Below are positions 1-64,000 of a DNA stretch of 64,000 bases, piece after piece (positions within the stretch are counted from its first letter, which is position 1; every line of letters starts with the position of its first letter). The notes below the pieces were generated by a model. The model was not told the DNA's origin and ran no database searches. It was given only the letters and a program-made list of their open reading frames with translations. The position numbers were made by a program, and so were the translations under genes. Source of the stretch: Trichodelitschia bisporula (taxonomy: Eukaryota > Ascomycota > Dothideomycetes > Phaeotrichales > Phaeotrichaceae); the NCBI GenBank assembly GCA_010356995.1, contig ML996694.1:453676-517675 (forward strand), in the 5' to 3' direction.

Positions 1-2269
1 GTACGTACGTTGCCCTCAGATTATGAGATAGGCAGCAACTGAATACTCATCACCTGCCTAAATTATAACGCTGCTCAAAGACCATATCCTTAAACGACAG
101 TACACAACCTCTTTCCCTTTCTTACCTAACCTCGACCAGTCGAGCTGCTGCATGGCCTTTCTGTAAAGAGCACTAATACGAATAGTTAGGATCGCCTTAG
201 TTACCCAATCTAGCTTGACAGCATGCCACTTCCGGGTTAAGTCACTCGCCACGCCGTCCCTACAGGAATATATGCGCGAGCAGCTAATCCCCAGTTATGC
301 CTACATACCTACTTATTGCCCTGGTCCAATCTGTTAGTCGTACATACATTGCCGCTCGTCGTGCCTCGACGGAGCGCCCTCGTCCATTATACGTGATAAT
401 CTCTCGTCTCCGCTTTTTAAGACGGCCCGGGTTCACATCCAGGCTCGACGATGGCTCTCCAACCTCTCAGCCAAATTATCAATTAATTCCTGGTTACCCT
501 ATATTCTACCTCTGACGCTTTAACGGCCGCTCATGCACGTCCTGGGTCTGTTCTTCTGGAAAGCTCCAGAAGCAAAAGCCTGGCCCCCGATCTTCATAGC
601 ACTCGCCCCAATCTAACCACTATTGATGCCCTAATCAGGGATTACCACCTACGGTACATCCTCAGCTCTACATCTATATTCCCCTTCCCCATTTCGTCGT
701 GATCTGGCTCGGATGAGCGGCGAGGAGAGCGGATCCGGAGATCACTGATAAATGACCTTGCTTGCTTTGGCTTTCCCGTCCCAGGCTCACTCGGGCTACA
801 CAGCAGAGCAGCAGACCGCCTCCGCATACATCCATGCTCCTTCCCCGGCTGACGCTGCGCTGCAGGGCTAGGGTTCCTCGGCGGCCAGGTTCCGGTTTCG
901 TTTGCGTATGCGGGGGCGGGCATTGAGGCTACAAGGTTAGGCTAAATTGTCGCTTTATCGAACAGCCTTTCGTAATGCCGTTGAGCAACTGCCCAACCGT
1001 CGCTGTTCGTCCTCGAGGTGAGACTTAATTCTGTAATATGGGCGATCCTTCACCGTGACAACTTCCTTTCTGAAGCATCCGAGAGCGCTCTAACTTACTC
1101 ACCAGAGTTCAAATCTATTCCCAAGCCAAGTTACTTCAACAATTGTCGATGAGCCGCTCAGGCAGCCTGAAGGCCGGGCTCATCTCGAAAATCAGAAGAA
1201 GAACACTAGTCCAAACGGTCGTGCTCTCAGGAAATCCTGGTCCGGAGATCGATCCCAGGAGAAGGTCCCTCGTTGTTTGGCATCAAAGGTTGTTTTCACA
1301 CGAGCCAGGAATATTTTCAGCTGTCCAAGATCTACAGATGAATTCCACAATACGGTACACTCTCAAAAATCCTTCGGCATCCAGAGTACTGAGCTGAGCC
1401 GACAAGGCGCATTTTTTATTATGAAGGCGAGGCTTAGCCACAGCGCATTCAACTGCTGTTGTCTCCCAAGCCTGCCATGCCACTTAGTTAGTGTAGAATT
1501 GTAGGGTTGACAAGCCACCCCAGAATTCATCGCGGTTCGGATAACATAGTTTGTTTGTGCAGTAGAGTTGGGTGAAGCCGAAACAGAATGGAATTCAACT
1601 GGTGAGAGAATACCTCTTCAAAAACATGTAATGCAAGGTAGGAGAAACTATGTAAATAGTAGATGGTACGTGAAATGTAAGGTCGTCTCCGTCTGCTCTT
1701 CTCGACGTCTCAGGAACGCCTGAGAAAAGGTGAAAACCAATAGCAGTGCGCAACGCAGGCCAGCCCTTGTGGGGTCATCGCTCGGTAAGATGCGCCAATT
1801 CAACGGTCCGGATCGGCCCGTCACGCATCTCCGATCCCATCCAGGCTTGCAGAACGACTGCAGGATCCAAGCCTCAAGAACTTCGACCGGAGATGATATT
1901 GCATTTTGAGAGCCGCAATATTGCATTGCCTTCCAATCAAGCTCTACCACTCCTCCGGATTCTTATGACTGGCATAAGAAGAACGCGGTAGGCCATCTTC
2001 AACCATTCTAAATACAGCCCAGCGCTCATGGTCCTATGCGAGACACCGTACAAAGCACAAATGTCGTGAAGATACGACCGCCAATCAGAAGCCGACTCCA
2101 GCGCCCGATCGAGTTTTGCAAACCACAGACTCATGTTTTCCATCCCACGCTGACGCACGAACTCCTAGCTCCGAACCAGCCCAGATAGAATACTGATTCC
2201 GACTCCCCTTTCAAACGCCCACGCCGGCTACAAATGCAACGCATAATAGTGAATTGATGTGACACATCC
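1..2269. other. Left-edge intergenic region, no gene recognised
   Basis: The open frames here are short (under about 100 codons), overlap on both strands and resemble no family I know. The right end is the 3' flank of the KAT6-type acetyltransferase gene. Two copies of the heptamer TACGGTA lie at 650-656 and 1351-1357. The leftmost part could be the flank of a gene outside the window. Confidence 0.5.
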
Positions 2270-5260
2270 CTACTCTTCCATGGCATCACCCGCACCATCC
2301 ACACCTGCCGACTTTTCAGCACTTTTCCCAGTCACGTCCTCCATCGTACCATTTATCTCACTTTCCCTGTGTGAATTCCTCGTCCGCCGAGTTGCCGTCA
2401 TCGGGGTACTCTTAGCGCGGCCCCTGCTTGACGTACGAGGTGTAGTCCCATTCACATGGGCGGGAGTAACCTTGTTGATCCCACTAACTCTGCCTCCACG
2501 GCCAGTTGACGGCCTCCCGCGGCTGCCATACGGACGCCCCGGGCCCTTGCGCTTACTGGCACCAGGAATTGGAGGGAAGACCTCGAACCGTGTCGGCGGA
2601 ATGTCCTGCCCCGGGTACGGAGTGCCGGTGTGAGAACGCCCGTTGCGCTCCGTCCAGTCTGGGAGTAGTGATGGGGTCTGAAGAGGCTGCGGACTGTGGC
2701 CATTGGGTAGCTCTGGGGTTCCATAGGCCATCGCTTCGGAATCAATGGAAGGTTGAGCGGAAAAAGCGGGCTGATCAATAGAGACGCCATTCTCAACTTT
2801 TATACCGTCGCCATCTTCGACGAGGTCCTCGCGCTGAGCAACCGTGTGAAGTTGACCCCCTTCCTCGTAATGCATGGCAAGATCCCGATGCATGACAAAG
2901 GGCGTCCAGATAAGGTAATTGGGGTCGATCTTCGGGTATCCCTTGGCTTCGTGCTTTTCGATGAATCCCTTCATGTACTCGTGGTCGATGCGGAGCGCAT
3001 AGACCTTGGTGTGTGGGTCCATAACCAAGGCTCGAAGACCTTCGAGCGCAGAAACGATGTCGTCGGCCGTCATGCCAGTTTTTTTTGAAATTTCGTTAAT
3101 CGAAATCGGGTTCCGATAGTCCTTTAAAAGATAGCTGAGAACCAGACGCCAGTAGTTCCGGTAGGAAATTAGCCCCATGTCTGAAAGAGGTTTCTCCGGT
3201 GACCCCGTCTTCTGTTCGCGCTTGGTCAGAAGATATGAGAAGTCGATGAGCATGTGCCCAAATCCTCGACGCTGATAGATTGGAAGGACGAGGATGCAGG
3301 AGACGTTGTTGAGACTGCTCGGCCGCTTTTCCTTGGAAAAGTAACCGACGAAATGGCACCCCTGCTCGTCGTTCTCCGTCATGACGTAGAAGAGAAAAGG
3401 TTCAACGTCATAGTACAGCGTCTTCGATCCCAAAAACAACTTCGCCAAAAGGCAAAGATTCTGACAGTAACCCGGGTTCTTGCGGCCATCGACTTCAAAG
3501 AACGAGTACGTGCCATCATGGTAGATTTCCTGGCCGGGAGGCTGCGTGGCCTGGCATTTGAGCTTCCTTCCCGTCAGCTACTGCCTGAAGGCGTGTTTAG
3601 AACTTAACCAACCTTATGCCGCCATGCTACGTAGTCCGAGTTCATGTACTTGAGGCAAAACTCGCAAATATAGAGAATCCGGTTGCGGCTGTACTCCGCA
3701 GGGTATGGAGCCGCATGCCAGATATCAATTTCGAACCCTCCAAAGCTGACGCACTCAAGCTTGCTTCCCGTGCTGGACATCTTCCGGGGTGTCTTGGTCT
3801 TATCGAGGTTTGCAGTCTGGGCCGCAACTTTCTCCTTCCAGGACTGCTCGGCCAAGAGCCGTGTATCCTCAAAAAGCGTTCGATCTTCCCCTGTAGGTTT
3901 CCCAATGTGATTGTCAGCTTCCGCATCAGCAAGTATTCCTCCGTACGGTTTTGATTTGGATTCATCGTCTCGTTCAACCCAGAGCAACGGAGTCCCGAAT
4001 GTGGACGGAATTGCTGGGTAGTGAGGAGGCTCTTGTTCTTGCAGCGGCGGCGCCAGAATCTTCTTGCGCGGACGTGCGCGGCTGGTCTTTTGCTTCTGTT
4101 TGGGTCGAGCCGCCAATATTCTTTGCAATATTTTTGCATTTAGACTGAACCCTAGAACAAGACTACCCGTCGCTTGACGAACGATAAAGCACGGGAATTT
4201 GTTTTGCTTTGCTCCCTTACGTGTGCGTGAAGGTCGCGTCTTTGGCGATAGCTCATCGCTCGCAGCCACCGCAGCCGTGAGAACCGCTTGCGTCGGTAAT
4301 GCCATTACCGGTGATGCCGTTGACACGGGAACGTTTGCTGCTCTCTTCGGTGTTGCTGTTCCGGTTAAAGGGTTTAGTTGTGTACCTGTCTCTTCCAAAT
4401 TCGCCTGACCAGGAATTGCAAGGCCGTTATCCACGCAGTCTTTGCAGCACCATGAGCTGACGTCTTACCACCATTAGCAAATCATACAGTGTTCTTTATC
4501 GTGTCACCTACCGGTATTCTTCAGGGTTCCAGAATCCGCCGCGCAGTGGTAATGAGCTACAAACATAACGGTAAGCTTCTGCACAGCTAAACCCGAGACT
4601 TCCCGAATCTTCCTAGCTTGCAGGGAACTAACCATTGTCACCGCAAATGGCACAGTTGATGAAGGCCGTAGCTTCACCTTCTTCTTCGATTTGGTGGCAA
4701 AAGCTGTACTCGAATTAGCTATGCTAGCGGATGTTCTCCTTGAAATGCGACACTTACATGCAGAAGTTATTGTCCGTGACGGCTCCAGGAGTGGCTCCTT
4801 CCCGAGTGAGAGCTGCCTCTGCATCCTCTCCATCTGCATCTTCCACTTCTGAGTCTTCTATCTCCTCTGCCTCTGCGTCTTCTCCATCCGTATCTTCTCC
4901 AGCCGTGTCGTCGGCGCCCCACTCCTGGGTGTCGGAAGATGATGCCTCGGAGCTGGCGTCGGATATAACATCGGATTCAAGCATTTCAGCGTCCGAGTCT
5001 TGCGACAGGTCGTCTGGGGGTACTGAGATGTATGCTCGTGGAGCTTTGACTTGGTGGGGAATACCGCCCAGATCCTCGTCGTCAACTTCTTCGCCTTCTG
5101 CGTCAACGTCTGAGCCATCGGGGTCAGCATCATAGGATGTGCGATCGAAGCCATTGGTGGCCTCACTCATGGAGACGTCGCCATCGTGCTCCGCATCCAT
5201 GTCGCTATCCGGCATAGTCGTTGATTGCTGGCGTGTATCACTGCTAGGCTCGCCTGCCAT
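2270..5260 (-). CDS. MYST-family histone acetyltransferase, KAT6/Sas3/Mst2 type, with PHD finger
   Basis: Predicted nuclear lysine acetyltransferase using acetyl-CoA on histone H3, the catalytic subunit of a NuA3/Mst2-like complex (family knowledge). Five exons by eye: 5260-4758, 4703-4633, 4556-4508, 4456-3613 and 3562-2270, giving 919 residues. The N terminus is acidic and Ser/Glu/Asp-rich. A C4HC3 PHD finger is split over four exons (FCIFC, CAIC, HYHC, CCKDC). The MYST zinc finger (ICEFC, then RHK-LKC across the last intron) precedes the catalytic core, with the cysteine of SCILVLP, the acetyl-CoA loop QRRGFG and the catalytic glutamate of GSPEKPLSD. The C-terminal tail is basic and probably disordered. 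The reading frame is open upstream to 5482, but the first ATG is at 5260. The PHD finger and the core sequence favour Sas3/Mst2 over Esa1, which carries a chromodomain. It is divergent from the complex I gene to its right. Confidence 0.93.
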
Positions 5261-5983
5261 AGCGAATGTCACAATACCTGCCAACTTGGAGCTGAGGTAC
5301 TCCAGATTTGCGAAGAGGCTGCTGTGTTTCGTAGTTGATGCGCGCGGGTCTTCAAGGCTGGATGCGCGCCGCTGCAGTCGCGTTCCCCCAGCGGGCCAAG
5401 CCCAATCCGCGGCGTTGGATTCGAGAGTTGTGGCCTCGAGGGCAAACAAAGGAGGTATGCACGATTCGGTTCTTGTCGACAAGGCGAAGTGGAAAAAGAG
5501 CAGGGTTTCGGGTTATCGCCAGGTGTTGAGTTTCTAGGTGGGGGGGACGGGGTCTGGCGCGGGACGCGTCAAATGGCCATATGCGCGTCGCTCCGGCGCA
5601 TAAGGTGCCGATGGAAAGGTTGGAAGCGCGGGAATGGTGAAGGTGTTGGAAAATAGGTTGAGATGCTCGGCGTAACTATAATTTACGGGCAGTTGTCGTT
5701 CACGTAACCTCTCCTGCCTCAGTACTGCAAGACGTTCCCCTTCGCTGTGGCGTGGTGGCGGTGCCATGGTCTGACATAAGCAGCTTTGACCAGTCTGCGC
5801 CACATCCTCCCGTTTCCCTCCCCACTAGCCACTGGTCTCGGCGGACTGAAGACCGTCCGCTTCCTTAACGCTTCCGTATCAACATCACCACCGCTAACCT
5901 TCCCTCCACCCCCCCCCCCCCCCAAAACCTTACATTGAGCTCCACCCTCCCTCGTAGCGTACGGCTGACGCCTGGTTCTCACC
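5261..5983. other. Divergent promoter region between KAT6-type gene and complex I subunit gene
   Basis: About 720 bp separates two divergently transcribed starts and should hold both promoters. A run of 15 C lies at 5909-5923, about 60 bp upstream of the complex I ATG. The open frames across it are shadows. I recognise no further gene. Confidence 0.6.
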
Positions 5984-6471
5984 ATGGGTGTTCCTTTTGA
6001 GGCTCTCATCCCCTATGCGATAATGCTCGGCGTTCGTACACCTCGTCCTCCCCACCCCACACGGCCCAAGTCATAACTGACCACCTGGGCTTCAGATGTT
6101 CGGTGTAACGGGCGGTGCTCTCTCTAAGCTTCGCCACATGCAAAATGGAGGGAAGCGGGGCAGGCATTCTGTGGACCAATGGGATAGGGTATACTCTTTT
6201 ACTACAAGCTGCTCGATGGCGTAGCTAACCAAGTCGCAGCAAAGTATTACGTCTGACTTCCATATCGCATGTTTGCACTGATAAGTTGTAGTGATGGAGC
6301 GAGACAAGAGACTGACGGGCTTTCTTCGCGGGCAATCAGACCGGGCAGAGGCCCCGGATGGCTTCGAGCTGAACAATCCGTGGAAGGTATGCGCTCCGTT
6401 CGATAGATACACAGATTTCCACCTCCGTATAGGGCTAATTGAAATTTCAGGTCGAGAAGCGCTTCATGTAA
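5984..6471 (+). CDS. NADH:ubiquinone oxidoreductase MWFE subunit (NDUFA1-like), five exons with a 4-nt microexon
   Basis: Small accessory subunit of mitochondrial complex I with one N-terminal membrane helix. Exons: 5984-6031, 6096-6188, 6240-6243, 6292-6386 and 6451-6471, joining to 86 residues. It begins MGVPFEALIPYAIMLG and continues MFGVTGGALSKLRH, the transmembrane segment, then HSVDQWDRQMMERDKRLTG and FELNNPWKVEKRFM, which match the fungal MWFE pattern I know. Joining exon 2 straight to the MERDKR exon by GT-AG gives an immediate stop. Inserting the four bases CAAA (6240-6243), flanked by AG and GT, restores the frame and gives the family-typical DRQMMERD. A CTAAC branch site lies at 6225-6229, ten bases before the microexon acceptor. 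The gene is divergent from KAT6 and upstream of the Uds1 gene. Confidence 0.88.
6240..6243 (+). other. 4-nucleotide microexon of the complex I MWFE gene
   Basis: The bases CAAA lie between an acceptor (CGCAG, ending 6239) and a donor (GTATTA, from 6244). Flanking introns would be 51 bp (6189-6239) and 48 bp (6244-6291). With phase 0 on the left and two bases needed on the right, CAA plus A/TG encodes Gln-Met, restoring a conserved stretch. This is inferred from frame and family sequence, not from transcripts. Confidence 0.8.
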
Positions 6472-7595
6472 GCTTAGAATTGCCATATCAACGCTTGAAA
6501 TCTCATCCTACTGCGGGTGCTGGGTCGATGTACAGAGTGCTACCTCCTTGAGCTTGCGCATCGCCTCAGTGGAACCCATCATGAAGCATTGAGTGGCTCT
6601 TCATCTCTTTTGTCTCCAAGTACTTTGGGAAGTGAAGCTTCAGGTGGGCGTTCCATCTAAAATGACTATCGACGGGCCTATGATAGCCTCTCATATGTTG
6701 GTCGGCGCACCATGCATCGCTTGTGCCTATTTTTGATGCTCATTGTCCATGTCTTGTGCAAGATGCTCAACAGTTCTTCTGTGCAAAGTCGAGTTAATGT
6801 AGCCCATGTAGCTGTCCCAATGATTTCACTGTATGCTATAAGCATCCATGATGAGGGATTGAAATTTAGGATTGCTCTTCCTCTTTCCTACGTAATGAAT
6901 GTTTTCGTCTAGCGAACGACAAGTACTTCATGCCTGGCCAAATAGCGGCTACGGATGTACCTCGAGCCACATAGCCTTTTTTTTTCCGATGCTTAACTTA
7001 TTGCTGAAAGACTTCAGCCAATACGTCCAGCTTCTACCGTATTCTTGTAGGTTGGTGGAGTTGGAGCAGTTGGTCAAAAATCATACTGTGGTACCATAGA
7101 CCATCCCATGGCGTGGCCCAATCATCGTTGCACTCCAACCCGGCAGCGGCAACCCAATGGGGCGTGTGGGGATGCTCTTTGGGTTGTTAGCGCGTGCTCT
7201 ACCACCTCTCTCCGCCTCTCATCACATCCAACACTGTACGGTACTCCTTCTCCTTATCCAACCCCGCCCCTTCCCCCCCGTTCACTAGACTTTTGGTGAT
7301 AGTTGTCTTGTGGCACCATCGATATCACTGCATCCTTTGCTCTGTCGGCTTTTGAAGCTTCATTCCTGCACTTGTCGCTCGCTTTTTGGCCCGTGTCTCC
7401 TGGCATACATTCGTTCGCAACTTACCAACTAGTTTTACGGAACCCGCACATTCCTTACTCATCCCCGCCTTGCGATTGCATCCAGGCCTCATAGCCACCT
7501 GAAACTTCTACTTCGTCATCATTTCTTCCGTCCCTCATCCAATGCGCCCGTCCTTCTAACCGCGCGGTCGTCATCACTCCGACCCCGACCCCGTC
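6472..7595. other. Intergenic, complex I gene 3' flank and Uds1 promoter
   Basis: About 1.1 kb between two rightward genes. The last 350 bp before the Uds1 ATG is pyrimidine-rich, typical of a fungal promoter and leader. One TACGGTA lies at 7237-7243. I see no gene. Confidence 0.5.
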
Positions 7596-10317
7596 ATGGC
7601 GGCAATCGTCCCCCTCCGCTCCCCAGAGCGTCTCCGACAACGGCCACGAGCCTCGTTGCAGTTCCCGACGCCCGATATCCTCCTCGAGATCTCTTCCGAA
7701 CCTGTAATGGTCAAACCGCGTGCACGCGCTCCCAGCGCAGTACCGCCCCCCGCAGCCGCTGACCCCGTCGCCCTGCACCTACTCGTCGAGACGGCGCTGC
7801 TTGACAGCCAGTCCTTCGAAATTCTTTCGTATGAAGAGCTGGAGGAGCTGAAGCGTACGGAGGAGCTGCTGGCTGCCCGCGTGGATGCAGTACGCCGGCG
7901 GCTGGCGCTCGAGACCAAGGTGCGAGATGCGGCGAAGTCGCTTGGCAGGCTGTATAGCATGACAAAGGAGACAGGAAGCATGTCGCCGAAGATGGTACGG
8001 AGGAGTTCGGGGATGAGCCGCGAAACGATGGAAAAGGCGGATGCGGAACTGGCGGCTAGTACGAAGAAGTGCGATGAGCTGAGTCGCGAGCTGTATCATT
8101 TAGAGCAGCGGCTGAAGAATGCTCAAATGCGGCTGGTGCAACACACTGCAGGGATATTGCAGCTTTCACAGGCTCAGGCGCTCAAAGGGAGAGGATTTCT
8201 GCCGGATGGAAGGCCGGAGAGTCCCGCGAGCATGGACAAATTTGAGATTGGTGCCGCTGTGGAGAATCCGGGATATGAGAGAAAACTGGAGCGACAGAAG
8301 GATAGTCTGGATGGTTTCATTGACGAGCTGAAAGGGGGCAAGTCGCCTTCTCCCCCTAAAGACGACAGCAAACAGCTCGAGGCCATGGCTGAGATTGGCA
8401 AGAAGCTGGACCTACTCACCTCACGCGTGCGCGAAGTGTTGGCGCAAACGAATCCCGCAAAGGCCGCAGTTTACGACCCAGAAGCGGATCTTCGTGCAAC
8501 TACTGCGGATGAAACTAAGGTCTCTCGTCAACTAGACCGTTTGGTTCTCGGTCTGGATGACATTGCTGCGGAAAGGGACCAAGTCCGGGAGCAGTATGAC
8601 GGTCTCATGCGACAGCAAAATGCAGAGCTGGAGGAGAAAATGGTTCTGCTGGATGAGGAGCTGCAATCAGGCGAAGCTACGCGCGAAGAGCTTTCAAAGG
8701 TGAAGCAACAGAACGCCCAACTACAATCGGAACTTCAGACGAGCGTACAGGAGAACCTGACGCTCCAGCGGGAGTACGACAAAATCGAAGACGAAGTCAT
8801 CCAAGAACTGGAAGAACTCAATAATGAAATATTCGACGTAATCGTGTCGTACTCGCCGGACCAAAAACCAAATCTCGAGGAAGTTCCCGACCCGACAGAT
8901 GGCCACGCGGCCCAGATCACCTATTTCCGTACCCGCTTTGACGACGTCAAAACGCTCCTTTCGAACCTCACCGATATGGCAGAACGGTCGCGTAGTGCCT
9001 CGCTTTCCAACGCCGACCGCTCCTCACAATATGAAGCAGTGCTCTCAGGCCTATGGGACATCATTCTTGCTGGTGAAGACGAAGTCCGCCGTCGCAAGGG
9101 CCTAGAGCGCGAGCAACTGGCTGCTCGACGCGCAGCCGGTGCAGAGACCAACTCGGAAGACGATTTGTCGCCTGACGAAGACGATACATTGGGAACCGAA
9201 TTCTCGCTTCCAGCCTTCTCGACAAAGATTCAATGGCTCGTCAGCCAACTCACATACCTAAAGGAGAAGCAGAGCAAGCTCACCCGGCGTATCCGCCAGG
9301 AAAAGTCCAAGCAATCCGAGGCTGTCCAAGCCGCAACCGCAGCTGCAACAGCCGCAGCTGCGGCGGCGATGGAGGCCAAAACCTCCGACGCTGTCTTCGC
9401 CAAAGAAGAACAAATCAAGCGCCTGGAAGACCAGCTCGAGACCGAAATCGAAGAAGCTCGCCACGAAGCTAAAGTTGCCTACGCTGATGCCCAAGCCAAA
9501 CTCGACGAAGCCGCCACGAAGGCCCAGACCCTGGAGTCCGACCTTGCGGCCGCGACCGCAGCAAAGGAAAGGGCGCTCGCGGACCTGGAGGCCCGCGATA
9601 AGGCAGTAAAAGCCATGGAGGAGGAACTCCACGCTTTGGAGGCGGATGTTATCCGGCTTACGACTGAGCTCACGATGGCAAAGGCGGAGGTTGATTCCGC
9701 GTATGGGAGCCGGAGTCAACGGGCGGCTGATGCGGCGCAAGCGGCGAACTCGCAAGCCCAAGCAAGGCTTGATGAGCTCACGGCACGCAATGCAGAACTC
9801 ACAGCTGCGCTAGCAGCTTTACAGGCGGATCGAGATGCAGCGGGTAAGGGAGCGGCGGGGGCGAGCAAGCGGGAGCAGGAGCTGAAGACGGAATTGGAAG
9901 GAGCGCTGGGGGAGCTGGAAGGCCTGACACGAGCGAGCGTCGAGGCGGAGAAAGAGAGAGAAGGGCTGGAAGGGGTGGTCGACGGGCTGAGAGATAAGAT
10001 TGAGGAACTGGAGACTCAACTTTCTGATGAGCGGGTTAAGGCATTGGGGATGAAGAGTGGGCCTGCCGGAGCTACGACGCAGACGACGAGTACGATTTTG
10101 CTTAAGAATGAGTTTAAGAAGATGATGAGGGATACGAGGACGGAGCACTTGAAGGCTTTGAGGGTGGGTTTTGGCTCTTTGATGTTTTTGGAACTTCTTA
10201 CTGACTTTGATTTAGGCTGAGCAAGAGGAGCGCCGGAGACTGGAGGCACTGGTTAGGACTCTGCGAAGGGAACAGGGTACAGGGAAGTCGGGGTTGAGCC
10301 AGAGTATGACCGCGTGA
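7596..10317 (+). CDS. Uds1-domain (up-regulated during septation) coiled-coil protein
   Basis: Two exons, 7596-10163 and 10216-10317, separated by a 52-bp intron, give 889 residues. Residues about 58-185 match the Uds1 domain: an LLVETALLDSQSFEILS lead, then a helical block with EELEELKRTEELL and RRLALETKVRDAAKSLGRL. Nearly all the rest is predicted coiled coil, rich in Glu, Lys, Ala and Gln with heptad leucines, broken by acidic linkers such as SEDDLSPDEDD near residue 525. There is no membrane segment or catalytic motif. In fission yeast the namesake gene is induced at septation, so a cytoskeletal or septum-associated scaffold is likely but unproven. The frame reads through the intron to a stop at 10220, but splicing to AEQEERRRLEALVR continues the coiled coil and is preferred. 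Confidence 0.85.
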
Positions 10318-10687
10318 TGACATCCGGTATGAAATGGGACGAGTGCCATGCTACTAGGCTGTCATGATGAGCTTGGCAAAGAGGAACGGTTGGATATGAC
10401 GGGTTGAGAGTGGAAGGTCATGATGGGAAGGTATGGGGTGAGGGGCTTTTCTTCACCTAATCTTGCATGGTTGGCAGTGTCGTCTTGCAAAAGCTGTACA
10501 TGGCCATGGTTTGAGCTGTTTGAGTAGCTGATGCGGAGCATTGCGGGTGTATTGGTGTTTGGAGACAGGCTTGTAGCATGAATAGCGTGGGTTTTATGTT
10601 GTTTTATAGACAGTCTCTCATGGTGGCGTGCTTGCGATGCATACAAATACAGATCTACATATCTTTATGTACACCAACTTCCTAGAA
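10318..10687. other. Convergent 3' flanks of Uds1 and uS7m genes
   Basis: About 370 bp between two convergent genes, expected to hold both 3' ends and polyadenylation signals. I recognise no gene here. Confidence 0.5.
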
Positions 10688-11866
10688 CTAAAACATGGAG
10701 CGTTTTGTTCTGCTGAAGGACATATTTGCACGCGCACTTACACCTAGCTTGTGCAGTACGTTCCGCTTCTCCCATACCGAGCTCCGCCCCTCAACCACAG
10801 CAATCATCTCCTCAGCAATGCGCTTCGCGAGCATACCCTTGCCGGAGCCGTGATTGCGCCTCTTCGCCGCCGCATCGATAATCCACCTGATCGCAGCCCG
10901 CCGACGCTGACGTAGGTTAAGCGGCTTAGGAACAGGCAGCGACACACCACCACCAGCAGCGCCCCTCAACTGAACGATACGCATAAGGGGAGCGGCACTG
11001 TCAATGGCCAGAGTGAGGTAGAGCACGGGATTGAGGGGGAGGTGTGAGGGGGGTGGGTGGCCGGGGGCAAGAGGACGGTCTGCACGGAAAACCGGAGGGG
11101 GAGCAGTGCGGAGATGTGCGAGGATGAGGTTTACGTTCTGAGGGTGTTAGACACTGAGTTCGAGGTGAAGGGGTTGGATAGAGGAAGCACGGACCCGCTG
11201 GGCTGTGGCTTTCTTGCCGTGTCGCATCAGCAGCCCAACGACCTGTTGGACTACGGGATGGTAGCGGTAATGCAAGTTGGCATCCGGAGGGAGCGGGAGG
11301 GACGGCAGGCCGAATTTCACACCTGCCGCCTCCATCTCCTTTGCTGAACTGGCGCCCATGGCGGACACGGCGTCAAGCACGGCAGACTCAAGGCCAGTAT
11401 CCGACGAACCCGTAGTTTCCAGTTGCTCTCGCCGGAACGCCGAGGTCGAATATGAACGGGAACCAGTGGGCTTCGCAGCCTTCAATTCGTCCAGCATGAC
11501 CTTTGGCAGGTGCTTCTGCGCTTCTATATCGTCCTTGACGACCTATTTCCGCCACATCAGCATTCAACGGCCGAATAACAGGTTTGGTAAGACACCCACA
11601 TCCTGCACCGGCGTGCCCTGCTCAATATCCGGACCGCCGCGGCCTGTGGCTTTCGCTACGGCGGCTGCCTCCTCACTAATGCTGGGAAGGACATCTGTGC
11701 TGGAACCGTCGGCGGGCTTGGAGGCATTTGAATCGGCGAACTGGCGAAGCGGGGCGAAAGACTGGTCGACGGGGCTCGGTCGGCCAGAGTGCCAGCGGGG
11801 CAATTGGGTTCTGGGACGCAACGGCAAGGCAAAGGCGCACGATGGTGATATGCGTAGACGAGCCAT
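10688..11866 (-). CDS. Mitochondrial small-subunit ribosomal protein uS7m (Rsm7-like)
   Basis: Head protein of the mitochondrial small ribosomal subunit that contacts 16S-type rRNA. Three exons, 11866-11600, 11542-11195 and 11137-10688, encode 354 residues. The N terminus (MARLRISPSCAFALPLRPR) is Arg/Ser/Ala-rich without acidic residues, a mitochondrial presequence. A non-conserved linker follows. The uS7 fold is marked by HYRYHPVVQQVVGLLMRHGK then KATAQR-NVNLIL across the second intron, by VLYLTLAIDSAAPLMRIVQL, and by a basic C-terminal part (RQRRRAAIRWIIDAAAKRR, then GKGMLAKRIAEEMIAVVEG). It is longer than bacterial S7 (about 156 residues) because of the N-terminal extension, as usual for fungal mitochondrial forms. 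It is divergent from the nucleoporin gene. Confidence 0.92.
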
Positions 11867-13031
11867 CTTTGTATAGAGTTGGTAGGCTATGGTTGTACTC
11901 TGCGGTAACTCGCGGCTGGGTAGTTTGCGGGACGTCGAAATCACCAATTGCCAAGTCGCGACCCAGAATCTTAGGCTAAGGCATCAATGAGGCATAGAAG
12001 GCTTGGCGACCATCCCGCTCGAAGCTTGGTTGATACGTAGCTTAGTCATCGGGTGCTGGGGCTCATCAATTTAGGCAGTTGCACACCAGTGGCCGCCAAG
12101 GCACTTGCACCGCCACCGACTGGATGCACTATGTAAGCAATTGGACGACATCCAAACAAATGCCTTGAATGTGATGTACGGCATACGTAGGACGACCGCA
12201 ACAGATGATGACTCAAAGGACTTGGGAGAAGGCAGCATCGGATGAGACGGCCCGATAGCAAGCTTTCGAACTATTAAAGAGAGAGAGAGAGACGCAGTGT
12301 GGAAGGGAAGGGAGAGACAAGCCTGCAACTATTCTTCATTCCAAAAAAGCACTGCGACAAAGCAACAACTTCCGGACACAAAAAGCGTAGGGACAGATAG
12401 CCAAGAAAAAAGTAGCTGCCATTATTAGACGCTACTCGTACCGTACCTCTCTGCCTTTTGCTGCCTCATGAAAAGTGAAGAGACTCGAGTAGTGCTGTGA
12501 CTTGCTCTTAAGACTTGCTTGAGAACTGCTTGAAGTTGTTAGTTGTTGCTGCTATTACCTCCGTATTCTGAGTGGTTGCTCCTCCCCTCAAAGCATCTGG
12601 CCTGTGCTTTCAAGTGGCTCCTGAACTGCTCTTGGCGGACGAAGTCACGTGTGGTTGCTGGTGCCAGCAAACCGAACCGCGTCCAACCTCTCCACAACTA
12701 CTCTTTCTCTTCTCCATCCAATTCACCTTCTTCTTCACCCCATCCCCCCCCCCCCCCCCGCTTTCCATTTCTCCCGGCCTCATTCACTGGCAAAAACTAG
12801 ACTTACGCGTTCCTTTAAGTCGAGCTTCGCCCTTAAACTCCATTTCACCGACTGCGCGTCCCAAATACGCGCTTCCAAGACACTCGTCAACTTTTCCTTT
12901 GGCGCCGTCGCGCGCGCGATTCGCAACCTCTTTATCTCAACCTTCACGCAACCTTATCAGCGCGCAAACCCTTTTCATTGACACACTCCACACCTACATC
13001 GCGTTAAAGAGCTATCTCGCTCGTCTCAACC
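11867..13031. other. Divergent promoter region between uS7m and Nup98-Nup96 genes
   Basis: About 1.2 kb. It holds a short GA repeat near 12279-12291, a run of 16 C at 12744-12759 inside a pyrimidine-rich tract, and one TACCGTA at 12439-12445. The nucleoporin leader probably occupies the right end. The open frames here (for example 12572-13156) are low-complexity Pro/Ser shadows. Confidence 0.5.
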
Positions 13032-16000
13032 ATGTCGACCTTCGGTGGTGGCGGGTTTGGCAGCGGGGGCTTCGGCTCCAACTCCACCAACACGACTGGC
13101 TTCGGTGGTTTCGGCGCGAATGCCAGCAACACCAACAACGCGACTGCATCAGGTAAGGAATACAGTTCTGCTCTCGTGATTTCCGTTGTCCCGTCCTCGC
13201 TGTCATGCGCTTTTGGAGCGGTCGCGAATCTCAGTTAACCCCGCCTCCGTGCCTCAGGCTTTGGCTCGTCAAATACCGGCTTCGGATCCAACACGAACAC
13301 TGGTGGCGGCTTGTTCGGCAGCTCAACGGGCGGTGGTGGATTTGGCTCTGGAGGTTCGTGGCCCCTGGCGGCGCTGTTTGGTTCTGGAAAATCAGCATGC
13401 GATTCTCGGAACGCCATATTGCGTTTATGTGGATCCTAACCTGTCGTGACTGCAATTTTCCTCTTTCGAACCTGGCTAACGGATACTTTCTCTAGGTTTC
13501 GGCGCACCTGCTGCATCTGGCTCTGGCTTCGGCGGAAACAAAACCGGCTTTGGCACTGCGACCACCTCATCCGGCAGCGTCTTCGGCGGCGGAACTGCCA
13601 CTGCTGGTAGCGGCTTCGGCGGCTTTGGGAGCGGCGGTACGACTTCAACTTTCGGCGGTGGCGCGAACACCAGCAACACTTTCGGTGCTAAGCCTTCTTT
13701 CGGAGCTCCCGCTACGACTGGAGGCGTCTTCGGCAGCGGTGGTACAGCGAGTGGCTTCGGCAACACAACCACCACTGGCACTGGTTTTGGCGCGTCTGCC
13801 AATCCGACATTTGCGGCTTCTCAGCAAACCAATAATGGGACGGGATCTGTCCAGTTCCAGCCACATGTCGATAAGGATCCTGGCACGTCGACCGTCAGCA
13901 ACCATTACCAGACCATCTCGACCATGCCCAACTATCAGGGCTTTTCCCTTGAAGAACTTCGCATTGCAGACTACGCCCAGGGCCGGAAGTTTGGCACTCA
14001 GACTGGGCAAGTGGGCGGTTTCGGAGCCTCCACTGGCTTCGGAGGCGGCTTCGGCAGCACTGCTGCTGCCAATCCTACTTCTGGATTTGGACCCACCCCT
14101 GCAGCAACCAACAACGTATTTGGTGGAGGCACTAATACTGGCAGCGGCTTCGGAACTCAGGCAACCACCAACCCTGGATTCGGAGCCAGCACGACAAGCA
14201 GCGTCTTTGGTGCGCCGAAGCCTGCCGGAACTAGCATCTTCGGAAGTGGTGCGACCACATCTACTCCGGCTACCAACAGTGTTTTCGGCAATGCTGGCAC
14301 AGGTTTCGGTGGTACTACGAACACTACTGGTGGTTTCGGGCAATCAAATACGGGCACCTCGAGCCTTTTCAACAATGCGCCCAAGCCTGCCACCGGTTTC
14401 GCAGGATTTGGCGGTGGTGCTACAAACACGGCCGGCGGCTTCGGATCAAACACAGCGACTGGATTTGGTCAGCCCGCCGCCTCGACGACCAATGGCCTCT
14501 TCGGCAATACTCCGGCCACGAGCGCGACTACCGGCTTCGGCAGTGCCCCTACCGCCACGAGCGGCGGGTTCGGTGGATTCGGACAGAACCCCCAGCAACA
14601 GCCGCAGCAGCAAACTGGCAGCAACGTGTTTGGCGGCTTCGGAGCTGCTAATCCGCAGCAGAAGCCTAGCATCTTCGGCACGGGCACCGCCGCGGGTGGT
14701 ACGTCAGGTGTGTTCGGGAATGCGGGTCAACAGCAGCAGCCGCAGCAGCCTGCCGCATCAGGTCTGTTTAGTTCTACCAACACTCAGGCACAAGGTGGGC
14801 TGTTTGGCAACAAGCCCCAAGGCGCTGGTAGTCTTTTTCCAGCTGCTAACACAGGTGCTTCAGGTGGTGTTTTCGGAAACACGCAGCAGCAGCCTGCTCA
14901 GGGTGGTAGCCTTTTTGGCCCCACTCAGCAGCAGCCAGGCGGCAACGGCCTGTTCGGTCCGAAGCCGACGCTAAATACCGGGTTCTCCATGTTCCCTAAC
15001 CAGAACAACACTCAGCCGCAGCAGGGCTCCAGCATTTTCGGTGGTCAGCAGCAACAACCCCAAGCGAATTCGAGCTTTCTCGGGAACTCGCAGCAATCCC
15101 AGATGCAGCAGAACACTCTCACGGCCTCGATCATGGATAATGCTTATGGTAATCCCCAGTTGTTTGCGAGTCTTGGTTCGCCATCTCAGGCTACTGGCCC
15201 CATCGCTACTCCCTTGTCCGCTAGCCAGAAGAACAAAAAGCCCGCGATTATCCCTCATTATCGCATCAATCCGGCCTCTTCGTCGCGTCTTATCACGCCA
15301 CAGAAGCGTCCTCCGGGATACGGATTTTCTTACTCTACCTATGGAACGCCTGGCAGCGCGGTGAGCAATGCTAGCCCGATCGGATACAACAACAACCTCC
15401 TCGGCGGCAACATGCAGCGCTCTTTGAGCAAGAGTCTCTCCACCAGCAATCTCCGCAACTCGTTCACTGCTGAAGACAGCGTGCTCCTTCCTGGCGCATT
15501 CTCTAACGCCACGAAAGTGAGCGGTACGGGGAGCTTGAAGCGCCTGAACATCAATAAAAACATGCATGTTCGTCGCTCCCTCTTCGGCAATCCAGCCTAC
15601 GAAGAGGCGAATGGTACTTCACTCCGCAAAAAGGTCAGCTTCGACACCACCACCAACGGCAGCAACGAGACCGCTTCGTCCATCGATCAGAATGGCACTA
15701 GCAGTAGTGCCCTTGTGCGTACGGAGAGCCCTGTCCGTGAAATCGACAATGAGCCCGCCTCCGGCTTGGCTACCATTTCCGAGACTCGTGCTACGAACGG
15801 CGATGTTAGGCCAGCGCTTCCCGACCGCGAGGCTCTTCTCACACACCGCGACCAAGAGCCGGGTGCGTACTGGATGAAGCCCAGCAAGCAGGCCATTGAA
15901 AACATGTCCCGTCAGGAGCGCTCCCATGTCCAGAACTTTACCGTTGGTCGCAATGGCTGCGGCCAGATTGTCTTCAGCGAAGTTGACCTCACGAACATCC

Positions 16001-19000
16001 CGCTTGACGACATCTGCGGTAAGATTGCCGTTCTTGAAGTCCGCTCCGCCACAGTCTACGGCGAGGGTAGCCCGGTGCCGAAGCCGCCTGTCGGCAAGGG
16101 CCTCAATGTGCCGTCAACCATCACGCTGGACAACTCGTGGCCTCGTTCTAAAGCCGGCAGGCTCCCTGTACAGGAGAAGAAGGGTGCCCGTTTCGAGAAG
16201 CACATTGAGCGTCTCAAGCGCGTTCCGGACACTGAGTACGTCAACTACGATACGTCCACGGGCCAGTGGACCTTCAAGGTCGAGCATTACACCACGTACG
16301 CTCTCGATTACGACGAGGACGAGAGCATGCTTTCCAACAGCATGTTGAGCCCTCCGCCGGATACCGCCACTCCGGTCAAGGCGACCCCCTCTGCCAATGC
16401 ACAGACTTCTCCAGGTAGCCAAGGCGACATGTCGATGCCTAGCCCGCCGGATTCTAGCTTGGACGACACTTTCGAATTCAAGCGCCCGAAGGGCAAGTTT
16501 GTGCCCGGCCAGTTTGACGGAGAGTCGTACGACGCCGAGTACCAGGAGGATGCAGCTACACCGGAGTCTTTTTTAGATGAGCGCTCCGCGGGTTCGTCTG
16601 AGGCGGATGTGAACGAGGTGGACGTTACTTCCGACGAGGATGAATTGGTCATGGCTCAGGATCAGGAGATGGCAGGCTCCTTTCCGATGCCAGGCCGCAC
16701 CGTGGAGCAGGAGAACGCTTCTGCCGTCCTCATCAATACCGGGTCCCCAACGAAACCTAAGTCGATCCTCAAGCCTACCGGTCTCCGCCCCTTCGGCACT
16801 CCGGTAAAGGCCGGCCAGATTGTTCTCGGGGCCGACTGGACCGAACAACTTCTGCGCACTGCCAGTCCTAAGAAGCAGGATCGGAATGCGCTCCGGGCTG
16901 TCCAGGCGTCAGCGCTGAAGAACAGGGAGGACGACAGGAAGCCTTTGCCCACTCCTAAGGGACCTGCTTTCAACACGAGCATTGATCTCATGAATTCGCT
17001 GTTTGGAAACGCTGGGAAGGGTACGACGCTGCTGCCTACTAAGCAAGGCGCAAAGAAGGGCTTTGAGGTTTGTGTTTAACCCCCTTTGCTTCTTTCTTCA
17101 TTCAGTGAATCGGCGTCATGGGCGTGTACTTAATTTGAGTATATGGGTCGGACATGGACTGTTCGGTCTGGCGTTGTATGTACACAATGGAATTTGATGG
17201 CTAAACTCTTCTTAGTTCCCTTATGCGAAGCGGGCGCGGACAAGCGTCGAAGTCCAAACTATGAACACTATGGAAAAGGAGTTTCACCACACGACGAAGC
17301 CCAGCTGGGGACCAGATGGAGCCCTTGTTCACATCTTTGGGAGTGACGCTCCCAAAATCACCAGGCTCTTCATGCCGCTTGATGTGAGTTGGATCAGAGC
17401 AAGTCGGGGCCCGCGCTAACGGTAAACAGTTGCTGGCGAAGCCTATCATAGTGCAACAGAGGGTGACGGGAATTACCATCGTTGATGATGTTCCCAAGGC
17501 CCTCCCGCCTCGGAACTTCGACTTCAGCGAACTTGCCAACTCGGTCTCATTGGATACCCCAGCTGGCGCATATGAGCACCAGATCTGGCAGCTTGCGAGT
17601 ATCCTTTTCGACAACTTCGACGTTGAGTTTCCTGAGCACCTTACTGTCGCTCAATATACGGAATACGATGACCGCCTGCGCAAGGCTAAGCTCTCCGAGT
17701 TCTGGAAGAAGCTGGTCTGCGATGATGCTATCAAGCAAGTTAACCAGGCCAATTCGTCAGAAGAGATGGCTTTGATGTATCTCTCTGGTGGTATGGTTGT
17801 GAAGGCGTGCAAGGCGCTTGTTGATGGTCGCAACTTCCATCTGGCCACTCTTGTAGCTCAGATCCCCGGTGACGACGTGTTCCGCTCTGCGATCCAATCT
17901 CAGCTGGTGAGCTGGGAGGAAAACAGCACTCTAACTGACATTAGCGACCATACTCGCGCCATCTATGAGCTTCTTGCCGGCAACACCTACTGCAAGCCTC
18001 GGACGACTGGCGGAGCTCAGAGGGTGTCTTCGTTCAACCTCTCCTCCCGCTTCTGCATTGATTGGCGCCGGTCGTTCGGGCTTCGTCTTTGGTATGGCAG
18101 CAAGCCAGACGAAGATGTCAGTGCTGCAGTTGTGCGCATGGAACAGGATACGCAAGCTGGAAATGAAGCAGTCAAGCCAATCCCGTGGTTCATGGAGCAG
18201 AACCCCAATCAGGCCTGGGACAGCGCCGCGCTCGCTTCGCGTGTGGACCTGCTGTGGGGTCTCCTCAAGCTCTACAGCAACCATAACCTCGAGGATCCTG
18301 TGTCGGTGGAGTCTATCGCCACGACAGAGAACACTGCTAGCGACGCCTTGAACTCGCGCCTTGCATTCCAAGTCGCGACGCTTCTCAGCGCCCGTGGATT
18401 TGGTACACCCGACACAGAGGCGGCAATCGATCGTTTGGCAAACAGCTTCTCTGCCTCGCTCAGCACCATCACGCCTCCGGATGGCGAGGCCCTTCGTACT
18501 GCCACCTGGGTGTTGATGCACCTATCATCGGCCCCTATGCGCGCCACCCGCATCAAGGCGCTTCTCGAAACGCGCGCCGACATCCTCGATCCTCCCGCAG
18601 GTCCGTTGTTCGTATCGCTCACGGGTCAGCAAGCCACGAACGGTCTGCCGGACCTGGGTCTCCCTGCGAAGTGGCTCTTTGCGGCGAAGGCGATGCACGC
18701 CCGTGCGGTGCTGCGCGACCCCGTCGCTGAAGCGCGCTTCCTCCTCGACGCGGGTGAGTGGGCGGCAGCACATGATGTTGTCTGCCACACCGTTGGTCCT
18801 GCGGCCGTCATTAGTGAAGATTTTGAACTGTTGCGGAGTGTGCTGCAAGGCCTGAAGAGCGGCCTTGACCTCTCTCCCGAAGGCGCAGATGCTTGGCACT
18901 CCGGCGCAGGGGTGTATATGGACTACGTCGACCTGAAGGACCTGCACGAGGGACGGCACGGACCGATGGAAGGGCGTGTTGCAACGGAAAGCAAACATGT

Positions 19001-19320
19001 CATTAACCAGTTGCTAAACGTTCTGGAACATGTTTCGGTGGAGGGCAAAGATCAGCTTGAGTGCGCCGCCCTCAAGCTTGTGGGCGAGTTTGTTGCGAAG
19101 CTGCTGCTCCGTGCTTCTGACACCAATGGGTTTGGACACGAAGCCTACTCCGAGAAGGTTCGTCTTGCTTTTCCATCTGAATGCAGGGCGTTGCGCTAAC
19201 GTGGTGCAGGCGGCAGACAAGGCTAGGCTATTGCGCATACCTTTGACCGAGGACTCGTACTTGAAGCACTCGCTTGAGTTAAGTGTTGATTACTATCGCG
19301 CAGTCATGGCCTCTGCCTAA
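13032..19320 (+). CDS. Nup98-Nup96 precursor nucleoporin (SonB/Nup145 type)
   Basis: Polyprotein of the nuclear pore complex, about 1,930 residues in six exons. Introns follow 13152, 13352, 17067, about 17382 and about 19159. The N-terminal third is a GLFG/FG-repeat region that forms the permeability barrier. Within it, at about 13896-13993, lies a GLEBS-like Gle2/Rae1-binding motif (HYQTISTMPNYQGFSLEELR). After a basic linker comes the Nup98 autoproteolytic domain (from GAYWMKPS to WTFKVEHYTTYALDYDEDE). Cleavage is expected at His-Tyr/Thr (16284-16292), where better-known members have HF/S or HF/T. The downstream part is the Nup96/Nup145C scaffold: FHHTTKPSWGPDGALVHIFG, then ILFDNFDVEFP and a long alpha-helical region. 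The small exon from about 17211 to 17382 is required for continuity. Loss of cleavage would leave a fused protein. Confidence 0.95.
13896..13993 (+). other. GLEBS-like Gle2/Rae1-binding segment in the Nup98 moiety
   Basis: Inside the FG-repeat part a single non-FG stretch reads HYQTISTMPNYQGFSLEELR followed by IADYAQGRKFG. This matches the GLEBS motif that recruits Gle2/Rae1 in Nup98 and yeast Nup116. It is the only clearly folded-type sequence before the linker. Confidence 0.75.
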
Positions 19321-21844
19321 TTGATGGGGTCTTCATGTGGCATAGGGAAGAGGTGGGGGGACTGGTCATTTGTGCCAATAACGCTCGATGTTGCCTGCAT
19401 TGTTTCCTTTTTCTCCCTCGACTACCCGTAATGATTTGCTTTGTGTAGCTTCAGCAGCAGCTTCGTGCTTGAATGGCGGCGTGTGGCATATTGAAGTTGA
19501 TGGTTATGGGAACGCTGGAACAAAAGTTGATCTGTGTGAAGGCTGTGGGGGCATAGAGAAGAAGGGGGGAGGGGTGTAGGTCGGTTCGAACTAGTAATCG
19601 TTGTGATACCAGGTGCATGTACCGTGCAGCGGCGATGTTCACTTGGTCAACCCGTCTTTTCCTCAATGCATTTGATGCACGACTTTGCGAAAGCCTTTCC
19701 CGAACCGGATAGCTGTCAACCATTGCGAGGAGCTCAGCCGCACGTCAAGGCTTCGCAGCCCGCCAATAGTCGTCCATGAATGCCAATCGCCTCAATCCAG
19801 TCCAGCCGAATGCCTTCACACACGCACACACTCACAACCACCTTCACTTCAGCGCCGCTCGATGCAAGAGCCACATATCCACCCCAATTGAATGGAGCAC
19901 CTCGCGAATCCTCGCATCCAATTCCGCATTGACGCGCTGTGCCCTCATCCGAGAAACTTAAAAGCTTACCCCAGCACGTCCCAGTTCGCTCAGCTCGGAA
20001 AGAAATGCTTGGAGACATCCCCTGTGCGGTACAGTATACCGTACATGCTACAATGCAGTCGGCGATCCTCCCTCTCCACCATCTCGCAGTTCCGCACGTG
20101 CCTCGCCACCCAACCAACCCGCCAACCCCGATCCTCAGCCTTCGATCGAGATCCTGCACTCTTCGCCCCATCGCCACCCACCCACCTCACCACCGGCGCC
20201 ATTCACCTCCTCCCACCGCGCGCCTCCACCTCATGAGCGTCTACGGTACTTTGCATCCTTGCCACCAATGCGACAGACGCCCACGCCCAGATACCCCAAC
20301 CCCCTCACGAAACTCTGGAAAAGGAAGCAACACCGTGCAACCCAACGCGATGTTCCCCTCCTGCCACTACCGCCGTAGGCCTCGCATGAACCTCCTCCGC
20401 CTCGAGCACTCTCGCTTCCCTCATCCCTGCCTCCCCCAACCCCCCTCCGTTCCCACTTCCAATCGCCAAGGGCGCACCCGCGCGGCTGACACTCGCCGGG
20501 CAGTCTACGCGCTGTGGCTGCACCTCGCAGCTATCGCTCCCCCCCCCCTCACTGCCCCTCCTCACCCACCATTCACCTTCCCGCTCACTGCACCTTCCCC
20601 CACCCCTCCCTCCCCCGCCGATGTACGAACCCCACCCCCCCCCGCGCCCACGTCCACGCTCGAGACAGTAATCGGCCCGTTTCCTGCTGCGCAACGCGCA
20701 CGGTGCGCTCGCGGGTGCGCCCTGCACACGTCTACCGTACCTCGTAGCGGTGACGATGCTCACACGGCGTTTGGGCTCGAGGCGGGCGAGGAATTTCCGC
20801 TCCATTTGGCTTTCTGACCGGTGTTCATCCCGCTCCAGCACTTGACTCCACCGACAATGCAACTCTCGGATCAACCAGCCACCCGGAATACCCTTCCGTC
20901 TATCCCCGCTGCTAATCGCGAACACTCGACTCCCCACTCCCCCCCACCCCTCTTGCGCCTTCGTAGGCCAGTGCAACCTTCTCCCCCAATCGCTCAGTTC
21001 CGCCAACCCTCGGTGTACCACCACACCACCTCAGCCCAAGCGCTGTTCTCTCTTCCCTTACCTACTGTGCCCAAGGTAGTCGCGGTGGCAACGGGATTCC
21101 TGGAGCTTGGCCATGGCACGTCCCCGCTTGCGGAAAGGCCGCCGCGATCGGCAATGCGGGTAAGGTTAGATTGCTGCCCCGTGCGGGCTCCGGGGCCCAG
21201 TCCGAGCCAATCACGCAAGGGGCCAGTGTGAGCGCGTGGTGGGGACGCGGGATTGGTGAGCGGGGGGGGGGGGCGATGGAGCGGTCGGTTTCTCGTGTCT
21301 TGAAGCGGGGTACATGTACTTTTCTAAATGGTGCGTGGCTTCCTACGCCGCCTTGAGTTTAACAAAACATATGGCTGTATGTACAGCTACCGACGTAGAG
21401 AGCTACATCTCTTAGTTCTACGGTACATGTCAGCCCCATGGGAACGCGGAGTCCAAGCCCCTGTCCCAGGCCGTGAGGGCTGGCCTCCTCGCAGCATACC
21501 CGTACGGTACCGGTAAGTACGTATGTCATGGATCAAAATTATTTTCGTTCGACTTATTCGACCCGGGCACCTTCCAACCTCGTTGCCGCATATGCAAGTC
21601 TGGGCTAATTAAACGTCTCGTCGTCATAGGGATTATCGTTACACTCCTACTGCCCACTGCACTGGCTCATTTGAAAGACCCTAACCTTCGCTGAACGTCA
21701 CTATCAGACCACTGATCGACCAACCAATACCTAGGACTGAACCTTTCGTACCCCAATACCAACCGCATATACCGCCCATAACCGACGCATTCATTTGCAC
21801 ATCGATGCCGTTTAGTGCTGAATATTTGCCTGAGGAATGCCAGT
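19321..21844. other. Gene-poor, C-rich intergenic stretch
   Basis: About 2.5 kb. From about 20050 to 21250 the plus strand is strongly C-rich and pyrimidine-biased, with short C runs, which leaves long Pro-rich frames open (19939-20817 plus, 20305-21024 minus) that resemble nothing. A G run lies near 21261-21270. Five TACCGTA/TACGGTA heptamers lie at 20037, 20242, 20733, 21419 and 21503. No gene is supported. Confidence 0.45.
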
Positions 21845-23632
21845 TCAAGCCGTCCTCTCGCCCCTCACATCCTCTCTCAATTTGTTCCGACCGCAGCATC
21901 CAAGAACCATGCTTACAACCGCCAATCGCCGAGACTCATTGTTCTTTTCGACTTCAGCCTTGCCCCGGTCATGCCGTTGAATGGGCTTCCGTGCCGCTGA
22001 GCCGCCACCCAGCACAGGCGGTGGGTTCGTCAACACTGGCCTTGCCATCTCATGTTCACTCTCGACGCTCGCGAACCTGTACGGGCGAACGATACCCTCC
22101 GCCGCCGCAATCGGAAGCAGAATTGGCAAGGCCGCCGAACGCATCGTGTAGGCCATTCTTTGCTGACCCGTGTACTCTGAATTGTCACTACTGGTTCCGT
22201 TTCCAGCTGATGGACCAGAGATCCGGGCTCGCCCTCCAACAGCTTCAGAGCGGTATGAGGCCGAAGGCTTCGAAACGCCACGATAAAATGGTACCCGCGG
22301 CGCCGTTCTTCTACGGCTGGCTCTTCGAGTCTCGTGGGCAATCCTCACGTTACTGATAGGCGTACTGTCGGTACCACTCAGTGGGCCATCCAGCATGTTT
22401 GACGATGTGGCTACTTCAACCTCTGCGTCTAGCCTTGTTATCGCACATGCCTCATGCTGCGGATGTTCAGTATCTCTCCCTGGCGCCTCGGGAATAGGCT
22501 GAGGTTCGCAAGCAGTCTCCGATGAGCTGCCCTGCGATTGGTTGGATGCCATAGGCTGTGAGATTGGCGCATTGTGGAAGGGATGGTTCTTCATCCCATG
22601 GCGGTAAGTGTACCCACTTGGTGGGGGACGCCAGACGGTATTTGCAGTTCGAACAGTGGTCAGCTGGTGTTCAGTCCCTTGCTCCGAGGGCTCTGCCTGT
22701 GCGCCCCCTCGCAATAGGGACAATATAGGACGCAAGATAGACCTCCGTCTAGATCTCCTCTGCTGCTTTTCCTGCGCGTGCTGCTGCTGCACTCGTATGA
22801 CCGGGATATCTCCTGGCCATCGCGAAGCCCCTGGTGGCGTTTTCGTACGAACGAGAGGCGGATATTCAGGTGATAAAGGTCGACCGAATCCTTGCATGGG
22901 AGTGAGGTCTGCGCTCAAGAAGGAAGACTGGTTCGTCTCCGACGCACACATACTTTCGTCGCCCGTAGTCTGCTTCCCTGGAGCCGGTGCATCCTCGTCC
23001 GCACTCCGCGATATGAGCTTTCGAGGCTGACCCAGCTGCCGCTTGGTCGAGTCAACAGGAGGAAAAAGCAGCATGTTCTTTGCTTTGGCTTTAGAAGAAG
23101 GCCCGCTGGTTGGAGGTGCAGGGGCACCAGCAGATGCAGATGCAGATGCAGATGCAGATGCAGGTGCAGGTGCAGGTGCAGGTGCAGGTGCAGCTCCAAC
23201 TGGTTGCGCTTGGAGCGTTGCAGAGGAGCATCTTTCCACTATGGTGCTAAGAGGCGTACCGTTTGGGTTGTTGATGAAACGAACCGTGACGCTCGCAGGC
23301 TCAGCGGCATCATGTGCTCTCGGCTGCTGCGAGTTGTTTTCTGTATCTGCGCGCGTATTGCCACCGGACTTCACAGTCGCAGTGGGGCTAGCAGCCTGGG
23401 CTTTTCGTTTGGATGCTAAAGGGAGGCATGTATCCGCCTCAGAGGTTGTGAGATCAACTGTTGGAGTAGAGCAGGTAGTGGTGATTAGTGGCTGTTCGGG
23501 AGGAGATAACCCATCGGGTGGACGGAGCGGAGGAGGGATAATATCAAGAGTAGAAGATTCGCTTGAGTTGCTGCGGTCCGAAAGGGGGTGAGGCATACTG
23601 GATGCAGCAGGATGGGGGTTGTTTTGCCGCAT
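21845..23632 (-). CDS. Hypothetical 595-residue disordered protein
   Basis: One long intron-free frame. It is open to 23650, but the first ATG is at 23632. I do not recognise a family. It is rich in Pro, Ser, Thr, Arg and Ala and probably disordered: a Ser/Pro-rich N terminus, a short ordered-looking stretch near residue 125 (VTVRFINNPNGTPLSTIVER), an Ala-Pro/Ala-Ser repeat coded by a hexanucleotide array, a basic patch RRSRRRSILRPILSLLRGG near 305-325, and Arg-rich C-terminal segments. There is no signal peptide and no clear membrane helix. It could be a fast-evolving regulatory protein with a nuclear signal at the basic patch. A chance frame cannot be excluded, but a 595-codon frame with ordinary codon use favours a gene. 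It is isolated in a gene-poor region. Confidence 0.6.
   Translation of the reverse strand: MRQNNPHPAASSMPHPLSDRSNSSESSTLDIIPPPLRPPDGLSPPEQPLITTTCSTPTVDLTTSEADTCLPLASKRKAQAASPTATVKSGGNTRADTENNSQQPRAHDAAEPASVTVRFINNPNGTPLSTIVERCSSATLQAQPVGAAPAPAPAPAPASASASASASAGAPAPPTSGPSSKAKAKNMLLFPPVDSTKRQLGQPRKLISRSADEDAPAPGKQTTGDESMCASETNQSSFLSADLTPMQGFGRPLSPEYPPLVRTKTPPGASRWPGDIPVIRVQQQHAQEKQQRRSRRRSILRPILSLLRGGAQAEPSEQGTEHQLTTVRTANTVWRPPPSGYTYRHGMKNHPFHNAPISQPMASNQSQGSSSETACEPQPIPEAPGRDTEHPQHEACAITRLDAEVEVATSSNMLDGPLSGTDSTPISNVRIAHETRRASRRRTAPRVPFYRGVSKPSASYRSEAVGGRARISGPSAGNGTSSDNSEYTGQQRMAYTMRSAALPILLPIAAAEGIVRPYRFASVESEHEMARPVLTNPPPVLGGGSAARKPIQRHDRGKAEVEKNNESRRLAVVSMVLGCCGRNKLREDVRGERTA
23130..23190. 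repeat. Two-block hexanucleotide repeat, (GCAGAT)5 then (GCAGGT)5
   Basis: Five GCAGAT units are followed directly by five GCAGGT units, plus-strand sense, inside the 595-residue gene on the minus strand. There they encode Ala-Pro and Ala-Ser dipeptides. The unit is a multiple of three, so length changes keep the frame. Confidence 0.9.
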
Positions 23633-26600
23633 GCAATCTGGCAACGGCAATGGGGATATCTGGTGGCTGGATAATGCGGGGTTGAAGACGAGTTTGAGGG
23701 TGTGCGTACGTGAGAGATGGGATGGAAGATGGGGGACGGACTGGGAGGATGATGGCGTCTACAGCTGTGACCAGTGATGATGAGGGTGGGGAAGTTTAGG
23801 AAGTGAAGATTGAATGCTCTCTACATCGTACTTGCTTTCCCCCATCTGTCTCCAGTTATGCAGTCGCTCCTTCCTTACGAAGGGGAGTGAGGGGGTGCCT
23901 TCTGAACTTGTCCACGATGCTTTCATCATCATACGTTAAATGGGAAAAATAGGGAAAGAGCAGCCTTGAACCCATGAAGGCTATCGTATAGTGAAGAAAG
24001 GGACGATCAGAGTTTGAATATCAGGCATTGTCATTTCTTTCCTCTTCTATTTTCTTCCCCATCCCTCTTTCTCCCTATTTTGTGCTCTTCTCCTCTTCTT
24101 CCTTGACGGAGGTACATTACGAGTATTGCATCCAGCCATCTTTTCAGCAAGGCATGGCAGCAGCTAGAGTGCAGGGGAGACTAGAGCTCCAGATGTCTGT
24201 TCCTGACAGCCAGGCTGACAGGTTGTTCGGCGGATGACTACCGCGCCTTACTGTAGGAGTTGCTGGTAGCATACAAGCGCAGAGGGCAATACCTACTCGT
24301 AAGTACCGGTAGCGAGCCCTGCTGGAAAAGAAAATGCATGCCTCGGAATTGTCCACTGCAGTACCCGTAGTCAACGGTAAGCATTCGGGTGTCCATGAAA
24401 CTTGGCCATTGACTTCACTTTAACGCGGATGTTGGTGGAACGCAACGGGGAATACTCTACCGTAGTTCTAGGTGGCCAAAGAGGATCGGCGTTAACCTAG
24501 GCGCGCGGTCAGAATTGATCGGTGGTCCAGTTGCGGCTTTGAGGGAGGAAGCACAGGCTCTTTGACGCCATTTGGTCTTTCTTTTTCCCTTTCCCGTTTC
24601 TTTTTCGTGCGGCATTCCGAGCTCGGCATCCGGGTTGCTACCGCTATGATGGTGGGATTTGCGTCGGCGGAGCCTTACCCGGTCTGTAACTCCAGCCTAG
24701 CGCGAGAACTAATCAACCACCACCACATCCTCGTGAGCTTCCTAATGAATCAGCGCCCCCACAGTCGATCTCCCGATTTCGAAACTCAAATCAAGCGGGT
24801 TAGAAAGAGCATGCTGTCATCGAGGTGAGTTCGGACCTACTGCTGTCCCAAGTGCAACTTCTTTGCATCATTCCAGAAGATCTTGCTGCCCAGTGATGCA
24901 CTTCACGCCTACCGTAATACTGCCATGTCGCTCATTTCTGCCGCTATGGCTTTCCGCAAACCTTTCAGTACTGCAGGAGAGTGATCGACCGTGTCAGGTT
25001 TCGATGGCTGCCTGTGTCGTCAGTGTAAGTGCTCTCTTTCACATCTCATTGATCTGGTCCTATTGGTTTGCCCCATTTCTGGTGCATACAATTTTTGAGC
25101 ACTGTGCAAGCACAGGGACGGACATGACCTTACGGTAGCGATAGAAAATACTTCAGCCTAGATACATCCGTACACGTACCGTGCGTATTCTGTACTTCTC
25201 GTTCTTTTGGCTTGACTGCATGCGACCGCTGAAAGATCGACGATCGGGGTAGTGGTCCTTGCTTTACCTCAAGGCGTCAGGGCATTGAGGTTATCCCACC
25301 CACAAGCTCCCTCCTCTCCTCCGACTCCCACGCCTGAGTTGGCGCCCCCATTCGTCTTGCTGGCTACAGTTCAGTACATCCCCAACTGCCAGCACTTTGC
25401 GGCCCACACCTCAACCGCGTTCTGCGCGCCCTCGGCAGGAGGGCCTACCGCTTGCCTTTTGGCTTTCCGGACCCTGCCTCGCATGGGTCCCGTGGACTTC
25501 TCACCCAAGGCAGGTTAGTTGACCATTGGGAGCGATGGTTGCGGCATGGTTTTCGTTGGCGGGAAGTACGCCCTCCCGTTATATTCGCCCACTCTGTCCA
25601 ACGGTGTTATCCGTCTCGTCTACCGTACACATTGGCCTTTGTGATCTTGTTTGACCCGAGGCTTGCCCACTTCCGTCGTCGGTCTGATCTCCGAGGGTGC
25701 AGGATTCCACAGCAGTCAGCGCGCTCTTAGTACCGGGATCAGGACCAGAATTTAACCAATAGACAGTTCGGGATCGAGGTTAGGAAAAGTAGGCAAGATC
25801 TCACCAACCACACCCCTCGCCTATCGCGTTCTTAGCATCGCCAGCTGCCTCGCGTCCAGTCAAAGATGGTCCACCAGGGATACGGATTTTTGTTCGTGCT
25901 GCAGATTCCTGTACCGTGCTGAAAAGGTCGAGTTTCGGGGGTCTCTCGCGTCAAAGTGTGCCTTTCCGCAATTACCCACACTTCGTGGCGGCGATGTGGG
26001 TTGAGGAAGGAAAAGCGCCGCGCTGCGCTGCGCGACAAGACAATAGGGCACAGGTCGTGCAGGCTGCAGCAAAGAAAACACAGGGGGAACAAAGCCGACG
26101 AAGAAGCGTGTACGAAAATCCACCCTGAAGTAAGTCATTTGATTCGACATCTCAGACGTAAGTGGCTCCTTTCCTAATAATTCAGGCCGTAATGGGTGCA
26201 ATTGGCTCCCACCCAGATAGGGTGTCACCCGTCTAGTTCTAATTAGCGAGGCTGTGCACTATCAATGGAGACACGACGACCCAGGCAGCCGGCATGGAGC
26301 AGCGGTAGCCTGTACATGGAAATTTTGGCAACCTCCAGAGAGAGGAATCCCGTCGGTCTCCAGGAGGTAGTGGAGTCGGAGCTCTGGATCTCCAAAACAA
26401 GGATGCGCGCTGGATAATCGGCAAAGACATGTGGATGTGCGTGTGTTGGCTGTAGCCTCGTTCGAAGAAGGTGTTGGTCGAGGTAGAGGGGCACGGAAAC
26501 TAGACTGTCCGGGTTGGTTAACTCCCTCTTGACGTCCAAGCTGCGCTCTCTCGCTGGTCCTNNNNNNNNNNNNNNNNNNNNNNNNNNNNNNNNNNNNNNN

Positions 26601-27551
26601 NNNNNNNNNNNNNNNNNNNNNNNNNNNNNNNNNNCTTGCCGACCCGGCGGAGCCAGGGTCTACAATTCAGTATCTGCAATGCCATGTTGCCGCATTGTCA
26701 CCGCACTTGTCCGGGAATGCTTTGCCCCGTTCATCATTTCCTCTTTGGCGACAGGAACTGTGGGCCCCAAAGAAAGTATCAAAAGTCGGCCATCAGAAAA
26801 AAAAGCCCTGTTCACTTGTGTCTATTAAGACCACGTTACTGGCGAGAAGCCCAAAAGGTCAGACCACTTGTGCCTTCAACGGATGCTTACAGCGTGCCAC
26901 CCCAGCGCTTGGGAGTGTGTGCGGGCGATCGGGAGCGAATGCGCTCTCTGGTGGACGGCGTCCGATGGTTGAAGCCTCCGCGCGGCAATCCCAAAGTTCC
27001 TTTCCGCGCTCAGATCCTTTTGCGCTCTGTCCGGTTCGTGCCGTCTTTCCCTAAACCTGTCGGGAATATCTCCGAGTTGTCCGACGCAGGCTCCTCGTGG
27101 GGCGAAGGAAGAGAGAAACTGAAAAAGTAGATGTGGAAGGGGCCCAACAGAGCGTGGGAAAAAGAAGCGCGGGTGCCTCCCAGGCGGCGTCCTTCGTCGT
27201 GCGACTTGCGGCCAGCGTGTTGCTAGCTCGTTCATTCGGCGAGACAGTTCATTGGCAGTGATGTGCGGATGCAGCTTGATCTCGAACTCGTCACATGACT
27301 GACGAACCTGTTGGCCCTCTTGTCTTTCTCTCCGACTGAAGAAAGAGTGGATGCCCGCGAGCTGACAGATTCTGTGTGTAGTTTGGTCTTCGCTCTCCGG
27401 CTGTGACTAGGCTGGGAAACTCCGTGGTGGTAGCACATCGTCGATCCGATTTCCGACCGTCGTCGTTGTTCGCCCTCCGCCTTTCGGCTCTAGCCGCTCT
27501 CGTGCTTCGCTGTCCAGGTCGGCGACGCATCTCCCCCGCACCGTCGCCAGC
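23633..27551. other. Gene-poor stretch with assembly gap
   Basis: About 3.9 kb upstream of the disordered-protein gene and of the small gene at 27.5 kb. The short frames on both strands have no recognisable sequence. TACCGTA/TACGGTA heptamers lie at 24458, 24910, 25131 and 25621. A gene broken by the N run cannot be ruled out. Confidence 0.45.
26562..26634. other. Assembly gap (73 N)
   Basis: An uninterrupted run of 73 N. The true length and content are unknown. No feature crossing it can be trusted. Confidence 1.
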
Positions 27552-28274
27552 ATGACCCCGCTACCGAAGCTGTCAGCGAGCAAGTCCAAATCAGAGTTTC
27601 TGAGATACCTTGGATTGCAAGAGCATGACGACGGTCACAAGAGGCTCTATCAACAAATGATGGTAGGCAAATCGTCCATTTAAAATCTCGGGTTCTCAGG
27701 GACGGGTGTTGAGAAATGTTCCGTGGTAGGAAGAAGCAGCAGCCGGCAGGGCACGAACATGTCAGAATCCCGAAAACCTGACGCCGCAGAGTCGGGCCGA
27801 TCCCTTGCTCACGCCGCCGTACTCCTCGAGCATGATCACCGAGACGGCTAGGCACCGGGAAGTTCAGAACATCTATGAGCATGCATCACCTGAGACTCGT
27901 GCCATCTACGAACGCGGCATGATGCAGGATGGAGCCAACTGGGACAACTGGATAATCAGGTGGTGCCTGTGGCATGTCTTCCGATATCGTGATGACCGGA
28001 ACCGGAACCGCGGTATCGCCTCCAAGCAGCGCCGCTCGCAGGGGGGCAGTGATGGTGGCAGTGGGTATGATCAGGATTCGGCTGGAGCTGGTGGTGAGTA
28101 CTTTCCCCCTTTGCCGCTGCCGTTGGTGTGCGGTGCCAGCGGCATGTGAGCCTTGGACTGAGCAAGCATTCCAGTTCCGCACATCTTGGCCCGACTCTGA
28201 TTGCTGATGTGTGCTTCGTAGGCCAGTATTCGTACTCAAGCGCTCCGTTCTATGATCCTGTCAGGGACTTGTGA
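27552..28274 (+). CDS. Small three-exon hypothetical protein, 175 residues
   Basis: Exons 27552-27662, 27730-28093 and 28222-28274 join in frame with GT-AG boundaries (phases 0 and 1). The first exon reads MTPLPKLSASKSKSEFLRYL, then GLQEHDDGHKRLYQQMM. The middle exon carries a helical, Trp-rich core near residues 80-120 (IYERGMMQDGANWDNWIIRW, then CLWHVFRYRDDRN). A basic and Ser/Gly-rich tail ends SAPFYDPVRDL. There is no signal peptide. I do not recognise the family. Good splice sites, exact frame joining and codon-like composition suggest a real gene of lineage-restricted type in an otherwise empty region. The function is unknown. Confidence 0.6.
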
Positions 28275-31200
28275 CTGGCGCATATGTGCGCGAGAAAACA
28301 AAAAAAGATGCTGGTCCGCCGGTATGCAAGGCTAGCAGCCAAAATTTGCTAGTGTGATACGTCTGAAGGGTCCGAGGTGCCATCAGCGTAACTTTCTTTT
28401 CCAAGAGCACGTTCTCGACAATCAGCCTTTCCGAAAGAGATAGTTGATAATTTGGCATATCGGGATAAACTCCAAGGACGGGGCATCATTGCGGCGTCTC
28501 CTGTGTTCGGGACAGTTGATTAGTTCTCGCTTTCTCGGGATGGAATATGGCGGTAGCTTTCTTTTGTTCCGGACTATTCACGATTACTCTAGGCGGCCCG
28601 GTGATGTTTTTGTCGATTTGTTTTCCAGTGGGTGTCGCTTGTTCCTTGTCATATGCCTTCGGTGATGTTTTCTTTGTAACGGCTGCTGTACAACCTTGAG
28701 TGGGACCTGATGAGGCTTGGCCCGGGATGCTTCCATACATGACAGGTACCAGGTTGACTCAACCTAGATGGGAGGTTAGAGACTGGAACTGGTGTGCAAG
28801 GTAAACTGCTGTTGAGCGCAGTGACTAAAAGGGTCCATGTGACCGTGCGGGGGCCTTCGAGTGATTGGTACGTACTCAGCTAAAGAAACTTGGACTTTTG
28901 TTCAAGAGCAGTACATTCAAAGAAAGCCTCATTGTTTTCGTTCCTGGCTGCTGGGGTCATTGGACAACCCAAGTGACGATTTCATGTTTCCGGTTTAGTA
29001 AGCGAGATGGTGAGATGGTGGGTTAGGGGTCCCGTTTGGGTTGTTCTTCAAACCAGGTAATGGGCGACGCCACGAGACGCCATGGGACCGGGATAGACAG
29101 CCATCATGTCAACTTGCCCTGACAGCTTTGTTCCACGTACTGTAGAAGTTGAGTAATGGCTTTTGGGTTGTGCCGAATTATCCTTGGTCCATCTGTGAGA
29201 TGCTGACATGGCCAATCAGAGTCCGGGGATACCTCCGGCAGCCTTAAAATCAAGACTTAAGATCCAGCTGATCGGGTCCATGCATAAGAGCTGACCATGA
29301 TCAAGTTGACGAAAAAGCATATTAATTTGGCGCATGATTCGTGAACTGGATTGAGGAAGACGTACTCTTAGGCTTTCTTCAGCAGCATCCTTGTTCAATC
29401 TTCACCTTGCCATCCAGATCGGAGAGCCAGTCATCAGCATTCCATACGAAGGTAGTCGTACCGAACCAGCAACGACAAGATGCACCCCTGTATTAAAACA
29501 CGAGATATCCACAGCTGATGCCGACAACCACAGGAGGACCAAGGGATGGGCATTAGGCAAATGTGATAGCACGAGTGACACGCGACGATATTGGAAACTG
29601 GCGGTCCGGTCGAGGAAGGAAGGAAGTGGAGGAAGAAGAGGTTACGAAGAGGCAGTTTCATAACCAGGAGATGTGACGGTGAAGAGACTGACAAACACGC
29701 ACACCGAATATGCGACAGGGCCGATCCCACGGCCCCAGACAAGGAGTTGCAGTTCTAGATTCCTGGTCCAGCAAGCCAGCGTAGCGCAGAGCATGGTACC
29801 CGCGTCGCTCCAGACCGGGCTTTAGCCAACCCCGAGGGGCTAGAAGGCCAAAGGATGCAGGAGGCCTGAAGCACCAAGACGATCAAGAGGGACAACAAAC
29901 AAACAAAGCAAATTTAAAAAGAGAATGAACGAGACAGCATACTCATGGTCATCGATCGGCAATCATAGCGTTAGGGTTAGTATGGTATATCGCCATCTTC
30001 ATTTGGTCTTCACTCGGCTTCTCAACCCTCCCTTTAACTATATTCCCTGGTGCATCAACACCATCGTCAAAAACAAGTCGCTATTGGCCCCCCCCCAACT
30101 GTCACCTTAGCTCTTAGCTGTCCCTCCCGCCCCCCTCCCCGCGGTTGACACGCGGACACGCTGCATATCGACGTCATTAGCAGCGCCAGGCTTGGCCACA
30201 CGCATGCTGCCGTAACTTGGCAGCTCGTCCGCCCTCAAACCACCCCGCCGCAGAAACACACCGTGAAGCCTAGAGACCGTGTGATGCAGCACGTGCCGTA
30301 CCCAGCCACATTTCGCATCTCCTTTGCGCCAGCATTCCGGCCTGCCTGCATACACGAGCTCATCGGGAATAACGAGCGCCAGATGCTCAGGTGCGTGCGA
30401 AAGGCAGAGAAACCCGCCAAGTACCGTAGAGATGTGTTCTCGTGGTTTCCGTGAGATAGGTGGGAAGTTTGAACGGAGAGCGGGCACTGAAATACACCGG
30501 GCAACGCTAATATGGAGTCGTAGGTATGGCTTCATTATGCGTAAAAGGCACTCCCGCCCAGCCTTCATTAAACCTTCATATCCTCACCTCACCAACAGCC
30601 AACATGGAGATGCTTGAGATATCGGCTAGCACGACGGTCTACGTAAAGTGGGTACTATGTAGGTACACACCAAGCCGGAAGTATCCCCGGTTCCATAGAG
30701 TGATCATCCGTCTCGCTAGCGCTGAAAGGTAATGCTGGCGTTGCTTGTCTTGCGCCGCTCCAGCAAAATCACCCGCATCCATGCTTCCGATTCAGCCCAC
30801 TCCCCACATTCAGGACTGAAGAGCTCAGCGCCATCCGGCTCGTCGTGAGCGCCCCCTGCGTATGCCGAGACTGTGTAGAAGGTGCAAGACGACTCTGCAA
30901 AGTGCTACTACGTACGATGGTAGAACCTACGGTACATTGTAGCCGGGGAAACTTGGCCCTCAGCCTTTCCAGCACAACGGATACACTTACCGTAGGCTTC
31001 GGCACATGGGACGTTCGCCGAATTCTCGTCCCCCTCTCGATGCAGCAGGAACAAGAACACCCACAGCAGGACCCTGAGACCCTGCTTCAGTGCACGAGTG
31101 CCTATCGAAGGTGACAGGCCCGCCTCATCGGTCCGTGGAACTGTCCACACTAATTCGTGTGCTCGAAGAGGTAACATCATTGGCCGATGGCTGGTCCGCA

Positions 31201-31937
31201 AAGCGTCCAAGAAGCTAGAACCGGGGCAGCGCCACGACGCCACGCTAACCCCCGGCGAGCGGGAGAAGCTCACCGGGTCCAGCCGCTTAGCGGCATGGAG
31301 TGAGAGCCGTTGACGTCATCTACTCGAATACAACGATCCATGTTTCACACGCTCGGACAACCTGTGCAGTAGCACCCGCCGAGCAGTACCCAACAATATG
31401 TGGGACTAGATATGCGCCACCTCACGTTGCTTAACATGGATGGAAAGCTCCTCCCTCTACCGTATGCCCCCCCACAAGGTACGTAGCTGGCCCATCATTG
31501 AATCTCACCCGGCAACTCTGCTCATGTACATAGTATGTACACTGTAAGCGGGCACTCAGCCGTCCACACATCACTTATTCATTGCCCCAACCAGTGTTGA
31601 TGTACCGCTTTACTGCGTGTACCGGTAGGTCAGCCAGGAGACCAGTGCGAGTTAGAGCTTTATATCACCCATGCACAAGTTTCAAAATCATACGACTGAC
31701 GGCCTGAGCCCCTCGTGATATTCAGTGCAGCGTCAGCCCCCCGGCATTTGTGATCCCGAGTGCAGCATATGGGAGCATATGGTAGCTACTTCGTAAACAG
31801 GCTATCCCATGCACACCAACCTAACATCCCGATGTGTTCAACCCCGGCCACCCCACCACTCAACACCCGGCCTTCGACCCCTAACGGACCCCTACAACGT
31901 GCGGTATGCCTCTTCAATCCCGAGTCTCTCAGGATTC
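28275..31937. other. Gene-poor intergenic region
   Basis: About 3.7 kb. I find no recognisable coding sequence. It contains two adjacent telomere-type units (TTAGGGTTAG, 29971-29980), a C run near 30091-30099, and TACCGTA/TACGGTA heptamers at 30928, 30988 and 31458. The right end is the 3' flank of the TFIIH gene. Confidence 0.45.
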
Positions 31938-33786
31938 CTAAGCTTGGGAGTGAGCGGGAATGGCACCTTGCGCCTGCGCCGCCATCTGTTCTGCAAACGT
32001 TTGCTTGTACTCCACATCCGCCCTGCGGACGGCCCGTGCCGTGTCGCGCAGTAGAGCTTTGACAGCCTCGCGTCCGCCAGAAACGGGGTCTACGCGGAGG
32101 CGTTTGCCTGTCTTGGCCAGATACTGGTCGGCCTGTGCCTTCTGCAGGCGGAGCAGCTCCATGCGTTCGGTTTCAGCCACTTCAGCCACCGCGGCGGCGC
32201 GCTCGAGCGACTTAAGCAGCGTTTCAGCCAGCTTTGACAGCTCGTCGGCGCGCGACTCGTCACCGGAGTAGTACACGTCCCAGAAGTAGTGGAGGAACTC
32301 GATGGTTGTGTTGTGTGTCATGGTTGTTGATGCAAGCTGGTCGCTCGACAGACCCACATCCCCACTCGAGGCCTGCCTTGCAATGGTTCGCTTGATGCGT
32401 CCTATGAGATTGTTCGTAGCAGAAGTTGCTTCTCGGTCGCCATCCTCCCCCAGCTCCGCTGGAAGATCACGCTGTCTACTGACTTCAGCACAGACGGCAG
32501 CGATAGCATCTTTGGCATCTATGCCTTTGCCATCGCTTTTGGGTGCCGCGGGTTTCGGTTGCCTCCTTATTAACCGGATTTGGTTGTCCTGGGAATTCAG
32601 CTGGAGGTCCCGGAGCCTGACCTCTCTGTACGTCTCCTCGTCCATGCCAACAGGGTTGTGGGCTGGCCCATCGGATGGTGGGGCATTGGCCATCAACTTT
32701 TCGCTGGTCATGTTGAGAACTCGGAGGATCGGTACTTTGTCATGCGGGTTGGGTCGCATCATGATGTCAGGCGCATTGCCTCGCCTCTGGCTGTTGTTCT
32801 GTTCGTTACCGTCGAGATCGAGGAACCGGGGAATATACGTGGCAGTAAACTGCTTGGTGCGGTCATCCTTCTCATCGAAGTTGAGGTATTTGTCAAACGC
32901 CCCAATCGCAGGGTCCATGTCTGTTATCCGCTCGCCTTTCAGTTTCTTGCAGAGACGGCTCACGAAGAACTTCGCCCAAAAATCCATTTCGGCAAAGACC
33001 CGCGGTACCAAGTCATTGTAGATGCGGCGGACTATGGGATGTTGGCTGAAAACGTCCTGAATCTGCTCCTTGCTCAGAGTCATCCTGAGCTTTCCCTCTC
33101 CTACGCCATCTCCCTCCACAGTCTCCACGTTATCCAGTTTAACCACGGAGAGCACGTTGTATGGACCCTGCATCTGCTTCTTCTCAATAGCATGTGCCCG
33201 AAGCAGGTGTATCCTCGTCGACCAGAAATGTGCTGAAAACTGACTGATTGTGATGGTGTCGGGCTTTCCCTTCAGTGCTTCGTCAAAACGTTGCCGCAGC
33301 TGCGGGTCGATACTGAGAAGAGACTTTTGCAGAACGATGTCACTCATCAGCTGCTCATCAGAATCCACTTCGCAATCGGGCCTGTCGGCCTTGGGTTCTG
33401 GCCTGGGTTCCGCTTTGCCTTCTGCCTTCTCCTTGTTCGCTGCAATGACCAGTCGTAGCGCATCAACGAAGGTGGTCTGCTCCGCCCGGGCGGCCGTCGG
33501 AGATGTGAAGACAAAAACATAGCTTTCAGGGGCTGCCATGCCGGGGCGCTGGACGGTGAGCTTCACGGAAGCCTTCGCGCTGGTATCAGGCGACTTTCCG
33601 AGATCTAGTCCAAACCCGTCAGCGACATTCGGTGACGTGGCGGACAAACGTACTGATTACTTCGGACACTAAGAGACTTGCTGAAGAGTTTGACCCGGTC
33701 CATTTAACAGCCTTACGGTCTGCTGTAACCACAAGCGTTCCATCTTGCTTCTTGTATGAGGCCGAGAGATTGATCTCGGAAGCCAT
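31938..33786 (-). CDS. TFIIH core subunit p62/Tfb1
   Basis: Subunit of the general transcription and nucleotide-excision-repair factor TFIIH, in the nucleus. Exons 33786-33654 and 33604-31938, with a short intron, give 599 residues. The N terminus MASEINLSASYKKQDGTLVV starts the PH-like domain that binds acidic activators and XPG/Rad2, which runs through VTADRKAVKWTG and the intron to YVFVFTSPTAARAEQ. Two BSD domains follow, the first near SLLSIDPQLRQRFDEAL and TISQFSAHFWSTRIHLL, the second near DVFSQHPIVRRIYNDLVP and DFWAKFFVSRLCKKLKGE. The C-terminal third is helical (TIEFLHYFWDVYYSGDESRA) as in Tfb1. The ATG at 33786 is used because the PH domain begins directly after it. Confidence 0.92.
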
Positions 33787-34096
33787 GTCGAAAGTGCGGA
33801 GGAAGCGTGATAGTGCTGAAGTTAAGTGGTCGAAGCTTCCATAGGTCTCGCGAATGTTCACTACAAGATATGAGGCAGACGAGAGAATATATGCTTGGAA
33901 TGCATGAGGGCGTTTGCCTGTTGAACCGGAGGTGTTGCCTCCGCACTTCAGTGCGCGCGACGCGCCAAGCTACTAGGACTGATTGGCTTTCCGCCTAAAA
34001 TAGTTCCCATGACCTTACTGTACAAATCCGGGTTGAGTTAGGAGGTGGAATTCAGTTGCTACAAAAGGCGAATATCTGATATGTACTCTAGGACGT
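33787..34096. other. Short intergenic region, Tfb1 promoter and DUF1992 gene 3' flank
   Basis: About 310 bp between two leftward genes. It should hold the Tfb1 promoter. No gene is seen. Confidence 0.5.
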
Positions 34097-35764
34097 TCAA
34101 GTTTCAGGCCCTTTCCTCCAGAGATCTCTCCAGAACTGCCGGAGCCCATACCCCTTCTTCTCTATATCCTCATCGTACACTCGAGCCTTGGCCATCTCAA
34201 ACTTTTCAAGAATACCACTGGGTCGGGTTGCCCCTACTGAGGCGCTTGACCGTGGCCTTGATGCCCTTTCGCGAATCTCTTCGGGAAGGAAGGGCGCCAC
34301 ATTGGCGTACGCAGACTTCAACTCTCGTGCAAGGTTGAAGTATGGCTTTCGCGCGAGTTTCGGTGCGATTAGGTTGTAACTTCTCGTCAACTTATTGAGG
34401 GCTTTGATGGTGAGATTGTGGTAGGCAAACTCTGTCCGTTCCCAATCTGGATCCCGAAATGGCGCTCGTGCTGGGATCGCCGTGCTCGATGGAGGCGGTT
34501 GAATATCTGGTGCCTCGAAAGACGTAGAAGCGCCCCCAGAGTCCACTGTGACATTTTCAACCGTTAATTGCCCGGAAAGAGATATCTGAGATACGTGGCC
34601 ATCCGGGTTGATTGTTGTGACCCTGACTCTTTTCCAAGTCGGAGGATTATCAACAGCCTCAGCTGCCGCGTACTCCTCTGCTCGTCTAACTTGGTCTTCT
34701 AATGTGCCTCCTTGACTTGAAATCATTCGCGCCGCGTGTCGCTTCCAGTCATTCCGCAACCGAGAACGGAATTTGGTAGAGGTACTGACTAGCTCTTGCT
34801 GCTTTTCGATCCAAGGTGGAACGATGTCTTGCTTCTTGATCACTTTGTTCAGCAAATACTCAGTAGTGTCCAAGAACGGACTACTGGCTTGATAGTCCCG
34901 CTCAAGTTGCTGTCCGCGCGGAAGGTTTTTGAACTGGCCCCGCGCAATGGCATCCTCAATACGCTGGTTAGCCAGGTTCTCCAGGCCGCGCATAGTTGCG
35001 GGCATCGTGCGTGCCCCGGGCGAAAAGCGTTCCTTCATCTCCCTTGCGAATTGTTCTCTCTCAATTTCCGACAGGCCGGCCTCCTTCAGCGCAGCGTACA
35101 TTGTGCTGCGGTCTCTGGCGGTGGCCAGCCTATCCCCTGCGACCGCTCCGGACTGTGATCGGCCAGTGTCCACCTTCGAAGGAAGTCGTATAATAGGAGT
35201 TGGTATCTTAGATGGGCCGCGCAGAGGCTTATGGGCGTCGGTGAGCATCCGCAGCGCGGTATCTTCGATGGCTTCCGTCCCAGTCCAAGGCCGAGCGCCT
35301 GCGATGTCCCTTGTTCTTGCGCCTGCGCCTGAAGGAAGCCGAGATAGTGCGATGGCGCTCGCATGTTCGCTCTTGAACTTCGCACCTGCTATGCGCTCCT
35401 CAAGTTGCCGGCGAAGATCCTCGCTGAATCCCGCCTCTTCAACCACCTTTTGCGCGCTCCGAGGAGACGACTCCAAGCTGTCATGGCTCATCTGTTCCAG
35501 TCTCCGGGCCATTGCACCCTTCTCCTCTTCCACCCCTTGTCTTCTGGCCGGTTTTGGCCCATCGTGGTTTTGGCGCGTTGATGACGCAACCGTCTGGCGG
35601 GCAAGGAGTGGCGGATGAGGTCGGCGCCCAAGCCAAAAACTTTTGAGGCAGACAGGCTTCGCTGCAATTGTACGTTTCATGAGATATGTGATTGTGTAGG
35701 GGGAGTGTGCAATGCTCGACATTGATGAGGGAGTGGTTGCAGGAGAGGCGACGATTCGCCACAT
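34097..35764 (-). CDS. DUF1992 (DNAJC28-type conserved domain) protein, likely mitochondrial
   Basis: Single exon. The frame is open to 35803, but the first ATG is at 35764, giving 555 residues. The N terminus (MWRIVASPATTPSS, later MKRTIAAKPVCLKSFWLGRR) is basic and free of acidic residues, fitting a mitochondrial presequence. The DUF1992 block lies near residues 270-335, with RIEDAIARGQFKNLPRGQQ, a Pro-rich turn, and FLDTTEYLLNKVIKKQDIVP followed by PWIEKQQEL. In animals this domain is in DNAJC28. There is no J domain here, as in other fungal members. The C terminus (AYHNLTIKALNKLTRSYNLI, APKLARKPYF) is also conserved in that group. The molecular role is not established. It shares strand and spacing with Tfb1 but no known function. 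Confidence 0.82.
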   Translation of the reverse strand: MWRIVASPATTPSSMSSIAHSPYTITYLMKRTIAAKPVCLKSFWLGRRPHPPLLARQTVASSTRQNHDGPKPARRQGVEEEKGAMARRLEQMSHDSLESSPRSAQKVVEEAGFSEDLRRQLEERIAGAKFKSEHASAIALSRLPSGAGARTRDIAGARPWTGTEAIEDTALRMLTDAHKPLRGPSKIPTPIIRLPSKVDTGRSQSGAVAGDRLATARDRSTMYAALKEAGLSEIEREQFAREMKERFSPGARTMPATMRGLENLANQRIEDAIARGQFKNLPRGQQLERDYQASSPFLDTTEYLLNKVIKKQDIVPPWIEKQQELVSTSTKFRSRLRNDWKRHAARMISSQGGTLEDQVRRAEEYAAAEAVDNPPTWKRVRVTTINPDGHVSQISLSGQLTVENVTVDSGGASTSFEAPDIQPPPSSTAIPARAPFRDPDWERTEFAYHNLTIKALNKLTRSYNLIAPKLARKPYFNLARELKSAYANVAPFLPEEIRERASRPRSSASVGATRPSGILEKFEMAKARVYDEDIEKKGYGLRQFWRDLWRKGPET

Positions 35765-36334
35765 GGACTTGATTGTGGGGCGGAGATGAACCCCACTCCG
35801 CAATCAGATCTTGGCCCCACTAATCGCGTACCGGGTAGTTGCTGCTTGAAACCTCCAAGCTCAGCGATTGGCTTAAAGGAGCTACCACGTACAGGTAATA
35901 TGGGCCCTCCACGACTTTCGGACCAGGGGTTTTCGACATGCGGGCGCGGTGCTCAACGACACTCTACAACCAATATAGCCTTGTTAAGGAGCTTGTGTTA
36001 TGAGATGCTGCACGCACACTTGTACTTGGAGACGCTGACCAAGGAGCAAGTGCTTCCTTTCATATCGTGTCCGACATGAGGCATCTGACAAATTTTGCGC
36101 AACAAGTCATGAAGACGATTGCTAGAATTCACATGGCACCGTTGAAGCAGTCAAGAAGTCAGTTGAACTCCATTCTAAGATACAGCTATCCGAGACGCCG
36201 TTTCAGTTTCTGAACCTACGCCGTAACCGACCACATGAGACTATCCGTTTTCCATGCCTGCGCCGTGTGAAAAATGCATTTTCCGTAATCGCGTTGTCGT
36301 AGACGCATTAATCAGAGCTTCCAACATTTCCAAA
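35765..36334. other. Intergenic region between two leftward genes
   Basis: About 570 bp. It holds the promoter of the DUF1992 gene and the 3' flank of the GPI-type protein gene. I recognise nothing else. Confidence 0.5.
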
Positions 36335-36907
36335 TTAGATCCCAAGAGTGAGACCCATGGCAAGCACGAGCAGGACAGGGAAGGCTCCGACGGCAGCCAA
36401 CCCGGTACCGGAGCTAGGCTGGAGCGAGGTCTGAATCGGCGCCGTGGTCTCCGCGCCAGTAGGCACAGAGATGGCAGTGACAACGACAGTGGAGGCCAAG
36501 GTGGAGTTGGCGAACGGGCCCGGAACCGTGACGACAGCGGTGGAGCGAACGGCAGATCCGTTAGCAATGCCGGCGATCGAGGTGATGGCAGAGCTGAGGG
36601 CAGAGCTGAGGACAGAACCGTTGGCAACCGACGTGGTCATATGAGGCTGGCCGTACTCGAGGGTAACCGACGCCGTAGCAGTGACTGAGGCAGTCGTGGT
36701 CTGCGTCGTGACAGTGGTCGTGTTACCGCTCAGAACGACGGCACCAGGGACCGTGGTCAGGGCGACTGGCTCCTTACCAGTGGCGATGACGTAGGAACCG
36801 GAAGAGCTGACAGACACAGCAGCGACAGAGACGGAGCTGCTGCTCTGAGCCTGTGCGGACACGATGGCGAGAAGCGCTGCGAGAACAGAGATCTTGATGG
36901 CGACCAT
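36335..36907 (-). CDS. Small Ser/Thr-rich GPI-anchor-type cell-wall protein
   Basis: Single exon, 190 residues. A clear signal peptide starts it (MVAIKISVLAALLAIVSAQA, cleavage near residue 19). The body is Ser, Thr, Val and Ala rich (about residues 20-165), with sequons such as NTT, NGS and NST, suited to heavy O-glycosylation. The end has the GPI-signal layout: small residues (SSGTGLAAVGA near the likely omega site) followed by a hydrophobic tail (FPVLLVLAMGLTLGI) that runs to the stop. The product would be a wall or membrane-anchored mannoprotein-like protein. There is no enzyme domain. Its 5' side contains extraordinary G tracts, and it is divergent from coronin. Confidence 0.8.
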   Translation of the reverse strand: MVAIKISVLAALLAIVSAQAQSSSSVSVAAVSVSSSGSYVIATGKEPVALTTVPGAVVLSGNTTTVTTQTTTASVTATASVTLEYGQPHMTTSVANGSVLSSALSSAITSIAGIANGSAVRSTAVVTVPGPFANSTLASTVVVTAISVPTGAETTAPIQTSLQPSSGTGLAAVGAFPVLLVLAMGLTLGI

Positions 36908-38512
36908 GGTTGCGGATAGTTGCAGATGACAACGATAGAGAGGGAGAACGAGTGAGGAAGACCGTAAGATGTCCTGGATGTTTCGCGACGGAGAGAGGGG
37001 GTTTTGCCGGGGGGGGGGGGGGTTGGGGGGGGGGGGGGGGTGTGGGGGGGGGGGGGGGGGTGTTGGGAGGCTGTCGTAGTTGGTGAGGATGATGTAGGAG
37101 AAAGGTTCAATGGCGGCGCAAAAAGTGGGTTGTGCAGACTGGCGGGGGGGTTAGCGGGAGTGTGTGGGGAGGTGAGTGTTTAGGCTTGGAAGGAAAGAAT
37201 AGGAATTCGCATCCGAGTCGGAGGATCGCACCTGCCGATTTTATTTCCTCTGTTGGTCTCTCCATTTCGAAACGATACCGAGCCCTGATTGGCTGCGGGA
37301 GGTGTGTTGCAAAAGGCGGCAAGCATGGAAGGAGCTCCCCTGATGCGCCCTGAAATGGCCAAACGCGGGCTGGTGCGACGCAACCAGGCCATACCAACAT
37401 CTTTCTTTCATTCCCTTCTTTTCCCTTTCTCCAGGAGCAAACTATTACCGTACCGCACAGCTACACATTCTGGCAGAGGGCGGAGACGACAAGGAAAGGC
37501 GATCGATTGGATGGAAACTTTTGACTGACGTGCATTGCGGCTCGGCTGCGGGTGCATGCTCTAGTCCCAACCACCAGTCATGCCAACCTTTTTCCGTTGA
37601 TATATCCCCACTTGGCCATTGGTTAGTCCGAACATCTGGCAGAAGCGAATCGGCATCCAGCTGAGCGTCTTGAGGCTCATCACCAGGGAGGGGAGGGGGT
37701 GCTTCGTGCCTTGAATCTCTCTACGCCCGATTGCATTGGTAGAGGCTGTTGACGGATGTTCTCTGTAGACTGAGCATCAAGTAGCAGATTCGTCTCCAGT
37801 CTCACTTCTCGAAGACAGGCTCCGGGTTTCAAAGGAGCCGGCAGCCGTCAAAAGTATTGGTGGGGTGCAGTCCAATATGATGCTGTTTTCAGTTGCTGAC
37901 AGGAGCAAGTGAGAAGATATATACGATTTTCGCAGCTCAGTCTGCCTTGTATACGGCTTTCATGTCAGCACATGTCAGCTGCGGTTGGCTCTTTGAGGTC
38001 TGAGTGTCGAACAACTTTCGGTAGAGAGAAAATGCATGATTATTCTGCATTGTTTCTTGCTCAGAACACGACGGGTTCGTGTTCATGAGTACCCGTATTG
38101 TGAAGGCTGCGGAACTCCGTGATCTGAACCACTTTCTTCCTTTCTTCTCTCGCAACGTCGTCGAAACAGAGCTTGTCGTTGCGCAATCCCGCCCCACGCC
38201 AACAGAACGCCTCCCCCATCTCAGCTCCTCCTCAGCCACAGGGTCTCCCGCTTTCGGCGCTGGAGAAAGTCTCAGGCCGGGGTGGGCCCACCCGCCCGTT
38301 TCAGACAACATAACCCCAGACACCAACTGCCTTAGTGATCCAGACAGGGGACCCGCCAATCTACTCCCCTTCATAGCTCTCTGTGCATTCTATCCTACCC
38401 CCTCCCCCCAAGGCCCCTACTCCTGTACCTCCCTCGTGTATACTACAAAACCATCATTGCCTTAACCCCCCCGCCCACCATCTCCCCGCAAACTCTCGAC
38501 TGCCTGGCTCAA
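36908..38512. other. Divergent promoter region between GPI-type protein and coronin genes
   Basis: About 1.6 kb. It contains the G tracts listed separately (37009-37060), a TACCGTA at 37446, and a C/T-rich leader just before the coronin ATG. Open frames on both strands are short and unrecognised. Confidence 0.5.
37009..37060. repeat. Three consecutive poly-G tracts (14, 16 and 17 G)
   Basis: On the plus strand, G14, G16 and G17 are separated only by TT and TGT within 52 bp, about 100 bp upstream of the minus-strand GPI-type gene. The sequence could fold as stacked G-quadruplexes. Exact run lengths are prone to sequencing error. Confidence 0.9.
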
Positions 38513-40888
38513 ATGGCAGGTCGATTTGTGCGTGCCTCCAAGTACCGTACGTCCTCCCTTCCGGCAGCCTGCTCACCGTCTTTCTTGTTGCCCTCCTAAC
38601 CCTCAATTGCATAGGGCACGTCTTTGGACAGCCCACGAAAAAGGTGTCATATGACCCAACGCTGTGATCAGCACATCCGCGTCTCGGAAAGGCTCGTGCT
38701 CACTTTGGTTACAGGAGCAATGCTACGATAACCTTCACATCTCCAAAAATGCCTGGGATACCAATCTGATCAAGGTCCGCAGTTCGCAACCCTTTGTTTA
38801 CAAGCCCAATTCTAATAAGGTGTACAGGCTAATCCTCACTACATCTCCGTCAACTGGGAAGCCAGCGGTGGAGGTGCTTTTGCCGTCATCCCCGTCAACG
38901 AGCGCGGCCGGTTGCCCGAGCGCATACCCCTCTTCCGTGGACATACGGCCGCTGTCCTCGATACCGACTGGTGTGTACACGTTACGTAGCGAGTGACGAT
39001 GGCGCTGATTCGGCAAGGAACCCGTTCGATGACAGCCTCATCGTATCCAGCTCCGATGATGGCAAAGTCTTCCTCTGGCGAGTTCCCGAAGAGTTCTCAC
39101 TGCATACGGATGCCGAGGAGCCCACCGACATTGCTCCTGTTGGACGGCTGAGTGGGCATACTAGGTCAGCATTTTCTTGCACACCAGTTCACTATGTTGA
39201 CCCTGCGCAGAAAAGTCGGCCACGTGCTCTTCAACCCCGCCGCTGAGAACGTTCTTGCTAGCGCTTCAGGAGATTACACATTGAAGATTTGGGATATCGA
39301 GCAGTCCCAGCCGCGTCTCACCCTTAAGCATACCGATATCGTGCAGTCCTTGTCTTGGAGTGCGGATGGTGCCCTTCTCGTAACGACCTGCCGTGACAAG
39401 AAGCTTCGGATATGGGACGTCCGCCAGGAGAAGCCTGCACAAGAGGTTCCGGTAAGAATGTCTCGTCCCATGGTGGTGCCGTACTGATTCCGAAGGGCCA
39501 TGGAGGTGCGAAGAATAGCCGCACTGTGTGGATGGGCGAGCTTGACAGGATCGCGACAACTGGCTTCTCGAGAATGAGTGACCGCCAACTGGGGTTATGG
39601 GATGTCAAGAATTTGAAAGAGCCTATTGGTGGCTTTCAGATTTTGGATTCCATATCCGGTGTCTGCATGCCCTTCTGGGATGATGGTACGCAGTGCCTGT
39701 ACCTGGCGGGTAAAGGGTACGTCTTTTCCTTCTCTATAGCGAGGAGCTGGCTGACGTGAAGAGGGATGGTAACATTCGTTACTTCGAGTACGAGAACGAC
39801 AAGTTCGAGTACCTCTCGGAATACAAATCGTCCGATCCCCAACGTGGCATTGCATTTGTGCCCAAGCGTGGCGTCAATGTATGTTCCACTTTTCTTTCTC
39901 CTGCCGAAGGCTCTTAACACGTTAATAGGTTCACGAGAATGAGGTTATGCGCGCCTACAAGACTGTCAATGACTCGTACATCGAACCCATCTCGTTTGTT
40001 GTTCCCCGTCGTGCGGAGATGTTCCAGAGCGACATTTATCCTCCGACGGTTGGTCTAAAGCCTGGCGTCTCATCAGGCGAGTGGTTCGAAGGCCAAACCA
40101 GCGCCCCGCCCAAGATCTCACTTGAGAGTGTCTATGAGGGCAAGGATCCTGTTGAGGTTCCCGCAGCTAGCCGCAAGCCCGCCTCGAGCCCCGTCACTAG
40201 CCCTCCCCCACCCAAGACTGAACCCGAAGCACCCAAGTCGGCTGAACCTTCCCCAGCTCCTGTCGCGTCTCGTGGTCCTCCACCATCTGTGAAGGATCAG
40301 AAGTCGTCAATCTCAGCCGTGGCATCGAAGTTTGCTGATTCTGCTGAAGCTGACGAAGAGTCGGACTCATCAAGCTTCGAGGAGATCTCGAAGCCGACCG
40401 AGCGCCCCACCGTGGACGTTGTCGCGCGCATGGAAGAAAAGACTCGCGGTCCGGAGATTTTACAGGAGGCAAAGGTTGAGAATGTGCGGCCTGCCCTTGC
40501 TGCAGAACCTGCCAAACCAGATGATTCCAAGGCCGCCGCTGCCGCTACAGCACCCAAGTCCTCTCAGCTCTGGAGTGGAGGCAGTAAGGTTGCTGCTTCT
40601 GCTGAGTCTGCCGCACCGGCTGGCGCTGCGGGCCCAACCCCGGCAGGTGCCGCTGAGGGTATCAAGTCGTATCTCCAGGACATCAAGGATGCGCAGAGCC
40701 GTACCATTAGCCTACTCGAGCAGCAGCGGCGCGTCATCGGCCAGCAGATGGACCAGATCATGTACCTGACTGCCGAACTGGACACGCTCAAGACGCGCAT
40801 CGGGGAGCGCGAGACCGTTACGGACAAGGATGAGCGCATCCGGCGGCTCGAACTCGAGCTGGAGGAGGCTAAGAGTCAGGTTCAGTAG
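38513..40888 (+). CDS. crn1: Coronin (actin-binding WD40 protein)
   Basis: Actin-bundling and Arp2/3-regulating protein of cortical actin patches. Nine exons. The first encodes MAGRFVRASKYR, completed across the first intron by HVFGQPTKK, the classic coronin start. Successive short exons build the WD40 propeller: YDNLHISKNAWDTNLIK, then ISVNWEASGGGAFAVIPVNE, DDSLIVSSSDDGKVFLWRVP, ASASGDYTLKIWDIEQSQPR, TGFSRMSDRQLGLWDVKN and DGNIRYFEYENDKFEYLSEY. The coronin C-terminal extension follows (SYIEPISFVVPRRAEMFQSD). Next comes a Pro/Ser/Ala-rich unique region, and last a coiled coil (about 40670-40888) for oligomerisation. All introns are about 50-80 bp with GT-AG ends. Symbol by analogy with yeast. 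Confidence 0.93.
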
Positions 40889-41629
40889 TCGCTTGTGTAT
40901 GGCTCCTTGGTGTGACGGCAGCGGTTTTGTGCAAAAGTGGACTGTTGGTATGTGTATGATTTGGGCATGTGCGTATAGCCTTTGGATTGCGTCCCATGTG
41001 CGAAAAAGGGAGCGAGCGAGCTGGAAGGGAGGGGGGGAGGGAAGCAGGCGGGGCTGGGATACTGGAGTCTCATTCTTTATCACTTTATGGGGTCCTTACC
41101 CAGCCGATTGGTCCCTCTTGCGTCTTTTCTTCGGTTCCAATCCAGAGCATGCGCGTTCGGTGCGCAAACTTCTTGTTCGAGTCTGCGTTAAGAATCTGAT
41201 TGCTAGGTATGTGTGGCGGTTTCCCTATAGCCTGCTCTTATTTTGTTCTCGAGATATGAGTCTATGTATGCGCTTTCTTAGTTTCTTGTGTGCCTAGCAA
41301 GGGAGTGGCGAATGGGGAGGTGTGCATGGTGTAGCATGCCTTTGTGGGGATATATGAACTCTGTGTCGGTAGTGATGCTAGCTCATAGATGGGTAGATTA
41401 TTTCTATCATGTCCTTGAGTCGCTTTGTCGAGCCTTAGGTACAAGTCTAGCCATGGCACACGACCGAACTAGGCCAATGAACACGCCCTTGCAAACTTCG
41501 GTCCGACCGAGCCAGAAACCAGTCACCGATGCCTATGCAACAGTACACACCGAGCACCTGCCCAATGCATCCAATATCCATACCCACAACCCCAGCTCAA
41601 GCAAGCCTAACGTATGCTGATGGAGCGTG
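40889..41629. other. Convergent 3' flanks of coronin and SDS22 genes
   Basis: About 740 bp between convergent stop codons, expected to hold both terminators. The small frames here are unrecognised. Confidence 0.5.
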
Positions 41630-42893
41630 TTAGTGTCCCAACATCGGCGGACCAAGCGAGCACCTACTAGCATCGATCTGCTGCACCTGCGGCAGCGCCA
41701 GCCGGACCTTATTCCGATACAAAGCCGGCTGGCGTTTCTGCAGCGGATTCCCCTCCAGGTACACGGTCTGCAGCTCAGCCTTGTCGCGCAGCTGTTGCTC
41801 TACCTCCTCGAAGCTATCAAGTTTGCACGAGCTCGCCCACAGCTCTTCCAGCTGGGACTGGGCTTCCAGGCCCGTGAGGTGCTCGAGGGGGTTCGCGGAT
41901 ATGTCCAACACGCGCAGGTTGGTGTTGCCTGACAGACCGGAGATCTCAGTGAGTGCATTGTGCGAGACGTAGAGTTCTTCAAGTTGGGGGAGGGATTCGA
42001 GACCGGAAAGCTCGTGCAGCCGGTTGGATTGGATGGACAGGATTTTGAGGTTGCTGAGTGTGTCCAGGCCGCTCAGGGATGTAAGCTTGTTCTTGCCCAA
42101 CCACAACTTCTCAAGTGCCGTCAAAGTCTCCAGGTTTTGGATTGTGCGGATGCGGTTTCCACCCAGCTCAAGGTTGGTGAGGTTGGTTAGGCCCTCAAGG
42201 TTCTCGATCACGGAAATTTTGTTTTGCACGAAATACAGGTCTGTCAGCTTCTGTAGGTGATTGACCCGGCGGATGTGTTTGATCTTGTTGAAACTGAAAT
42301 CCAGACTCGTCAACTCAGAGAAATCTTCCAAGCCCTTGATGGAGGAGATCAAGTTGTCGTATAAGTCAAGATCCTTCAGTGTACTCGCGAGGCTGGGTGG
42401 AAATTCAACCGCAGTGATCTGGTTCTGTCGAAGGCAAAGCCGCTGAATTGTTAGACAGGTTTACGAACGACGTAAGGAGCTAACCTCGACATGCTGAAAT
42501 CGCTCCAAGCGGAGCGCGGGTATGGACTGGATCCGGCAGTGGACGAGATCGATCTCCTGAGGCTCGCATTAGCCGATGTCATCGACTGGAGTTAAAGAGA
42601 AGCTACAGTAGTATCGTCCTCCAAATCCGCGCACAAATCTACGATCACATCAGCCATCCGTTGCCGTAACCACGCTCTGAGGGAAGCGCACCCTCATCTG
42701 CCTCGATCTGCTGGAGCGGCGGCGCATCGTCATCTTCGCTCTCTGGCTCACTCTCGTTCACAACCGCTCTCCGCTCAATGCGAAGCTTGCCATCCCAGCC
42801 CCGAGAATTGCGTGGTGAATGAGCGACAGTCGCCTCTGTGCCATCGGTGGTGGCGGGGAGCTGGATGTGGGGTTCGTCCGTCGGGGAAGCCAT
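41630..42893 (-). CDS. sds22: Protein phosphatase 1 regulatory subunit SDS22
   Basis: Leucine-rich-repeat regulator of nuclear PP1 (Glc7). Exons 42893-42692, 42638-42607 (only 32 nt), 42556-42485 and 42442-41630 give 372 residues. An acidic N terminus (NESEPESEDDDAPPLQQIEA) leads to EIDLVHCRIQSIPALRLERF, the SDS22 cap. About eleven 22-residue repeats of SDS22 type follow (such as NLTNLELGGNRIRTIQNLE and LEKLWLGKNKLTSLSGLD). The C-terminal LRR cap has LQTVYLEGNPLQKRQPALYR, then KVRLALPQVQQIDA. The repeat count and the ending are those of the family. The second exon was needed to bridge the acidic region to EIDLVH. Confidence 0.94.
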
Positions 42894-43665
42894 CGGATCG
42901 GGTGTGGTGGGGTTGTGAGCGGATGGTTGTTAAGTTAAACTCAAGAGCAAGAGGAGGCGGAGGCGAAAAGCAAGACTTGTATAGGAAAGTAAGGCAGAAT
43001 TCGCTTGCTGAACACAGGAAACAGGCGCAGTGTCTGCCTTCTGTAGAGCAGGGTTGACGGTGTTGGGCATTTGTGGCTGTGGAACCTCCTCAAGCTGGGG
43101 AGGGGACGACGTGGGGTGGTGGGGTCATGAACCTTGGCAGCTTGTGCCTTGCATCACAGCTGCCAATAATACCTTGTGACGCGGATGGGATGTACCAGAG
43201 TGCTATGCGTGCTACATCGGAACAGGTTTTGATCTTACGGAACATTCTTCCACAACATACTCCGCAGGCACAGCATCATGGTGGCGAACTGATATCTCGG
43301 GGTGCAGTAGAGCAGCGATGGGTAGCATTTCAACCATATTTTTGCCCGAGGGCCAGTCATCAGGCCATGAGGCGCTCAGCCTGATATCGCTTCTCGTTGC
43401 AAGTCGTTGCCACCCACCAAATACCGGACACGTCACAGTTTCCTTTGAGCTATGGAACACGTTACAGTATACGAGCTTCAGTCAATGATTGTGTCAGTTA
43501 GGAGGCATTTTCAAGCTAGAGGGGCGGATCCGAAGCATGTTGTAGGTATCGCAAGACAAAATGCCGCTGATATGGCCAGTCATATTGCGGTACTTTATCT
43601 GTCCTCCTGTCGCCATAAATCATAGTCCAGCAATAAGCCAAGGACTTCACCGTGGCGATGTCAGT
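42894..43665. other. Intergenic region, SDS22 promoter and argininosuccinate synthase 3' flank
   Basis: About 770 bp between two leftward genes. No further gene is recognised. Confidence 0.5.
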
Positions 43666-45228
43666 CTAGGCGCGGCTCAAGTTCTCGCCCTCCTCGACTT
43701 TCTGCAATCCGTACTTCTTAAGACTGTATGGAAAGTTAACATTGTCCTTCAATGAATGGAAAAAGGAGAAGCATACCGAATGGACTGGATCCCAATGAAC
43801 CCAGTGGTGTCCTCAGGGCTGAAGTTATCCAGAGAATCCATCGATGCTTCCTCCGCAGAGTACAGCTTCTCAGTGGCACTGGAGCGGCCCAAGACGTACG
43901 CAGCACCCTTGTAGCAGCGTAGGCGAACTTCACCATTGACCCGACGCTGGCTGAAAAGCAGAGCGTTCTCAACGAACTCGCGCTCCGGCGAGAAGTACAT
44001 GCCATTATACAGGTAGATGGACCAGTTGTGGGTGACGAATTGATCGCGGAGGCTGCGGACCTGCGTATCAAGAACGAGACCTGAGCGCATAAGCGTGAGC
44101 TTATGTGGAGGAACTCATAACATACCTTCGAGGTCAAGATGCGCGAGGCGAAGGATAGTCATAGCAGGCGCTATAATTTGTGAGCAAAGACCATAGCAAC
44201 GTCACGAATACTCACAGTCGTAGCATCCACGGCTCTTGAGGCCGATGAACCGGTTCTCCACGATATCGACCCGGCCAATGCCATGGACGTATCCAATCTT
44301 GTTGAGTTCCTTGAACAGGGCCACGGAATCTGTCAGTTTGCCCTCAGGCGTCACAAGTTTGACGGGAAGACCCTTCTCAAAATGGATTGTGACATCAACC
44401 GGCTTGTCCGGGGCACTGAGCGGATCTTGTGTCATGGTCCACATGTCGTCGGGGGGAGTCTGATCCGGGTTCTCTAGAATTCCGGCCTCATAACTGCAGT
44501 GCGCCAGGTTGGCATCCATGGACCACGGCTTAGCCTTCGTGGACGTGACGGGAATGTTGGCGTGCGCGGCATAGTCCAGCAGATCATTGCGGCCAGCAAA
44601 ACGCTGGAAGAACTTGGGGTCGCGCCAGGGAGCGATGATCTTGATGGAGGGTTGGATGGTGTAGAAGGCAAGCTCGAAGCGAACCTGATCGTTGCCTTTG
44701 CCGGTGCAACCGTGAGAGACGAAGTCGCATCCCTCACGCTGGGCAACACGCATCTGAGCACGGGCAATAACGGGACGCGCAAGGCTGGTACCTTCGGTGA
44801 CTCATAAGTGTGTGAACCCACTTGAAATGAGTGAGTAACGTACCGAGAAGGTAACGGCCTTCGTAGATGGCATTGCACTGAATGGCAGGGAAGCAGAGCT
44901 CCTCGACAAACTCGCGCTGGAGGTCCTCAATGATCATCTTCTTCGCGCCGATCGAGAGAGCCTTCTTCTCAACGGCGGCCCAATCCTCCTCCTGGCCGAC
45001 GTCGGCGAGGAAGCAGACGACCTCATATCCCTCCTCTTTGTGAGATTAATATGGCACTTCACAGGACGAAATGAACATCACCTACCCAGAAGCCAGCGCA
45101 GAATGCAGCTGGTATCAAGACCACCTGTTGAGGGTAAACCACAGGCGTTAGTGGCCGTCTCAAAACCATGACGTGGGATTGGAAGAGTGTTTACCAGAGT
45201 AGGCGAGACAGACACGTCCCTTGGACAT
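43666..45228 (-). CDS. Argininosuccinate synthase
   Basis: Arginine-biosynthesis and urea-cycle enzyme that joins citrulline and aspartate with ATP to form argininosuccinate. Seven exons rebuilt by eye, about 415 residues. It begins [20 protein letters not shown]: the SGGLDTS segment is the N-type ATP pyrophosphatase P-loop, split by the first intron. Then come [33 protein letters not shown]- and citrulline-contacting [13 protein letters not shown], and [19 protein letters not shown]. The next part ([42 protein letters not shown]) crosses an intron. It ends [17 protein letters not shown] at 43666. All family landmarks are present. A TGACTCA lies in the intron at 44798-44804, and a palindromic GATA site lies 157 bp upstream of the ATG. 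Confidence 0.95.
44798..44804. promoter_or_regulatory. TGACTCA (Gcn4/CpcA-type) site in an argininosuccinate synthase intron
   Basis: The palindromic general amino-acid control element TGACTCA lies in the intron after YLLGT. Gcn4/CpcA factors bind this sequence at amino-acid biosynthesis genes. The intronic position is unusual and the match could be chance. Confidence 0.35.
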
Positions 45229-45753
45229 GATGGAGAGTGGGATTGAGGAAATTGGAGTGTCTGTTATGGAATAAAAGCGTCAAGCTATGAGAGACTGGAG
45301 GGGATGCGGGGAAATTGGTGGGGTCTCAACTCTTAAGTGCAAAAAAAGTTGTTGCGGAGCCGCGTCACAGACCAAAAAAAATACCTTATCGATAAGACCA
45401 ATACCCCTGGACCTCCGTCCTGCAGTAACGTAGGGAAGCCGCGAAGAGCCTTCCCTGCCGTGCATATTTCTCACGCGACTCGCAGAGGATTACATAGGTG
45501 GCAGGGAAATTCTCGAAATGTCCTGTGAACTGGAAGGGCGAGCATTCCCGACAATCATGCTTTGATACTGTGTAAGCGTTGAAAGACCCATGGGACAGCT
45601 CTTAAGTCGCTGATGTGGCATATATGAAAATGGTTGTAGATCCATTCTGATATGGTACAGTACTGCGACCCACATACGATGTTTTGCTGCCCGAAACAAA
45701 TTCAACTCTCGTCTTCAGTACCTCCTTACAGTCCAGGTTCACGCATTGGACAA
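45229..45753. other. Intergenic region, argininosuccinate synthase promoter and laccase 3' flank
   Basis: About 525 bp between two leftward genes. It contains the palindromic GATA element at 45385-45396 with a CCAAT at 45398-45402. No gene is seen. Confidence 0.5.
45385..45396. promoter_or_regulatory. Palindromic double GATA site (CTTATCGATAAG) with adjacent CCAAT
   Basis: CTTATC and GATAAG abut as an inverted pair 157 bp upstream of the argininosuccinate synthase ATG, followed two bases on by CCAAT. HGATAR pairs are typical binding sites of fungal nitrogen-regulatory GATA factors (AreA/NIT2). A role in nitrogen control of arginine synthesis is an inference. Confidence 0.5.
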
Positions 45754-47652
45754 TTACAACCCGGAATCCGTCTTCAGATAAGCTGGGTTCCCGCTGTAGT
45801 ATGCATTCCAGTTGGCGCATGTCTTCTGCCACGTCGCGTCGGGAAGCTTGATGGTGCTTTTGCTTTCCAAAAACTGGACCCCGAGGCCTTCGCTGATGTG
45901 CCATGCAATATGGCAGTGCATTAACCTGAAAGGCCCGTTAGCAAAGAGATCATCAGCATGGAGATATGAAACAGCTCACCATGCGCCTGGGTTGTCTGTT
46001 GGGAATGCGATCACAACCCAACCGCCAGCTGGCAAAAATGTCACATCCCGTCTTGGTGGGTTTGCGAAGTTCAGGCTGGCAGCGTCGGTGTCTTTATTGA
46101 ATATCGCCCCGGATTTCGCCCCCAGAATGAAGAAGTCGTGCCCGTGAAGGTGGATGGGATGAGGAATTGGGACTGGCGTCCCCGAAGTCTCCTGGATAAC
46201 CCAGTAGGTCCAGATACCTTCCGTTGGCAGTTCCACGAGGTTGTAAACGTGAGGGTAGCTCGAGTTCCCCTGCACCACATACTGAAGGGTCGGGTCCCTC
46301 CAGTCCACATCAATGGCGGTCAAGTTCACCGCCCAAACAACAATGTTTTGCCCGTTTGTTGTGAGCTGCTCGACGTTGATGTCAACTTCTAGGTCACGGA
46401 CCTGGGAGTTGAAGGCATCGCTGGGTACGTTCGTCGGCCACCATGGAACGAGCGGGCCCTCATCCTGGCACACGGCCGGTTGCGCCGCAGCATTCGTGTT
46501 CGGAGTCGCAACCGCAGAACCAGCATACGTAAAGATGCTTCGGCCAACGCCATTGTTTGCACTGAAGCAATCGCCGGCAACCTCAGCCCGAAACCAGAAG
46601 TTTCCGCCTGTTTGATTGGCAGTGATTATGACGTCGTAGCGCTGCCCAACACCTAGGAGTAACCAGTTGGCGGTGAACGAATGGATCGGAACAAGGTCGG
46701 ATGAGATGACGGTGAAAGGATGGCCGTCCAATGAAACACGGATTTGATTGTCAACTGAAGTGTTGATGAGCCGGAGACGGTGCTTTTTGCCCTTGGTGAG
46801 CTGGACTGTGTTGTATTGGCCGGTGGAGCCATCGGCATTCTTGTTGGTTCCGTTGATGAGAATGTTGTCACCGGGAGGAGGAGGGCTCGCGGATTGAAGA
46901 TTGGTGTTCACGATTTCTTCAAGGCGGAAAACGGGCTGATAGTACCAATCGGAAATGACGTAAGGCCCCATGTCGATGTCATAGTTAGCCACAGCTGGAC
47001 CGTTGATGACAATAGCGCCGACCAGACCGTCACCATACTGCGACGAGTAGTGCGAATGATACCAAGTAGTCCCATACTGAGTCGCTTGGAAAAGATACTG
47101 TTTTGTGTCTCCGGGAGCAAGAGGACATTCGGTGATGCCATTTACACCGTCCTGAGGGTTCGAGTTCAGTTGTCGAATTCCGTGCCAGTGGATGGAGGTG
47201 CCGTTGTCATGAAGGGAATTTTTGACCGTCACGGAGATCATGTCACCCCAGTTGGCGTATATTGTGGGGCCGGGATATTGCCCATTGACAAGCATGCATA
47301 TCTTCGCTCCGCTTCCATCCGGACTGCAGGTGGTGTTGGTGATTTCAAAGTTGTATGAAACTGTTCGCCCTGTGGTCGGCCATTTGGTATCGAAATCAGT
47401 CGAAATGCTGAATCCGTTTCCCCAGCAGCCCCGAGTGAGGGGTCCATTCGCGCAGTTCGAGTCGGTTTTTGGGGTTGCCGTCGCCGATGTCGAGCTGGTA
47501 GGAGTTTGCCTTCGAACAAGTGGTGCCAGCGTGGTGGGTCTGCCACCTGCTCCCCAAAGCTTGTGATTCTCCGGGATGTGGTACAGCTCGGAACATAACG
47601 CACTGTTGACCAAGGTCAGCAGCCCGGCCACTGCCAGACCTGAGAGATGCAT
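45754..47652 (-). CDS. Secreted ascomycete laccase (multicopper oxidase)
   Basis: Extracellular blue copper oxidase that oxidises phenols with reduction of O2 to water. Two exons: the first from 47652 and the second ending at 45754, joined at the codon of W558, give 614 residues. A signal peptide (MHLSGLAVAGLLTLVNSALC) is followed by a probable Kex2-cleaved propeptide ending LVRR at residue 48. Copper motifs are complete: L1 HWHGIRQ (155-161), L2 WYHSHY (197-202), L3 HPIHLHGHDF (498-507) and L4 HCHIAWHIS (561-569). The T1 axial position, ten residues after Cys562, is Leu, which in known laccases goes with low to medium redox potential. The protein ends exactly in DSGL, the ascomycete laccase C-terminal processing motif. 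Several N-glycosylation sequons are present. It is not in a visible pigment or secondary-metabolite cluster. Confidence 0.95.
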
Positions 47653-50600
47653 GGTCGCTGGCGGAAAGAAAACGAGGTGAGCGACAGTGGGAAGATAATG
47701 GAAAACAGAGAAAACGAAGACCGAGTACGTGCTGCTGCACAGAAAACTGAAAACAGCAATAAAAAGGGTTATCCTCTTTTAATGAAGGAGGAGGACGGTG
47801 GGGAGAATTGTCAACATACTGGATAGGGGGCCAGCATAGATATACCAACCACTGCTGTCATGATTGCACCCTTTTAGGCAGAGGGCGTCAATATCGACGG
47901 CCAACAAGCGAACGGCGACGGTAGCCCTCGGACGCTGAAGGCTAATGCAAGAGACAGGAGGTGCGAAGTCTGGTGGCACTGCTTAGGATGCAGTGCTTCC
48001 AATTGCTGAATTCGGGCACTCGAGCGGTCCGGCCATATGCAATCACCGAAATAGTAGCATCCAAGGATATCTCGCGAGGCGTTCAAGAATCGGGGGGATG
48101 GGAATCGAGGCGATTCAGGTGAGCAATGAATAGCTTCCGATTTGATAACGTAAGGGGAATCTCTGCAGCCATCAAGTGAGGAAAGAGAACCATCGGAATA
48201 TCGCATCATCATCAGAATATAGGATGATAACAGCATTCAGTATCCATCTAGACAAAAAGAATTGAGGGTGGAAGGTACTTTGGAAGGCTTAACTGAGATT
48301 AAGACAAGGCTGAAAGCCTCGCGCAACATCCAATTTCTTCAGGAATGCCGCGCCGAGAGTCCGCAGACGTCCTAGAACTAGAGCTGGCGCTGTTGCCGAG
48401 TTGCGCTTACTTCGTACAAATCAGAAATGTGGCCCGGGATGCCAGAATACCGCACGACAACCCGGGAATTGATGGCTCCTTCTACAGGATAGAGGATCCG
48501 GAAAGTGTTCGGCGGTCCCAAAGGCGCCACTGACTACTGCGTCGCACAGCTGGGGGTAAGTCGCCCGGCTTCTCGCTACCGCAAAAAGGTCAGCGGTCGT
48601 ACCGCTTCAGCGATGGGTCGGACATGGCTAGGCGAACATCCTCTTGACAGCGATTATCGCATCGTACGGATGCGGAGCGGCAGTGGCTGAGTACCGTAAG
48701 GTAGTGGGTTAGCAATTGGAATAGAATCTACCAGCTCATGCATCCCCTGCATCGATGCTGAGAGGGTACCTCGGCGCCACTGCTGCTGTACTAGGGTTTG
48801 GTTCTCCACCGTACTATCACAGCTTGTGGAGAGCGTCAGCAAGCACAGCAGCGTTCCGAAGCGCATCCATGGGTCCCAAATGCCATTCGTTGCACTGACT
48901 CGGTCCACATCTAGACTGGTCTAGGATGCCGCTGAGGCTGATGAGATGCTAGAGGCTTCGGTTCCGATATCCACGGTCCATTGCTGCCGTGCGACGATCA
49001 GGAATCCAAAACCCGCTACGTGGGAAGGCGAGCAGCTGTCAAGTCTCCGAAAGTACGTGATTGTGGGGGTACGAAACTGCACATTAGAGAAGCATCAAGC
49101 CGTGTCATATGCGAAACGAAAATATTTTGCTCCTCGCTTACCGCTCCCCGGATGCTGTAAGAGGGTGAGGCTCACGATCTCTCTCGCACAACGGCATGCG
49201 AGAGGCGTTTGCAGCTGTTGTAAGGTTACGGGTAACGCTCTGGGTCAAAATCACTACAGATGTGTAATTGAAGTCGGGGGATATGAGGAAGTGAGATGGG
49301 ATAAGGGTTTTCGGTGGAGATGGCTGTGAGAGGCATCAGCAACAGCACGAAGATGAAACGAGAGGCGCGTCGTTGGAAGGCGAGCAATCGTGGCTGGTAG
49401 ACGATTAAGCGCCACCCGAAAATGTTTGTGGCCGCTACCGTCCGCAACAAAACTCGTATAAGGCGACCACGATTTCTCCGGTGGGGCCTCTCGAGCGTTG
49501 GTAGCGGGTGATGCCCCCCGATGGGACGGCGATGGGGTTTGTGGTGAGAGTACCACAAGTGCAGTGTATACTCCGTACCATAGCATGGAGATGCCTGGTA
49601 AGTGCGGAGACCCGAGCTGAGGTCTGTGTGTTGAGGCTTGAGCTGAGCCTCAAAGAGCTTCGAGGGGAAGAGGTCAAAGCTTAGCATGAGACATCTACGA
49701 CATCACATTTCTTTGCGCTCACTGATTCACTCGGCTTACCGTACATCACCAACCCCATCTTGCTGATCCGGACGACTCCGTGCCCCTCCCTTCTGTACGC
49801 TCGTCAGAAAACGCCTCTCAATCTTTGATGCAGAGTTGCTCGGTCTCCTTCCCATCTACGGATGTACGGATACAACAATGTAACCACGGTACGGAGTCGG
49901 CCCGTCGGAGAAGCGAAGATCACGCTTCGGCAACTGCGCTTCGTTTGGAAGACGATGCCGCAAACAGCGGAATCTTGATTGAGGTTTTGCAGCTGCTTGT
50001 ACCGTTCGTCTCCCCCGCCCGGCCGCTAATGTTTTGCTTTTGCCGCCTTGCAAGCCATCTTCATCCACTCTGTCCGCCCCTCCCGAGTTGTGGCTTCCTC
50101 CAACCAATAGCCTCTCCTTCGGTGACTTTCTTCGGGACGGGAACGATCGCCACCATCTCGCCGTGAGCAACCTGGGATATTTCCCCGAGATTTCTCGACT
50201 TCGTTCGGATGACAACGCTTGTTTATCCCTATGAAGGGAACGTATTCCATAATTGCCGGAAAAATTGGCGGTCCTCGGGCAGCTCAGGACAGTAACACTG
50301 TTTATCGACGGATTCTTCCATTAAAGGATTCTGTTTTCAGTGTTGCAGTCTCATGTTGCGCTCTGACGCGACCTCCGTACGGAGACCATACCTTGTGGGC
50401 ATTCAGCACCGACGCTGGACACAGTACCACGACGGCGTGGCTTGAGAATCCCACCCGGCCTGGTACGCCGCTTACCATCCCTGCAGCCCCGCAACTGCAA
50501 GTGAGCAGCCCCGGGGTTCGGAGCGCTGCGCGTTGCTGTTCACCAGAGGAGTGCATCGAATGAGCACCCCAACTGCTATGTCCTCGCCGGAACACCTTCT

Positions 50601-51394
50601 CTCCCAAATTAGCAGGACTATGACTGATTTGATTGCCCACACGAGGCAAGTCGGGCATGGTGGCGTCTGCAATCCTCGAGGAAGCTTCTAGGCTGAACCT
50701 CCAAGCGATCCATCTCATGGTTGCAACAAGCGGAGGTATGTCCCCTCATCATACCAAACCTCCTCAATTTCGAAAGCCGTCCGATATCATTGGTACATTG
50801 AGGCATCTGCCCTCCATGCTAAACTGGCTTTTGACATCGACAAACATTGGCTGCGTTTCGTCCCCTCTCCACTCCCTACCCGCCTGGACATGGAGGCGTT
50901 TCCCTTCCTGTTGGTCAGTGTTGCCCGATCTCCCTAAATCTTGCTGGTTGCTTCGAATGATATGCATCAAGACTGCAGCACCTGCGCAGGGCCATTCGCT
51001 CTGCAGTGCCTGCAGTGGCAAGTTCTATTCTCGTCTCCAGTCGGGCAGGCTGAGGGGTGCTGGCCATGTTCATACAGACTTCGCGCATGGCGGTCTGAGC
51101 TTCCTGCTTCCAAACGTTTCCGTATGCCGGATACCGGAATCTGCGGTGCACATGGACGCCATCCGGCATGGAGTCTGGCTACCGTCGAGGCTTTGCCGCG
51201 TATCAGCAGCTGCGGGGGTTGGCTTACCATGTACATGGTTGGTTAGCTCAGGTACTCCCGCTGGCTTACCATTTCTCATATATGCCTCTTTGAATCCCTC
51301 CCTTCTGTTCTCCATATCTCCCATAGTCCTTCGTTGACCTTCCATTCACGCCAATACATACAATCCTTCGTTTTACGTCCAACACTTCGCGGTC
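47653..51394. other. Long intergenic region without recognised genes
   Basis: About 3.7 kb. The left end is the laccase promoter and the right end the promoter of the secreted Thr-rich protein. The open frames between (longest plus 50633-51337, minus 49226-49687) have no known motif and odd composition. TACCGTA heptamers lie at 48692 and 49737. I saw no transposon ends. Confidence 0.45.
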
Positions 51395-52821
51395 ATGCAA
51401 CCCGTCCATTCACTGGCGAATAAGCTCGCCCTTTTCGGGCTGCTCGGGTTGTTCGCTACCAACACTCTCGCTCAGGACAACCCTTGCAAATCTTTTGGCG
51501 TTGACTTTCAAGATGGTGGATCCTATTTCCAGAACCAGCTATCCAGTGATCCTTTCACATTCGTTCAACAATTCCAAGGTATACTCACGCCACATCTACT
51601 GGATCATCTTTAACATTACTGGCATAGGCTGTGCGGCGGACAACTCACAAAACATCCTCGTCGACCCTCAGGGAGATCAGGTCCAATGCTCGGATACCCC
51701 GTTACTTCCTGACAATACACCGGAGATGTCAACTTGGTGTGTGGAATCAGCTCTTACACGTCACCTTCGTTAATACATACCAGCCCTTTAACCAAGAGTC
51801 AGATGATTTCTGGGCCCTGGTCCGTTGTAATCTTGAGCAACAATGGCAATGCTGCCCCCATCGCATACCAGAGGGACTTCGTTCTCAGCGTTGCCCCTCA
51901 GAACACCACGACGTTCACACCCACTGCGACCATGTCAACCACAACTACTCCGATGGTAAACTCAACAGGTAAGCTTTGACGTGAAACGTGATTAGCTCCG
52001 CTGAACTTGAATAGTTATCACAACAGATGTTTCCTCGACCACTCTCCCAGCAGCGACTACCACTGTTCCCTCCACAGTAAGCTAATTTCTTCCACCGCCG
52101 GGCGGCTTGCTAATCCAAATAGACCATATACCCTACCAAGACGATGACACCTGCTCGCGTTACCGTCTACACCACCAAAACGATCAACACCATCACTCGC
52201 ATAAAACCCACGCTCACAGTTATCAAGACCACCAAAGTCGTCACCGCGACGTGCACTGTCCCACCGCGTCAACCGACCAACGACAGGAAAGCCAGGATTA
52301 TCCCCACCATCCGTGGCGTCACTGCCGCAGCCCTCAGTGCTTCTTCTGCCACTGCCTCCGCTGCACCATCCCCCAACCCTGCTCGCAACCGCAGAGGGCG
52401 CGGCTTCATCCAGAATCGCGCGAGGTTCCTGAAGGAGCGCTCAGAGAGACTGGCTGTCATGCACGCCGGTGCCATCGTCAAGCGCGCTCCCGACCAACCT
52501 GTCATGACGATTACGGATACCAATACTGCAGATTACCCTACCATTACCCAGACCATCACGGCTCCAGAACTCATCAATACCATCATCAACACTGTCCAGA
52601 CTACGACGACAATCACCCCGCCTGTCGTCACTGTTATGTCGGGTCAGGTCATCCAAGTCACTACAGTGACGGCCCCGACGCCTACGCGTGTCATCACGAA
52701 ACAAGTCCTTGCGACTGTGTTGGTCACCAAGACCTACGCATTCACCGTCACTATCACCTCAACAATGACGCCGACTGCAAGCGTGACTGCTTGCCGCAAC
52801 AGAGGTGGGAAATTTTTCTGA
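51395..52821 (+). CDS. Secreted Thr-rich, mucin-like hypothetical protein, five exons
   Basis: Exons 51395-51578, 51628-51736, 51784-51968, 52027-52076 and 52123-52821 join to 408 residues. A signal peptide (LANKLALFGLLGLFATNTLA, residues about 7-26) leads to a small ordered-looking N-terminal domain of about 130 residues with cysteines (NPCKSFGVDFQDGGSYF, GCAADNSQNILVD, MSTCPLTKSQMISGPWSVV) and IAYQRDFVLSVAPQN. The rest is Thr/Val-rich with a repeated Thr-Ile-Thr pattern (VTVYTTKTINTITRIKPTLT), suited to O-glycosylation. It is interrupted by a basic stretch (residues about 240-280, NRRGRGFIQNRARFLKERSE) and a Lys-Arg site (AIVKRAPDQ) that a Kex2-type protease could cut. The last residues are CRNRGGKFF with no hydrophobic GPI tail, so it is probably secreted or wall-bound. 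The function is unknown. Confidence 0.75.
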
Positions 52822-53692
52822 TCTCCGAAGGTCAGGCGCCTTTAATCTTTGGCATTTTTTGGTGCGGCGTTCTTGACTTCCGGCGTGAAGATTACGTCGT
52901 TAGAATGTCGTTTGTTTTTTTAACATCATTGGACTTAATATTTCCATGCTTGGATGCTTCTGAATCCGGGATCGGTGCATGATGTGTACGTGTAGATTAT
53001 GCTATGCATCTCCTGAACGGAGCTTCTTAGTCTTGATTCATCTTGTCCGGCATGCGGTGCGAAGGAATTCCCACGCGTGTCAACTCGGTTTCGTTCGTCA
53101 AGCCTTACTGTTAGGAGTGTCCTTGCAGAAGCCGCTGCGGCGTTAGGCACAGAAACTAATTCTCAGCCGGAGGTACAGACGCACACATTCATCACCTTTC
53201 TCGCAACGTGCAAAGCTGGGGAGTCTCGAACTTCCTGCTTCAACCCCACCATGCCTTACCAGACCTTGGCTAGCTCTACTATTGATGGACATGTCGAGTT
53301 TTAGGTCTTGGTTGTTCTTATCGCTGCTTACACTCACAGTATGACAAAGTGCGACAGTATCGGGGTGGAGTGAGGAAGGTAGGGTTTCAGCCTTACGCGT
53401 CTGGTCTTGGGCTTGGCTGTAGAAGCGGATTGGCCAGCGACTGTTTCTCTCCACCATTGCCAGAACTAGTTCTAGCTCCTAGAAGATGGGAGAGACATTA
53501 GAGTAACGACGGGCGGAAATGTTGAAGCCAATCTACCAGATTTAGAGAACGCTCTAAGACCGGAGCTACCTGTATATCGTGGACCACATAACTACCCGTA
53601 GAATACAAGCACTCCGAGGCCAAATTCACCCATTGCCCGCAGGCATACCGGCCTCATATTCCACCCATAATCCTCATAAGTATCCCACAACC
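52822..53692. other. Convergent 3' flanks of secreted-protein gene and orphan exon
   Basis: About 870 bp. A 60-70 codon frame occurs on each strand, but none is recognisable. Confidence 0.45.
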
Positions 53693-54058
53693 CTATCCCG
53701 AACTCCCAGCCGATCCCCCGCTTTTAACTTTCTTCATAACGAGGCCAACATCTGCATCGTCACCGTCAAAGCTTTCGTCACTGCTCAGCCCATCTGGCTC
53801 CCCTTCATAATCGCCAACACCCATTCCGCGTAGACTCTCATCCACATCTTGAATGTCTACCTCGCTCATAACCGCTGAAATCGCGCCACCTGTCTCTCCT
53901 CCTTTCGTTTCGGCTACTCTCTCTTGGGCTGCTGCTTCGGCAGCTGCAGCTGCAGCCTGGCGCTGCGCGAGTCGGGCTGCGAACTGACGGCGTGCGCGCG
54001 TGGGGACTTGCAATGGAAGTGGTTTGGAGAGGGTGTCAATTGAAGACTTAGTAGCCGA
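53693..54058 (-). CDS. Orphan terminal exon of an unidentified gene
   Basis: From a clean acceptor (AAATAG before 54058) a 121-residue frame runs to a stop at 53693: SATKSSIDTLSKPLPLQVPT, then an Arg/Ala/Gln-rich helix (RARRQFAARLAQRQ), an Ala-rich stretch and an acidic tail (SEVDIQDVDESLRGMGVGDY, DESFDGDDADVG). The pattern of a PLP segment, a basic helix and an acidic tail resembles C termini of nucleolar ribosome-assembly proteins, but I cannot name it. In-frame sequence upstream stops at once, so at least one 5' exon is missing. The only nearby donor that keeps frame (CTTCAG/GTATAT, about 54092) would leave a 34-bp intron, shorter than normal here. It could also be an alternative last exon of the SAPS gene. 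Confidence 0.4.
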   Translation of the reverse strand, partial: SATKSSIDTLSKPLPLQVPTRARRQFAARLAQRQAAAAAAEAAAQERVAETKGGETGGAISAVMSEVDIQDVDESLRGMGVGDYEGEPDGLSSDESFDGDDADVGLVMKKVKSGGSAGSSG

Positions 54059-54546
54059 CTATTTAGGACGAAAATCATGTCAGCCAATATACCTGAAGGG
54101 TGTGCGGAGGTGGTAGGGGGGTCAAGCACCGAGAGAAATATGGCACACAACCGGGAGACGAAGAGTGCAGCGATAGAGCGAGAACAATGGGGCCTCCGTT
54201 CCCAATCTTTCTATATGTGGCATGAATGGGTTGCTTTCGCTCTACGAAATGTAGTTTCGCGCATGGGTATGCTGCTATAGCTGGACATGTAGAGAACTGA
54301 AAGACATGAGGAGGAGACCCTTGAGGTCTCGAAGAAAAATGAGGAGGTACCATGCCACATTTACAATCCCCATATTCCTCCCCTTTACAACAGATGACAT
54401 GAAAAGGAGTGGGACATAGGGTAGACAAATAAGCAGTGGACATAAGTGGAGGGGAATCAGAGGCACTCATTGACATCGTCTCCCGGCAGGGAAAAAGCAT
54501 GAACACAGACTCTCGTGTTGACTGTGTGAGTAAGCGAAGGAGGTGA
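54059..54546. other. Short intergenic region between SAPS gene and orphan exon
   Basis: About 490 bp. A minus-strand frame stays open across it (54665-54075) but overlaps the end of the SAPS coding region and has no recognisable sequence. It may hold the missing 5' exon of the locus to its left. Confidence 0.35.
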
Positions 54547-57453
54547 TTATGGATATCCCATATCAATATCTTCAAAGGAAAGTTCACCCACTTGTTCCGA
54601 GTCATCGACGGGCAAAGTCTGCCGTGGCAATTCGCCATCGTCCATCTCCTCATCCTCCTCGTCACTTGAACCTTGGCTGAATCCGCTCAAAAGGCTATTT
54701 CCGCTAAACGGATAGTTGCCGGGTGTTGATCCTCCCGTGTTCGCCAGATCAGCACTGTCCAGGCCTAGTGATACAGTGCTCGTAAGGTTTACGAGTGGGG
54801 ACGCGCCGCCAAAGCTGTGAGCTGCGTTCACTGCGTTCAATACGGCCGCGCGAGTACCGCCGTTCACATCTGGCCGTACACCGCCAAGAATTGCGTTGTC
54901 ACGCTCACGCGTTTCAGCGAGTGTGTGCTCGACATAGTGAACCCAAGTCGGGCTCACTACTTTGTCGACCACAGCTTGCGATAACTGCTCGGGTGCATGC
55001 CTCTCGGTGAACTTGACGACCTCCTCGGCGATGAGCGTGATATGCCCCATGTATCCCAGCCGCATGTTTGACTCCGCCTGTGCCTTGTCGCTAGCTTCTT
55101 GGCCCTCGACAATCCGTTCTGTGATGCGTCCAGTTTGAAAAAGATCAATGGCCAGGGAGCGATTAAAGCCTCGGGAAAGCGCAGCGTTGAACACTTGCTG
55201 AACTACATCGTACACAACGTTATGCAGGAAGTTGTTCCAAGGGAAACGGAAGAAAAAGTCCTAGATCACTGTAAGATAGGAGTGATTGGATCAGCTCAAC
55301 AACTCACCAGAATGGTTGGAACGACCCGATGTTTGACGAACATCATTTTTAGCAAATCCCCAACGACCGGCCGACCATCGATATCAATCTCGTACGGAGT
55401 GGTGACCTCCTCGACAGGCGCCTTTCCGTCATCGACATCAGATGTGGGCAATGCGGAAGAGGGTTTCTCTGGCGACAGTGAGCGTTTTCCGGCAAACAGA
55501 GGAGCCGGTCTATCGTCGGCCCGAGGAGAAAGATCGCCACTATTAGATGGGGGAGATGTCTCTGAAGAAGAGGTATTAGGAATGGTGCTCTGAGTGAGAG
55601 CGTGTAAACTGACCAATGTCTCCAACGACCGCTGAACTTGTCTCACTCTCCGACTCCTGCATGATTGTGTCGGTATCCAGATCTACCGAACCAAGTCTTG
55701 CGGTAAGACCCGTGGACGTCGGGGAGTTGGCATTCGTGGCCAAGTCACCTTCTAACTTTGACGAACTGACTTCATCGGGCGCCTGTGGGGCGGTACGCTT
55801 TCGCGGAGAAAGCGGAGGCTCGATAAGATCATCATCGGATTTCTCCAGTTCCCTAGGCTTGACCTTGGGAGATCTTTCCAGAGGTACCCCGACAATAGCA
55901 TCCGGTTCATCGAGGTCATCTTTGATATCGTCACCAAGGACTTCAGACGCTGTAACGTTTTCGAACTCTTCTTCGCTATTGGTTGGGAGGTCCTGGCGTT
56001 TGATTTCTTCTGGAGAATCGGCTGAAATTGACGGAGCTGATGCAAAATGGAACCCCGAGCTGTCCACACTTGTTCCGAATTCATTGACGGGATTTTCCCT
56101 TGAAGGTCCTAGCTTTCCCTCAGCCTTTAACCGGGATCGTTCAACATCCCGTCTCTTGACTTCGTTCTCGCTGCCTCTCTCGTTAAGCAGCTGCATATTA
56201 CTACAATGGAGAAGCTCGGCCATAAGTTCGCAGGTCTTGAAGCGATCGAAACCCAAAGGCTCGATCTTAGAGCCAAAGGCCACGCTAAGCTCCTTCTTTC
56301 GACTTGTCAACATGAGATGCATGAAATCCGGTACATGGTTCGCAAATTGGCGGAGCAATGTGCCAAGATATATAGGATCTGTCGACTTCGGAGTGGGACC
56401 GGTTTGGTTCTCGATGTCGTAATCGGAGTTGTTCTTGCGAATCACCTCGATTATGATACCAACACCAACCGTGAGTGGGTTCCCTCCTTGCAGCATGTCG
56501 GAGATGAGCTGCTTGACGCATTCCTCAGACACAAGTTCTCGTGTGAGTTCGTTCGGGCCGATGACGTTCGTATCGGGGGCGGTGGCGTTTGCGGAGATGG
56601 TTATGATGGCTTTGAGGAAATCTCCGGCAGATGTCTGCGTAGCGGCACAACGATCGGGTGCGAGTAGAGAAAGTAAGAGAGGGATCAGCCCTTGCGATTG
56701 CAACCACTGATAAGAATTAGCGTTATGTCCTCGTAAGTATGAGCATTCTTAACTCACATCTACAATCCCCTGGCCACCCTCATTGCGCTCCAGGCTAATG
56801 ATTTTGAGTAGTAAGTCCATTATGACCGGGCAGTCGACGTGTTTGAGCATATCTTCCACCACATTGTCTATTGACTTAAAAATATCCAACATCTCTTCCG
56901 TCTTCTTGTCCAGAAGTGACTCGTTGACCTTGGTGAAGTACCCAGCCTGGAGTGGGTCCAGCGGCGGCTCTTGCTTCAAATATTCCCAGAACTTGCGCAA
57001 AGTTTCACGATTCTCGAGCAGGGCGTCGGCGATGGACCAGACCTCCGATGAAAGTACCTCACAGGCAACAAACGCGTACTTCAGGCGCTGCTTCTCTTCT
57101 TTGCTTTCGTCTTCGCCGGGATCAGATTTCGTCAAGGACTTGGACCGTGACCGACGTCGCCTACTAAAGAAGCTGTTCAGTGGGCCGCCGCCGCTTGTGT
57201 CCTCATCTTCTGGCTCCGGACTGGGTTGCAGTTGCTGTTGGTCATCCTCGGAGTTCTTTGGAGCGATCACGTATTGAAGCAAACGCTCCAGCACGTATTC
57301 CTCCCGGAGAATTTCCAGTAACTTGGCGTTCTGCTGCTTCAACTCCTGTATGAGATCTGCATCATCGAGAAGCTCCTCAACAGTAACATTGGGCTTTTCG
57401 AGAAGCGTGTGTAGCGAGGAAATACTTGTGTATCCCCCAAACCGCCAGAACAT
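54547..57453 (-). CDS. SAPS-domain protein, Sit4/PP6 phosphatase-associated (Sap155/Sap185/Ekc1 type)
   Basis: Regulatory subunit of the PP2A-like phosphatase Sit4/PP6, linked to G1 progression and TOR signalling in yeasts. Exons 57453-56758, 56706-55614, 55561-55308 and 55260-54547 give 918 residues. The N terminus MFWRFGGYTSISSLHTLLEK is the family start, followed by TVEELLDDADLIQELKQQN and the SAPS helical repeats (ERLLQYVIAPKNSEDD, RLKYAFVACEVLSSEVWSIA, CPVIMDLLLKIISLERNEGG, GLIPLLLSLLAPDRCAATQT). An acidic, Ser-rich insert (residues about 420-620) precedes the last SAPS block (VVPTIL-DFFFRFPWNNFLHNVV, VKFTERHAPEQLSQAVVDKV). The C terminus ends ELSFEDIDMGYP. It is divergent from the Vps60 gene. 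Confidence 0.92.
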
Positions 57454-58150
57454 GGTGAAGAGATTAGGTGATATCCAGGCTAGAAACGCCGCAGTTAGGC
57501 GCTGGAGGGAAGGAGTGTGGACGAAGAAGTGGTGAACGTTGAAGTCCGATAGGTATCATGCGAGCTGGATATGCCGAAGAGGAGGAGATGGTAAAAGAGG
57601 GGTCACAGCAAGTGTTGCGGGTGACGATCGTGGGGGTGGGTCGGCCTCGAAGGCTTGGAGGACACGCGGGGCTGCCGGTCGCTGGATCTCGGACACGTCG
57701 CGATAGAGCTTCCTGAGGGGAAGGAGGCGGTTGGAGATTGGAGAAATGGAGATGAACAGACGTGTGTATCCTGTGACTGACAGAAAGAAAATTAATTGGG
57801 AGGAAGTGGAGCAGCTTGAATGCTAAACATATGGCGGGGTCGACGGAGCCGTCAATGCTTTGCTTTTCGGTTGCCTCTTGGTGGATCGAAAGCGATGAAT
57901 GACTAGGCGCTGGGCAGATGGCGGCACTGGGCACTTAGTCGCTGGTGCGCCTGCTGTTCGGCCGTTCAACGGTCATTGATAATCACGTGACTCGGGCTTG
58001 GTCGTGGGGTGACGGAAACCAGGCAGCGTCATTCCCCGTGAAAGGAGGAAGCAACCATTCTGCAAATCCTGTGCGCAAATTCAACCCAATACTCCGAACG
58101 GAAAACTCGGAAAGACATTCGACAGGTAGCATTTGATTGTCCTCCTCACG
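57454..58150. other. Divergent promoter region between SAPS and Vps60 genes
   Basis: About 700 bp between two starts facing away from each other. The minus-strand frame 57464-57934 is Pro/Ser/His-rich and looks like a leader-region shadow. No gene is recognised. Confidence 0.5.
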
Positions 58151-58847
58151 ATGAACCGCCTCTTCGGCGCGAAAAGCAACGCACCAAAGCCGAGTCTGAA
58201 CAGCGCCATATCCAATGTAAAACGACCTGTCCACCTGGCAACTTATGGAGCTAGCTAACCGCTGTTGGTAGGTCGATACCCGGATAGAAAGCATAGACGT
58301 CAAGCTCGCAAAGCTGAATGGCGAACTCACGGTCTACCAGCAGCGCCTGGCGAAGATGCGGGACGGTCCGGGCAAGACGGCCATCAAGCAAAAGGCCCTC
58401 AAGGTCCTGCAGCAGCGCAAAATGTACGAGTCACAACGCGATCAGCTGCAGCAACAGTCATGGAATATGGAGCAGGCGGGCATGATGCAAGATAATCTCA
58501 AGAACACAATGGTGACGGTTGATGCCATGAAGTCCACGACAAAGGAGCTGCGGAAACAGTATGGCAAAGTCAACATTGATCAGATCGAGCGGCTCCAGGA
58601 CGAAATGGCAGACCTCATGGACATGGGAAACGACATTCAGGAGAGCATCAGCAGGAGTTACGATGTGCCGGAGGACGTGGACGAAGCAGAGCTGGATGCC
58701 GAGTTGGAAGCGCTGGGTGAAGAGGTTGCCCTGGAGGGAATTGGGGAGAGCGAGTCGATGCCGGGTTTCCTTATGGATGAGACAGCGCCCCCACAGTTTA
58801 TCGACGAGCCTCCAGAACCAGCAAAGGTCAAGGAAGCTGCTGGCTGA
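58151..58847 (+). CDS. vps60: ESCRT-III-related protein Vps60/CHMP5
   Basis: Snf7-family protein of the late endosome that acts with Vta1/Vps4 in multivesicular-body sorting. Exons 58151-58216 and 58272-58847 give 213 residues. The start MNRLFGAKSNAPKPSLNSAI is typical. The core has VDTRIESIDVKLAKLNGELT, QQRLAKMRDGPGKTAIKQKA, LKVLQQRKMYESQRDQLQQQ, then WNMEQAGMMQDNLKNTMVTV. An acidic C-terminal half follows (EDVDEAELDAELEALGEEV), including a MIM-like ending. Length matches the family (about 220). The exon-1 donor is GTAAAA, weaker than usual. Confidence 0.94.
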
Positions 58848-60156
58848 ACATGACCTCACTCAGCGACTCAAGCCACTTCCCGCTGCGAATATCTAGGAGC
58901 TAGCCAGGCGCCTGCTGCCCACTATCACACTTCTACGATATAACTCAATACCCCCTGTCCAGACCTTGCTCTGTCCTGCGTCTTATCGGCACCTTATTCG
59001 CTGGTCGAATATACCAAGATACCCGCAATCCTTAATCATGCATTCTTGGAAGTGGGATTTGGGCTTTGTGCACGATGGTACCATGTAGTTTATCCGGCCC
59101 CTGTCCACATTCGGTCTGTGAATACACTTCCGGGATAATGGTCAAGTTCCTGGAACAGCAGATCTGCTTGGAATCTTTGTCTGGACATATTATTTCACCT
59201 GTGCCTGAATTCCCTCTTGCCGTCAACCACATTATGTCACAAGGACATACGATCAACTGTAACGGATATGTAACTGATGCTCTGAATCATTGCCTCCCAC
59301 CGCCAAGTGTCGCCAAACGGACGTAAGCACGAGGCAATAACATGTGCGAAATCCGGGAAAGTTATAAGCCAAGCAACTCCACCGGCGAACGGTAGACGGC
59401 AGAAGCTCTAAATCGTGGTGGAACTTGGTGAGGTTCATATAAAAAGACTCCGTGCGCCAGGCCATGGTTGTTGCTTTTTTGGCGGGGAAGATAGCCAAGT
59501 ACAGTACCGTACCCCTCATCGGATTGCCCAGTATCAAGTACATGTGTGGCGGAAAAGGTGCGGCAACGCGCGCAACCTCTGAAGCAGGCAAATTTGGGCA
59601 GGTCATGGGGTAAGAAGTCGAGACCGTGATTAGAACTTCAGCCGGCTCAAATGTGATCAGCTGCCGACGCCCACTCCTACCCCAAAGCTGGCTTCGGCTT
59701 CCGAAGCTCGGTGTAGGCAGAAATGGACCAAGGGCCAGAAAGCGCCCTTCCCCAGAGCCGAGGAGCCCGCGTCGGAGTCGGATGGAGTTCATGACACCGG
59801 TTGCCGCATATTTTTTTCCCCGGTTGCCCCTTCGAACTCTAGTCAAAGCATCTGTTTAACTTCCAACGAGCGTTTTACCGATCCGGCCTTTCTTGTTCTT
59901 CTGGAAGGAACATGAGCTTGCATTTATCCAGCGCCTCCTTCCACCTTACACTTCAATTACCAATTTCCGCTTTCTGCTTATAAACTCGGATCGAGAAGAC
60001 AACCGACCGTCATCCGAACCCCGAGACTCGACATATTTAAAGCATACTACTACTTTGTAAGCGCGTACCATTATCGGCTCATATATCCGCTTTCGACACT
60101 CGTCTTCCAACCACTTCCTCCGAGAAACTAGACTGAAGACTCTCCACATCCAAGAC
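58848..60156. other. Intergenic region, Vps60 3' flank and RIB3 promoter
   Basis: About 1.3 kb. A minus-strand frame at 59253-59846 has no recognisable sequence. One TACCGTA lies at 59505. The final 250 bp before the RIB3 ATG is pyrimidine-rich. No gene is supported. Confidence 0.45.
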
Positions 60157-60926
60157 ATGCCTCACATCAACCCCGCCCCCACCAATGGCGTCAACGGCTC
60201 TGCCAAAGTCGCACAATTTGACACAATAGAAGATACAATAGAAGCATTCGGTACCTAGCCACACCTTACGCCCCAGTCACAAGAGCTAACCCGCCAGCCC
60301 GTGGCGAATTCGTCGTAGTTTTAGACAGCACCTCACGCGAGAACGAGGGCGACCTCATAATTGCCGCCGAAGATGCCACGCCCGAGAAGCTCTCTTTCAT
60401 GATCCGCTATACATCCGGCTACATTTGCGCTCCGATACCGGAGTCGCGCGCCATCGAGCTCGAGCTCCCGCAGATGGTCACCACAAACCGCGACCCGCTG
60501 CTCACTGCCTACTGCATCACCGTCGACGCCATCGGCCCAAACCTCACAACAGGCATTTCGGCATACGACCGCGCATACACGGCCCGCATGCTCGCAGATC
60601 CCACCATCCGTCCTATTGACTTCCGCCGTCCCGGCCATGTTCTGCCGCTGCAGGCTCGTGAGGGAGGTGTTCGTGTGCGCCAGGGACATACTGAGGCGGG
60701 TATCGAGCTGTGTCGCTTGGCTGGGAAGCGGCCTGCAGCGTTGCTGTGCGAGATGGTTCTAGATGGACAGGCGGTTCCGGGACGCGCGGAGATGGTGGGT
60801 GGTGGGATGATGCGGAGGGACGATTGCCTGGCGTTTGGGAAGCAGTTCGGATTACGGGTCTGTACGATTGAGGATATGGTGGAGTATGTGGAGCGGACGG
60901 AGGGCAAATTGGGGTCGTCAAGTTAG
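60157..60926 (+). CDS. rib3: 3,4-dihydroxy-2-butanone 4-phosphate synthase (RIB3)
   Basis: Riboflavin-pathway enzyme that converts ribulose 5-phosphate to 3,4-dihydroxy-2-butanone 4-phosphate plus formate, using Mg2+. Exons 60157-60250 and 60298-60926, with a 47-bp intron, give 240 residues. Landmarks: the acidic metal- and substrate-binding loop DSTSRENEGDLIIAAED, then FMIRYTSGYICAPI, NRDPLLTAYCITVDAI, TTGISAYDRAYTARMLADP, DFRRPGHVLPLQAREGGVRV and RQGHTEAGIELCRLAG (conserved His-Thr-Glu). Length is that of the monofunctional fungal enzyme, with no GTP cyclohydrolase II domain. Cytosolic in yeasts. Confidence 0.96.
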
Positions 60927-61797
60927 AAGGCAAATATTCGGTTGGGAATGGGGAACGGGTCTCTGGATTGGCGTACGTGAGGCATTGTCAGTACGAATGA
61001 ATTGCTTGCTACTTGACCATTTTGCTCTTTTCGGGACATATCATTTTGCTTGCAGTATTGCAGGTAAGAGCGTTCAGACGGTAGTGAACTTGAACGGGGC
61101 TGAAAGCGTCCTGTGCCGTCACGAGATGGCTGACTGACTTGGGAGTCTACTACATGAAGGGGTATTATCATTCATTGAACAACGGTGTCATTCTGTCTGT
61201 CTCAAGGCACAGAAATGGAATTTAGAATGGCCAAAAATACAAGCGACAACCACCAACACTGCAAATCATCCTAGTCTGATTGTATAAACCACCACTGTTC
61301 CCTCAAATGTGGGCCATGTAGGCGGAATTGATGGTAGAGCGTCCGGCCTCTCGCCATTGTAATAGGGCACGATTAGAGGAAAGACATGTAACAAGGCGAG
61401 CACATGGGAAGAAAAGGCCACGGCGTGTACTTGCTATAGCTGTGAGGTTGGCTCCGTGACGCGGAAGACGGCTTCGGCTGCAGAGTCAGGCATCCCATTG
61501 TCCGATATTGCCATACCCAGCAAGCAGGCACCAAGGCCGAAATGTTGCCGCCTGAATGGAGTACGTCAGACCTCCGCCTCTCAACTCTACGTTCGGGCTG
61601 TGTTGCCGCTTGTGAACCGGACCGCAAATGGCCAGCCTATCTCTTGAATTCGTTGCATAGATAGCTGCAAAGACTGATCAACTCCACGTTCATTTTGCAT
61701 CCATCTCCCCGTCCCCTCGATCAAGCTTCTGGCCGTCATCCGAACGCAACCTCCACCTATACTACCCTAGACACGGCCTGGTGCTTAAGATTCCACG
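60927..61797. other. Intergenic region, RIB3 3' flank and nexin promoter
   Basis: About 870 bp between two rightward genes. The short frames here are unrecognised. Confidence 0.5.
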
Positions 61798-63963
61798 ATG
61801 TGGGAGGGCGATGAAGATAACAACCCGTATGGGAGCTTCGACCGTGATACTTCATCAGCCTATGATCCCAACCTAGCTTCTCCTGATGCCGGTATGGTAT
61901 TCCCTTCGCATGCGCGTGGTCAGCTACTCACATTGCAAGCAACATATCACCCCCATAGCCCCTCGTCCGACATATCCTCCCCCCGGAACGAGTCTCCAGA
62001 ACTGGTCGCACACCCCCAAGATCTGAGCGATGTTGAATACGATGAGGAGCAAGCACGACAGGGCCAGAGAGAACCCCGAAAGGGCGCGTACAACAGCCGC
62101 ATTGAGCAGATTCTTTACGAGAATCCCGACCTCCCCATACTCATCACCTATGCCGGGAAGAATCCGGAAAGTGGAGGAAGCTTTATCACCTACACTGTCA
62201 AAACTGGGGTTCGTCAGGCGTCCATGTCTAGCTTCTATTGAGTTGACCGCTTGTAGGACTTGGAAGTGCGTCGGCGGTATTCGGAGTTTGCGTCTTTGCG
62301 CCAGACTTTAGTCAACTTGCACCCCACACTCATTATTCCTCCCATCCCTGAAAAGCATACTATGGCAGACTATGCCGCAAAGCCAACCAAGGCCAAGGAA
62401 GACGCAGGCATTATCGAATTGCGAAAACGGATGCTGGCGGTTTTCTTAAACCGCTGCAGACGCATGAATCAGGTGAGAGAGGATGACGTGTGGTGGAGAT
62501 TTCTGGATCCGAATGTCAGCTGGGTAAGGCGATGCGATCCTCTTGTTAAGCTGGTATGAGATTCTAACTGTGCATCTATCGCAAGAACGAGGTTCTCCAC
62601 ACGCCGCCCGCTTCGTTGATCCCCAAGCAGATTCTGAAGGCCCCACCTCTCAACCCGGCCAACCCAAAGCCTGGTCATGCTTTTCTTCCGATACCATCAG
62701 CATCTGCCAAGCTGAAGGCATCCGGCAGCACTACATCGACAGGAATGCCTACATCCCCGCCTGCCCATGCCGCCATGCCTTCTGCTGCCGCGCATACTAC
62801 ACCTGGACCACAATTCCTCCGGTTCCCACCAACTTCACAGAACTTGTCGGAAGAAGACCTGGATCCTTACTTCGTGAATTTCGAGTCTTCGTCGAAAGAA
62901 CTGGAGAATCTTCTGCAAGGAAGCATGGAAAGGTTGAACCGAAGGTTTCTGAGTCACTATGCCCAAATTGCGGATGATATGTCCGACCTGGGAGCACGGT
63001 ACAATGGGTTCTCTTTATCGGAGCAAGCTCCAAGCCTAGCTGCTGCAATCGAAAAGACTGGCCAGGCTGTCGACAGCACGTACATTGCTACAGGGGAACT
63101 CTCATCCCAACTCAGCGCCAATTTTGCGGAACCTATGCGAGAGAATGCGCAGTTCGCTGGCGTCGTTCGCAGCGTTTTGCGCTACCGCGTCCTAAAGCGC
63201 GTTCAGGAAGAAATGACAGCGGACGAGCTGAACAGGAAGCGAGCCCAGCTCGCACAACTCCGCGAACAGGAGGAGCAATCCCAACGCATGAGCTCGACTT
63301 TGAGCCATTATTCAGCTCCACCGCCCAAAACACCTCGCCGCTCCTTATCTTCGGCCTCACGGACAAGCACAGAGCGCTCCCGAGCTGAAGACGACGTTGA
63401 ATCCGTTGACTCTGACTTTCCTCCGACCCATGGAGATCTCACGCCGCCCTCGGCTAGTCAAGGCACGTCGGAGGCAGCTACTCCCGGCACTAATCATAAA
63501 AAGAGCTCGAGCGGGAACTTCATCTCGAATAAGATATTCGGCCGCCTCAATCATGCTTTTCAAGGGATCGTTGACTCTGATCCTGTTAAAAGCAGGCAGG
63601 ACCTGATCGGTAAAACGAGCGAGCAGGTCAAGCAGGTCAGCTTGGCATACTAGATCCTTTCGATCGTTGCTAACGTGCGCTGCAGCTTGAGCAAGCCCTT
63701 GTGGTTTCACATGTTGATGTCAAGGAAGCCAGCGCAGACGTTCTTAAGGACTTGAAGAGATTCCAAGTTGAGAAGGAAGAGGATCTGAAACGGTACATGG
63801 TGAGGGACTCTTCTTATACGCATTTGCTTTGCTGGACTGACCTAATATGGTGCAGATTGCATTTGCCAAATGTCACATCGACTGGGCAAGACGGAATCAA
63901 GCGGCCTGGGAAGAGGCGAAGGCTGAAGTGGGGAACATTGAACCGAGTCACTCAAGAGAGTAA
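61798..63963 (+). CDS. Sorting nexin Snx41/Atg20-type (PX-BAR)
   Basis: PX-BAR nexin that binds phosphatidylinositol 3-phosphate on endosomes and serves recycling and selective autophagy. Exons 61798-62208, 62257-62523, 62586-63635, 63686-63799 and 63856-63963 give 649 residues. The acidic N terminus (MWEGDEDNNPYGSFDRD) precedes the PX domain: LPILITYAGKNPESGGSFIT, YTVKTG-DLEVRRRYSEFASL across intron 1, the lipid-binding RRYSEF, then PTLIIPPIPEKHTMADYA and LAVFLNRCRRMNQV. A Pro/Ala/Ser-rich linker is followed by the BAR coiled region (EKTGQAVDSTYIATGELSS, RYRVLKRVQEEMTADELNRK). A Ser/Pro-rich insert interrupts it, as in Snx41, and the end is IAFAKCHIDWARRNQAAWEE. The second intron uses an AAG acceptor. 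The gene is complete and stops 37 bp from the window end. Confidence 0.93.
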
Positions 63964-64000
63964 ACTCCCGTTTCCCCCACCTGGAGACCACCATCGACGA

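Follow-up and report, generated by a model that had tools for sequence, protein, structure and literature searches.

A constitutive microexon of 4 bp has been described for the human MPC1 gene (PMC9929638). Even smaller are the one-nucleotide exon of Fusarium CYP621A, which is reported with RNA-read support and 20 orthologues (PMC12940212), and the constitutive, experimentally tested one-nucleotide exon of Arabidopsis APC11, for which the authors favour intron over exon definition as the more plausible mode, with introns being removed successively (PMC4674806). Larger examples comprise the 20-nt, glucose-dependent microexon of Trichoderma Xlr2 (PMC11121469), the many microexons of Phanerochaete P450 genes, where the shortest exon is given as 6 bp (PMC1184071), and codon-sized microexons of Tuber (cited in PMC3689799). 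A related arrangement is the stwintron, in which a splice signal of an external intron is split by an internal one, and the entire unit is excised (PMC6616335).

The window analyzed here, a stretch of 64,000 nucleotides from Trichodelitschia bisporula, contains a gene that probably represents a further instance of this already published kind. By its sequence, this gene codes for MWFE (NDUFA1), an accessory subunit of complex I. We consider it very likely that it is expressed from a five-exon mRNA whose third exon consists, constitutively, of the four bases CAAA, while both flanking introns would be intron-defined and removed in succession. Since exons of four nucleotides (MPC1) and of one nucleotide (APC11 and CYP621A) have already been published, it would be a further instance and not the first, and one base remains the smallest exon size in print. 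With MPC1 the candidate shares its length of four bases, which is not a multiple of three, and its location in a gene for a small mitochondrial protein, although the MPC1 microexon belongs to a human gene (PMC9929638). Like CYP621A, it occurs in a filamentous fungus and was deduced from out-of-phase neighbors within a conserved motif, whereas CYP621A is a P450 gene with an exon of one base (PMC12940212), and the four-base exon of the MWFE gene is proposed from the sequence of a single gene. APC11 differs as a plant gene with a one-base exon and experimental evidence, yet the proposed model, constitutive and with stepwise, intron-defined splicing, is the same (PMC4674806). The Xlr2 microexon is likewise found in a filamentous ascomycete and is not a multiple of three, but comprises 20 nt instead of 4 nt and depends on glucose (PMC11121469). 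As with stwintrons (PMC6616335), a single stretch of a fungal gene would be spliced twice in succession. However, the region 6189-6291 was rejected as a stwintron: its full removal gives an immediate stop, so that, unlike in a stwintron, four coding bases must stay. Our literature search returned no report of a microexon in a fungal NDUFA1 gene, which does not demonstrate its absence from print.

The identification as complex I MWFE, already made in a preliminary description of this DNA, is borne out by both Pfam and PDB comparisons. Translation of the five exons yields a protein of 86 residues (MGVPFEALIPYAIMLGMFGVTGGALSKLRHMQNGGKRGRHSVDQWDRQMMERDKRLTGFLRGQSDRAEAPDGFELNNPWKVEKRFM, followed by a stop codon), which matches a single Pfam family, MWFE (PF15879), with 95.4 bits against a curated cut-off of 27 and over the entire profile (1-55 of 55). 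A phmmer search of PDB sequences up to an E value of 10 gave 15 distinct sequences, every one of them named as the MWFE/NDUFA1 subunit of complex I (NDUFA1, NADH dehydrogenase 1 alpha subcomplex subunit 1, NIMM or MWFE). Chains from solved complex I structures are thus matched directly, the best being 7zm7_D (E 1.7e-35, gapless over residues 1-82), while 6gcs_D gave E 5.7e-23. The source organisms are Chaetomium thermophilum for 7zm7, Yarrowia lipolytica for 6gcs and a mammal for 5gpn. Searches for relatives with the single protein and with an alignment gave 9 and 38 pattern matches in a viral contig collection and 189 and 51 in a prokaryote one, none of which was confirmed by tblastn, as expected for non-fungal collections.

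The gene lies on the forward strand. Exon 1 (5984-6031, MGVPFEALIPYAIMLG), recognized by its protein match, is followed by intron 1 (6032-6095, 64 nt, GTTCGT...CAG) and by exon 2 (6096-6188), which encodes ...DQWDR and ends in phase 0 with TGG GAT AGG. Intron 2 (6189-6239, 51 nt) extends from GTATAC to GCAG, and intron 3 (6244-6291, 48 nt) from GTATTA to GTAG. Between them lies the putative exon 3, CAAA at 6240-6243, which contributes a glutamine codon (CAA) and the first base of a methionine codon (A|TG). Exon 4 (6292-6386) continues with TG ATG GAG CGA GAC and encodes MMERDKRLTG...NNPWK; after intron 4 (6387-6450, 64 nt, GTATGC...CAG), exon 5 (6451-6471) adds VEKRFM and the stop codon TAA. 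All four introns are of the GT-AG type, and each contains a CTRAY motif, a fungal branch motif, 9-14 nt from its end: CTGAC at 14 nt in intron 1, CTAAC at 10 nt in intron 2, CTGAT at 9 nt in intron 3 and CTAAT at 11 nt in intron 4. Intron 3 has an additional CTGAC 34 nt from its end. Ahead of the start codon, a non-coding run of 15 C occupies 5909-5923, where sequencing length errors are likely.

At the level of sequence, the preliminary observation of a four-base exon is confirmed. Its coordinates are exact, the dinucleotides AG (6238-6239) and GT (6244-6245) border it, both introns of normal size were recovered, and the CTAAC motif is located ten bases before the first acceptor as had been described. 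That description named CTAAC alone, while intron 3 has a branch-like motif as well. Since splice and branch signals are present in both introns, the four bases appear as a microexon flanked by two complete-looking introns and not as a stray AG...GT within a single one. The exon is also required to keep a conserved protein in frame: skipping it leads to TGA, whereas its inclusion gives WDRQMMERD and thus the DRQMMERD that had been called typical of the family.

This fit to the family was examined in an alignment of the window protein with segments of 7zm7_D, 6gcs_D and 5gpn_Ac, three of the 15 PDB matches. The microexon region is ungapped, with WDR-QM-MERD in the window protein and WDK-QQ-MERD, WDS-QM-MERD and YQW-NL-MERD in the relatives; hence, two residues separate the position of R47 from MERD in all four rows (QM, QQ, QM and NL). 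The codon provided by the microexon corresponds to Q in the window protein, 7zm7_D and 6gcs_D and to N in 5gpn_Ac, while M50 and E51 are invariant among the four rows. The sole inner gap, one residue inserted in 6gcs_D, is found further downstream. Chain 9iho_a shows YF-AVRD against QM-MERD of the window, at equal length, and thus Q48 and M50-E51 are not universal. For 6x89_A1, 7a23_V and 7ar7_a, the match spans one residue fewer in the chain than in the query, which implies a gap somewhere along it.

To compare gene models, the start of exon 2 and the end of exon 4 were fixed and all single GT-AG or GC-AG introns and all pairs of GT-AG introns were enumerated, with introns of at least 36 nt, a middle exon of 1-59 nt and acceptors up to 6329. 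This resulted in 204 open in-frame models, of which 167 contain two introns and 37 a single one. The CAAA model has the highest summed BLOSUM62 score of all (306 and 218, compared to 294 and 207 for the runner-up), and among the 15 models listed it also leads for each reference taken singly. Of six models scored against the Pfam MWFE profile, it obtained 95.4 bits, compared to 87.3, 86.6, 83.4, 84.9 and 71.3 bits for ranks 2, 3, 4, 6 and 11. The model thus gives a gapless protein of family length, the best among those enumerated. The top four one-intron models use GC donors and bring in foreign residues; GC-AG single introns with donors at 6208 and 6211 were rejected for such added residues and for their lower rank among the 204; the one with the 6208 donor was also among the six models scored with Pfam.

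How often such an exon arises by chance was estimated from shuffled sequences in two tests, both of which were devised after the sequence had been seen. For the first, 91 inner bases of the 103 were shuffled 20,000 times with dinucleotides preserved. With introns of at least 40 nt, an open, frame-restoring AG-N(1-30)-GT was present in 25.4% of the shuffles, a frame-restoring exon of 4 nt in 7.0% and a 4-nt exon coding for QM in 0.13%, while a QM-coding 4-nt exon with a branch motif in both introns occurred once (1/20,000). The second test (50,000 shuffles) scored the encoded residues against the columns of the three relatives, with the score of QM as threshold. With a minimum intron of 40 nt, this threshold was reached in 59/50,000 shuffles and, with both branch motifs, in 2/50,000; with a minimum of 30 nt, the corresponding counts were 120/50,000 and 4/50,000. 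Since open exons of four bases are not rare in shuffles (about 7%), the AG-N4-GT pattern alone is weak proof. It is the fit to the protein family, together with the branch motifs, that gives the exon its weight.

With regard to splicing, introns 2 and 3 would each be recognized across themselves, from the 5' and 3' sites and the branch motif of the respective intron, and would be spliced out one after another. A stepwise removal is proposed, as splice sites separated by four bases leave no room for two spliceosomes at once. The preliminary description had raised the concern that exons this small are hard to define. For this exon the concern may carry less weight, since the introns on either side have the short length typical of intron-defined splicing and the exon itself would then not have to be defined. 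The 5' site downstream of the exon (AAA|GTATTA) is weak beyond GTAT, as judged against the fungal consensus. Skipping of CAAA would create a stop (AGG TGA) that lies upstream of a remaining exon junction, and leave only a 47-residue fragment. The splicing itself, the order of removal, the constitutive inclusion and the uselessness of the skipped product are what we infer here from sequence. If correct, four bases enclosed by introns of about 50 nt each would provide a clean natural substrate to study the ordering of adjacent intron removals. A common origin of introns 2 and 3 by tandem duplication was rejected, as their similarity score was reached by 733 of 1000 shuffled pairs.

Alternatively, the microexon might act as an on/off switch, with a condition-dependent inclusion and a stop upon skipping that would tune the assembly of complex I, and possibly be conserved in a fungal lineage. 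We regard such a role as very unlikely.

Instead of a microexon, a single GT-AG intron at 6189-6299 might be removed, leading to an 82-residue protein without QMME (DRRDKRLTG). The preliminary description had stated that a direct join produces a stop, which is right for the acceptor at 6291 (AGG|TGA) but does not apply to the one at 6299, which is in frame. This 111-nt intron has canonical dinucleotides and, of the GT-AG introns within the 37 one-intron models, it ranks highest. Nevertheless, we consider it highly improbable that it is the intron used: it costs four residues where the four aligned rows are ungapped, among them M50 and E51, which are invariant in these rows although not conserved in chain 9iho_a. 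The Pfam score decreases from 95.4 to 71.3 bits, and the intron is longer than intron 1 and intron 4 of this gene (64 nt each). A transcript in which GATAGG is spliced to CAAATGATGGAG would be incompatible with it. Since the acceptor at 6299 is in frame, a gene finder without a microexon option could pick this intron and deliver a plausible but shortened protein. With the microexon model, a small fungal housekeeping gene gains a probable 4-nt coding exon, at which automatic annotation may either break down or lose four residues. The GAG acceptor itself (6297-6299) is a candidate for a minor isoform, or for an automatic annotation, of MWFE without QMME.

That the small exon comprises 10 nt (6234-6243, TCGCAGCAAA) and starts behind an AAG acceptor at 6231-6233 appears hardly credible. 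This model is open, in frame and second of the 204, with 87.3 Pfam bits, but it introduces two residues (DRSQQMMERD) that are absent from all three aligned relatives, and its acceptor is located just 4 nt past CTAAC, while the CAG acceptor follows 6 nt further on. An error in sequencing or assembly, or decay of the gene, might mimic the need for the CAAA exon, as a single sequence of the locus is at hand, but the probability of this is close to negligible, given that the remaining exons are intact and gapless to 7zm7_D over residues 1-82, one lost base could not provide two family-typical residues, splice and branch signals flank CAAA on both sides and the sole N run of the window (26562-26634, 73 bases) is far from the gene.

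The sizes of introns 2 and 3 (51 and 48 nt) can be compared with a neighboring gene. On the reverse strand, two ORFs at 2270-4464 represent a gene for a MYST-family histone acetyltransferase (zf-MYST 58.8 bits, MOZ_SAS 261 bits), and two GT-AG junctions are possible between them, of 35 nt and of 50 nt (3563-3612). The latter is preferred since it yields RHKLKC, the form of the MYST family; thus, the ORFs are probably joined by the 50-nt intron 3563-3612, similar in size to introns 2 and 3 of the MWFE gene. A further upstream ORF (4754-5512, reverse strand) may be the 5' part of the MYST gene. The MYST junction and the two 64-nt introns (1 and 4) of the MWFE gene suggest, from a very small sample, a usual intron size of about 50-64 nt here, compared to which 103 or 111 nt would be long. 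An intron census of the whole window by codon bias (three clusters; nine sites) was discarded as unreliable, as none of the four MWFE introns was among its sites. A 128-nt MYST intron that it proposed was unsupported by the junction test, and the ORF following its 57-nt site at 11543-11599 (reverse strand) has no Pfam match.

Two further ORFs of the window, both on the forward strand, deserve mention. The long ORF at 7560-10220 matches Uds1 (up-regulated during septation) and DUF7801. The ORF at 13480-17079 encodes 1199 residues that are, by eye, rich in FG repeats, and presumably resembles a nucleoporin of the Nup98/Nup145 kind.
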